A model generated the notes under the pieces. That model worked only from the letters and a program-made list of their open reading frames with translations. It ran no database searches and was not told the origin of the DNA. Below, in pieces: positions 1-55,114 of a stretch of 55,114 bases of DNA. Within the stretch, counting starts at the first letter, position 1, and each line of letters begins with the position of its first letter. Source of the stretch: Roseateles sp. (GTDB lineage Bacteria > Pseudomonadota > Gammaproteobacteria > Burkholderiales > Burkholderiaceae_C); the NCBI RefSeq assembly GCF_019237615.1, contig NZ_JAFAGT010000101.1:1-55114 (forward strand), written 5' to 3'. A program made the translations under genes and the position numbers.

Positions 1-769
1 GGCCACCACGAACGACCTTCCGGCTTGACGCGGCCTTCGACGCGTGCCAGCACGATCGCAATATTATCCCGACCGCCCATCTCATTGGCCGCATCGATCA
101 GCGCCTGTGCGGCCTGAGGCAGCCCAGGGTGGTTCTGAAGCAACTGCCGGATCGAGCTTTCTTCGAGCATGTCGGAGAGTCCATCCGAGCAGAACAGGTA
201 CACATCGCCCGGCTGCACCTCGTGGAGATGCTGCTCGAGCATGACCGTGTCTTCGACGCCGACGGCGCGCGTGACGAGGTTCTTGTTGCTGGAGTAGGCC
301 GCTTCCTCGGCCGTCAGCAGGCCGGCGTCGAGCTGTTCCTGCAGCAGCGAGTGGTCGCGCGTGAGCTGCACGAGCTGGCCGCCGCGCAGCCGGTAGGCGC
401 GCGAGTCGCCGACGTGGCCCAGCAGCAGGCCCTCTTCGCGAAACACGCCCAGCACCAGCGTCGTGCCCATGCCGGCGTAGCGCGGGTTGGTGTTGGCGGC
501 GTTGAAGATCGCGCGATTGGCGTTGTCGACGCAGATGTCCATGGCGCGCTTCACGTCGCCCGCGCTGGCCGAGACACCGGCATCCTTGAGCCAGCGGCCG
601 AGTTCGGCGCCGATGAAACTCGTGAGCATGTGGCTGGCGACCTCGCCGGCGTTGTAGCCGCCCATGCCGTCGGCCAGGACAGCGAGGCCGACCGATTCGT
701 CCACGGTCACCGCATCCTCGTTGTTGTCGCGTGCGCGACCGACGTCGGTGGCGTGAAAGATCTCCAGGC

Positions 770-773
<4 letters not shown>
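1..773 (-). CDS. PP2C-family Ser/Thr protein phosphatase (3' end off window)
   Basis: Cytosolic metal-dependent phosphatase, expected to reverse the phosphorylation made by the kinase encoded just upstream. Translation from the ATG at 773 gives 257 residues before the window edge. It shows the PP2C metal-binding motifs in order: RARDNNED near residues 13-20, ADGMGG with Asp35, GHVGDSRAYRL in the middle, CSDGLSD, and GRDNIAIV near the visible end. Its start overlaps the kinase stop as ATGA (770-773), so the two are probably translationally coupled. The visible part is close to a full Stp1-like domain, so only a few C-terminal residues should be missing. The family call is firm; the substrates are unknown. 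Confidence 0.93.
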
Positions 774-1813
<1,040 letters not shown>

Positions 1814-1822
1814 GACGCAATC

Positions 1823-2518
1823 TTAGGGCCGACGCCGCGCTCGCCAACGGCCCACGATCAGCACGAGCGCCGCGCCGATCCCGCCGGCGAGCCCATCCAG
1901 CGGGGCAATGGCTTGTGTGTTGGGCGCATGTCGCCCCAGCCAGTCCTGCAGTCCGACGTCGTCGATGACCATATGGCCGGCCACCCAGCCGAGCAGCGCC
2001 GCGCCCAGCGTGACGATCAACGGCACGCGCTCCATCATGCGCAGCAGCAACGTGCTGCCGAAGACGATCAACGGGATCGACAGGCCGAGGCCGACGACGA
2101 GCAAGGGCGCCTGCATGGCGATGGGCGCGCTGGCGGCCGCGGCGGCGACGGCCAGCACGTTGTCCAGGCTCATGACGAGGTCGGCCAGCAGGATGGTGCG
2201 CATGGCGGCCCAGACCGACGCGCTCGCCGGCCGCGTCGCGCCGGCATCGTCGTCGTCGCGCAGCAACTGCACGCCGACCACGAGGAGCAGCGCGCCACCG
2301 CACAGCTTGAGCCAGGGCAGCCGCAGCAGGGCCACGGCGAACAGCGTCAGCAGCACGCGCAGCGCAATCGCCGCGAAGCTCCCGCCGATGACGGCGACGC
2401 GCTGTCGCCGCGGGTCGAGCTGCCGTGCCGCCAGTGCGATGACGACGGCGTTATCGCCCGACAGCAGCACATTGACCCAGATGATTTCGAGGACGGCGAT
2501 CCAGAACGTCGAATTCAT
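1823..2518 (-). CDS. TerC-family integral membrane protein
   Basis: A 231-residue membrane protein with six to seven hydrophobic segments. It carries the TerC-family acidic membrane motifs: LSGDNAVVIALAA near residues 19-31 and a second copy, LADLVMSLDNVLAVA, mid-protein. The family is linked to tellurite resistance and metal (Mn) export or redox-linked membrane functions. The ATG at 2518 is preferred over an upstream in-frame GTG at 2557 because hydrophobic family homology begins right after it and the longer start lies against the sucD terminator. It heads the probable operon with the kinase and phosphatase genes. The transported ion is inferred, not shown. Confidence 0.85.
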   Translation of the reverse strand: MNSTFWIAVLEIIWVNVLLSGDNAVVIALAARQLDPRRQRVAVIGGSFAAIALRVLLTLFAVALLRLPWLKLCGGALLLVVGVQLLRDDDDAGATRPASASVWAAMRTILLADLVMSLDNVLAVAAAAASAPIAMQAPLLVVGLGLSIPLIVFGSTLLLRMMERVPLIVTLGAALLGWVAGHMVIDDVGLQDWLGRHAPNTQAIAPLDGLAGGIGAALVLIVGRWRARRRP

Positions 2519-2564
2519 TTGCGGCCGAGTGTCGCCGCATTCGCCGGCCGCGGTCACTCAGTAA

Positions 2565-2600
2565 AAAAGCCGCCGGCTGCGCGGGCAGCGGGCGGCTTTT
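2565..2600 (-). terminator. Intrinsic terminator after sucD
   Basis: An inverted repeat pairs AAAAGCCGCC with GGCGGCTTTT, with an inner GCTGC/GCAGC stem around a GCGG loop. On the minus strand it ends in a run of T. It sits just past the sucD stop and before terC, so it should end the DUF2889-sucC-sucD transcript. T runs on both sides mean it could work in both directions. Confidence 0.85.
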
Positions 2601-2627
2601 GCCGGGGTGAGCGGGCTTAGGACGTGC

Positions 2628-3521
2628 TCAGAGCAGTGCCTTCAGCAGGCGGCCCATTTCCGACGGGTTGCGCGTGACCTTGAAGCCGCACTCTTCCATG
2701 ATGGCGAGCTTGGCATCGGCCGTGTCGGCGCCGCCGGAGATTAGCGCGCCGGCGTGGCCCATGCGCTTGCCCGGAGGGGCGGTGACGCCCGCGATGAAGC
2801 CGACGATCGGCTTCTTCATGTTGGCCTTGCACCAGCGCGCGGCTTCCGCCTCGTCCGGGCCTCCGATCTCGCCGATCATGATGACGGCGTCGGTGTCCGG
2901 ATCGTCGTTGAAGGCCTTCATCACGTCGATGTGCTTGAGGCCGTTGATCGGGTCGCCACCGATGCCGACAGCCGACGACTGGCCGAGGCCGATCTCGGTC
3001 AGCTGGGCCACGGCTTCATACGTCAGCGTGCCCGAGCGCGAGACCACGCCGATGCGGCCCTTGCGGTGGATGTGGCCGGGCATGATGCCGATCTTGATCT
3101 CTTCAGGCGTGATCAGGCCGGGGCAGTTCGGGCCCAGCAGCAGCGTCTTCTTGCCGCCGGCCAGTTCCTTGGCCTTCATCTTGTTGCGCACTTCGAGCAT
3201 GTCGCGGACGGGGATGCCTTCGGTGATGCAGATCGCCAGGTCCAGATCGGCCTCGACGGCTTCCCAGATCGCGGCAGCGGCGCCCGCGGGCGGCACGTAG
3301 ATCACCGAGACGGTGGCGCCGGTCTGCGAGGCGGCTTCCTTGACGGTGCCGTAGATGGGAATGTCGGAAAACTTCTCGCCGGCCTTCTTCGGGTTCACGC
3401 CGGCAACGAACGCGTTCTTGCCGTTGGCGTAGGCCTGGCAGCCCAGGGTGTGGAACTGACCGGTCTTGCCCGTGATGCCCTGGGTGATGACCTTGGTGTC
3501 CTTGTTGATGTAGATGCTCAT
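2628..3521 (-). CDS. sucD: Succinyl-CoA ligase [ADP-forming] alpha subunit
   Basis: A 297-residue subunit of the TCA-cycle enzyme that converts succinyl-CoA to succinate with substrate-level ATP (or GTP) formation. The N-terminal CoA-binding domain has the GITGKTGQFHT segment near residue 15. The ligase domain has VVSRSGTLTYE and, near residue 250, GHAGALISGGADTADAK, which holds the phosphohistidine. Length matches the usual 285-300. It follows sucC by 29 bases in the same operon and is followed by a strong terminator. Confidence 0.98.
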   Translation of the reverse strand: MSIYINKDTKVITQGITGKTGQFHTLGCQAYANGKNAFVAGVNPKKAGEKFSDIPIYGTVKEAASQTGATVSVIYVPPAGAAAAIWEAVEADLDLAICITEGIPVRDMLEVRNKMKAKELAGGKKTLLLGPNCPGLITPEEIKIGIMPGHIHRKGRIGVVSRSGTLTYEAVAQLTEIGLGQSSAVGIGGDPINGLKHIDVMKAFNDDPDTDAVIMIGEIGGPDEAEAARWCKANMKKPIVGFIAGVTAPPGKRMGHAGALISGGADTADAKLAIMEECGFKVTRNPSEMGRLLKALL

Positions 3522-3550
3522 GTCGTATTCCTTGGCTTAGCGGGCAGCGA

Positions 3551-4711
<1,161 letters not shown>

Positions 4712-4736
4712 GGCTGGGTCTCTCGGGTCGGGGAAG

Positions 4737-5312
4737 TCAGGAGGCGGTTACGGCGGCATCTGGAGTGGCCAGGTGCCAGCGGGGGTAGAACTTGGCCACG
4801 GTGGCGCCGTCGCGGCGCAACGCATGGCAGCGGTCGAGCTGGAAGGGCGGGTTGCCGGAGGCGTCGCCCTCGCGTGTATCGATGACGGAGCCGGCCAGGG
4901 CCTGGATGACGGCCGTCGGCAGCACCTGGCAGAGCTCGGTCAAGTGTGTGCAGCCGCGCGTGGCGGCCAGGCGTTCCTGGACGGCTCGGCGGAAGCCCTT
5001 CATCAGGTTCAGGCCGACAAGGCGGGCATAGGCGTCGCCATGCTCGTCGCAGGCGCCCGGATAAGGCATCCACAGCGTCTCGGACGTGGCCGCGGTGATG
5101 GTCAGCGCCGCGTCCACGGTCAGGTACAGGCGCATGTCGTGGATGGGGTCGCCGGCCTTGCGCGGCGCGCCGGCCAGCGGCACGTCGTGCGACTTGGTGT
5201 CGGTCAGGCTGGCTTCCACATCGAACAGGCCGTCATCGCGCGCGAAAACCTGCACATCGAAGGCGCGGCGGTGCAGTGGGCGGCGCGTGACGGACGGGTT
5301 GACGGCGGGCAT
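4737..5312 (-). CDS. DUF2889 domain protein
   Basis: A 191-residue protein of the DUF2889 family, of unknown function. Visible features are an N-terminal [23 protein letters not shown] strand-rich section (first half quoted only as landmark), the DTKSHDVPL segment, [10 protein letters not shown], and a central GCTHLTELC motif holding closely spaced Cys/His residues. No signal peptide or membrane segment is seen. In Burkholderiales this gene commonly sits between recX and sucC, exactly as here. It could be the first gene of the sucCD transcript. No function should be assumed. Confidence 0.85.
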
Positions 5313-5486
5313 GAGACGGGATTAGCGGATCAACCCGGCCTGTGCCGGGACGGGGTCAGACCGGCTTTTGCAGCGCTCAGCCGACATGGGCAAAAGGCTT
5401 GTAACCGGGTGAACCCTCGTTTTGGGGCAGCCGGCAATGTAGCACGGAGGGTGAAAACTCCCCTTCCGCAGTCGGTCAAGCGTCCC

Positions 5487-5990
5487 TCAGGGGCGCAGCA
5501 AACGGCGCACCAACTCGGGGGAAAACCCCCGGGCCAGCAGGAAGCGGGTCTGGCGCGCCTGTTCGGCCGCGTCGCGTGCCGGTTCCGGGCCGAAGCGCTT
5601 GAGCCAGACCTCGCGGGCCCGCTCCAGCTCGGTCGCACGCAGCGCGGCCTGCTGCTCGGCGTCCAGCTTCAGCCCGTGCTGGGCGAGTTCCTGCTGGATG
5701 CGCTGGGCGCCGAAGCGGCCGGCGCGGACATGCAGGCGCGACTCGACGAAGCGGGTTTCGTCGAGGTAGCCCTCGGCAGCGAGGGCATCGAGCAGCGCGT
5801 CGACGGCGTTCTCGCCGGCTTGGTCGGCGTCCTGGGCCGCCTCCTCGTCCGTGCCGGCATCGGCCGCTGCCGCGGCACGCGAGCGGCGCGCAATGCCCAG
5901 CAGCTTGCGCCGGAGTTCGAGCCGGCTGTGCTCGCGCTGGGCCAGCAGGCCGATGGCCCGGGCCTTCAGCGACAGGGGTGCACGCGCCAT
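5487..5990 (-). CDS. recX: Regulatory protein RecX
   Basis: A 167-residue RecA-modulating protein. Three-helix RecX repeats are visible: KARAIGLLAQREHSRLELRRKL at the N-terminus, LAAEGYLDETRFVES in the middle with HVRAGRFGAQRIQQELAQHG after it, and LLARGFSPELVRRLL at the C-terminus. An Ala/Asp/Glu-rich insert near residues 37-60 makes it slightly longer than the E. coli protein. It starts 59 bases after the recA stop on the same strand, the standard arrangement, and should share the LexA-controlled recA promoter. Confidence 0.93.
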   Translation of the reverse strand: MARAPLSLKARAIGLLAQREHSRLELRRKLLGIARRSRAAAAADAGTDEEAAQDADQAGENAVDALLDALAAEGYLDETRFVESRLHVRAGRFGAQRIQQELAQHGLKLDAEQQAALRATELERAREVWLKRFGPEPARDAAEQARQTRFLLARGFSPELVRRLLRP

Positions 5991-6049
5991 GGCGAACCTT
6001 CAGCCGGGTTGGATGGCCTGGCGGGGCCCGGGCCCCGCAATCGCGGCGC

Positions 6050-7099
6050 TCACGCCTTGTCGGACGCGCCTTCGGTTTCGCCCAGAGGCGCGACGCCAAC
6101 CGCAGCGCGGATCTTGTTCTCGATCTCGCGGGCCACATCGACGTTCTCGCGCAGGAACTCGCGGGCGTTGTCCTTGCCCTGGCCGATCTTCTCGCCCTGA
6201 TAGGCATACCAGGAGCCGGACTTCTCGACGATCTTGTGGACGACGCCCATGTCGACGATCTCGCCCTCGCGGCTGATGCCTTCGCCGTAGAGGATGTCGA
6301 ACTCGGCGGTCTTGAACGGCGGGCTGACCTTGTTCTTGACGACCTTGACCTTGGTCTCGGAGCCGATGACTTCCTCGCCCTTCTTGATGGAGCCGATGCG
6401 GCGGATGTCCAGGCGCACGGAGGCGTAGAACTTCAGCGCATTGCCGCCGGTGGTCGTCTCGGGCGAACCGAACATGACGCCGATCTTCATGCGGATCTGG
6501 TTGATGAAGATGACCGTGCAGTTGGTCTTCTTGATCGTCGCGGTCAGCTTGCGCAGCGCCTGGCTCATCCGGCGGGCCTGCAGGCCGGGCAGGCTGTCGC
6601 CCATCTCGCCTTCGATTTCGGCCTTGGGCGTCAGCGCGGCGACCGAGTCGATGACGATGAGGTCCACCGAGCCGGAGCGCACCAGCGCGTCGACGATCTC
6701 GAGGGCCTGCTCGCCGGTGTCGGGCTGGCTGATCAGCAGGTCGCTCAGGTTGACGCCCAGCTTCTGCGCGTACTGCACGTCCAGCGCATGCTCGGCGTCG
6801 ATGAAGGCGCAGGTGCCGGCGAGCTTCTGCATCTCGGCGATGACCTGCAGCGTCAGCGTCGTCTTGCCCGACGACTCGGGGCCGTAGATCTCGACGACGC
6901 GGCCGCGCGGCAGGCCGCCGACGCCCAAGGCGATGTCCAGGCCCAGCGAGCCGGTGGAGACGACCTGGATGTCTTCCAGCGCCTCGCCCTCGCCGAGCCG
7001 CATGATGGAGCCCTTGCCGAACTGCTTTTCGATCTGGGCGAGGGCGGCCTGCAAGGCCTTGGCTTTTTCGGTGTTCAGGGCTTTGACCGGGGCGTCCAT
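6050..7099 (-). CDS. recA: Recombinase RecA
   Basis: A 349-residue DNA strand-exchange ATPase and LexA co-protease, central to recombination and the SOS response. Walker A GPESSGKT is at residues 73-80, followed by the family motifs [29 protein letters not shown] and [13 protein letters not shown]. The ATG at 7099 is chosen because it is preceded by GGAGAG at good spacing and gives the conserved start; an in-frame codon at 7135 would add 12 unlikely residues. A LexA box lies 38 bases upstream. recX follows. Confidence 0.98.
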
Positions 7100-7123
7100 G
7101 GGGCTCTCCAATTGAATGCTCGA

Positions 7124-7152
7124 ATTATGGAGCAATCTGTATGTTTGTACAG
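7124..7152 (-). promoter_or_regulatory. SOS-regulated recA promoter with LexA box
   Basis: A 16-base perfect LexA-type palindrome half-pair, ctgtatgtttgtacag, is at 7137-7152 (CTGT-N8-ACAG). On the minus strand a CATAAT -10 element sits at 7129-7124. Seventeen bases upstream of it, CTGTAC at 7152-7147 occupies the -35 position inside the LexA box. Bound LexA would therefore cover the -35 region, as in classical recA promoters. The box is seen directly; the promoter elements are inferred. Confidence 0.88.
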
Positions 7153-7250
7153 TAGTTCGTCCGATGCCTTGAGGATGGCTTCTTCGGGATGCGGACGGGC
7201 CTCATGCTAGGTCGGAGGTGGCTCATGGCGTGAGCCATGCGCGATCGTCC

Positions 7251-8330
7251 TCAGCCCATCCACAGCGCGTGCTGCGTCGCAGTATGGAAGTCGCGCCAGA
7301 CGCGGTTCAGCTCGCTGCGCGGATCGGCGGCCAGCAGCCCGCAGGCGGGGTAGGCGGCCGCGAACAGCTCGCGCGTCGTGCGGGCCAGCCGGAACGACTC
7401 CGCCTCCAGCGGGCCCGCGGCGCCGGCCTCCAAGGGCTGGCCTGCGTCCAGCCGCCGCCAGGCGTCGTCGAGCGCGGCGTAGAACGCCGTGCGGGCCTGG
7501 GTCAGCGCCTGGTGCTGAGCCTGGACGCCGGCGAGAACAGCGCCGCCGGCATCGCCGCGCCGGGTCGTCCGGGCCTGGACCACGGGCTCGGCCAGCGCCA
7601 TGAAATGCCGCGCCAGCCCGAGCAGGTTGGCCGCCAGCGTTGCCAGCGCGAGGGCGCGGAACGGGAAGCGGTACAGCGGGCCGGGCGCCGTCGCTCGTGC
7701 CGGATCGATGTCGAAGGCCTGGGCGTCGGCCGCCCACGCGCTGTCGATTCCGAAGGCATGCGAGGCGCTCGCGCGCAACCCGATGCTGTGCCAGCTGGGC
7801 TGCCACTGCACGTCACGGGCCGGCACGACGAAGGCCCGCACCCGCGGCTGCCCCAGGGCATCCAGCAGCGGCCGGCCCTGCTCGCGCAGCCGGGCGTTGA
7901 ACGTGAAATGGCTGGCCTGCGGCGCGCCGGTGGCATGGCCCCAGTGGCCGCTGATGCGCCAGCCGTCGCCGTCGCGGTCGGCCCAGCCGCCGGCGGCACC
8001 GCTGCCGGCCAGGCAGACACGCGGGGCCGCGAGGATGTCGCGCGCCAGCTCCGGCGGCAGGAAGCCGGCGAACCAGCCGGCACCGGCGCACAGCGTCAGG
8101 AACCAGCCGCAGCTGCCGTCGGCGGCCGCCACGGCCTCCTCCAGCCGGACGACGGCGGGCAGCGGCCATTCGCCGCCGCCGACCGCGCGCGGTGCCAGCA
8201 GGGTCAGCCAGCCTTCGCGATGCAGCAGGTCGAGCTGCCCGGGCTGCAGCCCGCCAAGTTCGTCGGCGCGGGCCGCGGCTTCGGCCAGCGGGGCGAGGGC
8301 GGCGGCGCCGGGGAGGGGGAAGTCGGGCAT
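7251..8330 (-). CDS. Acyl-CoA dehydrogenase-like flavoprotein
   Basis: A 359-residue protein related to acyl-CoA dehydrogenases. It keeps the N-terminal helical domain (LLHREGWLTLLAPRAVGGG, then LEEAVAAADGSCGWFLTLCAG) and a middle beta domain (RISGHWGHATGAP). The C-terminal helical domain is divergent, and the usual catalytic Glu motif is not recognisable. This resembles the hydroxylase/oxidase branch of the superfamily more than beta-oxidation enzymes. The ATG at 8330 is favoured over 8360 because homology begins with MPDFPLPG. It is transcribed away from the neighbouring two-component genes. Substrate unknown. Confidence 0.7.
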   Translation of the reverse strand: MPDFPLPGAAALAPLAEAAARADELGGLQPGQLDLLHREGWLTLLAPRAVGGGEWPLPAVVRLEEAVAAADGSCGWFLTLCAGAGWFAGFLPPELARDILAAPRVCLAGSGAAGGWADRDGDGWRISGHWGHATGAPQASHFTFNARLREQGRPLLDALGQPRVRAFVVPARDVQWQPSWHSIGLRASASHAFGIDSAWAADAQAFDIDPARATAPGPLYRFPFRALALATLAANLLGLARHFMALAEPVVQARTTRRGDAGGAVLAGVQAQHQALTQARTAFYAALDDAWRRLDAGQPLEAGAAGPLEAESFRLARTTRELFAAAYPACGLLAADPRSELNRVWRDFHTATQHALWMG

Positions 8331-8421
8331 GGCGGAGGGCAGACAGCGGCGGCGCGGCATTGTGGCCGTCCGCGGCAGGAGGCGCCGCGTTCCGGCCTAA
8401 CATCGGCTCAGGAGACAAAAC

Positions 8422-9093
8422 ATGCGCATTCTGATTGCCGAAGACGATCAAGTGCTGGCCGACGGGCTGCTGCGGGCGCTGCGCGCCTCGGGCTACGCGG
8501 TGGACCGCGTGGCCACGGGCAGCGAGGCCGACACGGCGTTGGCGACGCACGAGTTCGACCTGGTCATCCTCGACCTGGGACTGCCGCGCCTGCACGGGCT
8601 GGAGGTGCTGCGCAAGCTGCGCGCGCGCGGCTCGACGATGCCGGTGCTGATCCTGACGGCGGCCGACAGCGTGGAGCAGCGCGTCAAGGGGCTGGACCTG
8701 GGTGCCGACGACTACATGGCCAAGCCGTTCTCGCTGCAGGAGCTGGAGGCGCGCGTGCGCGCGCTGACGCGGCGCGGCCTGGGCACGGCCAGCAGCATCA
8801 TCAAGCATGGGCCGCTGAGCTTCGACGCGACCGGCCGCGTGGCCTATATCAACGAGCAGATGCTGGAGCTGTCGGCGCGCGAGCTGTCGCTGCTGGAGGT
8901 GCTGCTGCAGCGCGCCGGCCGCCTGGTCAGCAAGGACCAGCTCGTCGAGCGCCTGTGCGAATGGGGCGAAGAGGTCTCGAACAACGCCATCGAGGTCTAC
9001 ATCCACCGGCTGCGCAAGAAGATCGAGCAGGGGCCCATCCGAATCGCAACGGTGCGCGGCCTCGGCTACTGCCTCGAGAAGATCGCCTCATGA
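8422..9093 (+). CDS. OmpR-family response regulator
   Basis: A 223-residue two-component regulator. The receiver domain has the acidic pair Glu7-Asp8-Asp9, phospho-acceptor Asp51 in VILDLGLPR, Thr/Ala79-80 and Lys101 in YMAKPF. The C-terminal winged helix ends with IEVYIHRLRKKI and TVRGLGYCL. It is closest in look to the QseB/TctD group. The paired sensor kinase begins 89 bases downstream. The signal is not evident; the TctDE relatives respond to tricarboxylates. Confidence 0.95.
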   Translation: MRILIAEDDQVLADGLLRALRASGYAVDRVATGSEADTALATHEFDLVILDLGLPRLHGLEVLRKLRARGSTMPVLILTAADSVEQRVKGLDLGADDYMAKPFSLQELEARVRALTRRGLGTASSIIKHGPLSFDATGRVAYINEQMLELSARELSLLEVLLQRAGRLVSKDQLVERLCEWGEEVSNNAIEVYIHRLRKKIEQGPIRIATVRGLGYCLEKIAS

Positions 9094-9182
9094 TGAGGCG
9101 CTTTGCTGGCCGGGGACGGCCGTCGCCCCTCCGCGAGGGTCGGGCCCGGCCTGGGAGCGGCCCGGCGCCGCGGCCGGCGTAG

Positions 9183-10703
9183 ATGCCCACCCGGGACGGC
9201 GCCAGCCCGCAGCAGGGCTCGCTGTTCGGCGAGATCCTCGACTGGATGCTCGCCCCGCTGCTGCTGATCTGGCCGATCAGCGTCGCGCTGACCTGGCTGG
9301 TGGCGCAGGGCATCGCCAGCCGCCCCTATGACCGCGAGCTGGGCGAGATGGCGCGCAGCCTGGGGCAGCAGGTGGCGGCCGCGGCGCCGGCAAACACCGG
9401 CAAGGGCAAGGATCGCTACGCGCTTGCGCCCGAGGCAGCAGCGCTGCTGCGGGCCGACGCGTCGGACACGGTCTTCTATCAGGTGCTGGGCCTGCGCGGC
9501 GAGCTGCTCAGCGGCGATGCGACGCTGCCCGTGCCCGCCGAGGAAGCGTCCATCGTGCCCTGGGAGCTGCAATTCCGCGACGACGAGGTGGGGTCGGATG
9601 CGGTGCGCGTGGCCTACCTGTGGGTGGCGCCGGAAGGCCAGGCCGTGGGCGCCAAGACGATGCTGGTGCAGGTCGCCGAGACCATGGGCAAGCGGGCGCG
9701 GTTGACGAACGAGATCATCAAGGGCGTCATCCTGCCGCAGTTCGTCATCCTGCCGCTGGCGGTGCTGCTGGTGTGGCTGGCGCTGGCGCGTGGCATCTCG
9801 CCGCTCAACGAGCTGCAGCGGCGCATCCGTTCGCGCGAGAGCTCGGACCTGTCGCCCATCGACGAGCAGCGCGTGCCCGACGAGGTGGCGCCGCTGGTGC
9901 GCGCGATCAACGACCTGCTGGCGCGGCTGGATTCGTCCATGAGCCGGCAGAAGCACTTCCTCGCCGACGCCGCCCACCAGCTGAAGACGCCGCTGGCGGG
10001 CCTGCGCACCCAGGCCGAGCTGATCCAGCGCGAGATCGACGTGGGCCGCGCCTCGCCGGAGGAGCTGAAGCGCTCGCTGGCGCAGATCGCCCGCGCCAGC
10101 GAGCGGGCGGCGCACATGGTCAACCAGCTGCTCGCGATGGCGCGCGCAGAGGACGTCGAGCAGGCGCTGCGCCGTGAGCCCGTCAACCTGGCCGAGATCG
10201 CCATCGACACGGTGCGCGACTTCGTCCCGCGTGCGCTGGAGCGCCGCATCGACCTCGGCTACGACGGCGTCGTGCCGGACGACAGCCGGCTGTGCGTGCG
10301 CGGCCAGCCGGTGCTGCTGGGCGAGCTGATCCGCAACCTGGTCGACAACGCGCTGCTCTACACGCCGGCCGGCGGGCTGGTGACGGTGCGCGTCGTCGAG
10401 GACCCCTTCGGCCAGGTCGTCGTGCTGCAGGTCGAGGACAGTGGGCCGGGCATCGCGCCGGGCGAGCGCGAGAAGGTCTTCCAGCCCTTCTACCGCTCGC
10501 TGGGCAGCGGCGTCGAGGGCTCGGGCCTGGGTCTGGCCATCGTGAAGGAGATCGTGCAGCAGCACGAGGCCGAGATGGCGCTGGACGACGCCCGCGTGCG
10601 CCGGGCGGCGGGTGGTGAGTCGCCCGACGGGCAGGGGCCGGGGGCTCGCTTCACGATCCGCTTCCCGGCCCTGTCCCGGCTTAGGTCTTCACCACCTTCT
10701 TGA
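9183..10703 (+). CDS. TctE-like sensor histidine kinase
   Basis: A 506-residue inner-membrane kinase. The first membrane helix (residues about 24-44) belongs to a 2CSK_N-type N-terminal region, the second is at about 183-203, with a periplasmic sensor loop of about 135 residues between them. Next come a HAMP-like linker, the H-box FLADAAHQLKTPL with His265, the N-box NLVDNALLYTP, and G-boxes VEDSGPGIA and GSGLGLAIVKE. An in-frame stop directly precedes the ATG at 9183. The gene ends inside the 3' end of rodA (convergent overlap of 23 bases), so the last ten residues may be non-essential. Confidence 0.93.
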   Translation: MPTRDGASPQQGSLFGEILDWMLAPLLLIWPISVALTWLVAQGIASRPYDRELGEMARSLGQQVAAAAPANTGKGKDRYALAPEAAALLRADASDTVFYQVLGLRGELLSGDATLPVPAEEASIVPWELQFRDDEVGSDAVRVAYLWVAPEGQAVGAKTMLVQVAETMGKRARLTNEIIKGVILPQFVILPLAVLLVWLALARGISPLNELQRRIRSRESSDLSPIDEQRVPDEVAPLVRAINDLLARLDSSMSRQKHFLADAAHQLKTPLAGLRTQAELIQREIDVGRASPEELKRSLAQIARASERAAHMVNQLLAMARAEDVEQALRREPVNLAEIAIDTVRDFVPRALERRIDLGYDGVVPDDSRLCVRGQPVLLGELIRNLVDNALLYTPAGGLVTVRVVEDPFGQVVVLQVEDSGPGIAPGEREKVFQPFYRSLGSGVEGSGLGLAIVKEIVQQHEAEMALDDARVRRAAGGESPDGQGPGARFTIRFPALSRLRSSPPS

Positions 10704-11835
10704 CCCGCGCGATCGACAGCAGCAGGCCCAGCGACAGCCCCAGCGTCACCATCGCCGTGCCGCCGTAGCTGATGAAGGGCAGCGGCACGCCGACGACGGG
10801 CAGGATGCCACTGACCATGCCCATGTTGACGAAGACATAGGTGAAGAAGGACAGCGTCACCGCGCCGGCCATCAGGCGCGAGAACAGCGTCGGCGCGTCG
10901 GACGCGATCATCAGGCCGCGCAGGATCAGCGCCGTGAAGCCGACCAGCAGCGCGAGCGCGCCCATGAAGCCGAACTCTTCGCCGAAGGCCGCGAAGATGA
11001 AGTCGGTGGTGCGCTCGGGGATGAACTCCAGGTGGGTCTGGGTGCCCTGCATGAAGCCCTTGCCGGTCATGCCGCCCGAGCCGATGGCGATCTCGCCCTG
11101 GATGATGTGGAAGCCCTTGCCGAGCGGATCCTTGGACGGGTCCAGCAGCGTGCAGACGCGGTGCTTCTGGTACTCCTTCAGCACCGGCCAGGTCACGTCG
11201 GGATCGCAGATGCGGTCCTCGCTGAGCACGAGCGTCGTGATGCCTGCGGCGGCCAGCACGACGGCCGGCACGATGAGCTTCCACGGCAGGCCGGCGAAGA
11301 AGATCACGTACAGGCCCGCAGCCAGCACCAGCAGGCTGGTGCCCAGGTCAGGCTGCTTGGCGATCAGCAGGAAGGGCAGCAGCAGCAGCGCGAAGGCGGC
11401 GATGAAGTCCGGCCAGCGCAGCAACCCCTCGCGCTTCTGGAACCACCAGGCCAGCATCAGAGGCGTCGCGATCTTCAGCAGCTCGGACGGCTGGATCTGC
11501 GTGACGCCGACGTTGAGCCAGCGCGTCGCGCCCTTCTTCGTGATGCCGAACAGCGCTGTCGCGAGCAGCAGCGTCACGCCGAACACATAGAGCGGGATGG
11601 CCAGCGCCATCAGCCGCTGCGGCGGGATCTGCGCCACGATGAACATCAGGCCCAGGCCCAGCAGCATGTTGCGGCCATGGTCCATGAAGCGGGTGCCATG
11701 GTCGTAGCCGGCCGAGTACATGCACAGCAGCCCCCAGCCGCACAGCCACAGCACGGCCAGCAGCAGCGGGATGTCGAAGCCGCTGAGCCAGGGCCTGAGC
11801 CGCTGCCACAGCGGCGGGCGTTCGATGATGGTCAT
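10681..11835 (-). CDS. rodA: Rod-shape peptidoglycan polymerase RodA
   Basis: A 384-residue SEDS-family glycosyltransferase with about ten membrane helices that polymerises lipid II for the elongasome together with PBP2. SEDS landmarks are visible: QIQPSELLKIATPL, the conserved KQPDLGTSL, and the C-terminal GVPLPFISYGGTAMV. The ATG at 11835 overlaps the mrdA stop as ATGA, so translation is coupled. A longer frame running upstream to 14037 is only chance open frame across mrdA. It is the last gene of the mre-mrd operon. Confidence 0.97.
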   Translation of the reverse strand: MTIIERPPLWQRLRPWLSGFDIPLLLAVLWLCGWGLLCMYSAGYDHGTRFMDHGRNMLLGLGLMFIVAQIPPQRLMALAIPLYVFGVTLLLATALFGITKKGATRWLNVGVTQIQPSELLKIATPLMLAWWFQKREGLLRWPDFIAAFALLLLPFLLIAKQPDLGTSLLVLAAGLYVIFFAGLPWKLIVPAVVLAAAGITTLVLSEDRICDPDVTWPVLKEYQKHRVCTLLDPSKDPLGKGFHIIQGEIAIGSGGMTGKGFMQGTQTHLEFIPERTTDFIFAAFGEEFGFMGALALLVGFTALILRGLMIASDAPTLFSRLMAGAVTLSFFTYVFVNMGMVSGILPVVGVPLPFISYGGTAMVTLGLSLGLLLSIARVKKVVKT

Positions 11836-13820
11836 CGCGAAGCTCCCGAGGCGGCGGCTGAGGCAGCCTCGCCGGGCGCCACGGGCACGTCGGCCGCCTT
11901 GCGCGGCGTGCCTATGGGCGCGAAGGTCTGGCCCAGCTGCGTCTTGGCGATGTCCTCCTCGCTGGGGTAGGTGCCCGTCAGCAGGTAGTCGAACACGCGA
12001 CGGGCGATGGGCGCCGCCGAGGCGTTGCCCCAGCCGGCGTTCTCGACGATGACGGCCAGCGCGACGGTGGGCTGGTCGCTCGGCGCGAAGCCGACGTACA
12101 GCGAGTGGTCGCGCTTGCGCTCGTCGGCCTTGATGTCGCGGTAGCGTTCGCCCGCGCGCAGGCCGACGGCCTGGGCCGTGCCGGTCTTGCCGCCGCTCAG
12201 ATAGGGCGCGCCGGCAAACACCTGGCGGCCGGTGCCCTCCTGCGTCACGCCGGTCATCGCGTTGCGGATCACGTCCACGTCCTGCGGCCGCAGCGGCAGC
12301 GGCGTCAGCGCGTCGCTGGCGATGCGGCGCTGCTGGTGCTTGACCACGTCCTCGATCTCGCGCACCAGGCGCGGCTTGAAGCGCTGGCCGCCCGACGCGA
12401 TGGTCGAGTAGGCCGTCGCCATCTGCAGCATCGTGAAGCTGTTGTAGCCCTGGCCTATGCCCAGCGAGATGGTCTCGCCGGGGAACCACTTCTGGTTCGC
12501 CGGGCTCTTGCGGAAGTAGTTGCGCTTCCACTCCTGCGAGGGCAGCACGCCGGTGACCTCGCCCTGCACGTCGATGTCGGTGCGGCGCCCGAGGCCGAAG
12601 GGTTCGAGTTGGTCGTGGATCAGGTCCACGCCCATCTCGTTGGCCAGGCTGTAGAAGTAGACATTGGACGAGGTGACGATGGCCAGACGCATGTCCTTGG
12701 GGCCGGCGCGATCCGTCTCGGGGCTGCTGAAGTTGCGGCCGCCGAAGCTGTAGTTCAGCGTGTCCATGATGACCGTGCCGGGCGCGCGCTTGCCGCTGTT
12801 CAGTGCTGCCATGGCCATCAGCGGCTTGAAGGTGGAGCCGGGCGGGTAGGTGCCGCGCAGCGCCCGGTTGAGCAGCGGCTTGTCGAGGTCCTCGTTGAGC
12901 TCGCGCCAGGAGTCGGCGTCGATGCCGTCGACGAAGAGGTTGGGGTCGAAGGTGGGCTTGGACACGAAGGCCAGCACCTCGCCATTGCGCGGGTCTATGG
13001 CCACCAGCGCGCCGCGGCGCTCGCCGAACAGCCGCTCCACCAGCGCCTGCAGCTTGATGTCGATGGACAGGTTCAGCGTGTTGCCGGGCGTGGGCGGGCG
13101 GTGATCCAGGCGACGCACCGCGCGGCCGCCCGCGCTGGTCTCGACCTGCTCGAAGCCGGTCGTGCCGTGCAGTTCCTTCTCGTAGGCCTGCTCCAGGCCC
13201 AGCTTGCCGATGTACTCGGTGCCGCGGTAGTTGGCGAGGTCCTCCTCCTCCCAGTCGTCCATCGCCTTCTTCTCGGCCTGGTTGATGCGGCCGATGTAGC
13301 CGATCAAGTGGGCGCCAACTTCGCCCAGCGGATAGGAGCGGAAAAGCCGGGCCTTGATCTCGACGCCGGGGAAGCGGTAGCGCTGGGCCGTGAAGCGCGC
13401 GACCTCCTCGTCCGTCAGCTTGGTGCGTATGGGCAGGGAGTCGGTGTGCCTGGACTCCTCGGCCAGTCGCTTGAAGCGGCGCTTGTCGCGGGCCTGGATG
13501 TCGATGACCTGGCCCAGCGCCTCGATGGTGGCGTCCAGGTCGGTGACCTTCTCGGGGTTGATCTCCAGCGTGTAGGCCGAGTAGTTGCTGGCCAGCACGA
13601 CGCCGTTGCGGTCCTTGATGAGGCCGCGGTTCGGCACGATGGGCACGACGGCGATGCGGTTGGACTCGGCCCGCTCGGCGAAGCTGTCGTACTGCACCAC
13701 CTGCAGCCAGACCAGGCGCGTGACGAGCAGGCCGAAGCAGAACAGCACGAAGGCGACCGCGGCCAGCACGCGCGAGCGAAAGCGCGACAGCTCCTGGCGG
13801 AGGTTCTTGATGACGACCAC
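11832..13820 (-). CDS. mrdA: Penicillin-binding protein 2 (elongasome transpeptidase)
   Basis: A 662-residue class B penicillin-binding protein. A single N-terminal membrane anchor is at residues about 18-38, then the dimerisation/pedestal domain with NRGLIKDRNG, then the transpeptidase domain. The catalytic motifs are STFK with Ser329, SSN at 384-386 and KTG at 545-547. It crosslinks lateral-wall peptidoglycan in partnership with RodA, whose gene overlaps its stop codon. The C-terminal 40 residues are Ala/Pro-rich and poorly conserved. mreD lies 53 bases upstream. Confidence 0.97.
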   Translation of the reverse strand: MVVIKNLRQELSRFRSRVLAAVAFVLFCFGLLVTRLVWLQVVQYDSFAERAESNRIAVVPIVPNRGLIKDRNGVVLASNYSAYTLEINPEKVTDLDATIEALGQVIDIQARDKRRFKRLAEESRHTDSLPIRTKLTDEEVARFTAQRYRFPGVEIKARLFRSYPLGEVGAHLIGYIGRINQAEKKAMDDWEEEDLANYRGTEYIGKLGLEQAYEKELHGTTGFEQVETSAGGRAVRRLDHRPPTPGNTLNLSIDIKLQALVERLFGERRGALVAIDPRNGEVLAFVSKPTFDPNLFVDGIDADSWRELNEDLDKPLLNRALRGTYPPGSTFKPLMAMAALNSGKRAPGTVIMDTLNYSFGGRNFSSPETDRAGPKDMRLAIVTSSNVYFYSLANEMGVDLIHDQLEPFGLGRRTDIDVQGEVTGVLPSQEWKRNYFRKSPANQKWFPGETISLGIGQGYNSFTMLQMATAYSTIASGGQRFKPRLVREIEDVVKHQQRRIASDALTPLPLRPQDVDVIRNAMTGVTQEGTGRQVFAGAPYLSGGKTGTAQAVGLRAGERYRDIKADERKRDHSLYVGFAPSDQPTVALAVIVENAGWGNASAAPIARRVFDYLLTGTYPSEEDIAKTQLGQTFAPIGTPRKAADVPVAPGEAASAAASGASR

Positions 13821-13873
13821 GGGCTAGATCCGGCCCGGCCCGGGCGCCCGGGCGGCATGGGAGCTCGGCGACG

Positions 13874-14395
13874 TCATAGCGGCCGGTTGGCGTCGCGGTC
13901 CGGCGCGCGGCGCTGCGGCGCCAGCAGCAGCACGCTCGCCACCGGCCACAGCACGGCCTCGAAGACCGGCGCCAGCAGCATGCCCCAGCCCGGCCACATG
14001 CCGCCGACGAGCATGCGCACGACCAGCGCCAGCGCATGCGCGGCGAAGAAAAGCGGCAGCACCTGCACGGCCTGGGCGCCCAGCGGGAACCAGGTCAGGC
14101 GGCGGTGCAGCAGGATGGCGCCATAGCTCAGGCCGCTGTAGGCCAGCGCATGCTGGCCCAGCAGGGCGCCATCGTGCACGTCGATGAGCAGGCCGAACAC
14201 GAAGGCCCACAGCACGCCGACGCGGCGCGGCTGGTGCACGCCCCAGAACACGAGCACGACGGCCAGCACGTCCGGCATCGCCGCGAGCCGGCCGGCCGGC
14301 ACCATGTCTATCGTCAGCGCGACCAGCAGCGTGAAGGCGATGAACCAGGGGTTGGCCGGCAGCAGCAGCTGGTCGGCGGCGCGCGGCATGATCAT
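13874..14395 (-). CDS. mreD: Rod shape-determining protein MreD
   Basis: A 173-residue inner-membrane protein with five to six predicted helices. Features that fit MreD are the conserved FVFGLLIDVHDGALLGQHAL segment and the extended C-terminal hydrophobic region. It links MreB filaments and MreC to the wall-synthesis machinery. Its ATG overlaps the mreC stop as ATGA; a second ATG two codons later is also possible. The position between mreC and mrdA is the standard order. Confidence 0.93.
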   Translation of the reverse strand: MIMPRAADQLLLPANPWFIAFTLLVALTIDMVPAGRLAAMPDVLAVVLVFWGVHQPRRVGVLWAFVFGLLIDVHDGALLGQHALAYSGLSYGAILLHRRLTWFPLGAQAVQVLPLFFAAHALALVVRMLVGGMWPGWGMLLAPVFEAVLWPVASVLLLAPQRRAPDRDANRPL

Positions 14396-15384
14396 GGCGC
14401 GGCTCCCGAGGCCTTCGCCGCGGCCTTCTCGGCGCGTTCGGCCTTCTTGGCGGCGCGCGCGCTGGCCTTGGCCGCGGCGGCCGACGCGGCCTCGTCCGCC
14501 GCGGCGACCTCGGCTTCCCGCTTGGCGGCCAGGTGGCGGTCCTGAGGCAGCAGCACCAGCACATGGCGGGCGCTGTCGGGCTGGGCGATGGGCGCGAGCA
14601 GCACCTGGGCGAAGCTGGAGTCGCCACGGCGCTCGACGACGGTGACCCGGGCAACCGGCAGGCCCGGTGGGTAGACGCCGTCCAGCCCCGAGGTCGTCAT
14701 CAGATCTCCGACCTTGATGTCCGCGTTCGCGGCCAGGAAGCGCAGCTCCATGCCCGTGCCGTCCGAGCGGCCGACGGCGGCATTGCGCATCTGCGTACGC
14801 GAATTCAGCAGCGGTATGGCGGCATCCTTGTCCGTCAGCAGCGTGACCTCGCTGGACAGCGGGTAGACGCGCGTCACCTGGCCCAGCACGCCGGCCTCGT
14901 TGATCACCGGCGAGCCGGCGGCCACGCCCTGGGTGGCGCCGTGGTCGATGACGACGCGGCGGGAGAAGGGGTCGGGCGCCTCGAACAACACCTCGGCCGG
15001 GATGGACGGCACGTTCAGCGAGGGCTTCAGGCCCAGCAGCTTGCGCAGGTGGTCGTTCTCGGCCTGCAGCGCATCGGCGCGCGACAGGCGTTCAGCCTGT
15101 GCGCTGAGCTGGCGCTTGGCGAGGTCCTCGGCGGCCATCGCCCGCTGGGTGCCGCGCATGTAGCCGCCCAGGGTGTCCCAGGCGTCCACGGGCGCCAGCA
15201 GCAGGCGCTGCACGGGATGCAGCACGAGGGCGAAGCTGGCGCGCACGGGCTGCATCAGCTTGAAGCGGGCGTCGGCCACCATCATCAGCAGCGCCAGCGC
15301 CGAGCACAGCGCGAGCTTGGTCAGCGCCGACGGACCCTGGCGGAAGAACGGCGGTGGCGTGCGGTCTAGGGTGCCGAGGGGCAT
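14392..15384 (-). CDS. mreC: Rod shape-determining protein MreC
   Basis: A 330-residue bitopic protein: a short cytoplasmic N-terminus, a membrane helix around residues 20-37, a coiled coil at about 85-118, then the beta-rich periplasmic domain (ADVLFE-like EVLFEAPDPFSRRVVID, GSPVINEAGVLGQV, GDLMTTSGLDGVYPPGLPV). It scaffolds PBP2 and RodA. An unusual feature is a roughly 45-residue Ala/Lys/Glu-rich C-terminal tail that looks helical and charged. Tails of this kind are seen in other Burkholderiales MreC proteins, with no known function. Confidence 0.95.
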   Translation of the reverse strand: MPLGTLDRTPPPFFRQGPSALTKLALCSALALLMMVADARFKLMQPVRASFALVLHPVQRLLLAPVDAWDTLGGYMRGTQRAMAAEDLAKRQLSAQAERLSRADALQAENDHLRKLLGLKPSLNVPSIPAEVLFEAPDPFSRRVVIDHGATQGVAAGSPVINEAGVLGQVTRVYPLSSEVTLLTDKDAAIPLLNSRTQMRNAAVGRSDGTGMELRFLAANADIKVGDLMTTSGLDGVYPPGLPVARVTVVERRGDSSFAQVLLAPIAQPDSARHVLVLLPQDRHLAAKREAEVAAADEAASAAAAKASARAAKKAERAEKAAAKASGAAP

Positions 15385-15416
15385 GGCGCGCCGGGCGGCG
15401 TATCAGGAGGTTGGGC

Positions 15417-16669
<1,253 letters not shown>

Positions 16670-16969
16670 ATGAGTCTCACCCCTGACGACGTGAGCCGCA
16701 TCGCCCATCTGGCCCGGCTGGAACTGCAACCGGCCGAGTCCGAGGCGCTGCTGGGCAACCTGAACGACTTCTTCAAGATCGTGGACCAGATGAGCGCCGT
16801 CGACACCGCCGGCATCGAGCCGCTGTACACGCCGCTGTCGGCCATCCAGCAGGTGCAGCTGCGCCTGCGCGACGATGTCGTCACCGAGAGCAACCAGCGC
16901 GAAGCCAACCAGCGCAGCGCCCCGGCCGTCGAGGACGGCCTCTTCCTCGTTCCCAAGGTCATCGAATGA
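16670..16969 (+). CDS. gatC: Asp-tRNA(Asn)/Glu-tRNA(Gln) amidotransferase subunit C
   Basis: A 99-residue GatC subunit, the strap that holds GatA and GatB together. It begins [19 protein letters not shown] and has the [16 protein letters not shown] and family-typical C-terminal region ([22 protein letters not shown]). Its stop overlaps the gatA start as ATGA at 16966-16969. Presence of GatCAB implies that Gln-tRNA(Gln) and/or Asn-tRNA(Asn) is made by transamidation, as in many betaproteobacteria. Confidence 0.95.
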
Positions 16970-18456
16970 AGCCCGTTCACGACATGGGCGTGGCCGAGCT
17001 GGCCGCCGCCCTGAAGACCCGCGCCCTGTCCAGCCGCGAGGCGGTGCAGGCGCTGCTGGATCGCATCGCCACCCACGACCGGGCGCTGGGCGCCTTCCTG
17101 CACGTCGACGCCGAGGGTGCGCTGGTCCGTGCCGCCGCCGCCGACGCGGCGCTGGCGGCCGGCAATGGCGGCGCGCTGACCGGCGTGCCGCTGGCGCACA
17201 AGGACATCTACGTCACGGCCGACATGCCGACGACGGCGGGCTCCAAGATGCTGGACGGGTACCGCAGCCCCTTCGACGCGACGGTTGTCGCCCGGCTCAA
17301 CACCGCCGGCACCGTGTCCCTCGGCAAGCTGAACTGCGACGAGTTCGCGATGGGCTCGGCCAACGAGAACAGCGCCTGGTTCCCGGCCCACAACCCCTGG
17401 GATGTCGGCCGCGTGCCGGGCGGCTCGTCGGGCGGCTCGGCCGTGGCCGTGGCCGCGCGCCTGGTGCCCGGCGTGACCGGCACCGATACCGGCGGCTCCA
17501 TCCGCCAGCCGGCCAGCTTCACCGGCATCACCGGCATCAAGCCGACCTACGGCGTGTGCTCGCGCTACGGCATGATCGCCTTCGCGTCCAGCCTGGACCA
17601 GGCCGGCCCCATGGCCCGCTCGGCCGAGGATTGCGCGCTGCTGCTGTCCGCCATGAGCGGCTTCGACGAGCGCGACGCGACCAGCGTGCAGCAGCCGCCG
17701 CAGGATTTCCATGCGCAGATGCTGGCGGCCCGGGAGGGGGCGTCGGCGGGCCGGCCGCTGGCGGGCCTGCGCATCGGCCTGCCCCGGGAGTTCTTCCCGG
17801 CCGGCCTGTCCGCCGACGTCAACGCCGCCGTGCGTGCCGGCCTGGCCGAGCTGGAGAAACTGGGCGCTACGCTGGTGGACGTCAGCCTGCCGCGCACCGA
17901 GCTGGCCATCCCCGTCTACTACATCATTGCCCCGGCCGAGGCCAGCTCGAATCTCTCGCGCTTCGACGGCGTCAAGTTCGGCCACCGCGCGGCCCAGTAC
18001 GACGACCTGCTGGACATGTACAAGAAGACGCGCGCCGAGGGCTTTGGCACCGAGGTGAAGCGCCGCATCATGATCGGCACCTATGTGCTGTCGCACGGCT
18101 ACTACGACGCCTACTATCTGCAGGCGCAGAAGCTGCGCCGCATGATCGCGGACGACTTCCAGCAATGCTTCACGCAGTGCGACCTGATCGCCGGCCCGGT
18201 GGCGCCCACCGTCGCCTGGAAGCAGGGCGAGGGCAAGGACGACCCGACCCAGGCCTATCTGGCCGACATCTTCACGCTGCCGGGCTCGCTGGCCGGCCTG
18301 CCCGGCATGAGCGTGCCGGTGGGCGCGGGCGAAGGCGGCATGCCCGTGGGCCTGCAGCTGATCGCCAACTACTTCAAGGAGGGGCAACTGCTGCATGCGG
18401 CGCACGCCCTTCAGCAAGCCACCGACTGGCACCAGCGTGCCCCGGCGGGGATCTGA
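16966..18456 (+). CDS. gatA: Asp-tRNA(Asn)/Glu-tRNA(Gln) amidotransferase subunit A
   Basis: A 496-residue amidase-family subunit that frees ammonia from glutamine. The Ser-cis-Ser-Lys triad is visible: Lys79 in PLAHKD, Ser154 in the GGSSGGS motif (151-158) and Ser178 in [11 protein letters not shown]. Length is normal. It overlaps gatC by four bases, and gatB begins at 18458, one base after the gatA stop, so the three subunits should be made together. Confidence 0.98.
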
Positions 18457-18457
18457 C

Positions 18458-19903
<1,446 letters not shown>

Positions 19904-19907
19904 GGCG

Positions 19908-20006
19908 TCGGACAGTCCTGGGGACTGTCCGGCGCCTTGCGAAGGGCCGCCGCCATCGCGCGGCGGCGGGCATCGGCCGACGGCCAGGGGCGGCCGTCGG
20001 CTGCCC
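19908..20006. terminator. Two strong hairpins between convergent gatB and the DUF4124 gene
   Basis: The spacer between converging genes holds two long palindromic stems. The first pairs CGGACAGTCC with GGACTGTCCG around TGG (19910-19932 region). The second pairs GCCGACGGCC (19976-19985) with GGCCGTCGGC (19992-20001), with an outer GGGCA/TGCCC. Neither has a T run, so classic intrinsic termination is uncertain; they may act as transcript-end stems or roadblocks. Confidence 0.45.
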
Positions 20007-20009
20007 GCT

Positions 20010-20693
20010 TCAGCGCCTGGGCGTCGTGGACGGCACCGTCTGCGGCAGGTCGTCCAGCGGCGGCAGCGAGCCCGGCGCCGCACCGGCCCACAGCTTCTTC
20101 AGCCGCGCCAGCTCGGCATCGAAGCGCGCGTTGATGCGCACCAGCTCGGCCTTCTGGTTCTCGATGAGGACCTGCTGGGCCTCGACGCCGGCGTCGTTGG
20201 CGTCCAGCGCCTGCTTGAGCTTGGCCGGCGGCGGCCTGCCCTTGTAGAACTCCGCCTCGTCCAGCAGCGGCTTGCGCTCGACGGTCAGGTCCTTGATGCG
20301 GCGCTCGGACAGCCGCATGGCCTTGTTGGCATCGTCCAGGGCCGCGTTGCGCGCGCGCAGGTGAGCCGCTTCGTTCGGATAGCGCAGCATCAGCGTGCGG
20401 TCGCGGCGGACGGCGTCCTGCTGGGCGACGCGTTCGGCTGCGGCGCGGCGGTCGGCGGCTTCCTTGGCGGCGCGCTCCTCGGGGCTGAGGAAGGGCGGCA
20501 GCGTCGAGCGCTGCGAGCCGTCGGGGTTGAGCACGCGCTGCTCGCGCGCGGTGCATTCGGCGATGGGCCGGTCGCTGGTCAGCTTGCGACCCTCGGCGGT
20601 CGTGCAGGTGTAGATGCCCCGGCCGGGCGCGCCGTCCTGGGCCAGTGCGGCGCCGGCGGCGAGGAATGCTGCGACGACGGACAGGGGGTGCAT
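20010..20693 (-). CDS. Secreted DUF4124-type protein with coiled coil
   Basis: A 227-residue protein with a cleavable signal peptide (residues 1 to about 18, ending ALAQ). A DUF4124-like segment follows (GIYTCTTAEGRKLTSDRPI with a second Cys in AEC), then a long Ala/Arg/Glu-rich helical region (about 70-200) likely to be coiled coil. The DUF4124 fold usually carries a short beta meander with two Cys that may pair in the periplasm. Function unknown. Its ATG shares one base with the pyrE stop, so it is co-transcribed with pyrE. Confidence 0.75.
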   Translation of the reverse strand: MHPLSVVAAFLAAGAALAQDGAPGRGIYTCTTAEGRKLTSDRPIAECTAREQRVLNPDGSQRSTLPPFLSPEERAAKEAADRRAAAERVAQQDAVRRDRTLMLRYPNEAAHLRARNAALDDANKAMRLSERRIKDLTVERKPLLDEAEFYKGRPPPAKLKQALDANDAGVEAQQVLIENQKAELVRINARFDAELARLKKLWAGAAPGSLPPLDDLPQTVPSTTPRR

Positions 20694-21361
20694 CAGATGC
20701 CGTACCGCTCTCGATAGGCCAGCACGGCCGGCCGGTGCGCGGCCAGCTCGGGCGCTCCCTCCAGATAGGCCAGCAGGTCGGCCAGGCCCGCCACGGCGAC
20801 GACGGGCAGGCCATAGCGCTGCTGCACCTGTTGCACGGCCGACAGCGGGCTGTCGACGCCGCCCTCGGCCGCCTTCTCCTGGCGGTCCAGTGCGATAGAC
20901 ACCCCGCAGGGCGTGGCGCCGGCGGCCTCGATCATCTGGATGGACTCGCGCACCGAGGTGCCGGCGGAGATGACGTCGTCGATGATGAGCACGCGGCCCT
21001 TGACCGGCGCGCCCACCAGGGTGCCGCCCTCGCCGTGATCCTTGGCCTCCTTGCGGTTGTAGGCAAAGGGCAGGTTGTGGCCGCGGCGAGCCAGCTCCAT
21101 GGCGACGGCGGCGGCCAGCGTGATGCCCTTGTAGGCGGGGCCGAAGATCATGTCGAAGGCCAGGCCCGAGGCGATCAGGCGTTCGGCGTAGAAGCCGGCG
21201 AGGCGGCCGAGCTTGGCGCCGTCGTCGAACAGGCCGGCGTTGAAGAAGTAGGGGCTGAGCCGGCCGGCCTTGGTCTTGAACTCGCCGAAGCGCAACACGC
21301 CCGCCTGCACGGCAAAGGCGACGAAGGACTGGGCGAGGGCATCGGTGGGCGCGGCGGACAT
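20693..21361 (-). CDS. pyrE: Orotate phosphoribosyltransferase
   Basis: A 222-residue pyrimidine-biosynthesis enzyme that joins orotate to PRPP to give OMP. Visible are GEFKTKAGRLSPYFFNAG near the N-terminus, the catalytic-loop region YNRKEAKDHGEGG, and the PRPP-binding motif VLIIDDVISAGTSVRES. Length fits the bacterial type. The gene starts 22 bases beyond the terminator of the downstream-reading TonB receptor gene and is followed, with a one-base overlap, by the DUF4124 gene. Confidence 0.97.
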   Translation of the reverse strand: MSAAPTDALAQSFVAFAVQAGVLRFGEFKTKAGRLSPYFFNAGLFDDGAKLGRLAGFYAERLIASGLAFDMIFGPAYKGITLAAAVAMELARRGHNLPFAYNRKEAKDHGEGGTLVGAPVKGRVLIIDDVISAGTSVRESIQMIEAAGATPCGVSIALDRQEKAAEGGVDSPLSAVQQVQQRYGLPVVAVAGLADLLAYLEGAPELAAHRPAVLAYRERYGI

Positions 21362-21382
21362 GGCAAAGATTCTAGGGGGCGG

Positions 21383-21415
21383 AAAAAAAGCCCGGCACTC
21401 GGGAAGTGCCGGGCT
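21383..21415 (-). terminator. Intrinsic terminator after the TonB-dependent receptor gene
   Basis: A perfect 11-base stem, AGCCCGGCACT (21389-21399) with AGTGCCGGGCT (21405-21415), loop cggga. On the minus strand it is followed by seven T (21389-21383). It separates the receptor gene from pyrE on the same strand. Confidence 0.92.
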
Positions 21416-21433
21416 CGCGGGGAGCCGCTCCCT

Positions 21434-23659
21434 TCAGAACGAGGCCTTGAACTGCGCGCCGTAGGTGCGCGGGTCGTTGATGAAGCCGGTCAGGTTGTTG
21501 AAGTCGATCGCACCGGTCACGCGGATCTGGTTGGTGATGTTGCGCGCGAAGCCGGCCACCTCGTACTTGCCGTTGCCGAACACATAGCCCAGGCGCAGGC
21601 CGCCTTCGGTGAGCGCCTTGCCGGTGAACTCGATGGACTGGTAGAGGAAGAAGTTGACCCGGGAGCGGTAGGCCCAGTCGGTGTAGACATAGATCTCGCT
21701 GCCGCCGGGCAGCGGCCAGGTGTAGCGCGCCGTCAGGTTGGCGGTCCAACGCGGCGCCTGGGGCAGCTGGTTGCCGTCGATGTAGAACTCGCCGCCGCCG
21801 GCCGGGCGGTTGGTCACGGTGCAGCCGCCGCCGCAGCCGGCCACGATCAGGTTGGGGTCGCGGATCTTGGCGTCGTTGAAGCTGCCGCCCAGCGTGATGA
21901 ACAGGTTCTCGGTGGGCAGCACCTCGAGGTTGAGTTCGACGCCCTGGCCGCGCGCCTTGTTGGCGCTCTTGACGGTGTTGCTGTTGCCGCCGCCGCCGAC
22001 CTCGGTGAGCTGCAGGCCCTTGACCTCGTAGCTGAACAGGCTGGCCGACAGGCGGGCGCGGCGGTCCCACAGGTCGCTCTTCACGCCGATCTCGTAGGAG
22101 GTCAGCGTTTCCTGCTTGGCCGTGGACATGGGGCCGAAGGCGGATGCCGGCAGGATGGCCGCGCCGCGGAAGCCGGTGCCGACACGGGCGTACAGGTTGG
22201 TTCCCTTGGCCAGCGCATAGGTGCCCGAGAGGTCCCAGGTGAGCTTGGAGTCCGCGGTGTGGGCCGACAGGCCGTTGGACGTGTCCAGCGGCACGTCCTT
22301 GGATTCGGTGGCGAGCGACTTCTTGTCGTGCGTGTAGCGCAGGCCGCCGCGCAGCTTGAGGTCCGGGCTGACCTCGTAGTTGACGGAGCCGAACAGCGCA
22401 TAGGCCTGGTTGGTCTGGCGGGTGCGGGCCGAGGTGGTGGGGCCGCCGAAGATGGTGTCGTAGTTGGCGCTCTCGACGGTGTAGCGCTCGTCGAAGAAGT
22501 AGACGCCGCCCTGGTAGCGCAGCGGGCCGGTCGGGTTCAACTCGGCGCGGAACTCCTGGCTGAACTGGCGGTGGCCGTGCAGCGCATCGGACGTCTCGGA
22601 CGAGAAGGGGATGAAGCCCGGGCCGTAGGGCGGCGCGTAGGAGGCGCCATAGCCGCCGTCCACGTCGCCGCGCGAGAAGGGCTGCACGGTCTCCAGCGCG
22701 GTGATGGAGTGCAGCGTCAGGTCGCCCAGGCTCCAGCGCAGCCGCGCATTGCCGCCGGTGGCGTGCAGGCGCTGCTCGTTCTTGCCGTCGAAGGCTGCCT
22801 TGGCCGGGTCGAAGCCATCGACCAGGTCGTTGGTGCCCGGCTTGATGATGTTGGCGCGGAACAGCCGCGGGCTGCCGTTCAGCTCGCGGTTGTGGATGTT
22901 GAACAGCGCCGAGAAGTCCTTGTGCGGCTCGTAGAGGAACTGCACCCGGATCGCGCGGTCGTCATAGCCCTCGGTCTTGGGGGTCTGGACCTTGGGCGCG
23001 GTGTTGGTCACCCAGTTGTCGCGGCGCTGGACCTGGGCCGAGATGCGCGCCGCCCATTCGCTGCCCAGCGGGATGTTGAAGGCACCGTCCACGTTGGCCG
23101 TGCCGCGGTTGCCATAGGAGAGGTTGATGAAGCCCTCCTGCCGCTTCAGGTCGGGCGGCATGGACTCGAACTTCACGACGCCGGCCGGCGTGTTGCGGCC
23201 GTACAGCGTGCCCTGCGGGCCGGCGACCACCTCGACGGCCTTCAGGTCGAACACCGGGAAGCCCTTCAGGATCGGGTTTTCCTGCACCACGTCGTCATAG
23301 ATCAGCGACACCGGCTGCGACGCGTTCAGGCGGAAGTCGGTGTTGCCGTAGCCGCGGATGTAGAAGCGCGGGAAGGCGCGGCCGAAGCTGGATTCGATGT
23401 TCAGGCTGGGCACGCGGCCCGACAGGAAGCGCACGTCCTGGCCGCCGGAGGCGAGCACGTCGAGCTTCTCGCCGGCGATGGCGGTGACGGCCGTCGGCAC
23501 CTCGTTGATGTTCTCGGCACGGCGCTCCGCCGTGATGACGACGGTCTCGAGCTGGGTGCGGTCCTTGGTGTCGTTCTGCGCCTGCGCGAGGGCCGGCGCA
23601 GCGAAGGCGGCGGACAGGGCCAGGACCAACACGGACGGGCGGGCAGGGGCGTACGGCAT
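21434..23659 (-). CDS. TonB-dependent outer-membrane receptor
   Basis: A 741-residue outer-membrane transporter. A signal peptide covers residues about 1-24 (ending APALAQ). A plug domain begins near LETVVITAERR and includes VEVVAGPQGTLYGRNTPAG; a 22-strand barrel follows and ends in an aromatic C-terminal strand (AQFKASF). The ATG at 23659 is chosen from the signal peptide; the open frame extends further upstream by chance. No siderophore or TonB/ExbB gene is adjacent, so the ligand (iron chelate, B12, carbohydrate) is unknown. The Fe-complex-type receptor subfamily is an inference from the plug sequence. Confidence 0.93.
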   Translation of the reverse strand: MPYAPARPSVLVLALSAAFAAPALAQAQNDTKDRTQLETVVITAERRAENINEVPTAVTAIAGEKLDVLASGGQDVRFLSGRVPSLNIESSFGRAFPRFYIRGYGNTDFRLNASQPVSLIYDDVVQENPILKGFPVFDLKAVEVVAGPQGTLYGRNTPAGVVKFESMPPDLKRQEGFINLSYGNRGTANVDGAFNIPLGSEWAARISAQVQRRDNWVTNTAPKVQTPKTEGYDDRAIRVQFLYEPHKDFSALFNIHNRELNGSPRLFRANIIKPGTNDLVDGFDPAKAAFDGKNEQRLHATGGNARLRWSLGDLTLHSITALETVQPFSRGDVDGGYGASYAPPYGPGFIPFSSETSDALHGHRQFSQEFRAELNPTGPLRYQGGVYFFDERYTVESANYDTIFGGPTTSARTRQTNQAYALFGSVNYEVSPDLKLRGGLRYTHDKKSLATESKDVPLDTSNGLSAHTADSKLTWDLSGTYALAKGTNLYARVGTGFRGAAILPASAFGPMSTAKQETLTSYEIGVKSDLWDRRARLSASLFSYEVKGLQLTEVGGGGNSNTVKSANKARGQGVELNLEVLPTENLFITLGGSFNDAKIRDPNLIVAGCGGGCTVTNRPAGGGEFYIDGNQLPQAPRWTANLTARYTWPLPGGSEIYVYTDWAYRSRVNFFLYQSIEFTGKALTEGGLRLGYVFGNGKYEVAGFARNITNQIRVTGAIDFNNLTGFINDPRTYGAQFKASF

Positions 23660-23764
23660 GGTGGTTGAGCGGAGGTGGCCTCGGGTGCAGGTGATTCTGC
23701 ATGTCAGGGGTTGCGGCGTCGTCCTCGGTGTTGCGTTGCCGCCGCGCTGCCATACTCCGTCGCC

Positions 23765-24547
23765 ATGCGATTCATTACCGCCAACCTCAACGGCGTGCGC
23801 TCCGCCGCCTCCAAGGGCTTCTTCGATTGGCTGGTCCAGCAGCAGGCCGACGCGGTCGGCGTGCAGGAACTCAAGGCGCAGGCCGACGTCGTCGAGGCCA
23901 AGTTCCGCCGCTGCGACAAGCTCGACGGCCATTTCCACTACGCCGAGAAAAAGGGTTACTCGGGCGTGGGGCTGTATGCCCGGGAAGAGCCCAGCGACGT
24001 CGTCACTGGGCTGGGCATCGCCGAGTTCGACAGCGAGGGCCGCTGGATCGAGAAGCGCTTCGACAAGCCCGGCCGCAAGCTCAGCCTCATCAGCGTCTAC
24101 TTCCCCAGCGGCACCAGCGGCGAGGAACGCCAGGCGGTCAAGTACCGCTTCTTGGACGCGCTGTACCCGCACCTGCAGGCGCTGAAGGCCGAGCGCGAGT
24201 TCATCCTCGTCGCCGACGTCAACATCGCCCACAAGGAAATCGACCTGAAGAACTGGCGCGGCAACCAGAAGAACAGCGGCTTCCTGCCCGAGGAGCGTGC
24301 CTGGATGACGCGGCTGCTGGACGAAGGCGGCCTGGTCGACGTCTTCCGCACGCTGAACAAGAACGCCGAGCAGTACACCTGGTGGAGCAATCGCGGCAAC
24401 GCGCGTGCCAACAACGTCGGGTGGCGGCTGGACTACCACCTCGCCACGCCCGGCGTCGCCGCGCTGGCGAGGGCCGAGGCCATCTACACCGGCCAGGCGT
24501 TCAGCGACCATGCGCCGCTGACCATCGACTACGACTTCTCCCTCTGA
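23765..24547 (+). CDS. xth: Exodeoxyribonuclease III (AP endonuclease family)
   Basis: A 260-residue exonuclease III family enzyme of base-excision repair. Motifs in order are ITANLNGVRSA, QELKAQ with the metal-binding Glu, YSGVGLYAR, LVADVNIAHKEIDLKN (normally GDxN; here Ala replaces Gly before Asp), WRLDYHLA, and the final SDHAPLTIDYDF. The ATG at 23765 starts the conserved MRFITANLNG. It is divergent from the TonB receptor across 105 bases. Confidence 0.95.
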   Translation: MRFITANLNGVRSAASKGFFDWLVQQQADAVGVQELKAQADVVEAKFRRCDKLDGHFHYAEKKGYSGVGLYAREEPSDVVTGLGIAEFDSEGRWIEKRFDKPGRKLSLISVYFPSGTSGEERQAVKYRFLDALYPHLQALKAEREFILVADVNIAHKEIDLKNWRGNQKNSGFLPEERAWMTRLLDEGGLVDVFRTLNKNAEQYTWWSNRGNARANNVGWRLDYHLATPGVAALARAEAIYTGQAFSDHAPLTIDYDFSL

Positions 24548-24705
24548 ACCCTGACGGCTCCGTTGCGCGGCGTAACCAGCCGCTACGGGGTGGGGGTGTC
24601 TCCTACGGCGCGTTGGGCCGCGTGCCGACGTCGTGCGGCATGGGCAGGTCCTAGATTGGGTTGTGGCCGCTGGAAACACCCGGCCTCGCCTCAAAGGAGT
24701 CCCCC

Positions 24706-25023
24706 ATGTCCCACCTCAAGACCGCCACCACCGCCTTGACCGCCGCCGTCCTCGTGGGCGGCATTGGCCTGGCATTCGCCCAGGGCCAGGACCCGAGCCC
24801 GCCTGCCGAGCCCATGACCGCGGCCCCGGCGGCGACCGTCAGCGAGCAGACGCCCGCCGATCCGAACGCGCCGCCGCCGGCCGACGCGAGCAAGCAGATG
24901 CCGCAGCAGACGCCGGCCGCGGACGACCCGGCCCGCGCCGCGTCGCCGCCCGACACCACCGTGTCGATGCCGAGCGAGCCGCCGGCGGCCGGCGAACCCG
25001 CCCCCCGCGCCGATCGCAACTGA
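24706..25023 (+). CDS. Small secreted Pro/Ala-rich protein
   Basis: A 105-residue protein with a signal peptide (MSHLKTATTALTAAVLVGG and on to AFA-QG near residue 24). The mature part is low-complexity, rich in Pro, Ala, Asp and Gln, with no Cys and no recognisable domain. It is probably disordered in the periplasm. The start is set by a good AAGGAG site 8 bases before the ATG at 24706. No function can be given. It precedes the L,D-transpeptidase-like pair in the same direction. Confidence 0.7.
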   Translation: MSHLKTATTALTAAVLVGGIGLAFAQGQDPSPPAEPMTAAPAATVSEQTPADPNAPPPADASKQMPQQTPAADDPARAASPPDTTVSMPSEPPAAGEPAPRADRN

Positions 25024-25051
25024 TCGCGCAGCCTGAGCGCCCGCGCCGACC

Positions 25052-25855
25052 ATGCGATTCGGAGCGCGCGCCGAACTCGCCGCCGCCAGGCGGAGCGACA
25101 TCCTTGTCGGCCTTTGCCAGGGCGGCCTCATCGCGGCGCTGGCACTGGCCCTGCTCTATCTGGTCTTCGGCGACCGGTTCAGGCTCCGGCCCGTGCCGGC
25201 GCCCGCCGCCCCTGCGGCCCTGGCGGTGCCGCGGCCCGTCATCGAGCGCCGCCTGGACTTCGGCAAGCTCCGCGCCCCCGGCGACGTGGGCCGCGTCGCG
25301 GCCTGGGCCGTGCGCGAGTCCGACAACGGCGACTCGCCCTTCGCCATCGTCGACAAGCGCCGCGCCCGGGTCTACGTCTTCGCGGCGGGCGGCCGCCTGC
25401 TCGGCACCAGCCCGGTGCTGCTGGGCTATGCGGCCGGAGACCTGTCGGTCGCGGGCATAGGCCAGAAGGCCATCGAGGACATCAAGCCTCATGAACGCAC
25501 GACGCCGGCCGGCCGCTTCGTGTCGGAACCGGGCCGCAATGCGCTGGGTCAGGAGGTCGTCTGGGTCGACTACGGCGCGGCGGTGTCCATGCACCGCGTG
25601 CGCGCCACCAACCCCAAGGAGCGCCGCCTGGAGCGCCTGGCCTCGAAGACGGTGGCCGACAAACGCATCAGCTGGGGCTGCATCAACGTGCCGGTGGACT
25701 TCTTCGACCACACCGTCTGGCCCCAGTTCGGCCGCGGCCGCGCGGTCGTCTACGTGCTGCCGGAGAGCAGCCCGCTGAGCGCCTTCTTCCCCGCCGCCGC
25801 GCCGCCGCTGCTGGCCCAGGCCGGGGCGCGCCAAGGTAACAGCGCCGGACCGTGA
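25052..25855 (+). CDS. L,D-transpeptidase-like (YkuD) protein, membrane-anchored
   Basis: A 267-residue protein with one N-terminal membrane helix (about 18-38) and a periplasmic YkuD-like catalytic domain. Landmarks are FAIVDKRRARVYVF, TTPAGRF, and the active-site region with His181 and Cys210. The usual SHGC-N signature reads S-W-G-C-I-N here: Ser and Cys are kept and the His is Trp. It may still crosslink or anchor at the wall, but activity is not certain. A paralogue follows directly at 25976. Confidence 0.78.
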   Translation: MRFGARAELAAARRSDILVGLCQGGLIAALALALLYLVFGDRFRLRPVPAPAAPAALAVPRPVIERRLDFGKLRAPGDVGRVAAWAVRESDNGDSPFAIVDKRRARVYVFAAGGRLLGTSPVLLGYAAGDLSVAGIGQKAIEDIKPHERTTPAGRFVSEPGRNALGQEVVWVDYGAAVSMHRVRATNPKERRLERLASKTVADKRISWGCINVPVDFFDHTVWPQFGRGRAVVYVLPESSPLSAFFPAAAPPLLAQAGARQGNSAGP

Positions 25856-25975
25856 ATTCCTGGCCTGCCGGCTACAGGTCCCTGTTCCTAGACTGCCGCG
25901 CGGGTCTGGCGCGATGGTCGCGCCGCCCGGGACAAGGGGCGTCGAGTGGGCGGCAATCGGGCAGATCGGGTCGGG

Positions 25976-26527
25976 ATGTGCGGCATCGTCGCCGCGTTGG
26001 GCCTGCTGGGCGCGGCCGACGCATGGGCCGAGGCCCGGCCGGTGGCGGCTGATGGCAGGGACGAGCGCCCCTTCGCCATCGTCGACAAGCGCGAGGCCAC
26101 GCTGTCCGTCTACGCCGCCGACGGCCGCCTCGTCGGCCGCGCGCCGGCCCTGCTCGGGCTGACGCCGGGCGACGCCGAACTGCCCGGCTCGCGCGGCAAG
26201 GCGCCGTCGGCGCTGAGGCTCGACGAGCGCGTGACGCCGTCCGGCCGCTTCGAGGCCCGGCCGGGTCGCAACCTGGACGGCGAGCGCATCGTCTGGTTCG
26301 ACTACGAGGCCCACCTCGCCATCCACCGGCTGCGCCCGGCGCCGGCCGGCCAGCGCCGGCCCCAGCGCCTGGCCTCGGCCAACCTGCAGGACCGCCGCAT
26401 CACGCTGGGCTGCGTCGTCGTCGACCCGGCCTTCTTCGACCGCGTCGTGCTGCCGACGCTGGGTGCGGGCCCCAGCCTCGTCTACGTCCTGCCCGAGCGC
26501 GCGCCCCTCGTCGCCGCGGCGCCCTGA
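25976..26527 (+). CDS. L,D-transpeptidase-like (YkuD) protein, secreted paralogue
   Basis: A 183-residue exported relative of the preceding gene. A signal peptide is at residues 1-18 (cut after AWA); the ATG at 25976 is preferred to an upstream GTG at 25946 because it gives a clean signal peptide. It shares FAIVDKREATLSVY, TPSGRFEARPGRN and IVWFDYEAHLAIHRLRP with its neighbour. The active site has His117 and Cys146, but the signature reads T-L-G-C-V-V-V, losing both the His and the Asn. Tandem duplication followed by divergence is the simplest reading. Confidence 0.75.
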   Translation: MCGIVAALGLLGAADAWAEARPVAADGRDERPFAIVDKREATLSVYAADGRLVGRAPALLGLTPGDAELPGSRGKAPSALRLDERVTPSGRFEARPGRNLDGERIVWFDYEAHLAIHRLRPAPAGQRRPQRLASANLQDRRITLGCVVVDPAFFDRVVLPTLGAGPSLVYVLPERAPLVAAAP

Positions 26528-26660
26528 GCCTTCGACCCTGGTGGAAACCCGGGGCAATCCGTGGGCCGGGCGGTCCGGGAAAGCGCGTCTGCGGCGGGAC
26601 AATCCCGGCCTTCCGCGGCGGGCCACCGCCCGCCTCCCCGGTTCATCTGGAACGACAGAC

Positions 26661-28217
26661 GTGACGACCACATCCCCCGTGTCCGGCCAGGCGGCAGCCC
26701 GGCAAGCCGGCACCGCCATCCTCGGCCAGCCCAACCAGCTCTTTGTGCTCTTCTTCACCGAGATGTGGGAGCGCTTCTCTTACTACGGCATGCGCGCCCT
26801 GCTCGTGCTCTTCCTGGTCACCGAGGCCAGCAAGGGCGGCTGGGGCTGGAGCCGCTCCGACGCCACCAACCTCTACGGCTGGTACACCGGCCTGGCCTAC
26901 CTGACGCCCATCCTCGGCGGCTATGTCGCCGACCGGCTGCTGGGCACGCGCCGCTCGGTGCTGCTGGGCGGCTTCGTCATCGCGGCCGGCCACATCGCCC
27001 TCTTCATGGATACGGTGCCGAGCTTCTATGCCGGCCTGGGCCTGGTGGTGCTGGGCACGGGCCTGTTCAAGCCCAACATCTCGGCCATCGTCGGCCAGCT
27101 CTACGGCAAGGACAACGAGGGTGCGCGCGACAGCGGCTACACGCTGTTCTACATGGGCGTCAACGCCGGCGCCTTCTTTGGCATCTCGCTGTGCGGCTAC
27201 ATCGGCGAGAAGATCTCCTGGAACCTGGGCTTCGGCCTGGCGGGCCTCTTCATGATCCTGGGCGCCATCCAGTTCTGGCTCAGCCAGGGCCTGTTCGGCC
27301 GCATCGGCGACAAGGTTGACGCTGCCAGGAAGCTGGTCGAGGAGAAGCTGGACGACACGCCCGAGCATGTCGTGGCCGACCGCCTGAAGGCCATCTTCGT
27401 GTTCTCCTTCTTCACGATCTTCTTCTGGTTCGCCTTCGAGCAGGCCGGCGGCTCCATGACCATCTTCGCCGCCGACTACACCGACCGCACGCTGGTCGGC
27501 ACCAGCGGCCTGGTCTTCAAGATCATCAACACCGCGATGACGCTGGTGCCGGCGGCCATCCTGTCCTGGCTGCTGTTCAAGCTCTACCGCTCGACCGCCG
27601 GCAACTACGCCATGGCCAACGTGTCGCTGGCCGCCGCCTTCGCCATCATCTGGGGCCTGTGCCTGTGGATGCTGGGCCGCGAGTTCGCGATGGACCAGAG
27701 CGAGGTGCCCGCCACCTGGTTCGGCGTGCTGAACAGCTTCTTCATCGTCGTGCTGGCGCCGCTGTTCTCCAAGCTGTGGGAGAAGCACTGGAACCCGAGC
27801 GGCCCGGTCAAGTTCGGCGTCGGCCTGGTGCTGCTGGGCCTCGGGTTCGCGGTGCTGTCCTACGGCTCGGCCGGCATCCCGCAGGGCGCCAAGACGGCCC
27901 AGGTCAGCATGATGTTCCTGTCGCTGGCCTATCTCTTCCACACCATGGGCGAGCTCTGCCTGTCGCCGGTGGGCCTGTCCTACATCTCCAAGCTGGCGCC
28001 GACGCGCCTGTTGGGCCTGATGTTCGGCGTCTGGTTCCTGAACACCGCCATCGCCAACAAGATCGCCGGCTCCACCGGCGCCTACATCGACCAGGTGTCC
28101 AGCCAGTACTCGATGTCGGTCTTCTTCCTGATCTTCACGATCATCCCCATCGGCGCCGGCGTCGTGCTGATGGCCATGACGCCGCTGATGAAGAAGTGGA
28201 TGCACGGCGTGCACTGA
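26661..28217 (+). CDS. POT/PTR-family proton-dependent oligopeptide transporter
   Basis: A 518-residue inner-membrane symporter with about 14 helices that takes up di- and tripeptides with protons. Hallmarks are the helix-1 motif EMWERFSYYGMRALL near residue 33, GYVADRLLG, GTGLFKPNISAIVGQLY and FYMGVNAGAFFG. The start is a GTG at 26661, the only sensible start codon near the conserved N-terminus. A perfect hairpin with T run lies 78 bases after the stop, though it may belong to the adjoining IS4 remnant. Confidence 0.95.
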   Translation: MTTTSPVSGQAAARQAGTAILGQPNQLFVLFFTEMWERFSYYGMRALLVLFLVTEASKGGWGWSRSDATNLYGWYTGLAYLTPILGGYVADRLLGTRRSVLLGGFVIAAGHIALFMDTVPSFYAGLGLVVLGTGLFKPNISAIVGQLYGKDNEGARDSGYTLFYMGVNAGAFFGISLCGYIGEKISWNLGFGLAGLFMILGAIQFWLSQGLFGRIGDKVDAARKLVEEKLDDTPEHVVADRLKAIFVFSFFTIFFWFAFEQAGGSMTIFAADYTDRTLVGTSGLVFKIINTAMTLVPAAILSWLLFKLYRSTAGNYAMANVSLAAAFAIIWGLCLWMLGREFAMDQSEVPATWFGVLNSFFIVVLAPLFSKLWEKHWNPSGPVKFGVGLVLLGLGFAVLSYGSAGIPQGAKTAQVSMMFLSLAYLFHTMGELCLSPVGLSYISKLAPTRLLGLMFGVWFLNTAIANKIAGSTGAYIDQVSSQYSMSVFFLIFTIIPIGAGVVLMAMTPLMKKWMHGVH

Positions 28218-28294
28218 ACTGCACGCACTTTTCTTGTGCCCCAGGCCGCTTTCGGGCCAATGCCAGTCAGTTAAGCCCGAGAGCCGCTGACGTT

Positions 28295-28327
28295 AAAAAG
28301 GGAACGTGTTGGACACGTTCCCTTTTT
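28295..28327 (+). terminator. Perfect hairpin with T run
   Basis: AAAAAGGGAACGTGT (28295-28309), loop TGG, ACACGTTCCCTTTTT (28313-28327): a 15-base perfect stem with A and T tracts at its ends. It can terminate transcription in both directions. It lies within the IS4 remnant upstream of its transposase, where such elements often block read-through from outside, and also ends the peptide transporter transcript. Confidence 0.85.
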
Positions 28328-28845
28328 GCTTTGAGACTGCTCCAGAGTGCCCTTGATGAGACCCTGCAACATGCACCGCCCGATGCCTATGCGCAGTTGG
28401 CGAGATTGATCGACCGGGAGTGGATCGAGCAGGCGCTTGGCGCCAGCGGCAAGGCCAGCATCCGGCGCCGCAAGTTGCCCGCCGAGCATGCGGTCTGGCT
28501 CGTGATCGGGCTGTCGCTGTACCGGCAACTGCCGATGTGGCTGGTGGTGCAGCCGTTGTCGTTGAGCCTGGACGACAAGTCACTGCCCGCACCCAGCGCC
28601 AGCGTGCAAGCTCGCCAGCGCCTGGGCTGCGAGCTCCTTGCAGGAGCTGTTCGGGTTGCTCATGCAGGGCTGGAGCCGTCCGAGCGTGACACCCGAGCTG
28701 CGCGTTCTGGCGGTTGACGGCGTGGTCTGGTTGGCACCCGACACGCCCGAGAACCGCTCGGAGCTGGGTAGCTGCGCCACCCAGCACGGGCCATTGCCCT
28801 GGCCGCAGGTGCGCGCGGTTTGCCTGTGGACACCCCAGCAGTTCC
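28328..28845 (+). pseudogene. IS4-family transposase, truncated and frameshifted
   Basis: The first frame encodes an IS4-type N-terminal domain ([48 protein letters not shown]). Around 28620-28640 the frame shifts, and the next frame reads [35 protein letters not shown] with the first DDE aspartate, and WPQVRAVCL. A further slip appears near 28833, and the rest of the gene is gone. No start codon is evident in frame. It is a dead fragment. Confidence 0.75.
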
Positions 28846-29041
28846 ACGCCGCGCCATGCGTCTTTTTCAGGCGCTGCCAGCTCTCGGGCTGTGTGGTCTC
28901 CACCCAGGCCAGCAGGTCGGGCATGAACAGGCCGTCGGCGCGGTCGAACAACGCCGCATCGCCTTCGGCGTGCAGCCAGTCGTGGGCGACCAGGTGGCCG
29001 CAGATTTCGGTCTCGAAATGGTGTTCCCGGTGCAGGTTCAT
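28846..29041 (-). pseudogene. hsdR: Type I restriction enzyme R subunit (hsdR), N-terminal fragment
   Basis: The first about 65 residues of an HsdR: MNLHREHHFETEICGHL, HAEGDAALFDRADGLFMPDLL, AWVETTQPESWQRLKKTHGA (shown in pieces). This matches the typical start of type I restriction R subunits, including the TQPE-W-RL-K pattern. After HGAA the frame runs into inverted IS4 sequence and the remaining 900 or so codons (nuclease and helicase) are absent. The ATG overlaps the stop of the nucleotidyltransferase gene as ATGA (29038-29041), so these genes were once one operon. No hsdM or hsdS is in the window. Confidence 0.72.
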
Positions 29042-29738
29042 CGGCTCAGGGCTTTCAGGCGTTCCAAGATGAGGCCGGCGCGTTCCGGCTCGGCTATCAG
29101 GCCCGGCAGCACATTGGCGAAGTCCGGGTTCTTCAGCAGTTGGGCAAAGGCAGCGGCCACCGCTTGTCGCAACTCGGCGGGGGCGGCTTCCATCTCATCG
29201 GCCAGTTCCTCGCGCCCGTCGACGATGTTCAGCACGTCTTCGAGGTCATGGCTCGTCACGAAGTCGCCACCACCACGGCTGGCGAAGGCTTCGAGCTTGG
29301 TCGCCACGAAGGCGACGGTGCTCACCAGCCGAATCGCCACGCCCGCCCCTAAGTCCACGGATACGGCGGTGTCCACCGCATAGGGATACCAGCGGTTCGT
29401 AAAGCCCAACAACTCAGGCTGCACCGGCATCAAGTCGAAGAGCACGCCGAAGCTTTGTGCACCCAGCGGCAAATCACATCGCTGCTGACGTCGCGCGCAA
29501 ACCCGCGCGCCGCCACGGCTTCCTCGATGCGATGGAACAAGGCGCGGCTGGCATTCACCACCGCGTCCACATCGCGGGTGGCGCGCACCGGGTCGGCCAG
29601 CGGGTCGGTGACGAGCAGGCCGGCCACGGCGCCGCCGACAAACACCACCTGTTCGCGCAGGTCGCCCAGGGCCTCGGCGATGCTGCGCAGATAGGGCAGG
29701 TTCGGGTCATCAGCGCGCATCGGCAGCTCCGGCGTCAA
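29038..29738 (-). pseudogene. AbiEii/AbiGii-type nucleotidyltransferase, frameshifted
   Basis: Two overlapping frames together make one nucleotidyltransferase of about 225 residues. The 5' part (start 29738, or ATG at 29720) has LREQVVFVGGAVAGLLVTDP and TRDVDAVV, the G-G-x(n)-D-x-D type active site, and reads to WVHK. The 3' part, from about 29460 in another frame, continues GVLFDLMPVQPELLGF, WYPYAVDTA, FVATKLEAFASRG and LEDVLNIVDGR. The break is a single-base slip near 29455-29465. Such proteins are the toxin half of type IV-like systems. It may be a real mutation or a sequencing error. Confidence 0.72.
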
Positions 29739-30255
29739 AGCGCATCAACTCGGCTTCCATCAGCTTCGCGGCCAGCGTCCGCTCGCGTGCCCGCCCGATG
29801 CGCAAGGCATCCAGCAGGGCCAGCAAGCGATGCAGGGCCGGGTCGGCCAGTGCGGCCTGCGGTGCGGTCCGATATAGAGGCGAGAGCGTAGGCCCCTTGG
29901 CGCTGCCGGTGGGGTGGGCCCACACGGGCGCCTCCCCGGCTGCCACCGTCATCTGACTGGCCAGCGGCTCAGCACCGAACGACGTCGGCACGCCGCGCTT
30001 GACTGGCCCCGGTGTGGCCGGCCAGATGTAGCGCACGCCGTGCAGGATGAACTCCAGCAGGTTGGGCCTGACCGGCGACCATTCGCCGCGAGCTGGCGCC
30101 AAGGCCAGGCCGGAGGCCACCGCACGCTTCACGCTGGCGTGGGCCTCCGAAGCGCTCATGGCCAGGGCTTCGCCCAGCGCGGCATAGGTCCAGCGCTGCG
30201 GTGGATGCGCAGCCACCTTCAGCAGCACCAGCAGGTCTTGAGGTTTGAGGTACAT
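29710..30255 (-). CDS. Winged-helix DNA-binding protein, partner of nucleotidyltransferase
   Basis: A 181-residue protein. The first 75 residues look like a MarR/winged-helix domain (LKPQDLLVLLKVAAHPPQ, WTYAALGEALAMSASEAHASVKRAV), followed by a segment (RYIWPATPGPVKRGVPTSF) and a C-terminal helical part. It overlaps the nucleotidyltransferase start, as in AbiEi-AbiEii type pairs where the winged-helix protein is the antitoxin and autorepressor. An AT-rich dyad lies 18 bases before its ATG. The pairing supports a type IV-like module; the antitoxin role is inferred. Confidence 0.6.
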   Translation of the reverse strand: MYLKPQDLLVLLKVAAHPPQRWTYAALGEALAMSASEAHASVKRAVASGLALAPARGEWSPVRPNLLEFILHGVRYIWPATPGPVKRGVPTSFGAEPLASQMTVAAGEAPVWAHPTGSAKGPTLSPLYRTAPQAALADPALHRLLALLDALRIGRARERTLAAKLMEAELMRFDAGAADAR

Positions 30256-30866
30256 CGAGCTTGATATTTGCTATTCGCGAATTGCGAATGTCGCCGATGG
30301 CGCTTGTTTGGGCAAGACGAAGTTCGCAGCGCCGCGCTTCCAAACGGGCGGCTACATCTTCTTGGCCGCGCCGCCAGGGCAGTGAACGGTTCGTTGATGG
30401 ACGCCTGCAGCCGGCCCACACCAACGTACATTTCACCGGGCGCCGGTGAGAATTGCTTGCCTCCCCCATACTTCTCCTCGCCATAGCGAAACGCCATCGA
30501 GCCTGGGGCGAGCGCAGCAAGCTCGTTCAGCCGTGCCGTAATCCAGCCCGGCACTTCCTGCTGATATTTCTCACGGACAAGGGTCTTCAGGTCAGCACCC
30601 CGCGCATCCAGCCTGTGGTGGGTGCTACCGTTTCGCAACAGCGCCTTCAGCGCCAGTTCCAGCGCATGTCGATACAAGAACAGCACGGGACTGGCGAGGC
30701 GGAAGTCCTCCTGCTCCTGGCGCTTGATGGCCTCGGCAAGAAACTTGGCCGCGTGCAGATACTGCTCGGCCATCTCCAGCGTGGTTGGAATGAACTCCCC
30801 GCCGACTACAAATCCGTGCGGTCCCGACGAAGCATCCTCCCGTTGATGCTCTTCGGAATGCTCCAC
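30219..30866 (-). CDS. HEPN-like protein (C-terminus uncertain)
   Basis: The core runs GEFIPTTLEMAEQYLHAAKFL, FRLASPVLFLYRHALELALKALLRNG, a helical pattern typical of HEPN domains. RNGSTH gives an R-x4-H spacing like the HEPN RNase motif. A GTG at 30866 is the most sensible start; the frame also opens at 30941. From about residue 165 the sequence becomes Arg/Ser/Cys-rich and reads through the dyad into the next gene, so the true C-terminus is probably lost by a frameshift or missing stop. Lower GC than the core genome. Possible RNase toxin; not demonstrated. Confidence 0.5.
   Translation of the reverse strand: MEHSEEHQREDASSGPHGFVVGGEFIPTTLEMAEQYLHAAKFLAEAIKRQEQEDFRLASPVLFLYRHALELALKALLRNGSTHHRLDARGADLKTLVREKYQQEVPGWITARLNELAALAPGSMAFRYGEEKYGGGKQFSPAPGEMYVGVGRLQASINEPFTALAARPRRCSRPFGSAALRTSSCPNKRHRRHSQFANSKYQARCTSNLKTCWCC
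30273..30289 (-). promoter_or_regulatory. Operator-like dyad before the winged-helix gene
   Basis: ATTCGCGAATTGCGAAT contains the perfect 10-base palindrome ATTCGCGAAT and a further GCGAAT copy 7 bases on. It lies in a short A/T-rich patch directly upstream (minus strand) of the winged-helix start at 30255. Position and symmetry suit an autoregulatory binding site. Binding is inferred only. Confidence 0.45.
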
Positions 30867-31246
30867 GAAGAGAGGCGCATGGCGCTCTCGACAAACGGCG
30901 AGACGCCAACCGACTGGCCAAACGAGACCTGAACTACCCACGCCGACTTTGAAAACCGGCTCTGCAGGGCCAAGATGCGGTCCTTGTTCCCCATGCCGAC
31001 AACGCGCTCAGTCAGCTCCGCAACAACCTTGCGCCAAAGAGCCGCCGCAAAGATGGCGTCCGTGGTGAAGTAGAAGCGGGCAAACGCAGAGGCAAGGCGG
31101 GCGAAGCGGCGCCCAGGCCTGGCTTGGACGAACTGGTCCGGAACCAAGTGTTCGTCGAACACTCGGTTCATGTCCCGGTCGGACAGCTCCGCGATGTAGG
31201 CGGCTTCTGCGCTTGGAACGAAAACGGTGGGAGGCATGGCAAACAT
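30806..31246 (-). pseudogene. Probable DUF433-type antitoxin, N-terminal half only
   Basis: A 146-residue frame. The start (FVPSAEAAYIAELSDRDMNRV, LVPDQFV, RRFARLASAFARFYF) looks like the MerR-like DNA-binding N-terminus found in front of DUF433 antitoxin domains. Homology-like sequence continues to VSPFVESAMR, after which the frame turns to WSIPKSINGRMLRRDR and stops inside the HEPN-like gene. The C-terminal DUF433 part is absent, so I read it as truncated at a junction near 30870. The family assignment rests on memory of similar proteins. Confidence 0.42.
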
Positions 31247-31332
31247 TCCGATGTGTCAGAGGTATATGGCACTACCCCCGGCGGCCATAAGCCCCGGCTC
31301 TGTTACATCGCTTGGGCCATTTGCGTAGTAAG

Positions 31333-31362
31333 ACCCTGGGTCAGGGTTTGGGGCTGTTGACA
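31333..31362 (+). promoter_or_regulatory. Possible promoter/operator of the RND efflux operon
   Basis: ACCCTGGGTCAGGGT (31333-31347) is a 6-base dyad around GGT, and TTGACA at 31357-31362 is a perfect -35 box. The base composition is lower in GC than the operon that follows. At 17 bases downstream the -10 candidate (gaatgg) is poor, so the assignment is tentative. No TetR or MarR gene lies beside the operon. Confidence 0.3.
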
Positions 31363-31456
31363 AGGAATGTCAGCAGCTTGAATGGGCTTTCAGGTTTGGG
31401 GTGACGGAGCGGGGGGTGAAATGCTTACAGTCGCCGCCTTGCCCTCGGAGCCCTCC

Positions 31457-32647
31457 ATGACGAAGAAAAACCTGGCCCTGACCTTGACCCCCCTCGTGGT
31501 CGTCCTGCTCGCCGCCTGCGGCCAGAAGCCGGAAGGCGCCGGCGGCCATGGCGGCCCGCCGCCCGTATCGGTTGCGCCGGCCACGCAGCGCGAGGTGCAG
31601 GAATTCGACGAGTTCACCGCCCGCCTGGAGGCGCCCGACACGGTCGAGGTGCGCGCCCGCGTGGCCGGCACCCTCGAGGCGGTGCGCTTCAAGGAAGGCC
31701 AGGTCGTGAGGAAGGGCGACCCGCTGTTCAGCATCGATGCGCGCGGCTTCAAGGCCGATGTGACCCGCTCCGAGGCGCAGATCGCGGCAGCAAAGACCCA
31801 GGCCGAGCTGGCTCGCGCCGACCTGGCGCGCTCCGAGAAGCTGGTCAGCATCAACGCCGTGAGCCAGCAGGAGATCGACCAGCTGCGCGCCGCGCTGCGC
31901 AGCGCCGAGGCCAATCAGAAGGCCGCCGAGGCCGCCCTGGTGCAGGCCAGGCTCAACGTCGAGTACGCCAACGTGACGGCGCCCGTCGGCGGCCGCACCT
32001 CGCGCGCCAACGTGACGCCCGGCAACCTCGTCGGCGTGGGCGACACGGTGCTGACCACGCTGGTCTCCAGCGACAAGGTCTACGCCTACTTCGACGCCAG
32101 CGAGGCGACCTACCTGAAGTACATGCGCATGGCCAAGCCCGTGCTGACCGCCGTGCAGATGGGCCTGTCCAACGAGCAGGGCTACCCGCACACCGGCAAG
32201 CTGGACTTCGTCGACAACCGCCTGAACCCGGCCACGGCCTCCATCCGCGCCCGCGCGGTGTTCGACAACAAGGCCGGCCAGTTCACGCCGGGCCTGTACG
32301 CCCGCGTCAAGCTGGGCGGCAGCGGCAGCTACCAGGCCGTCGTCATCCCCGACCGCGCCATCACGACCGACCAGACGCGCAAGATCGTCCTCGTGGTCGG
32401 TGCCAACAACATCGTGCAGCCGCGCCCCGTCACGCCGGGCGCGCTGGTCGACGGCATGCGCGTCGTCGACGGCATCAAGGCTGGCGAGCTGGTCGTCGTC
32501 GACGGCCTGCTGCGTGCCTTCCCCGGCGCGCCGGTCACGCCCCAGGTGCTGAAGGTGGACGACAAGGGCATGCCCATCCCGGCCGCCCCTGCGGGCCAGC
32601 CGGGCGCCGCGCCCGCACCTGCCCCGGCTTCCGCCGTCTCGAAGTAA
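31457..32647 (+). CDS. RND efflux periplasmic adaptor (membrane fusion lipoprotein)
   Basis: A 396-residue MexA/AcrA-type adaptor. It has a lipoprotein signal with lipobox LLAAC (Cys about residue 22), a split lipoyl domain (VEVRARVAGTLEAVRFKEGQVV), a long helical hairpin (about 105-170), a beta-barrel and a membrane-proximal domain. The C-terminal tail is Pro/Ala-rich. The ATG at 31457 gives a clean lipobox; an upstream frame opening at 31382 does not. The RND pump gene begins 18 bases later. Confidence 0.93.
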   Translation: MTKKNLALTLTPLVVVLLAACGQKPEGAGGHGGPPPVSVAPATQREVQEFDEFTARLEAPDTVEVRARVAGTLEAVRFKEGQVVRKGDPLFSIDARGFKADVTRSEAQIAAAKTQAELARADLARSEKLVSINAVSQQEIDQLRAALRSAEANQKAAEAALVQARLNVEYANVTAPVGGRTSRANVTPGNLVGVGDTVLTTLVSSDKVYAYFDASEATYLKYMRMAKPVLTAVQMGLSNEQGYPHTGKLDFVDNRLNPATASIRARAVFDNKAGQFTPGLYARVKLGGSGSYQAVVIPDRAITTDQTRKIVLVVGANNIVQPRPVTPGALVDGMRVVDGIKAGELVVVDGLLRAFPGAPVTPQVLKVDDKGMPIPAAPAGQPGAAPAPAPASAVSK

Positions 32648-32665
32648 TCCCAAGGCGGCACGCCC

Positions 32666-35600
32666 ATGGACATCTCACGCTTCTTCATCGACCGGCCGCG
32701 CTTCGCGACCGTGTTGTCCCTGTTCGTCTTCCTGCTCGGCGCGCTGGCCATCCCGCTGCTGCCGGTCTCGGAATACCCCGAGGTCGCGCCGCCGCAGGTC
32801 GTCGTGCGCGCCCAGTACCCCGGCGCCAACCCGCGCGTCATCGCCGAGACGGTGGCCTCGCCGCTCGAGGAGCAGATCAACGGCCTCGAGAACGTGCTGT
32901 ATTTCGAGAGCCAGGCCACCGGCGACGGCGGCATGACGCTGACCGTCACGTTCAAGATCGGCACCCACCCCGAGGCCGCCGAGACGGCGGTGCAGAACCG
33001 CATCAACCGCGCGCTGCCGCGGCTGCCCGACATCGTGCGCCAGATCGGCGTGACGACCGAGAAGTCCGCGCCCAACCTGACCATGGTGGTCCACCTCGTC
33101 AGCCCGGACAACTCGCGCGACGCCCTGTACCTGCGCAACTACGGCACGCTCAACGTCCGCGACGAGCTGCTGCGCATCCCCGGCATGGGCTCGGTGCTGA
33201 GCTTCGGTGCGGGCGACTACGCGATGCGCATCTGGCTGGACCCGAAAAAGCTGGCCGCCCGCAGCATGACGGCCGGCGAGGTCGTCGGCGCCATCCGCGA
33301 GCAGAACACGCAGGTCGCGGCCGGCGTCGTCGGCGCGTCGCCGTCGCCCAAGGGCACGGACTTCCAGCTTGCCATCAACGCCCAGGGCCGCCTGGCCAGC
33401 GAGGAGGAGTTCGGCAACATCATCATCCGCAGCGACACCAAGACCGGCGCCATGGTGCGCGTCAAGGACGTCGGCCGCGTCGAGATCAGCGCCAACACCT
33501 ATGCGCTGCGCAGCCTGCTGAACAACAAGGAGGCCGCGGCCATCGCCATCTTCCAGGCGCCCGGCTCCAACGCGCTGTCCATCTCGGACAACGTGCGCCA
33601 GACCATGGAGCGCCTCAAGCCCGGTTTCCCGGCGGGCGTGGACTACGCCATCGTCTACGACCCGACCCGCTTCGTGCAGACCTCCATCGAGAAGGTCGTG
33701 CACACGCTGTTCGAGGCCGTCGCGCTGGTGGTGCTGGTCGTCATCATCTTCCTGCAGACCTGGCGCGCCTCGATCATCCCGCTGGTGGCGGTGCCGGTGT
33801 CCATCGTCGGCACCTTCGCGGTGCTGCTGCTGCTGGGCTTCTCCATCAACACGCTGACGCTGTTCGGCCTGGTGCTGGCCATCGGCATCGTCGTCGACGA
33901 CGCCATCGTGGTGGTGGAGAACGTTGAGCGCAACATCCAGGACGGATTGACGCCGCATGCGGCCACCGTCAAGGCCATGCAGGAGGTCTCGGGCCCCATC
34001 ATCGCCATCGCGCTTGTGCTGTGCGCCGTGTTCATCCCGCTCACGCTGGTGCCGGGCCTGTCGGGCCAGTTCTACAAGCAGTTCGCCGTCACCATCGCGA
34101 TCTCGACGGTGATCTCGGCCTTCAACTCGCTCACGCTCTCGCCGGCACTCGCGGCCATCCTGCTGCGTCCGCATGACGCGCCCAAGGACGCGCTGATGCG
34201 CGGCATGGACAAGCTGTTCGGCGGCTTCTTCCACTGGTTCAACCGCGTCTTCCACCACCGCTCAGAGGACTATGGCCGCGGCGTGACCGGCATCCTCAAG
34301 CGCAAGTCGCTGGCGCTGCTGGTCTACGCGCTGCTGCTGGGCGCCACGGCGCTGCTGTTCACGCGCATCCCCAGCGGCTTCGTACCCGCGCCCGACAAGC
34401 AGTACCTGATCGGCATCGTGCAGCTGCCCGCCGGCTCCAGCCTGGATCGCACCGAGGAGGTCGTGCGGCGCATGAGCGAGATCGCGCTCAAGGTGCCCGG
34501 CATCGTCGACTCGGTGGCCTTCCCCGGCCTGTCCGGCGCCGGCTTCTCGGCCTCGCCCAACGAGGGCATCGTCTTCTTCGGCCTGGAGGGCTTCGACAAG
34601 CGCACCACGCGTGACAAGAGCAAGGAGGCCATCCTCGGTCAGGTCAACGGCGCCATCCAGCAGATCCAGGGCGCGCGCATGTTCGTCGTGCCGCCGCCGC
34701 CGGTCGACGGCCTGGGCATCGCCGGCGGCTTCAAGGTGCAGGTGCAGGACCGCAGCAGCCAGGGCGAGCAGGCCCTGTACGGCGCCGTCTGGGGAACGCT
34801 GGGCCAGGTCTACGGCAACCCCAAGACGTCGATAGGCACGCCTTACTCCAACTACGACATCAACGTGCCGCAGCTGTTCGCCAACGTGGACCGGGTGAAG
34901 GCCAAGCAGATGGGCGTGCCGCTGGGCTCCATCTACGACACGCTGCAGATCAACCTCGGCTCGCTGTACGTCAACGACTTCACCAAGTTCGGCAAGACCT
35001 ACCAGGTCATCGTGCAGGCCGATGCGCCCTTCCGCGCCAAGGCCGAGGACATCACCCAGCTCAAGACCCGCAACGACGCCGGCGAGATGGTGCCGCTGGG
35101 CTCGCTGATGAGCGTGGAGCCCACCTTCGGCCCGACGCGCGTGGCGCGCTACAACGGCTTCCCGTCGGCGGACATCAACGGCGCGCCCAAGCCCGGCTTC
35201 TCCAGCGGCCAGGCCGAGGGCGAGATCGAGGCCTTGCTGAAGAACCTGCCGCGCGGCTTCGGCTACGAGTTCACCGACCTCAGCTACCAGGACCGCCTGA
35301 CGCGCAGCGTCACCCTGCCGGTGCTGAACGTGCAGATCCCGACGCTGGCCGCGGTGCTGCTGTTCTCGGTGCTGCTGGTCATCCTCGTGCTGGCCGCCCA
35401 GTACGAGAGCTGGACGCTGCCGCTGGCCATCATCCTCATCGTGCCGATGTGCATCCTGTCGGCACTGTTCGGCGTCTGGCTGTCGCATTTCCCGCCGTTC
35501 ATGCAGGCGGGGGACCTGAACATCTTCACGCAGGTGGCGCTGGTCGTGCTGGTGGGCCTGGCGTGCAAGAACGCCATCCTGATCGTCGAGTTCGCCAAGG

Positions 35601-35956
35601 AGCTGGAGGAGAACGGCAAGAGCATCCGCGAGGCCGTCATCGAGGCCTGCCGCCTGCGGCTGCGTCCCATCCTGATGACGTCCATCGCGTTCTGCGCCGG
35701 CGTCATCCCGCTGATCCTGGGCAGCGGCGCCGGCAGCGAGATGCGCCGCGCAATGGGCATCGCCGTGTTCGCCGGCATGCTGGGGGTGACCTTCTTCGGC
35801 ATCTTCCTGACGCCGGTCTTCTACAGCCTGCTGCGCAGCGGCACCGAGAGGCGCCGCGCCCGCGCCGCGGCGCTGCGCGCCCAGGTCGACGCCTCGGCCC
35901 ACGCCTTCCACCCCGGCGTCGATGACGAAGCCCCCACGAACACGAAGGGCCACTGA
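32666..35956 (+). CDS. RND multidrug efflux permease (HAE1, AcrB/MexB type)
   Basis: A 1096-residue proton-driven pump. It starts MDISRFFIDRPRFATVLS, as HAE1 pumps do, and has 12 membrane helices and two large periplasmic loops. The proton-relay residues are visible: the Asp pair at about 411-412 in GIVVDDAIVVVENVER, and Lys968 in GLACKNAILIVEF. It is about 50 residues longer than AcrB, with an Arg/Ala-rich cytoplasmic tail. Its stop lies one base before the ATG of the outer-membrane channel gene. Confidence 0.96.
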   Translation: MDISRFFIDRPRFATVLSLFVFLLGALAIPLLPVSEYPEVAPPQVVVRAQYPGANPRVIAETVASPLEEQINGLENVLYFESQATGDGGMTLTVTFKIGTHPEAAETAVQNRINRALPRLPDIVRQIGVTTEKSAPNLTMVVHLVSPDNSRDALYLRNYGTLNVRDELLRIPGMGSVLSFGAGDYAMRIWLDPKKLAARSMTAGEVVGAIREQNTQVAAGVVGASPSPKGTDFQLAINAQGRLASEEEFGNIIIRSDTKTGAMVRVKDVGRVEISANTYALRSLLNNKEAAAIAIFQAPGSNALSISDNVRQTMERLKPGFPAGVDYAIVYDPTRFVQTSIEKVVHTLFEAVALVVLVVIIFLQTWRASIIPLVAVPVSIVGTFAVLLLLGFSINTLTLFGLVLAIGIVVDDAIVVVENVERNIQDGLTPHAATVKAMQEVSGPIIAIALVLCAVFIPLTLVPGLSGQFYKQFAVTIAISTVISAFNSLTLSPALAAILLRPHDAPKDALMRGMDKLFGGFFHWFNRVFHHRSEDYGRGVTGILKRKSLALLVYALLLGATALLFTRIPSGFVPAPDKQYLIGIVQLPAGSSLDRTEEVVRRMSEIALKVPGIVDSVAFPGLSGAGFSASPNEGIVFFGLEGFDKRTTRDKSKEAILGQVNGAIQQIQGARMFVVPPPPVDGLGIAGGFKVQVQDRSSQGEQALYGAVWGTLGQVYGNPKTSIGTPYSNYDINVPQLFANVDRVKAKQMGVPLGSIYDTLQINLGSLYVNDFTKFGKTYQVIVQADAPFRAKAEDITQLKTRNDAGEMVPLGSLMSVEPTFGPTRVARYNGFPSADINGAPKPGFSSGQAEGEIEALLKNLPRGFGYEFTDLSYQDRLTRSVTLPVLNVQIPTLAAVLLFSVLLVILVLAAQYESWTLPLAIILIVPMCILSALFGVWLSHFPPFMQAGDLNIFTQVALVVLVGLACKNAILIVEFAKELEENGKSIREAVIEACRLRLRPILMTSIAFCAGVIPLILGSGAGSEMRRAMGIAVFAGMLGVTFFGIFLTPVFYSLLRSGTERRRARAAALRAQVDASAHAFHPGVDDEAPTNTKGH

Positions 35957-35957
35957 C

Positions 35958-37343
35958 ATGCTTGCCCGTCTCACCCCTCTCGCTCTCGCGGCGCTGGTCG
36001 GCTGCGCAGCGCCCGGCCTGCCGCCCGGCCCGCAGAACCTGGCACCGGCGAGCTTCTCCCAGTCACCCGAGGCCGCGCCCGGTGCCGCGCAGATGACGCG
36101 CGCCTTCGCCGACAGCGAGCCCCTGCAGCGCATCGTCGACGAGGTGCTGGCCAACAACCGCGACCTGCGCGTCGCCGCCGCGCGGCTCAAGCAGGCCGAG
36201 GCGCTGGCCGATGCGGCCGGCGCGCGCCGCCTGCCCAGCATCGACGGCAATGCCAGCGCCAGCCGCCAGCGCGGGCTGGACCCGCAGGGTGCGCTGGCCA
36301 ACTTCTCGAGCTACAGCGTCGCCGCCACGGCCTCCTGGGAAGTCGACCTGTGGGGCCGCGCCTCGGCCAACGCGCAGGCGACAGGCTACGACGCCCAGGG
36401 CGCCGCGCTGGATCGTGACGCCGCGCGCCTGAGCCTGGCCGGCACCGCGCTGAGCCTGCAGGCCCAGCTGATCGGCCTGGGCCACCGCCTCGCGCTCGCC
36501 AAGGAGGCACTGGCGGTGCAGGGCCAGCTGCTGGAAATCGTCAAGGCGCGCGTGGGCGCCGGTCGTGGCACGGCTCTGGACCTGGCGCATGCCGAGGCCC
36601 TCGTCGCGCAGACCTCGGCCAGCGTGCCGGCGCTGCGCAACGCCGCCTGCCTGACGCGGCTGCAGCTGGACCTGCTGCGCGGCCAACCGCCGGCCGACTG
36701 CGACAAGGCCGACAGCGACCCGCTGCCCGCCATGCCCGAGCCGCGCCTGATCAGCCTGGGGCAACTGCCCGACCCGGCGGGGCTGCTGGCCGCGCGGCCC
36801 GACGTGCGCGCCGCCGCCGCGCGCGCCCAGGCCGCTGCCGCACGCGCCCATGTCGCCTGGGCCGCGCGCTGGCCCAGCCTGGGCCTGACAGGCCAGATCG
36901 GCTGGAGCGCGTTGAGCGCCAGCGATCTGTTCAAGCGCGCGACGGAGATCCACGGTATCGCTGCGGCGCTGAACTGGAACTTCCTCGACTTCGGCGCCCG
37001 CAAGGCCGAAGAGGGCGCGGCGCGCGCCGGCTTCGACGCCGCCGTGGCGGCCGCCGAGCAGGCCCAGCTAACGGCGCTGCAGGACGCCCAGGGCAGCCTG
37101 TCCACGCTGCGCGAGACCGAGCTGCAGGCCACGGCCCAGGCCGCGGCTGCCGAGGCCACCTCCCGAGCGCGCGAGCTGGCGCTGAAGCGCTACGAGGCCG
37201 GCGTGACCGACTTCTACGCGCTGCTCCAGGCCGAGCAGGACCGCCTGACGGCCCGGGATGCGCTGATCCAGGTGCAGACGGCCCGAGCGGCCGCGCTGCT
37301 GGGCGTGCACAAGGCCTTCGCCGCGAGGCTGACGGCGCTCTGA
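35958..37343 (+). CDS. RND efflux outer-membrane channel (NodT/OprM family lipoprotein)
   Basis: A 461-residue TolC-like factor with lipobox ALVGC (Cys about 15). It has two OEP repeats rich in helix: DEVLANNRDLRVAAARLKQAEA at about 55-76, SWEVDLWGRASANAQ, AARARAQAAAARAHVAWAARWPSLG and the C-terminal RYEAGVTDFYALLQAEQ. It completes the tripartite pump with the two genes upstream and is expected to be on the same transcript. Start at 35958 is set by the lipoprotein signal. Confidence 0.95.
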   Translation: MLARLTPLALAALVGCAAPGLPPGPQNLAPASFSQSPEAAPGAAQMTRAFADSEPLQRIVDEVLANNRDLRVAAARLKQAEALADAAGARRLPSIDGNASASRQRGLDPQGALANFSSYSVAATASWEVDLWGRASANAQATGYDAQGAALDRDAARLSLAGTALSLQAQLIGLGHRLALAKEALAVQGQLLEIVKARVGAGRGTALDLAHAEALVAQTSASVPALRNAACLTRLQLDLLRGQPPADCDKADSDPLPAMPEPRLISLGQLPDPAGLLAARPDVRAAAARAQAAAARAHVAWAARWPSLGLTGQIGWSALSASDLFKRATEIHGIAAALNWNFLDFGARKAEEGAARAGFDAAVAAAEQAQLTALQDAQGSLSTLRETELQATAQAAAAEATSRARELALKRYEAGVTDFYALLQAEQDRLTARDALIQVQTARAAALLGVHKAFAARLTAL

Positions 37344-37423
37344 GAGTGGCGGCCTGGGGCGAACGGCGCCCTGGCCGGGGCGAGCCGCCGCGCGGCCGCG
37401 CCCGGGCCGGCTAACCTCGCGGC

Positions 37424-37608
37424 ATGTCCATCCTGCCGCGCCGCTGGCGCCTGCCCTATGTCGCGCTGCTGGCCGTCGTCGGCCTGCTGCAGAGCGTGTC
37501 GGACCTGCAGGCCTACCGCCTGCGCGGCGGCAGCCGGCCCTGGGAGCCCTTCCTGTGGGAGTTCAGCTCCATCGCCGTCATCGGCCTGCTGGCCCTGGGC
37601 GTGCATGC
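37424..37608 (+). pseudogene. LytS-type sensor histidine kinase, 5' fragment cut by IS5-family element
   Basis: Residues 1-62 of a membrane sensor kinase: MSILPRRWRLPYVALLAVV starts the first helix and EFSSIAVIGLLALGVHA is the second. The insertion falls within the codons for GVHA. Removing the element and one target copy joins this fragment in frame to 39236-40118, giving an uninterrupted 355-residue kinase. The open frame now runs 17 codons into the insertion and stops at 37660. Confidence 0.82.
37603..37608 (+). repeat. Target-site repeat, left copy (GCATGC)
   Basis: GCATGC precedes the left end of the IS5-family element and recurs right after its right end at 39230-39235. Because GCATGC is a palindrome, the exact duplication length is ambiguous by a base or more. 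Confidence 0.6.
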
Positions 37609-39229
37609 GTCGGGCCTGAAAAACCCCGCAAACCCGCATGAACACTGGCTTCGCGGGTGATCGCCGATAGCCAGAACTCCCAGTTTGCGTTGCAATGGCG
37701 CGCAATTCCTGGGAGTTTGGAGACCACCGCCGATGGCCACCGACGACTTCTTCCGCGCGCGCCTGGAGACGATGATCGACATGCGCCATGCGCTGGCCGT
37801 GCTGGCCACGCGCATGCCGTGGGCACAGATCGAGGCGTCGCTGGCGCCGCTGTTCTCCCACAGGGATCGCGCCGGCCACGTGGTCGAGGGCACGGACCTG
37901 TTCGGCCCGACGCTGGAGATCGCCGGCGCGGGCGTGAGCCAGCGCGGCCGCCCGCGCCTGCCGATCCGGCTGATGGTGGCGCTGCTGTACCTCAAGCACG
38001 CCTATGGCGAGAGCGATGAGTCTGTGGTCGAGCGCTGGGCCCAGGACGTGTACTTCCAGTTCTTCAGCGGCAACCAGTACTTCGAGGCGCGGCTGCCGTG
38101 CGACGCGACGCAGATCGGGCGGTTCCGCCGTGTTCTGGGTGAAGCCGGCGTCGAGCAGCTGCTGAAGACGACGATCGAAGCCGCCGTGGGCATGAAGGCG
38201 ATCAGGCCTGCGGACTTCGAGCGCGTGATCGTTGACTCCACGGTGCAGGAGAAGGCCATTGCGCACCCGACCGACAGCCGGCTGCTGGAGGTGGCCCGCG
38301 AGAAGATTGCGCGACTGGCGCAGCGTGCGGGCCTGCAGCTCAAGCAGACGCACCAGCGCGAGGGCAAGACACTGCGCCGACGCGCGGCCGGCTATGCCCA
38401 CGCGAAGCAGTTCAAGCGCTTGAAGCGCGTGCTGCGCCGCCAGCGCACGATCCTGGGAGCGCTGCTGCGTGACGTGCAGCGCAAGATGGTGACGCTTCCG
38501 CAGGAGGCCCAGGATCGGCTGAACGTCTGGCTCGACCGCGCCGAGCGCATCCGCACCCAGCGCCCGCACGACAAGGGCAAGCTCTACGCGCTGCATGCGC
38601 CGGAGGCGGAGTGCATCGGAAAAGGGAAAGCGCGCCAGCCCTATGAGTTCGGCTGCAAGGTCAGCCTGGCGGTGACGCACAAGCAAGGCCTGATGGTGGG
38701 CGCGCGCAGCTTCCCCGGCAACCCGTACGACGGCCACACCTTGGCCGCGCAGATCGAGCAGATCACCACACTGCTGCAGGACATCGGCGTGAAGCCCACG
38801 ACGGCCATCGTCGATCTGGGCTACCGGGGCGTCGATCACGAGGTCGTGCCGGTCCAGGTGATCCACCGCGGCAAGAGCAAGACGATGACCGACGTGCAGC
38901 GGCGCTGGCTTAAGCGGCGCCAGGCGATCGAGCCGGCGATCGGCCACACCAAGCACGACAACGGCATGCACCGGTGTTGGCTCAAGGGCAGCGAGGGCGA
39001 TGCCCTGCACGCCGTGCTGTGTGCGGCCGGCTTCAACATCCGCTGGCTGCTGCGCGCCATCGTGCGCCTGGGCCTGGCGGCCCTTCTCTTGTGCCTGCGA
39101 TGTGTGATTGCGTTCGCCGAAGGGGCCCTGCATCGCTCAACGACAGCCTCAGATCGATCGACAACCGTCGACCATCGGCGCGCCGTCACGCTGGGCTGAA
39201 GTCGCGAAATCGAAATTCGCAGGCCCGAC
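37609..39229 (+). mobile_element. IS5-family insertion sequence, complete (about 1621 bp)
   Basis: The element is bounded by 10-base perfect terminal inverted repeats GTCGGGCCTG (37609-37618) and CAGGCCCGAC (39220-39229) and flanked by GCATGC on both sides. It carries one intact transposase gene. It interrupts a sensor kinase gene in the same orientation. Ends and target repeat were inferred from the in-frame repair of the host gene, which they restore exactly. A 6-base target repeat is not typical of the classic IS5 group, so the boundary may be a base or two off. Confidence 0.85.
37733..39199 (+). CDS. IS5-family transposase
   Basis: A 488-residue DDE transposase. The N-terminal DUF772-like domain has FSGNQYFEARLPCDATQIGRF (in pieces: QFFSGNQYFE, DATQIGRFR). 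The catalytic residues sit in VIVDSTVQEKA (first Asp), TAIVDLGYRGVD (second Asp) and RRQAIEPAIGH (Glu). The ATG at 37733 is used; an in-frame GTG/TTG opening at 37685 adds residues that do not look family-like. The protein appears full-length and could be active. Confidence 0.92.
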   Translation: MATDDFFRARLETMIDMRHALAVLATRMPWAQIEASLAPLFSHRDRAGHVVEGTDLFGPTLEIAGAGVSQRGRPRLPIRLMVALLYLKHAYGESDESVVERWAQDVYFQFFSGNQYFEARLPCDATQIGRFRRVLGEAGVEQLLKTTIEAAVGMKAIRPADFERVIVDSTVQEKAIAHPTDSRLLEVAREKIARLAQRAGLQLKQTHQREGKTLRRRAAGYAHAKQFKRLKRVLRRQRTILGALLRDVQRKMVTLPQEAQDRLNVWLDRAERIRTQRPHDKGKLYALHAPEAECIGKGKARQPYEFGCKVSLAVTHKQGLMVGARSFPGNPYDGHTLAAQIEQITTLLQDIGVKPTTAIVDLGYRGVDHEVVPVQVIHRGKSKTMTDVQRRWLKRRQAIEPAIGHTKHDNGMHRCWLKGSEGDALHAVLCAAGFNIRWLLRAIVRLGLAALLLCLRCVIAFAEGALHRSTTASDRSTTVDHRRAVTLG

Positions 39230-39235
39230 GCATGC
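39230..39235 (+). repeat. Target-site repeat, right copy (GCATGC)
   Basis: Right-hand copy of the short target repeat next to the inverted end CAGGCCCGAC of the IS5-family element; it resumes the sensor kinase reading frame (CAT-GCG-CTG). Confidence 0.6.
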
Positions 39236-40118
39236 GCTGGTCGGGCGGCTGCGCGGCCGGCCCTGGCCGCGGCAGCTCGCGGCCCATGCCGCGGCGCTGC
39301 CGCTGTTCAGCCTGGCCCATGTCGCGGGCATGTTCGGCCTGCGCCTGCTCGTCTACGGCCTCGTCGGCGTGGACTACCAGACCGGCGAGCTGCCTGCGCT
39401 GCTGGTCTACGAGGGCGGCAAGGACGCGGTGACCTACATCAGCTTCTGCCTGATCTCGCGCGGCATCTGGATGGCCCGTGCCGCCGCCCTGCGCGAGCAG
39501 GAGCTGGAGCGCGCCCGCCGCGAGCTCGCCGAGGCGCGGCTGGCGCGCCTGGCCGACCAGGTGCAGCCGCATTTCCTGTTCAACACGCTGAACCTGATCT
39601 CCTCGGTCATGTACGAGGACGTCGCCGGCGCCGACCGGCTGCTGTGCCAGCTCGCCGAGCTCCTGCGCCAGACGCTGGCCGCGCAGCAGCGCGTGGAGCA
39701 CACGCTGGGCGAGGAGCTGGCGCTGGTGCAGCCCTTCCTGGCGCTGATGCAGGCGCGCTTCGGGCCCGAGCGGCTGGTCGTGCGCATCGAGGCCGACGCC
39801 GCCGCACGCGCTTGCCGGCTGCCGGCGCTGCTGCTGTTGGCGCCGGTAGAGAACGCGGTCAAGCACGACGTGGCGCGGCATCGCGGTCGCGTGACGGTCA
39901 GCGTCGCGGCGACGCGCGACGGCGACCGGCTGCGACTGCGCGTCAGCAACCATGGCGACACCGCGCTGCCCGAGGCGCCGCCCGATCCCGACGGCGGCCT
40001 GGGCCTGCGCAATCTGCGCGAGCGCCTGGCGGCGCGCTACGGCGGCGCGGCGCGCGTCGATTTCGGGCCGGATGGCGCGGGCATGAGCCTGGAGGTGGCC
40101 CTGCCATGCGCGTGCTGA
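39236..40118 (+). pseudogene. LytS-type sensor histidine kinase, 3' fragment after IS5-family element
   Basis: It encodes about 293 residues: further membrane helices (LPLFSLAHVAGMFGLRLLVYG, TYISFCLISRGIW), then the His_kinase domain with QVQPHFLFNTLNLISSV, whose phospho-acceptor His would be His174 of the repaired protein. The ATPase ends with PDGGLGLRNLRERLAARYGG. It lacks its first two helices, and a start from within, for example the ATG in AGMFGL near 39330, would give a shortened kinase. It overlaps the regulator gene by 13 bases. Confidence 0.85.
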
Positions 40119-40798
40119 TCGTCGACGACGAACCCGCAGCGCGCGCCAGGCTGCGCCGCCTGCTGGCGGCCGAGGCCGACGTCGCCGAGCTGCTGGAGGC
40201 GCCCGATGCGCCCGCCGCGCTCGCGCTGGCGCGCGGCCTGGCCGTGCCGCCCGACCTGGCGCTGCTGGACATCGAGATGCCCGGCGGCAGTGGCGTGCAG
40301 CTCGCCGCGGCGCTGCGCGAGGCGGGCGTGCGCTGCGTCGTCTTCTCGACCGCCCATGCCGAGCATGCGTTGCGGGCGTTCGAGCTTGCCGCGCTGGACT
40401 ATCTGCTCAAGCCCTACACGGCCGAGCGCCTGGGCGCCGCGCTGGCGCGCGTGCGCGAGCGGCTGGCGCGGCCGCCCGAGCCGGTCGGCGAGTGGTGGGT
40501 GGCGGGCGAGCGCCTGCGGCTGGCCGACGTGCAATGGATCTCGGCGGCCGACAACTACATCGAGCTGCACCTGCCGCCGCGCAGCCTGCTGGAGCGCGCC
40601 ACGCTGGCCGACGCGCTGGTCCGCCCCGGCTGGGCGGCGCGCTTCCTGCGCGTGCACCGCAGCCATGCGGTCAACCCGGCGCATGTGCAGCGCATCGAGC
40701 GCCTGGGCAGCGGCGAGGCTGTGCTGACGCTGGGCTGCGGCGCTGCGCTGCGCGTGTCGCGCGGCTATCGTGCGGCACTGGACAGGTTCGCCCCATAA
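40106..40798 (+). CDS. LytTR-family response regulator
   Basis: A 230-residue regulator. The receiver has Asp7-Asp8, phospho-acceptor Asp55 (LALLDIEMPGG), and Lys in YLLKPYTAERL. The C-terminal LytTR DNA-binding domain has VQWISAADNYIELHL, RATLADAL and FLRVHRSHAVNPAHVQRIE. It is the partner of the IS-disrupted LytS-type kinase (AlgZ/AlgR-like arrangement) and overlaps its end, so it depended on kinase translation. It may now be unphosphorylated or driven by another donor. Confidence 0.93.
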   Translation: MRVLIVDDEPAARARLRRLLAAEADVAELLEAPDAPAALALARGLAVPPDLALLDIEMPGGSGVQLAAALREAGVRCVVFSTAHAEHALRAFELAALDYLLKPYTAERLGAALARVRERLARPPEPVGEWWVAGERLRLADVQWISAADNYIELHLPPRSLLERATLADALVRPGWAARFLRVHRSHAVNPAHVQRIERLGSGEAVLTLGCGAALRVSRGYRAALDRFAP

Positions 40799-40858
40799 AC
40801 CGCGCCACCGGCCCCGCGGCCCTCGCGCCGCGCGGGCCCGGCCGCGAAGCTGGCGGCC

Positions 40859-42082
40859 ATGAACGCCACCCACCCCACGCGCCTGGCCTTCCTCGACGGC
40901 CTGCGCGTCGCCGCCTTCGCGCTGCTGATCCCGTACCACGTCGGCATGTACTACGTGACCTGGGACTTTCACGTGAAGAGCCCCGCGGCCAGCACCGCGC
41001 TGGAGCCCTTCATGCAGCTCAGCTCGCCATGGCGGCTGGGCCTGCTCTTCCTCATCGCCGGCGCCGCCTGCCAGGGCCTGTTCGCCCGGCGCGGCGTGCT
41101 GGGCACGCTGAAGGACCGCGCGCTGCGCCTGCTGCTGCCGCTGCTGTTCGGCATGGTCGTCATCGTCACGCCCCAGGCCTACTACGAGGTGCTGACCAAG
41201 GCGCCGGAGCTGCTGCCCGGCGATGGCGGCTATCTCGACTTCTGGCGGGCCTATCTGCAGGTCGGCAGGTTCTGCCGCGGCAGCGACTGCATGGTCGTGC
41301 CGACCTGGAACCACCTGTGGTTCCTGCCCTATCTGTGGCTGTACGCGTCGATGGGGGCCGTGGCGGCGGCCTGGCTGCGCCTGCCGCCGCCGGCCGTCGC
41401 GCTGCCCGCCTGGGCCTGGCTGGTGCTGCCGGCACTGGCGCTGGCGCTGCTGCGCGTGGCCGTCTTCCCGCACCACCCGTCCACGCACGACTTCGTGCAC
41501 GACCTCTACAACCACCTGCAGTACGGCGGGCTCTTCGCCCTCGGCTGGGCCAGCCGCACGCCACTGGCCGCAGGGCTGTGGGCGGCCGTGCTGCGGCTGC
41601 GCTGGGTGGCGCTCGGCATCTCGCTGGCCGGCTGGGCCGCGCTGATGGCCTTCGACGGCCGCCATGTCGCGGCGCCACCGTCCGAGGGCTTGCTGGCCGC
41701 CGCGCATGCGCTGCGCGGGGCGCTGGGTTGGTGGGGCATCGCCGCCGCCTGCGGGTGGGCGCAGCGCGCCTTCACGCGGGAGTCGCGGCGGCTGCGCCAG
41801 GCCGCCGCCGCAGTGTTCTGTCTCTACATCTTGCACCAGAGCGTCATCGTCGTGCTGAGCCAGTGGCTGAAGCCGCTGGGCCTGCCGTGGGGGCCGGAGG
41901 CGGTGCTGCTGATCGTGCTGACCTTCGCCGCCTGCGTTGCCGCCTACCTCGCGCTGCGCCGCGTGCCCGGCCTGGCCCTGCTGTGCGGCATCCAGCGGAC
42001 GACCGCCGGCCCCGCTCAGCGGCGGCTTGCAAGAGCGGGTGCGGCCTCCAGCTCACCCGACTCGCGCGCCTTGCGGCCATAG
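40859..42082 (+). CDS. Acyltransferase 3 family membrane protein
   Basis: A 407-residue protein with about ten membrane helices. The N-terminus RLAFLDGLRVAAFALLIPYHVGMYYV carries the conserved H of acyltransferase 3 enzymes (quoted part: YHVGMYY), and WNHLWFLPYLWLY resembles the OpgC/glucan-modifying branch. It likely transfers an acyl group (acetyl or succinyl) to a cell-surface glycan, but the substrate is unknown. Its last 22 codons overlap the 3' end of the convergent antiporter gene by 67 bases, an unusually long overlap; the real C-terminus may be less conserved. Confidence 0.85.
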   Translation: MNATHPTRLAFLDGLRVAAFALLIPYHVGMYYVTWDFHVKSPAASTALEPFMQLSSPWRLGLLFLIAGAACQGLFARRGVLGTLKDRALRLLLPLLFGMVVIVTPQAYYEVLTKAPELLPGDGGYLDFWRAYLQVGRFCRGSDCMVVPTWNHLWFLPYLWLYASMGAVAAAWLRLPPPAVALPAWAWLVLPALALALLRVAVFPHHPSTHDFVHDLYNHLQYGGLFALGWASRTPLAAGLWAAVLRLRWVALGISLAGWAALMAFDGRHVAAPPSEGLLAAAHALRGALGWWGIAAACGWAQRAFTRESRRLRQAAAAVFCLYILHQSVIVVLSQWLKPLGLPWGPEAVLLIVLTFAACVAAYLALRRVPGLALLCGIQRTTAGPAQRRLARAGAASSSPDSRALRP

Positions 42083-43374
42083 ACGAGCTCGAACAGCGGG
42101 CTGGCCATCATGGTCGTGACGACCGCCATCAGCACCAGCATCGAGAACAAGGCCGGGCCGATGATGCCCTTCTGCAGGCCGATGTTGATGATGATGAGCT
42201 CCATCAGGCCGCGCGAGTTCATCAGCGCGCCTATGCCCAGCGCCGTGCGGTTGTCCTCGCCGGCCATGCGGGCGGCCAGGTAGCAGGCGCCGAACTTGGC
42301 CAGCACCGAGGCCGCCAGCACGCCCAGCGCGATCAGCAGCAGCTGGAGAGAATTGAGCATGTCCAGCCGCGTGTTCAGGCCCGAGTAGGTGAAGAACATC
42401 GGCAGCAGCAGGATGACGGTGAGCGGCTCGACCTTCTTTTTCAGCTCGGCCGCGAACAGGCCGCGCGGCATGACGGCGCCCAGGATGAAGCCGCCGAAGA
42501 TGGCGTGGATGCCTACGGCGTCCATGACGAAGGCGGACGTGCAGAAAGCGATCAGCGTGAGGCCCAGCACCATGTGGCTCATCTGGCCCTCTCGCTCGAC
42601 GATGCGGCCCAGCGGCGCCAGCAGCCGGCGGCCGAACAGCAGCACCAAGGCGGCCCAGACGACGCCGCCACCTATGGCCAGCACGGCCACGCCGGGGCCG
42701 GCGCCGAAGGCGGCCAGCACCAGTGCCAGCACGCACCAGGAGGCCGCGTCGTCGAAGGCGCCAGCCGTCAGCGTCAGTGTCCCCAGCGAGGTGTTCGCTA
42801 GGCCACGCTCGTTGATGATGCGGGCCAGCATGGGGAAGGCCGTCAGCGCGATGCAGGCGCCCATGAAGAGGGTGGCGTTGGCCGTCGAGATGCCCTCGGC
42901 GAACAGGCCCGGCACCTTCAGCAGGATGGGCGTGATCAGGAAGGCGATGAAGAAGGGCGCCGCGATGCCGGACAACGACACGCCGATGGCGCTCCTGGCC
43001 TTGGTGGCGAAATGGTCCAGCCGCAGCGTCGTGCCGACCAGGAACATGTACAGCCCCACGCCCAGTTGGGCGCCCGTGTAGAGCACGTTCTTCATCTCCT
43101 TGGGGAAGATGGCCGACTGGATGTCGGGCGCGAACAGGCCGAACAGCGACGGGCCGAGCACGACGCCGGCGATCATCTCGCCGACCACCTGCGGCTGGGC
43201 GAGGAACTTGCTGCCCAGCCAGCCGACGACGCGGCAGGCAGCAATGATGATGGCCAGCTGCAGGAAGAAGTGGACGCTGAAGTCCGTCGGCGAGTAGGTC
43301 TGGGCCAGCGCGGGGGTCGCGGCGCCATGCTTGGCGAACACGTCGGCCAGGGCGGCGGGAAGATCGAAATCCAT
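42016..43374 (-). CDS. CPA2-family cation/proton antiporter (KefB/NapA-like)
   Basis: A 452-residue membrane protein with 12-13 helices. Typical CPA2 features are QPQVVGEMIAGVVLGPSLFG, LGVGLYMFLVGT, the TLTLTAGAFDDAASW segment with its Asp pair for ion binding, and the C-terminal GIGALMNSRGLMELIIINIGL. There is no RCK/TrkA-N domain. The ATG at 43374 is chosen; the frame opens earlier at 43515. It may exchange Na or K ions for protons. A 14-base palindrome lies 63 bases upstream. Confidence 0.9.
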   Translation of the reverse strand: MDFDLPAALADVFAKHGAATPALAQTYSPTDFSVHFFLQLAIIIAACRVVGWLGSKFLAQPQVVGEMIAGVVLGPSLFGLFAPDIQSAIFPKEMKNVLYTGAQLGVGLYMFLVGTTLRLDHFATKARSAIGVSLSGIAAPFFIAFLITPILLKVPGLFAEGISTANATLFMGACIALTAFPMLARIINERGLANTSLGTLTLTAGAFDDAASWCVLALVLAAFGAGPGVAVLAIGGGVVWAALVLLFGRRLLAPLGRIVEREGQMSHMVLGLTLIAFCTSAFVMDAVGIHAIFGGFILGAVMPRGLFAAELKKKVEPLTVILLLPMFFTYSGLNTRLDMLNSLQLLLIALGVLAASVLAKFGACYLAARMAGEDNRTALGIGALMNSRGLMELIIINIGLQKGIIGPALFSMLVLMAVVTTMMASPLFELVYGRKARESGELEAAPALASRR

Positions 43375-43436
43375 GGACTTGCCTTGTCGATTCCTGTGGG
43401 TTGTCCCGCCGGCCTGCCCTGGGCGGCAGATTGGCG

Positions 43437-43450
43437 AGACAACGTTGTCT
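43437..43450. promoter_or_regulatory. 14-base palindrome upstream of the antiporter gene
   Basis: AGACAACGTTGTCT is a perfect palindrome in the 218-base divergent spacer between the antiporter (minus, start 43374) and the Phd/PIN pair (plus, start 43593). It could be an operator for either side. No regulator gene adjoins. Confidence 0.4.
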
Positions 43451-43592
43451 ACGGCAAATCCGACGGGGCGCCGATCTGCTGGGGGCACTGTGCCAGCCGT
43501 GCCTGCACTGTCCATCGGGGCGGACGGAATTGAGCCTACGTACCTACATTCTGGTTGCGGGTGCGCAGGCAGGTCGTTACATTCGCGCCTCG

Positions 43593-43844
43593 ATGAAGCT
43601 CATCACCAGCCGCGAGTTCAACCGCGACGTCAGCCAGGCCAAGCGCGCGGCCCAGGCCGAACCCGTGGTCATCACCGATCGCGGCCAGCCCAGCCATGTG
43701 CTGTTGAGCATCGCCGAGTACCGCCGCCTGACCGGCGAGGGCGAGAGCATCCTGGAGCTGCTGGCCATGCCCGAGGCCGTGGCGCTGGACGTCCGCGACG
43801 CGTCGGCCGACGGTGCCTGGGACCATCGCGAGAACCTCGGCTGA
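43593..43844 (+). CDS. Phd/YefM-family antitoxin
   Basis: An 83-residue antitoxin. It begins MKLITSREFNRDVSQAKRAA, the Phd/YefM DNA-binding fold, followed by PVVITDRGQPSHVLLSIAEYRRL; the C-terminal third (from about residue 55) is the toxin-binding segment. The start at 43593 is set by family homology; a longer open frame from 43401 is not supported. The PIN toxin gene begins eight bases after its stop. The pair is normally autoregulated by the antitoxin. Confidence 0.9.
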   Translation: MKLITSREFNRDVSQAKRAAQAEPVVITDRGQPSHVLLSIAEYRRLTGEGESILELLAMPEAVALDVRDASADGAWDHRENLG

Positions 43845-43852
43845 GGGGCACG

Positions 43853-44350
43853 ATGTTCCTGCTGGACACCGGCATCGTGCTCGAACTGCGCAAGGCCAAG
43901 GCCGGCCAGTCCGACGCGGGCCTCGCCGCCTGGGCTGCCGGCCTGCCGCGCCAGAAGCTCTTCATCTCGGCGCTGAACCTGCTGGAGATCGAGACCGCCG
44001 CTGCCCGCCTGGCGCGCCGCGATCGCGCCGCCGGCCTGGTCGTGCGCGACTGGATCGATGCCCGCGTCATGCCGGCCTTCGAGGGGCGCGTGCTGCCGGT
44101 GGACGCGGCCGTCGTGCGCCGCCGCGCCCAGCTGCCCTATGCCAACACGCGCGACGGTCTGCTCGCCGCCACGGCGCTGGAGCATGGCCTGACCTTCGTG
44201 ACCCATCGCGTCTCGGCCTTCCGCGCCGGCCGCGTCAAGCTGCTCAACCCCTCCGGCTACATTGCCCCGCTCAGCGAGGAGGACGAGGACTGGGCCCACG
44301 GCGCCCAGACCGGCCATCAATGGCTGAAGAACCTCTACACCCGCGCATGA
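43853..44350 (+). CDS. PIN-domain toxin (VapC/FitB-like RNase)
   Basis: A 165-residue PIN nuclease. It starts MFLLDTGIVLELRK with the catalytic Asp5, has LNLLEIETAAARL with the second acidic residue, and NTRDGLLAATALEHGLTFVT with the third. It is about 25-30 residues longer than usual VapC/FitB, with an extra acidic tail (SEEDEDWAHGAQTGHQWLK). Paired with the Phd-type antitoxin just upstream. Expected to cleave RNA when free of antitoxin. Confidence 0.9.
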   Translation: MFLLDTGIVLELRKAKAGQSDAGLAAWAAGLPRQKLFISALNLLEIETAAARLARRDRAAGLVVRDWIDARVMPAFEGRVLPVDAAVVRRRAQLPYANTRDGLLAATALEHGLTFVTHRVSAFRAGRVKLLNPSGYIAPLSEEDEDWAHGAQTGHQWLKNLYTRA

Positions 44351-44512
44351 GCGACCCCCCCGTCCAAGGCGTCCCTTGGCCGGTCTTGCAGACCGCGCCG
44401 CAGCCCTTCGCTTGGCACGGCGCGCCCGCCGGGCGCACTGCGTCCGGCCTGGGCTCCGCAGGGGACGACCCGGCGGGCTGGCGTCGGCTCGGACATTCAA
44501 CGGCCCAATGAC

Positions 44513-46039
44513 ATGAAGCGACGCATCCTCATCGTCGGCGGCGGCACGGCCGGCTGGCTGACAGCCGCCTACCTGGCCCGCTTTCTGCGCCTTTCGGAAC
44601 GCAACCATCTCGAGGTGACGGTGCTGGAGTCCCCCGACATCGGCGTCGTCGGCGTCGGCGAGGGTACCTTCCCCACCATACGCAGCACGCTGCAGTTCCT
44701 GGGCATCGACGAGGCACGCTTCATCCGCGAGACCGCCGCCACGCTCAAGCAGGGCATACGTTTCGTGGACTGGGCGCGGGCCCCGGCCGGCGGCATGCAC
44801 CAGCAGTTCTTCCATCCCTTCGAGGCGCCTTTCTACGCCGACGACCTCAACCTCGTGCCCTACTGGCTGCTGCAGGACCCGGCCACGCGCCCGCCCTTTG
44901 CCGAGGCCATGACGCTGCAGGTGCGCGTGGCAGCCGCGCAGCGCGCGCCCAAGCGTGCCGGCGAGGCGCCCTACGCGGCGCCGCTGAACTACGCCTACCA
45001 CTTCGACGCGCTCAAGCTGTCCAGGCTGCTGGCCGAACGCGCCCGCGAGCTGGGCGTGCGCCATGTCGAGGGCCTGGTGACCCACGTGGCGCTGGACGCC
45101 GAGGGCGCGATCGCCCATCTCGACACCGCGCAGCAGGGGCGCTTCGAGGCTGATCTCTACATCGACTGCACCGGCTTTCGCGCCGAGCTCGTCGGCCGGG
45201 CCATGGGCAGCGAGTTCAAGTCGGTGCGCCACCAGCTCTTCGCCGACCGGGCGCTGGCCTGCAAGATCCCGCTGGCCGCCGATGCCGTCATGGAGAGCTG
45301 CACCGTCGCCACCGCGCACGAGGCCGGCTGGCTGTGGGAGATCGGCCTGAACGGCGCGCGCGGCATCGGCTGCGTCTACTCCAGCGACCACCTCGGCGAC
45401 GACCGCGCCGCCGACATCCTGCGCGACTACTGCGGCCCCGGGCATGAAGACCTCGCGATGCGCAGCATCCCCTTCGTGCCCGGCTACCGCGAGCGGCAAT
45501 GGGTGAAGAACTGCGTGGCCGTGGGCCTGTCGGCCGGTTTCCTGGAGCCGCTGGAGGCCACCGGCCTGGTCCTGGTCGAGGCGGCCGTCGGCATGATTGC
45601 CGAGATGCTGCCGCACAGCGGCCCCATCGCCGCGCCGGCGCGGCGCTTCAACGAGCTGATGACGGCGCGCTTCGAGAACATCATCAACTTCCTGAAGCTG
45701 CACTATGCGCTGAGCCGGCGCCCCGAGCCCTTCTGGCGGGACAACGCCGCGCCGGCAAGCCTCCCTGAACGCCTGGCCGGCCTGCTGCAGGAGTGGAAGC
45801 TGCGTCCGCCGGGCCGCTTCGACTTCGTGCTGGACACCGAGACCTTCGCCTTCTTCAACTACCAGTACATCCTCTACGGCATGGGCTTTCTGACCGACCT
45901 CGGCGTCGGCCGCGACGACTTCCCGCGCATGGAGGAAGCCGGCAGGGTCTTCGCCAAGATCCAGCGCTTCGCCGAGCGCGCGGTGGCCGACCTGCCCAGC
46001 CACCGCGCGCTGATCCAGCAGCTCAACGCGGGGCGCTGA
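44513..46039 (+). CDS. Flavin-dependent tryptophan-halogenase family protein
   Basis: A 508-residue FADH2-dependent enzyme of the tryptophan halogenase family. The FAD-binding GGGTAGW lies at residues 9-15. Lys79, in TLKQGIRFVDW, is at the same position as the catalytic lysine of PrnA/RebH. GLSAGFLEPLEATG carries the Glu next to the active site, and GWLWEIG corresponds to the W-x-W-x-I-P motif, here with Gly in place of Pro. It likely chlorinates or brominates an aromatic substrate, but many such homologues have unknown targets. No flavin reductase or biosynthetic genes are adjacent. Confidence 0.88.
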   Translation: MKRRILIVGGGTAGWLTAAYLARFLRLSERNHLEVTVLESPDIGVVGVGEGTFPTIRSTLQFLGIDEARFIRETAATLKQGIRFVDWARAPAGGMHQQFFHPFEAPFYADDLNLVPYWLLQDPATRPPFAEAMTLQVRVAAAQRAPKRAGEAPYAAPLNYAYHFDALKLSRLLAERARELGVRHVEGLVTHVALDAEGAIAHLDTAQQGRFEADLYIDCTGFRAELVGRAMGSEFKSVRHQLFADRALACKIPLAADAVMESCTVATAHEAGWLWEIGLNGARGIGCVYSSDHLGDDRAADILRDYCGPGHEDLAMRSIPFVPGYRERQWVKNCVAVGLSAGFLEPLEATGLVLVEAAVGMIAEMLPHSGPIAAPARRFNELMTARFENIINFLKLHYALSRRPEPFWRDNAAPASLPERLAGLLQEWKLRPPGRFDFVLDTETFAFFNYQYILYGMGFLTDLGVGRDDFPRMEEAGRVFAKIQRFAERAVADLPSHRALIQQLNAGR

Positions 46040-46152
46040 GGCGCAAGCCGTCGGCCGTCAGCCAAGGCCCACAGTCCGCGCTGCCGCTTCGCCGACAGAC
46101 AGCACGCCGGGGTGGGCCTAGGGTCGGGCATGGAGATCCAAGGAGCCCGCCG

Positions 46153-46479
46153 ATGACCTGGAGTGAACTGCCCGCCCGCGCCGAGGCAGCCTGGCCCCGC
46201 CTGGGCTGGACCGACGTGCTGCCCGCCGTGTTGGCCGGCCTGCTCGTGGGCCTGAGCCTGCTGCCGCTGGACGACCGCGGGCACGGCCGCGTGGCCCAGC
46301 TCTGGTTCGCCGTCGTGGCGCTGCAGCTGGGCCTGTGGGCCCGGCAGGCCCTCAACCTGGCGCTGATGCGCGGGCTGCAGCAGCGCGGCGTCCGCTTCTC
46401 CGTGCCGGCCCGCACGGTGAACGTCGTCGGGTTGCAGGCCGCGCCGGACGGACCCGCCATCGCGCCGTCGGCCGGCTGA
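46153..46479 (+). CDS. Small membrane-associated protein of unknown function
   Basis: A 108-residue protein with two likely membrane helices (about 20-40, VLPAVLAGLLVGLSLLPL, and about 48-66, LWFAVVALQLGLWARQAL) and a polar C-terminus. A good AAGGAG lies before the ATG. No domain recognised. It precedes the CPA1 antiporter gene by four bases, so the two are probably co-transcribed, and it could be an accessory subunit. Confidence 0.6.
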   Translation: MTWSELPARAEAAWPRLGWTDVLPAVLAGLLVGLSLLPLDDRGHGRVAQLWFAVVALQLGLWARQALNLALMRGLQQRGVRFSVPARTVNVVGLQAAPDGPAIAPSAG

Positions 46480-46483
46480 TGCC

Positions 46484-47710
46484 ATGGTCCCAGCCCTCGC
46501 GGCCGGCCCGGAGCTGCTGACGGCGGTCGTCGCGGCGCTGGTGCTGATCGCCATCGCCGGCGCCCTCTACAGCCACCGCCTGGGCCTGTCGCACCTGCTG
46601 GTCTTCATGGCGGTGGGCATGCTGGCCGGCGTGGACGGTCCGCTGGGCCTGCCCTTCGACAGCCACCGCCTGGCGGTCGGCGTCGGCAACCTGGCCGTGG
46701 CCCTCATCCTCTTCGACGGCGGCCTGCGCACGCGCTGGGCCGAGGTGCGCCGCGGCATGCTGCCGGCCAGCCTGCTGGCCACCGTGGGCGTGGTCGCCAC
46801 GGCCGTCCTGGTCGCCAGCATTGCGCGGCTGGTGCTGGGCCTGCCCTGGGCCGGCGGTCTGCTGCTGGGCGCGGCCGTGTCGTCCACCGACGCGGCGGCC
46901 GTGTTCGCGCAGTTCAGCGCCAGCCGGCTGAAGCTGGCGCCGCGCCTTGGCGCCACCATCGAGGTCGAGTCGGCAATGAACGACCCCATGGCCATGGTGC
47001 TGACACTGGGCCTCATCGCCTGGCTGACGCCGCTGGGCCAGGCGGGCGACATGCGCGTGACCGGGCCGGCCGACCTGCTGCGGCTGCTGGGTACGCAGTT
47101 GGGCCTGGGCCTGGCCCTCGGCATGGCCGGCGGGCTGCTGGCCGCGTGGTGGGTGCGGCGCCTGCCCGTCGCCGACGACCACGACGGCCTGGCGGCGCTG
47201 CTGCTGGCGGCCCTCGGCTTCCTGCTCTTCGCCGTCACCAACCGCGGTGGTGGTTCGGGCTTCCTGGCCGTCTACATCGCCGGCCTGCTGCTGCGCCACC
47301 GCGCCGGGCGCGTGGCTGCGCTCGGCTTGCCGGGACTGAACGGCTACACCTGGCTGGCCCAGGCAGTGCTCTTCCTGCTGCTGGGCCTGCTCGTCACGCC
47401 GCACGAGGTCTGGCGCCTCATCGGCCCGGCCCTGCTGGTGGCCGCTGGCCTGATGTTCGTCGCCCGGCCCGCGGCGGTGCTGCTGTGCCTGGCGCCGCTG
47501 GGCTTCGATTGGCGCTCGCAGTGCTTCGTGGCATGGTCGGGTCTGCGCGGCGCGGTGCCCATCGTGCTGGCCATCTACCCGGTGCTGGCCGGCCTGCCGG
47601 ACGGCTGGCGCTGCTTCGACGTGACCTTCGTCGTCGTGCTGCTGTCCCTGCTGGTCCAGGGCCCGACGCTGGCGCCGTTGGCGCGTTGGTTGCGGCTGAA
47701 CCGGCCTTAG
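46484..47710 (+). CDS. CPA1-family cation/proton antiporter (NhaP/CvrA-like)
   Basis: A 408-residue membrane protein with about 12 helices. Signature motifs are [43 protein letters not shown] and [13 protein letters not shown], which match the NhaP2/CvrA potassium-proton antiporters. The usual C-terminal TrkA-C/CorC-HlyC cytosolic region (150 or more residues) is absent; the protein ends right after the last helix. Its stop overlaps the convergent SnoaL-like gene by four bases. Confidence 0.9.
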
Positions 47711-48099
47711 CCCACCGGCGCCAGCAGGTTGGCGTCGCGTGCCAGCTTCCAGCGGCCGCCGTCCTTGCGCAGCACCGTCAGCGTGTGGCCCTCGCGGCGC
47801 ATTGGCGGCGAGCCGTCCGGCGGCGTGGCGGTGACGCTGAGCCGGCTGCGCATGAAGGCCCAGTCGCCCATCACCTGGATCTCCAGGATCTCGCTGTGGC
47901 CATCGAAGCTGGGCGCCTTGCCGCCGGCCTGGGCCGCGGCCGCCTTGGCGAAATCGGCCCTGGTCATGGGCGCGCGGCCGGGCGTCAGGAAGAGGGCGTC
48001 GTCGACCATCAGGCCGAGCACGGTGGCCACGTCGCCCCTGCGGCTGGCGTCCATCCAGGTCGCGACGAGGTCGCAGATCGCTTGTTCATCGTCGCTCAT
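47707..48099 (-). CDS. SnoaL-like/DUF4440 family protein
   Basis: A 130-residue NTF2-fold protein of the SgcJ/EcaC type (YybH-like). The pattern VATWMDASRRGDVATVLGLMVDDALFLTP and W-AFMRSRLSVT with GRWKLARDANLL at the end is typical. Such proteins have a small pocket and may act as isomerases or ligand binders; no specific function can be given. It is the last of six minus-strand genes. Confidence 0.85.
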   Translation of the reverse strand: MSDDEQAICDLVATWMDASRRGDVATVLGLMVDDALFLTPGRAPMTRADFAKAAAAQAGGKAPSFDGHSEILEIQVMGDWAFMRSRLSVTATPPDGSPPMRREGHTLTVLRKDGGRWKLARDANLLAPVG

Positions 48100-48133
48100 G
48101 AGGGCACCTCGGTATGCCGTGCGGTGCGCTGTT

Positions 48134-49063
48134 TCAGGTCGTGCCGTCCAGCGAGTCCGCCTGCGTGACGACGCAGCCCGGCGCGACGCTGCGCGTCAGC
48201 CAGACATTGCCGCCGATGACGGCGCCGCGGCCCAGGGTGACGCGGCCCAGCACGGTGGCGCCGGCGTAGATGACGACCTCGTCCTCGACGACCGGGTGGC
48301 GCGGCCGGCCCTTGACGGCATGGCCGTCGCCGTCGGTGGGGATGCTCTTGGCGCCCAGCGTGACGTTCTGGTAGATGCGCACGCGCTCGCCAATGACGGC
48401 CGTCTCGCCGATGACGACACCGGTGCCGTGGTCGATGAAGCAGCCGCTGCCTATGGTGGCGCCGGGGTGGATGTCGATGCCGGTCTCCGCATGGGCCAGC
48501 TCGGCGACGACGCGGGCGATCAGTGGCAGGCCCAGCTTGTAGAGCTCATGGGCGAGCCGGTGGCTGATCAGCGCGCGCAGGCCCGGGTAGCACAGCAGCA
48601 CCTCGTCGACGCTGCGCGCCGCAGGGTCGCCGCGGTAGGCGGCGAGCACGTCGCTGTCCAGCAGCACGCGCACGGCGGGCAGCGTGCGCAGAAAGCGGCC
48701 GGCCAGCTCGGCGGCGTCCTCGGTGGGCTGGCGCTCACCGCGCTGGCGGGCATCGTGGCGCAGCTCCAGCGCGGCCTGCTGGCGCAGCGTCGTCATGGCC
48801 GTGCCCAGCGTGTGGCCGACGTAGAAGTCCTCGTCCTCGGGCCGCAGCGTCGGCGGGCCCAGGCGCATCGGGAAGAGTGCGCCCGACAGCGCCTGCACCA
48901 TGGCCGCCAGCAGCTCGCGTGACGGCAGCTCGCGGCCGTCGCCACCGCGCCGGTGCGCCTCGCGCCAGCGCTGGCGTGCACCGCGCAGCGCCTCGACGAC
49001 GGGCTGCAGTTCATCACCGGGGGCGGGCGTCGACGCGGAAGTGGGAGCGGCGGCTTGGGTCAT
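48134..49063 (-). CDS. Serine O-acetyltransferase (EpsC/CysE type)
   Basis: A 309-residue enzyme that acetylates serine for cysteine synthesis. An N-terminal helical domain (about 20-190) is followed by left-handed beta-helix hexapeptide repeats: GIDIHPGATIGSGCFIDHGTGVVIGE, VRIYQNVTLGAK and GRGAVIGGNVWLT. The catalytic Asp/His region HAETGIDIHPG is present. Its ATG lies 50 bases inside the 3' end of the small membrane-protein gene. It may be a second serine acetyltransferase; the paralogous core cysE is not in view. Confidence 0.9.
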   Translation of the reverse strand: MTQAAAPTSASTPAPGDELQPVVEALRGARQRWREAHRRGGDGRELPSRELLAAMVQALSGALFPMRLGPPTLRPEDEDFYVGHTLGTAMTTLRQQAALELRHDARQRGERQPTEDAAELAGRFLRTLPAVRVLLDSDVLAAYRGDPAARSVDEVLLCYPGLRALISHRLAHELYKLGLPLIARVVAELAHAETGIDIHPGATIGSGCFIDHGTGVVIGETAVIGERVRIYQNVTLGAKSIPTDGDGHAVKGRPRHPVVEDEVVIYAGATVLGRVTLGRGAVIGGNVWLTRSVAPGCVVTQADSLDGTT

Positions 49064-49574
49064 GGGTTTTGAGTATAGAAATCCACCCCCGCCGCATGTG
49101 GCCCAGGCCTTTTGCCCCTGCCGTGCCCAGGACCGCCGTGACGGCCAGCATCGCCGCCATGTGCACGGCCACCGCAGCGAGCGCGGGCAGCAGCGAGCCC
49201 GAGGCGCTGATCTCGCGTGCCGGCGCCGCGCCCGTGCACAACGGCAGCAGTGCGGGCACCAGCATCAGGCCGCTGCCGTGGAGGCTGGCGGCCAGGCAGG
49301 ACCACAGCGCCAGCCCGGCCCGCGTGCGCCGCAGCGCCAGCGTCAGGAGCAGCAGCAGCCCGCAGGCCAGCTGCAGCGGCCGGGCGTTCGTCGACAGGCC
49401 GCCGGCCAGCAGCAGCGCCAGGCCCCCGACGGCCGCGGCATGGCCGAGGGCGATCGGCAGCAGTGCGCGGCGCGCGTCCCCCGAGCAGGCGGCCAGCGCC
49501 CAGCCGGTGGCCGGGTTCAGGCCGTGCAGCGCGCCGGCACCGGCCAGCGCCAGCCAGGGCCACAGGCTGTTCAT
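49014..49574 (-). CDS. Small integral membrane protein (unknown)
   Basis: A 186-residue hydrophobic protein with about five helices and the motif ALHGLNPATGWALAAC near the N-terminus, with ALGHAAAVGGLALLLAGG after it. The paired H-x(n)-H-A segments recall HupE/UreJ/NicO-type metal exporters, but this is only a resemblance. The ATG at 49574 overlaps the DUF899 stop as ATGA, so it is probably made together with it. The C-terminus runs 50 bases into the serine acetyltransferase gene. Confidence 0.65.
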   Translation of the reverse strand: MNSLWPWLALAGAGALHGLNPATGWALAACSGDARRALLPIALGHAAAVGGLALLLAGGLSTNARPLQLACGLLLLLTLALRRTRAGLALWSCLAASLHGSGLMLVPALLPLCTGAAPAREISASGSLLPALAAVAVHMAAMLAVTAVLGTAGAKGLGHMRRGWISILKTHDPSRRSHFRVDARPR

Positions 49575-50317
49575 GGCCGGTCGCAGCAGGAGGTCGCTGC
49601 GGGCGCCGGCGACTCGTAGCGGTCGTGGTGACGCACCCACTCCATGCCGTAGGCCATGGCGTCCTCGTCACGGCCCTTGGGCGTCAGGTCGATCAGGCTG
49701 TATGCGCCCATCATCACTTCCACGCCGCGGCCAAAGGTCGAGTAGGTGTGGAAGACCTCGCCGGCATCGTCCTTGCAGAAGACGCTGATGCCGGGCGCCT
49801 CCTGCTGCGGGAAGGGCGTCATCCGGAAGTTGTAATAGACCTCGCCGTCGACGCGGTCCTCGGGCATGAAGCTGACGTGGAAGTCGCGGTTGAAGTCGTT
49901 GCCATGCGACGAGACCCAGGCGAAGTGCCAGCCCATGCGCCGGCGGAAGGCCTCGATCTCGGCCAGCGGCGCACGCGACACCACCAGCAGCGCGATGTCG
50001 CGCTGGGCCAGGTGCACCGCCATGCCGTCGAGATGGTCGGCCATGAATGAGCAGCTCTTGCAGCCCTGCTCCCAGCCGGGCGCGAACATGAAGTGCTGCA
50101 CCAGCAGCTGGCGCCGGCCCTGGAAGAGCTCAGTCAGCCGGCGCGGGCCGTCAGGCGTGCCGAAGACGTAGTCCTGCGCCAGCCGCGCCCAGGGCAGGGC
50201 GCGGCGCTGGCGGGCGACCTGGTCGCGCAGCCGGGTCAGCTCCTTCTCCTGAGCCAGCAGCGTCTTGCGTTCGGTGATCCAGCGGTCGCGAGATACGACG
50301 GGGTGGGGGGTGCTCAT
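49571..50317 (-). CDS. DUF899 family thioredoxin-like protein
   Basis: A 248-residue DUF899 protein. It starts with a charged helix (RDRWITERKTLLAQEKELTRLRDQ region), then the typical YVFGTPDGPRRL, LLVQHFMFAPGWEQGCKSCSFMADHLDG (holding a C-K-S-C pair) and DFHVSF, and ends with a Cys pair (TSCCDRP). The fold is thioredoxin-like and cytosolic; a redox role is plausible but unproved. It overlaps the next gene by four bases. Confidence 0.88.
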   Translation of the reverse strand: MSTPHPVVSRDRWITERKTLLAQEKELTRLRDQVARQRRALPWARLAQDYVFGTPDGPRRLTELFQGRRQLLVQHFMFAPGWEQGCKSCSFMADHLDGMAVHLAQRDIALLVVSRAPLAEIEAFRRRMGWHFAWVSSHGNDFNRDFHVSFMPEDRVDGEVYYNFRMTPFPQQEAPGISVFCKDDAGEVFHTYSTFGRGVEVMMGAYSLIDLTPKGRDEDAMAYGMEWVRHHDRYESPAPAATSCCDRP

Positions 50318-50401
50318 GACGGTCTCCTTGCGTGGACGGGATGGAAAAGGCCATGCAGCGGCCTCGCCCGGGGCCCGGGCGCGGGGCTGCTCAGGGGGTA
50401 A

Positions 50402-51046
50402 TCAGCGGCGCCTGGGGCGGCGCACGGCGCGGACGACGCCGCTGTCGCCGCCGCCGGCGTAGAACAGGTCGGCGCCGTCGGACTCCAGGCCGCTGACGCC
50501 GGTGCCGGGCGGCATCTGCAGGCGTTCGAGCACGCTGCCGTCGGCGGGGTCGATGCGGCGGATCTCGCTTGCGTCGTCCTCCCAGGTGCCATGCCAGAGC
50601 TCGCCGTCGACCCAGGTCACCCCGGTCACGAAGCGGTTGGACTCGATGGTGCGGCGGATGGCGCCGGTCGCGGGATCGATCTGGTAGATCCGGCGTTCGC
50701 GGTACTGGCCCACCCACAGGCTGCCATCGGCCCAAGCCAGGCCCGAGTCGCCGCCCCGGCCCGGCGCGGGAATGGAGGCGACGACGGCGCCGCTGGCGGG
50801 ATCGATCTTGTCGATGCGGGCCTCGGCGATCTGGTACAGGTGGCGGCCGTCGAAGGCCGTGCCGGCATCGGCCGGGTGCTCGATGCGCTGCCGCGGCTCG
50901 CCGCTGGCGGGGTCTATGGCCAGCAGGGCCGGGCCTGTCGCCGCCCAGATCTGGGTCCCGTCATGGGTGACGCCGGCGATCTTGCCGCCGTCTTCGAAGG
51001 GGCCGTACTCGCGCACGATCTCTGCGGCTTGGGTCTCGATGCTCAT
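50402..51046 (-). CDS. Beta-propeller protein (SMP-30/glutamine cyclotransferase-like)
   Basis: A 214-residue protein made of repeated blades: IDPASGEPRQRIEH, IDKIDPASGAVVASI, YQIDPATGAIRRTIE and RRIDPADGSVLERLQ recur at about 43-46 residues. That gives four or five blades, short for a full propeller. No signal peptide. The Arg-rich C-terminus (VRRPRRR) is odd. It follows the TPR/winged-helix regulator by 33 bases and is probably in the same unit. Function unknown. Confidence 0.75.
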   Translation of the reverse strand: MSIETQAAEIVREYGPFEDGGKIAGVTHDGTQIWAATGPALLAIDPASGEPRQRIEHPADAGTAFDGRHLYQIAEARIDKIDPASGAVVASIPAPGRGGDSGLAWADGSLWVGQYRERRIYQIDPATGAIRRTIESNRFVTGVTWVDGELWHGTWEDDASEIRRIDPADGSVLERLQMPPGTGVSGLESDGADLFYAGGGDSGVVRAVRRPRRR

Positions 51047-51079
51047 GGGGTGCTCCTGGCGGCTTGCGATGGCTCAACC

Positions 51080-52300
51080 TTAGCCAAGCGGCGGCGCAGC
51101 GGGGAGTAACAAGATCGTCGTGAAACCGGTCAGCGGCGGCGCCAGCCAGCGGCGCGCGCGTGCCTGGCCCACGGCGCGCACGCGGCCCGCGGCCTCCAGC
51201 TCGGCCAGCATGCGCTGCACGGTGCGCTGGCTGTCGCCGAGGGCGAGCGCCAGCGCCGAGGTTGACCAGGCGGCGCCGTCGGACAGCAGGGCCATCAGCT
51301 CGCCGGCCTCGCCCTCGACGGGCGGCGCGAGTGCCACCACGGCACGCTGCTGCAGCGGCCGCAGCGCGAAGCCGCGTGAGCTGGCCTCGATGCCGGCAAC
51401 GGGTGCGACCAGCTTGCGCAGCCGGCCTATCTCGACGCGCAGCCGCGCCCGGTGCGTCTCGTCGACGTCGCGGATGCGAAAGGCGCGCGCGATCAGCGCG
51501 TCGCGGTCCGCGTCACCCGGCCAGGCTTCGGCCAGCGCACGCAGCAGCGTGAACAGCAGGGGCCGGCGCGCCAGCGGCAGCCGCCATGCGCCGGCGTGCA
51601 GCGTGTGGCGGCAGGCGTCGGCGACGAGGGCGCCCGAGTCCATCAGCGCGGCCACCTCGTGCAGGCGCAGCGGCTGCCATGCACCGTCCACCTGCCGGCG
51701 CGCGGCAGTGCGTTCGAGGGCGGCGCGGGCCTCTGCGATCTCGGCCTGCAGGGCAGGCACGTCGGCCCGCGCCGCGGCCCGCTGCGCGCGCTGCAGCGCG
51801 GCTAGCGCCGCCTCCGGGCGCAGCGAGCGCAGGGCCAGCTCCACGCCGGCCAGCGCCGCGACGGCGCTCAGCCGCGGCGGCAAGGGCTGCGCCTGGACGC
51901 CGGCGAGCAGCGCGGCCGCCGCGTCCAGGCGGCCCAGCAGCAGCTGGCGCCGCGCCGCAATGAGCCGCGCCTGCAGCGCGTTCGCACGGTCGCCGCGGGC
52001 CTCCAGCACGGCCGTTGCCACCTCCAGCGCGCGCGGCGCGGCACCGAGGTCGCGCAGCGCCAGCGCCACCTCGGCCTCGGCGACGACGCAGCGCGCACGC
52101 GCCAGCGCCTCGTGCACGCCGAAGCCAAGCGCGGCGCGGCGCAGCAGTTCGCGGGCGCGCGGCAGCTCACCGAGCTGGGCCATCGCGATGCCGCGCAGGG
52201 CCAGCGCCGGCGGGTCGTCGCGCAGCGCCACGCGCTTGAGCGCCGCCAGCGCATCGCCCGCGGCCAGCGCGCGGGCCGCGGCGGAGATCAGCGAATCCAT
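51080..52300 (-). CDS. TPR-type transcriptional regulator with two winged-helix domains
   Basis: A 406-residue protein. Residues 1-210 are Ala/Leu/Arg-rich helical repeats (TPR-like). Then comes an OmpR-like winged helix (RPLLFTLLRALAEAWPGDADRDAL, HRARLRVEIGRLRKLV, ASSRGFALRP) and a second winged helix (AWSTSALALALGDSQRTVQRMLAELEAAGRVRAV). The ATG at 52300 is chosen since the upstream open frame (to 52432) is low-complexity. It is likely the regulator of the minus-strand genes downstream. Confidence 0.7.
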   Translation of the reverse strand: MDSLISAAARALAAGDALAALKRVALRDDPPALALRGIAMAQLGELPRARELLRRAALGFGVHEALARARCVVAEAEVALALRDLGAAPRALEVATAVLEARGDRANALQARLIAARRQLLLGRLDAAAALLAGVQAQPLPPRLSAVAALAGVELALRSLRPEAALAALQRAQRAAARADVPALQAEIAEARAALERTAARRQVDGAWQPLRLHEVAALMDSGALVADACRHTLHAGAWRLPLARRPLLFTLLRALAEAWPGDADRDALIARAFRIRDVDETHRARLRVEIGRLRKLVAPVAGIEASSRGFALRPLQQRAVVALAPPVEGEAGELMALLSDGAAWSTSALALALGDSQRTVQRMLAELEAAGRVRAVGQARARRWLAPPLTGFTTILLLPAAPPLG

Positions 52301-52428
52301 GGCGAGGGCATCGATGCAACGCGGCGCGCGCCGGGCGGGGCTCCAGTCATGGTCCCATTGTGTCGGCCGACCCGCGCCGGGCCCATGGAGCGCCGGACCG
52401 AACGCATGGGGACAATAGGGGGCTGATA

Positions 52429-52441
52429 ACAAAGTTTCGAA
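52429..52441 (+). repeat. CAAWGTTTCGAA motif, copy 1
   Basis: ACAAAGTTTCGAA in the non-coding stretch upstream of the regulator gene. It is followed by AATCGCC...GGCGATT, a 7-base inverted repeat (52441-52466). Confidence 0.7.
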
Positions 52442-52487
52442 ATCGCCTTCCTATGAAGCGGCGATTGACTGCGGCATCCGGCGCCTG

Positions 52488-52500
52488 ACAAAGTTTCGAA
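52488..52500 (+). repeat. CAAWGTTTCGAA motif, copy 2
   Basis: ACAAAGTTTCGAA, identical to copy 1 over 13 bases and 59 bases away. Confidence 0.7.
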
Positions 52501-52541
52501 GTTCGGGCGTGCGACGCTGATGCGAGCGCATAGCGTGGATG

Positions 52542-52554
52542 GCAATGTTTCGAA
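52542..52554 (+). repeat. CAAWGTTTCGAA motif, copy 3
   Basis: GCAATGTTTCGAA, one internal change (A to T) and a different first base; 54 bases after copy 2. All three contain the palindrome TTCGAA. Confidence 0.65.
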
Positions 52555-52767
52555 GCGCCTTGTCGGGGCAGAGATCTTCAGGGCTGGTCTGGCGTAGCGG
52601 CCGGTCCCTCCGGTCGGCGTCCGTTCAGCCGATTGTTGATGGGGAGGTGGATCAATGCCTTGCCCCTCTGTCGATCGACATCAGTCACAAGGCAGCGATA
52701 GCAGCCACCAGGACTGAAGCTGTTTTCGAGAACTGAAAGCTCGACAGGCGCTGACCAGCGGCCTCGT

Positions 52768-55027
52768 TTACTCGTCCTCTTCCTCCATGGCCTCCTTCGA
52801 CTTGCGCTGACGCGCAATTGCGTAGCGAGCGTCCTTGAGGAGTGCGTCGTAGAGGTCGAACGCTGGCTCGGCTCGGCTCAAGGTGGCGAGCATCTGCTCG
52901 CAGTGCTGCTCCATCTTGACGTCCTCAGGGAATGGTTCGCCCGCGGTTCCCCCGCGCATCCCTGAACTGGCAGCAATCCCGATTGAGGAGCGAATTTCCT
53001 CTAAGGCGTCGTCACCCAAGAGTTCCGCCTCGTTGAGGATGTCCCGAACAAACTTTGGATGCTCGTAGATTAGTGTTGGCTGGCTCTCCTGGAGCACTCT
53101 TGCAACCAAGGTCGCGTGCGTCCGCGTTGCCGACGACATCCAGCCAAGCAGAAGATTGACCATGGGCTCGTTGTAGGGCCCACAAAGGCCTGCAACGGCT
53201 TCGCCAACATGGCGTATGTCTTGAACATCGGTCCAGTCTTTGAGTGCCTGGTCCAGGAGGCCGCGAAGTAGCGCCGGGCCATCCTCGGTATCCATGAGAC
53301 CGAGACCCTTGCCCTCATGCTCTTTTCTCAGAGGATGGTAGGACCAATCGTTTCTGCGACTGGCCTCCCAAATTCGTGCTGCGACCAGCTCCACAACCGA
53401 GGTTGGGTCCTTTTCCATAGATGTCGTCAGAAACGAGCGGACCCAGTAGTCGTCAAGTTCTCTGAGAGCGACTAGCTTCTTCAGCAGCTCGCCCCGCTTC
53501 GTTGCTACTTCTGCTTCAGGAATGGTCTTGTCGCCGGACAGCCACATGAACATGTCGTCTGCTGCCTCAGGGTTTGCTTCAAAGTCTGCCAGGCAGATGA
53601 GTTCAATCGCGAGGGCTGGACTTCGGTCGGCCATCTGGCGAGTGAGATGGGAAGCAACCATCAGGACTGTCGGGTCCTTTGACTTGAAGATGCGCTTGAA
53701 CAACTCGACTTCAGAAGGCGTGTATGAGCGCGATGGCTCGTATCGCGCATATGCCTGCGCGAGTTGGGTCAAAACCTTCGCGGAGGCCTCCGAACGAGTC
53801 ATGTAGTCGTTGAGGAGCTTTGAGTCGCCAGCTTCAACGATGGCAGTCAAGGCGGCGCCTACGTATGGCTCGAGCGCACCTGCGCGACCTTCGCTGTCTC
53901 TGACCAAGAGTTCTGAAGCAAGTCCTGGTGCTGTGGCTAGCAAATGACTTATCAGTAGATGCGAAGAGCTGTACCCAGCATCTGATACCTCACTGATTTC
54001 CTCAAGGGTCGATTGGAGCTCGTCAAGCAACTGACCAGGCTTGGAGAACGCGGCAATCAGTTCGGCCGTGAGTGCCTGTCGGTGTTGCGTGTGCTCTTCG
54101 CGCTCAAGTGAGTCGCCGAGCTTCCATGTCTCAGTGCCCCAGCCGTCGATGAGTGCGCGCGTGAGCCTAGTCCGGAGGTCTCGGTCGAGGAGGTCCATGA
54201 CGGCCTGAGCTTCGACAGAGGTCTCTGGCCAACCTCTAAACGCGTGCCAGGAAACTGATTGAGCGAGTCGCACAAGGACGACTGCTGAGACTTGAGCTCC
54301 GCTAAGCGCACTTCTGAGTGCCTGCAGCAGCTTCACGTGCTCTAGCTTCCACGCATCACCTGGACCATCGCCATGCATGGGGCCGCGCAATGCCAGGCCA
54401 AACGTCTGGGCGGCTAGAAATGCTCGTCGAGCGGGACCCTCGCGCAAGTACTTGAGCAGTGCATTCGTAACCTCGTCCCGCACGCTTTGAACCCTGCTCA
54501 GGGGAAGCTTGTAGCGAGTGATGGTCATCGTCGAACGCGAGTAGCTCGTCGACTCCATCTCTGTTCGCAAGGCCCCTTCGAGGATGGTGAAAGGTGTGTA
54601 GCTGCTCTTGAGTGAGGCGGGTCGTTCGAGGAGTTCGAGCGCATAGCGCACGACCTCTCGCACGTACTCAATTAGCTTATTCAATTGGAACGATGCCAGT
54701 TCCTTGAGTAAGCGAATGCCATGGCTAGGCTGCTGGTTCAGCTGTCGACGGTCATTCCGTCCAGCGGTCCAAAGAAGTTGGCATGCTTCCTGGACGTTGT
54801 TATGCGTATACGCCGCGTTGCGCACCATGTTGCAGACGGAGGATTCGCTGCCATGGCCTTCCTTGATGAGTCGCTTTGCAAAGTCCAAGGCGAATCGGGG
54901 CTGGTAGTAAGCAACGGCTTCTACGGCTTCCACGTGTGGGTGCCTGTATTCCTCGCCCCAACTCAGCCTAGACATCATGGTCGCCGCGTAAGACAGGCGG
55001 CCGGTCTCCAACATCGTAGGTTGCGCG
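52768..55027 (-). pseudogene. Large helical-repeat protein, probable C-terminal half of a STAND-type NTPase
   Basis: About 750 residues remain, in DNA of clearly lower GC than the core. The N-terminal part reads HPHVEAVEAVAYYQPRFALDF, then NMVRNAAYTHNN, EACQLLWTAGRND and IRLLKELASF, a helical pattern I associate with the region after the ATPase in large STAND-type defence proteins. The rest is HEAT/TPR-like helices with an acidic C-terminus (KEAMEEEDE). There is no Walker motif here, so the effector and NTPase parts are missing. The frame stays open to the window edge but enters IS110-like sequence near 55020-55030, so I read it as 5'-truncated. Confidence 0.55.
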
Positions 55028-55114
55028 CCGAGGCGCGTAGCGCTACATGCTGTGACTTGCGTCGTCAGCAACCAGGAGACCGACCATGGAAGAGCGTAGC
55101 AAGATTCATGTGGG
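55020..55114 (+). mobile_element. IS110-family insertion sequence, left end (continues off window)
   Basis: At the right edge the GC content rises and a plus-strand gene start appears: AGGAG at 55074-55078 and ATG at 55086, reading MEERSKIHV. This is a common start of IS110-family transposases (the expected next residues are G-L/I-D-V-H/S-K). The boundary near 55020 is an estimate from the change in composition and from a GCGC...GCGC stem at 55024-55036. Only nine full codons are visible. Confidence 0.5.
55086..55114 (+). CDS. IS110-family transposase (5' end only)
   Basis: Nine codons, MEERSKIHV, with a good ribosome-binding site AGGAG eight bases upstream. The RNase H-like DEDD domain of IS110 transposases usually begins directly after this point. 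The call rests on similarity of the start alone and needs the flanking sequence. Confidence 0.45.

Follow-up and report, generated by a model that had tools for sequence, protein, structure and literature searches.

The window analysed here, a 55,114-nucleotide stretch of a Roseateles sp. contig (NZ_JAFAGT010000101.1), contains a short run in which a winged-helix (WH) gene, a nucleotidyltransferase (NTase) gene and the start of hsdR overlap. We asked what this run is, and whether such a gene pair guards a type I restriction system, regulates it or merely rides in its operon. Loci and genomes are given by L and G numbers.

A decayed gene pair within a restriction operon

The locus comprises the following features.

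28851..30882, minus strand: homologous block from the HEPN-like gene through promoter/operator, WH and NTase to the hsdR start, colinear with Paucibacter L078 (8840-10874)
28253..28839, plus strand: IS4-type transposase remnant abutting the truncated hsdR, from DNA matches in its own genome and the IS4 annotation of plasmid matches
28851..29041, minus strand: hsdR 5' fragment of about 63 codons, remainder lost, from HsdR matches in relatives
29038..29720, minus strand: NTase (AbiEii/MenT fold) in two frames, with homologues that are PDC-M21B
29710..30255, minus strand: WH, a winged-helix (MarR/LexA-like) protein of 181 aa, from the ORF list and PADLOC (PDC-M21A)
30266..30289, minus strand: predicted tripartite palindromic operator ATTCGCAATTCGCGAATAGCAAAT, from sequence and conservation
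30287..30315, minus strand: promoter-like element, from sequence and conserved positions in relatives
30372..30884, minus strand: HEPN-like gene, damaged, with 81% identity over 170 aa to L078:8808-9446

Reading along the minus strand, one meets the HEPN-like fragment, the promoter/operator, WH and NTase (29720 down to 29038), and then the start of hsdR (29041 downward). A sequence-only reading had described these genes as linked by overlaps, and the overlaps hold: the WH ORF extends 11 nt past the NTase start (ATG at 29720), and the NTase stop and hsdR start share ATGA at 29038-29041. What is described in this way is a relic, whose damage that reading had overlooked. The NTase carries a net -1 frameshift near 29445-29454 that divides it into ORFs 29430-29738 and 29038-29472, and in the genome search it came back as two pieces, covering query residues 1-92 and 90-227. 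DNA alignment with Paucibacter L078 showed 80.35% identity over 2,041 bp, with the hsdR homology ending at 28851, about 63 codons in. This fragment matches HsdR of both the Mitsuaria plasmid (P0003) and Paucibacter L078, which bears out its earlier assignment to hsdR.

Both edges of the block are visible. The IS4-type remnant gives 72-74% DNA matches at other copies in its own genome. At the 5' side of the HEPN-like gene, DNA homology stops at 30882 and the frame continues beyond the homologous part; its product gives a Pfam HEPN match below the cut-off. ORF 30806-31246, which has no Pfam match, overlaps the 5' end of the HEPN-like fragment, lies mostly outside the block and marks the other edge of the relic. 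A POT-type transporter gene flanks one side and efflux genes the other, as labelled by eye from the ORFs.

The window lacks a set of hsdM, hsdS and hsdR and retains only the hsdR codons above; complete sets exist in relatives such as L008 and L078. A profile search of its own genome (4.80 Mb in 108 contigs, completeness 99.1%) returned 0 N6_Mtase and 0 Methylase_S matches and one sub-cutoff HSDR_N match. Because the NTase is frameshifted, hsdR is cut short, the HEPN-like gene is damaged and the genome is without N6_Mtase or Methylase_S matches, we conclude that this spot is a decayed relic of a toxin-antitoxin-like gene pair within a restriction operon. In their present form, its NTase and hsdR cannot work.

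Two further observations concern the same genome. Contig C92 contains a second decayed WH-like fragment (L004:1501-1765; 265 bp, 79% identity). Elsewhere in the window, ORFs 25052-25855 and 25946-26527 look by eye like tandem paralogues, possibly L,D-transpeptidase-like, with FAIVDKR near the middle of both.

Relatives share the gene order

To locate intact relatives, we used profiles built from proteins of the Mitsuaria sp. 7 plasmid (L008), in which hsdM, hsdS, WH, NTase and hsdR form a single run with WH/NTase and NTase/hsdR overlaps. The order hsdS-(X)-WH-NTase-hsdR, of which the window is the right end, was found in 12 loci (L008, L044, L049, L076, L078, L079, L080, L083, L087, L091, L092, L094), some on short contigs. 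Eleven have an hsdR like that of the Mitsuaria plasmid, and L049 has the order in a more divergent hsd operon with an additional gene before hsdR. All but L076, L079 and L094 also contain hsdM (9 of 12). These relatives uphold the proposal that a type IV-like module, of AbiEii/MenT fold, was built into a type I operon, with damaged NTases in L044 and L076, the latter in pieces. At L044:8980-9877, a deletion fuses the 5' part of the NTase to the interior of hsdR, making this another decayed copy of the arrangement; its gene between hsdS and WH was considered as a counterpart of the window's HEPN-like gene and was rejected for lack of similarity.

Among the 12 slot loci with the window included, the NTase/hsdR junction is ATGA in seven (L008, L080, L083, L087, L091, L092 and the window), offers two in-frame ATGs in L078 (ATGA or TGATG), has a 28-nt spacer in L094, and is broken or ambiguous in L044, L076 and L079. 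The overlaps are kept in relatives, and we therefore rejected the idea that they are an accident of one sequence.

The pair also occupies other positions. Six loci have it upstream of, and co-directional with, hsdM-S-R (L096, L097, L098, L101, L102, L103), directly adjoining in L098 and L102 as judged from ORF ends, and seven have it between hsdS and hsdM (L046, L047, L050, L053, L062, L108, L115); in L065, hsdM comes after the NTase close to a contig end. These placements suggest that the pair nested in type I restriction operons several times as an independent module.

Other cargo at the hsdS-hsdR junction

We surveyed 20 stretches, mostly top rows, from 19 genomes with an HsdR relative; L168 was the only one with WH/NTase, at a distance of about 10 kb to hsdR. 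The genes found directly before hsdR were as follows.

L166, L168, L175: Phd + YafQ-like
L169, L177, L180: Phd/YefM-like + PIN
L173: PIN
L171: GmrSD
L172: GIY-YIG/DUF4357
L174: DUF4357 + unknown ORF
L182: HEPN-like relative of the window gene (L182:9660-10253), 40% identity
L165: GmrSD- and M05A-like fragments, by eye
L167, L170, L176, L179, L181: unrecognised gene(s)
L164, L183: no ORF (in L164, none of 60 codons)
L178: contig end

Type II toxin-antitoxin-like pairs or PIN genes thus sit directly before hsdR in seven of the 20 stretches (L166, L168, L175, L177, L169, L180, L173); the Phd, YefM and YafQ matches fall below Pfam cut-offs, the scanned PIN matches lie above them, and the assignments of L168, the antitoxin of L169, L180 and the fragments of L165 were made by visual inspection. 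The junction looks like a toxin-antitoxin slot. Since the L182 homologue fills it alone, the HEPN-like gene may be independent cargo. In L078, L091 and L094, WH-NTase adjoins hsdR and is itself preceded by further cargo (GmrSD + HEPN in L078, PDC-S18 + PDC-M05A in L091, PDC-S14 in L094).

A similar arrangement is described for the RRDM island (PMC12255303), where a DarTG2 toxin-antitoxin pair occupies the same hsdS-hsdR position as WH-NTase and the authors term the site a "potential recombination hotspot". The toxin differs, and RptR acts at the island promoter, whereas the WH operator is internal, before WH. It is conceivable, though unlikely, that the slot is a dedicated toxin-antitoxin site, at which structurally unrelated autorepressed pairs (WH-NTase, Phd-YafQ-like, YefM-PIN and, from published work, DarTG2) would tie an antitoxin-controlled promoter and a toxin both physically and translationally to hsdR, serving either as its conditional promoter or as a guard resembling PrrC.

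A portable predicted promoter and operator precede WH

The operator-like dyad that had been noticed just before WH proved real and conserved. Its core in the window is unique in its own 4.8-Mb genome at up to 3 mismatches. Across loci, the region upstream of WH contains a 24-bp palindrome with consensus ATTCGCtATTCGCGAATaGCGAAT, which occurred at up to 6 mismatches in 75 of 112 WH upstream regions (one of them masked, L094, and one wrongly anchored, L104) versus 0 of 1,998 control windows from the same loci. Scoring symmetry and repeats alone gave at least 13 in 90/110 upstream regions versus 32/2,206 controls, and some of those control windows may hold parts of the operator. Subclades without the consensus half-site retain the layout with ATTCCA (as in L096, L097, L101, L103), ATATGC (L113, L117, L122), TTTCGC or ATTCTC, and the comparison of layout and half-sites gave 96 of 110 regions, with the masked L094 not counted. 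That half-sites vary between subclades while symmetry is kept suggests co-evolution with the WH recognition helix.

The promoter-like element of the window consists of a -35 TTGCCC (30310-30315), a 17-bp spacer and a -10 GACATT (30287-30292) that overlaps the first operator arm. In the aligned upstream regions, a -10 TATATT likewise overlaps the first arm, and in 45 of 90 regions a TTG is found 26 bases ahead of where the operator begins, compared with at most six at any other offset tried. The distance from TTG to the -10 is a 17-bp, sigma-70-like spacing in this predicted promoter. Free pairs (L041, L058, L059) and embedded pairs (L008, L044, L050, L053) alike have these elements in front of them. 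Because the conserved operator sits before WH, the pair probably has a regulated promoter of its own from which it is transcribed.

We scanned 18 hsd-linked loci for further sites and found in each a single site within 6 mismatches, located before WH; L050 has a further 7-mismatch site 30 bp upstream of its WH operator, L096 has a 7-mismatch site inside its own hsdS, and other positions hold a few sites with 8 mismatches. An extra WH site before hsdM in loci with the pair at the hsdS-hsdR junction was considered and rejected, with none within 6 mismatches.

One interpretation is that the autorepressed WH promoter serves as a conditional promoter for hsdR apart from hsdMS, such that consumption or degradation of WH would raise restriction, with the NTase secondary. 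The operator lies before WH and never before hsdM in the slot loci scanned, hsdR follows the NTase through ATGA, and other occupants adjoining hsdR are also toxin-antitoxin-like pairs, a class characterised by autorepression. Two hsdR relatives, however, have an ORF-less slot (L164, L183), and their hsdR is presumably read together with hsdS, so a separate hsdR promoter is not needed; furthermore, at the hsdS-hsdM or upstream placement the same cassette precedes hsdM. We regard this interpretation as decidedly improbable.

Sampled pairs mostly occur without hsdR

The NTase (P0002) was found in 35 of 399 Burkholderiales genomes. The pair lies inside an hsd operon in eight (G268, G323, G189, G340, G316, G132, G145 and the window relic, G000), while one has hsdM directly downstream of the NTase at a contig end (G190), four have an hsd gene or fragment nearby (G028, G002, G213, G324) and three have a PP2C gene instead of hsd (G098, G235, G262). 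The remaining 19 have no hsd or PP2C gene in the fetched stretch, which in several is a fragment or short contig; among them, G206 has an hsd operon about 10 kb upstream. Free pairs therefore outnumber embedded pairs in the Burkholderiales sample. A wider search of genome contigs, from which the best 80 of 581 confirmed stretches were used (five duplicate other loci), was complemented by nine plasmid loci. Of the latter, two contain hsd genes (L008, L009), one contains PP2C (L010), and six, hand-chosen from the upper part of the match lists and spanning five phyla, show no hsd gene in their annotation for 7 kb around the pair; a recombinase or integrase is nearby in four of these six. One of the six, L187, also has a PP2C gene on the opposite strand about 5 kb away. 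Eight neighbouring ORFs of seven free pairs revealed no shared partner. The NTase was also considered as phage-borne, which was rejected when tblastn with P0002 at 1e-5 returned no match in 50,697 phage records.

Co-location with restriction genes nonetheless exceeds chance, as a statistical check showed: an HSDR_N match lies within 12 kb of the NTase in nine of 35 genomes (G213, G268, G316, G145, G323, G340, G189, G132, G028) versus 0.35 expected (p ~5e-11; 52 HSDR_N matches, ~126 Mb), by a rough binomial test that ignores defence-island clustering. This excess, the recurrent co-directional embedding in hsd operons and the ATGA kept in seven of 12 slot loci are consistent with the guard proposed by the sequence-only reading, in which an intact restriction complex would keep the NTase inactive, and phage inhibition or loss of restriction would release it. 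PrrC in EcoprrI offers a precedent (PMC12707154), since it too is an effector that targets RNA from within a type I operon; PrrC, however, is an anticodon nuclease with a known tie to inhibition of the restriction enzyme, and is not an NTase pair.

Against a guard, the pair occurs mostly without hsdR, largely the outcome that the sequence-only reading had itself set against its proposal, and we rejected specificity of the pair for hsdR from the 35 genomes and the nine plasmid loci. An HsdR relative at E ≤1e-100 occurs in 45 of 399 genomes; 41 of these lack any NTase match, and in the other four (G069, G190, G206, G322) the two are on other contigs or at least 10 kb apart. Free and embedded pairs also have one promoter/operator in common. 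An obligate guard of HsdR is thus disfavoured, a guard tie is required by no datum here, and we consider a guard distinctly unlikely.

Repeated gain or loss of the restriction context

A WH+NTase tree was built from 104 loci after dropping L044 and L076, which have short NTase pieces. It is a quick tree with long branches, on which each change is a gain or a loss, and hsd versus no-hsd requires at least 16 changes across 68 labelled rows. The minimum imposed by starred branches is three changes for the hsdS-hsdR placement, five for hsdS-hsdM and two for the upstream placement. The hsdS-hsdR label is more clustered than in shuffles (8 changes versus a mean of 10.7). A tree of hsdR places the six slot hsdRs together with three pair-less ones (L164-L166).

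Such repeated gain or loss, together with the many unrelated cargoes in the same slot, would fit a pair that merely shares defence islands and recombination hot spots with hsd genes, with overlaps as by-products of tight packing and no functional tie. That several genera keep the pair on a consistent strand, with its stop exactly overlapping the hsdR start, argues against this account, which we view as possible but doubtful.

The pair resembles type IV toxin-antitoxin systems and PDC-M21

NTase homologues have the AbiEii/MenT nucleotidyltransferase fold, and G30, R46, T48, D50, D52, D96, K142, R149, D159 and D162 are invariant in 42 of 42 aligned sequences. These include what we take to be the residues of the AbiEii/MenT catalytic motif (GG...DxD, third D, K, D), present in the homologues; the window copy is frameshifted. 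Pfam AbiEii matches are borderline (P0002, 22.2 against a cut-off of 22.5 bits; P0007, 25.6; window fragment, 12.3). By analogy to MenT (PMC10435456, PMC11375011), the likeliest target is tRNA, and the NTase probably arrests growth by modifying it once its partner fails.

Comparisons of the WH model with Foldseek and VIA found a wHTH and, among the matches listed, no AbiEi; WH may nevertheless be an AbiEi relative. WH is likely an autorepressor and antitoxin. Like type IV AbiE/MenAT systems, the pair's loci combine the NTase fold and catalytic residues with an upstream wHTH gene and, as predicted for WH, an inverted-repeat operator at its own promoter; AbiEi has two 23-bp inverted repeats (PMC7319586). 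The differences are a WH without AbiEi recognition, a compact 24-bp tripartite palindrome and the borderline AbiEii sequence.

PADLOC matched WH to PDC-M21A (1e-39 to 1e-42) and the NTase to PDC-M21B (1e-61 to 1e-65), in the same order as in PDC-M21, a PADLOC-DB candidate defence system of WH (A), NTase (B) and PP2C (C). The PP2C component is missing here: neither the annotation of L008 nor profile searches of hsd-embedded loci found it, and profile matches are confined to L010, L064, L067 and L069, where WH-NTase is followed by a PP2C phosphatase (PDC-M21C). These four loci form a separate clade (SH-aLRT 97), and L010, the one PP2C locus scanned, scores far higher (1e-82 and 1e-104). MenT toxins can be switched off by auto-phosphorylation (PMC11375011), and the PDC-M21C phosphatase might therefore, speculatively, reactivate the NTase. 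Our literature search found PDC-M21 unmentioned and, among the papers listed, no account of the WH-NTase pair; an earlier description of its embedding is possible in a preprint outside that search (Payne et al. 2024).

Defence genes are likewise nested in a type I operon in the case of TgvAB of V. cholerae (GmrSD-like; PMC11411939), although TgvAB is type IV restriction rather than toxin-antitoxin-like. GmrSD-type genes also occur in the hsdS-hsdR slot of L078 and L171.

A probable self-contained pair that entered type I operons

Taken together, we favour, with a probability of roughly two in three, the reading that the window preserves what is left of a toxin-antitoxin-like pair that was self-contained and autorepressed, is often free and entered type I operons several times, in this instance in an operon that decayed. 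WH would bind the operator and shut its own promoter, and would probably also neutralise the NTase, a presumably toxic AbiEii/MenT-type enzyme that would arrest growth through tRNA modification when WH fails. The pair would have been inserted at the hsdS-hsdR junction, a slot also used by other toxin-antitoxin-like pairs and nucleases, bringing its promoter and operator inside the operon. Because the WH promoter is internal and hsdR overlaps the NTase by 4 bp without room for a promoter of its own, hsdR could be read from both the upstream hsd promoter and the WH-controlled promoter. Synthesis of the pair in step with hsdR is possible, since hsdR follows the NTase without a gap.

These results provide a concrete anatomy (portable promoter, operator, WH and NTase) for an uncharacterised candidate defence family. 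Related NTase pairs that occur alone, with a phosphatase or in three restriction-operon arrangements furthermore constitute a natural experiment on whether toxin-antitoxin modules guard, regulate or merely ride.
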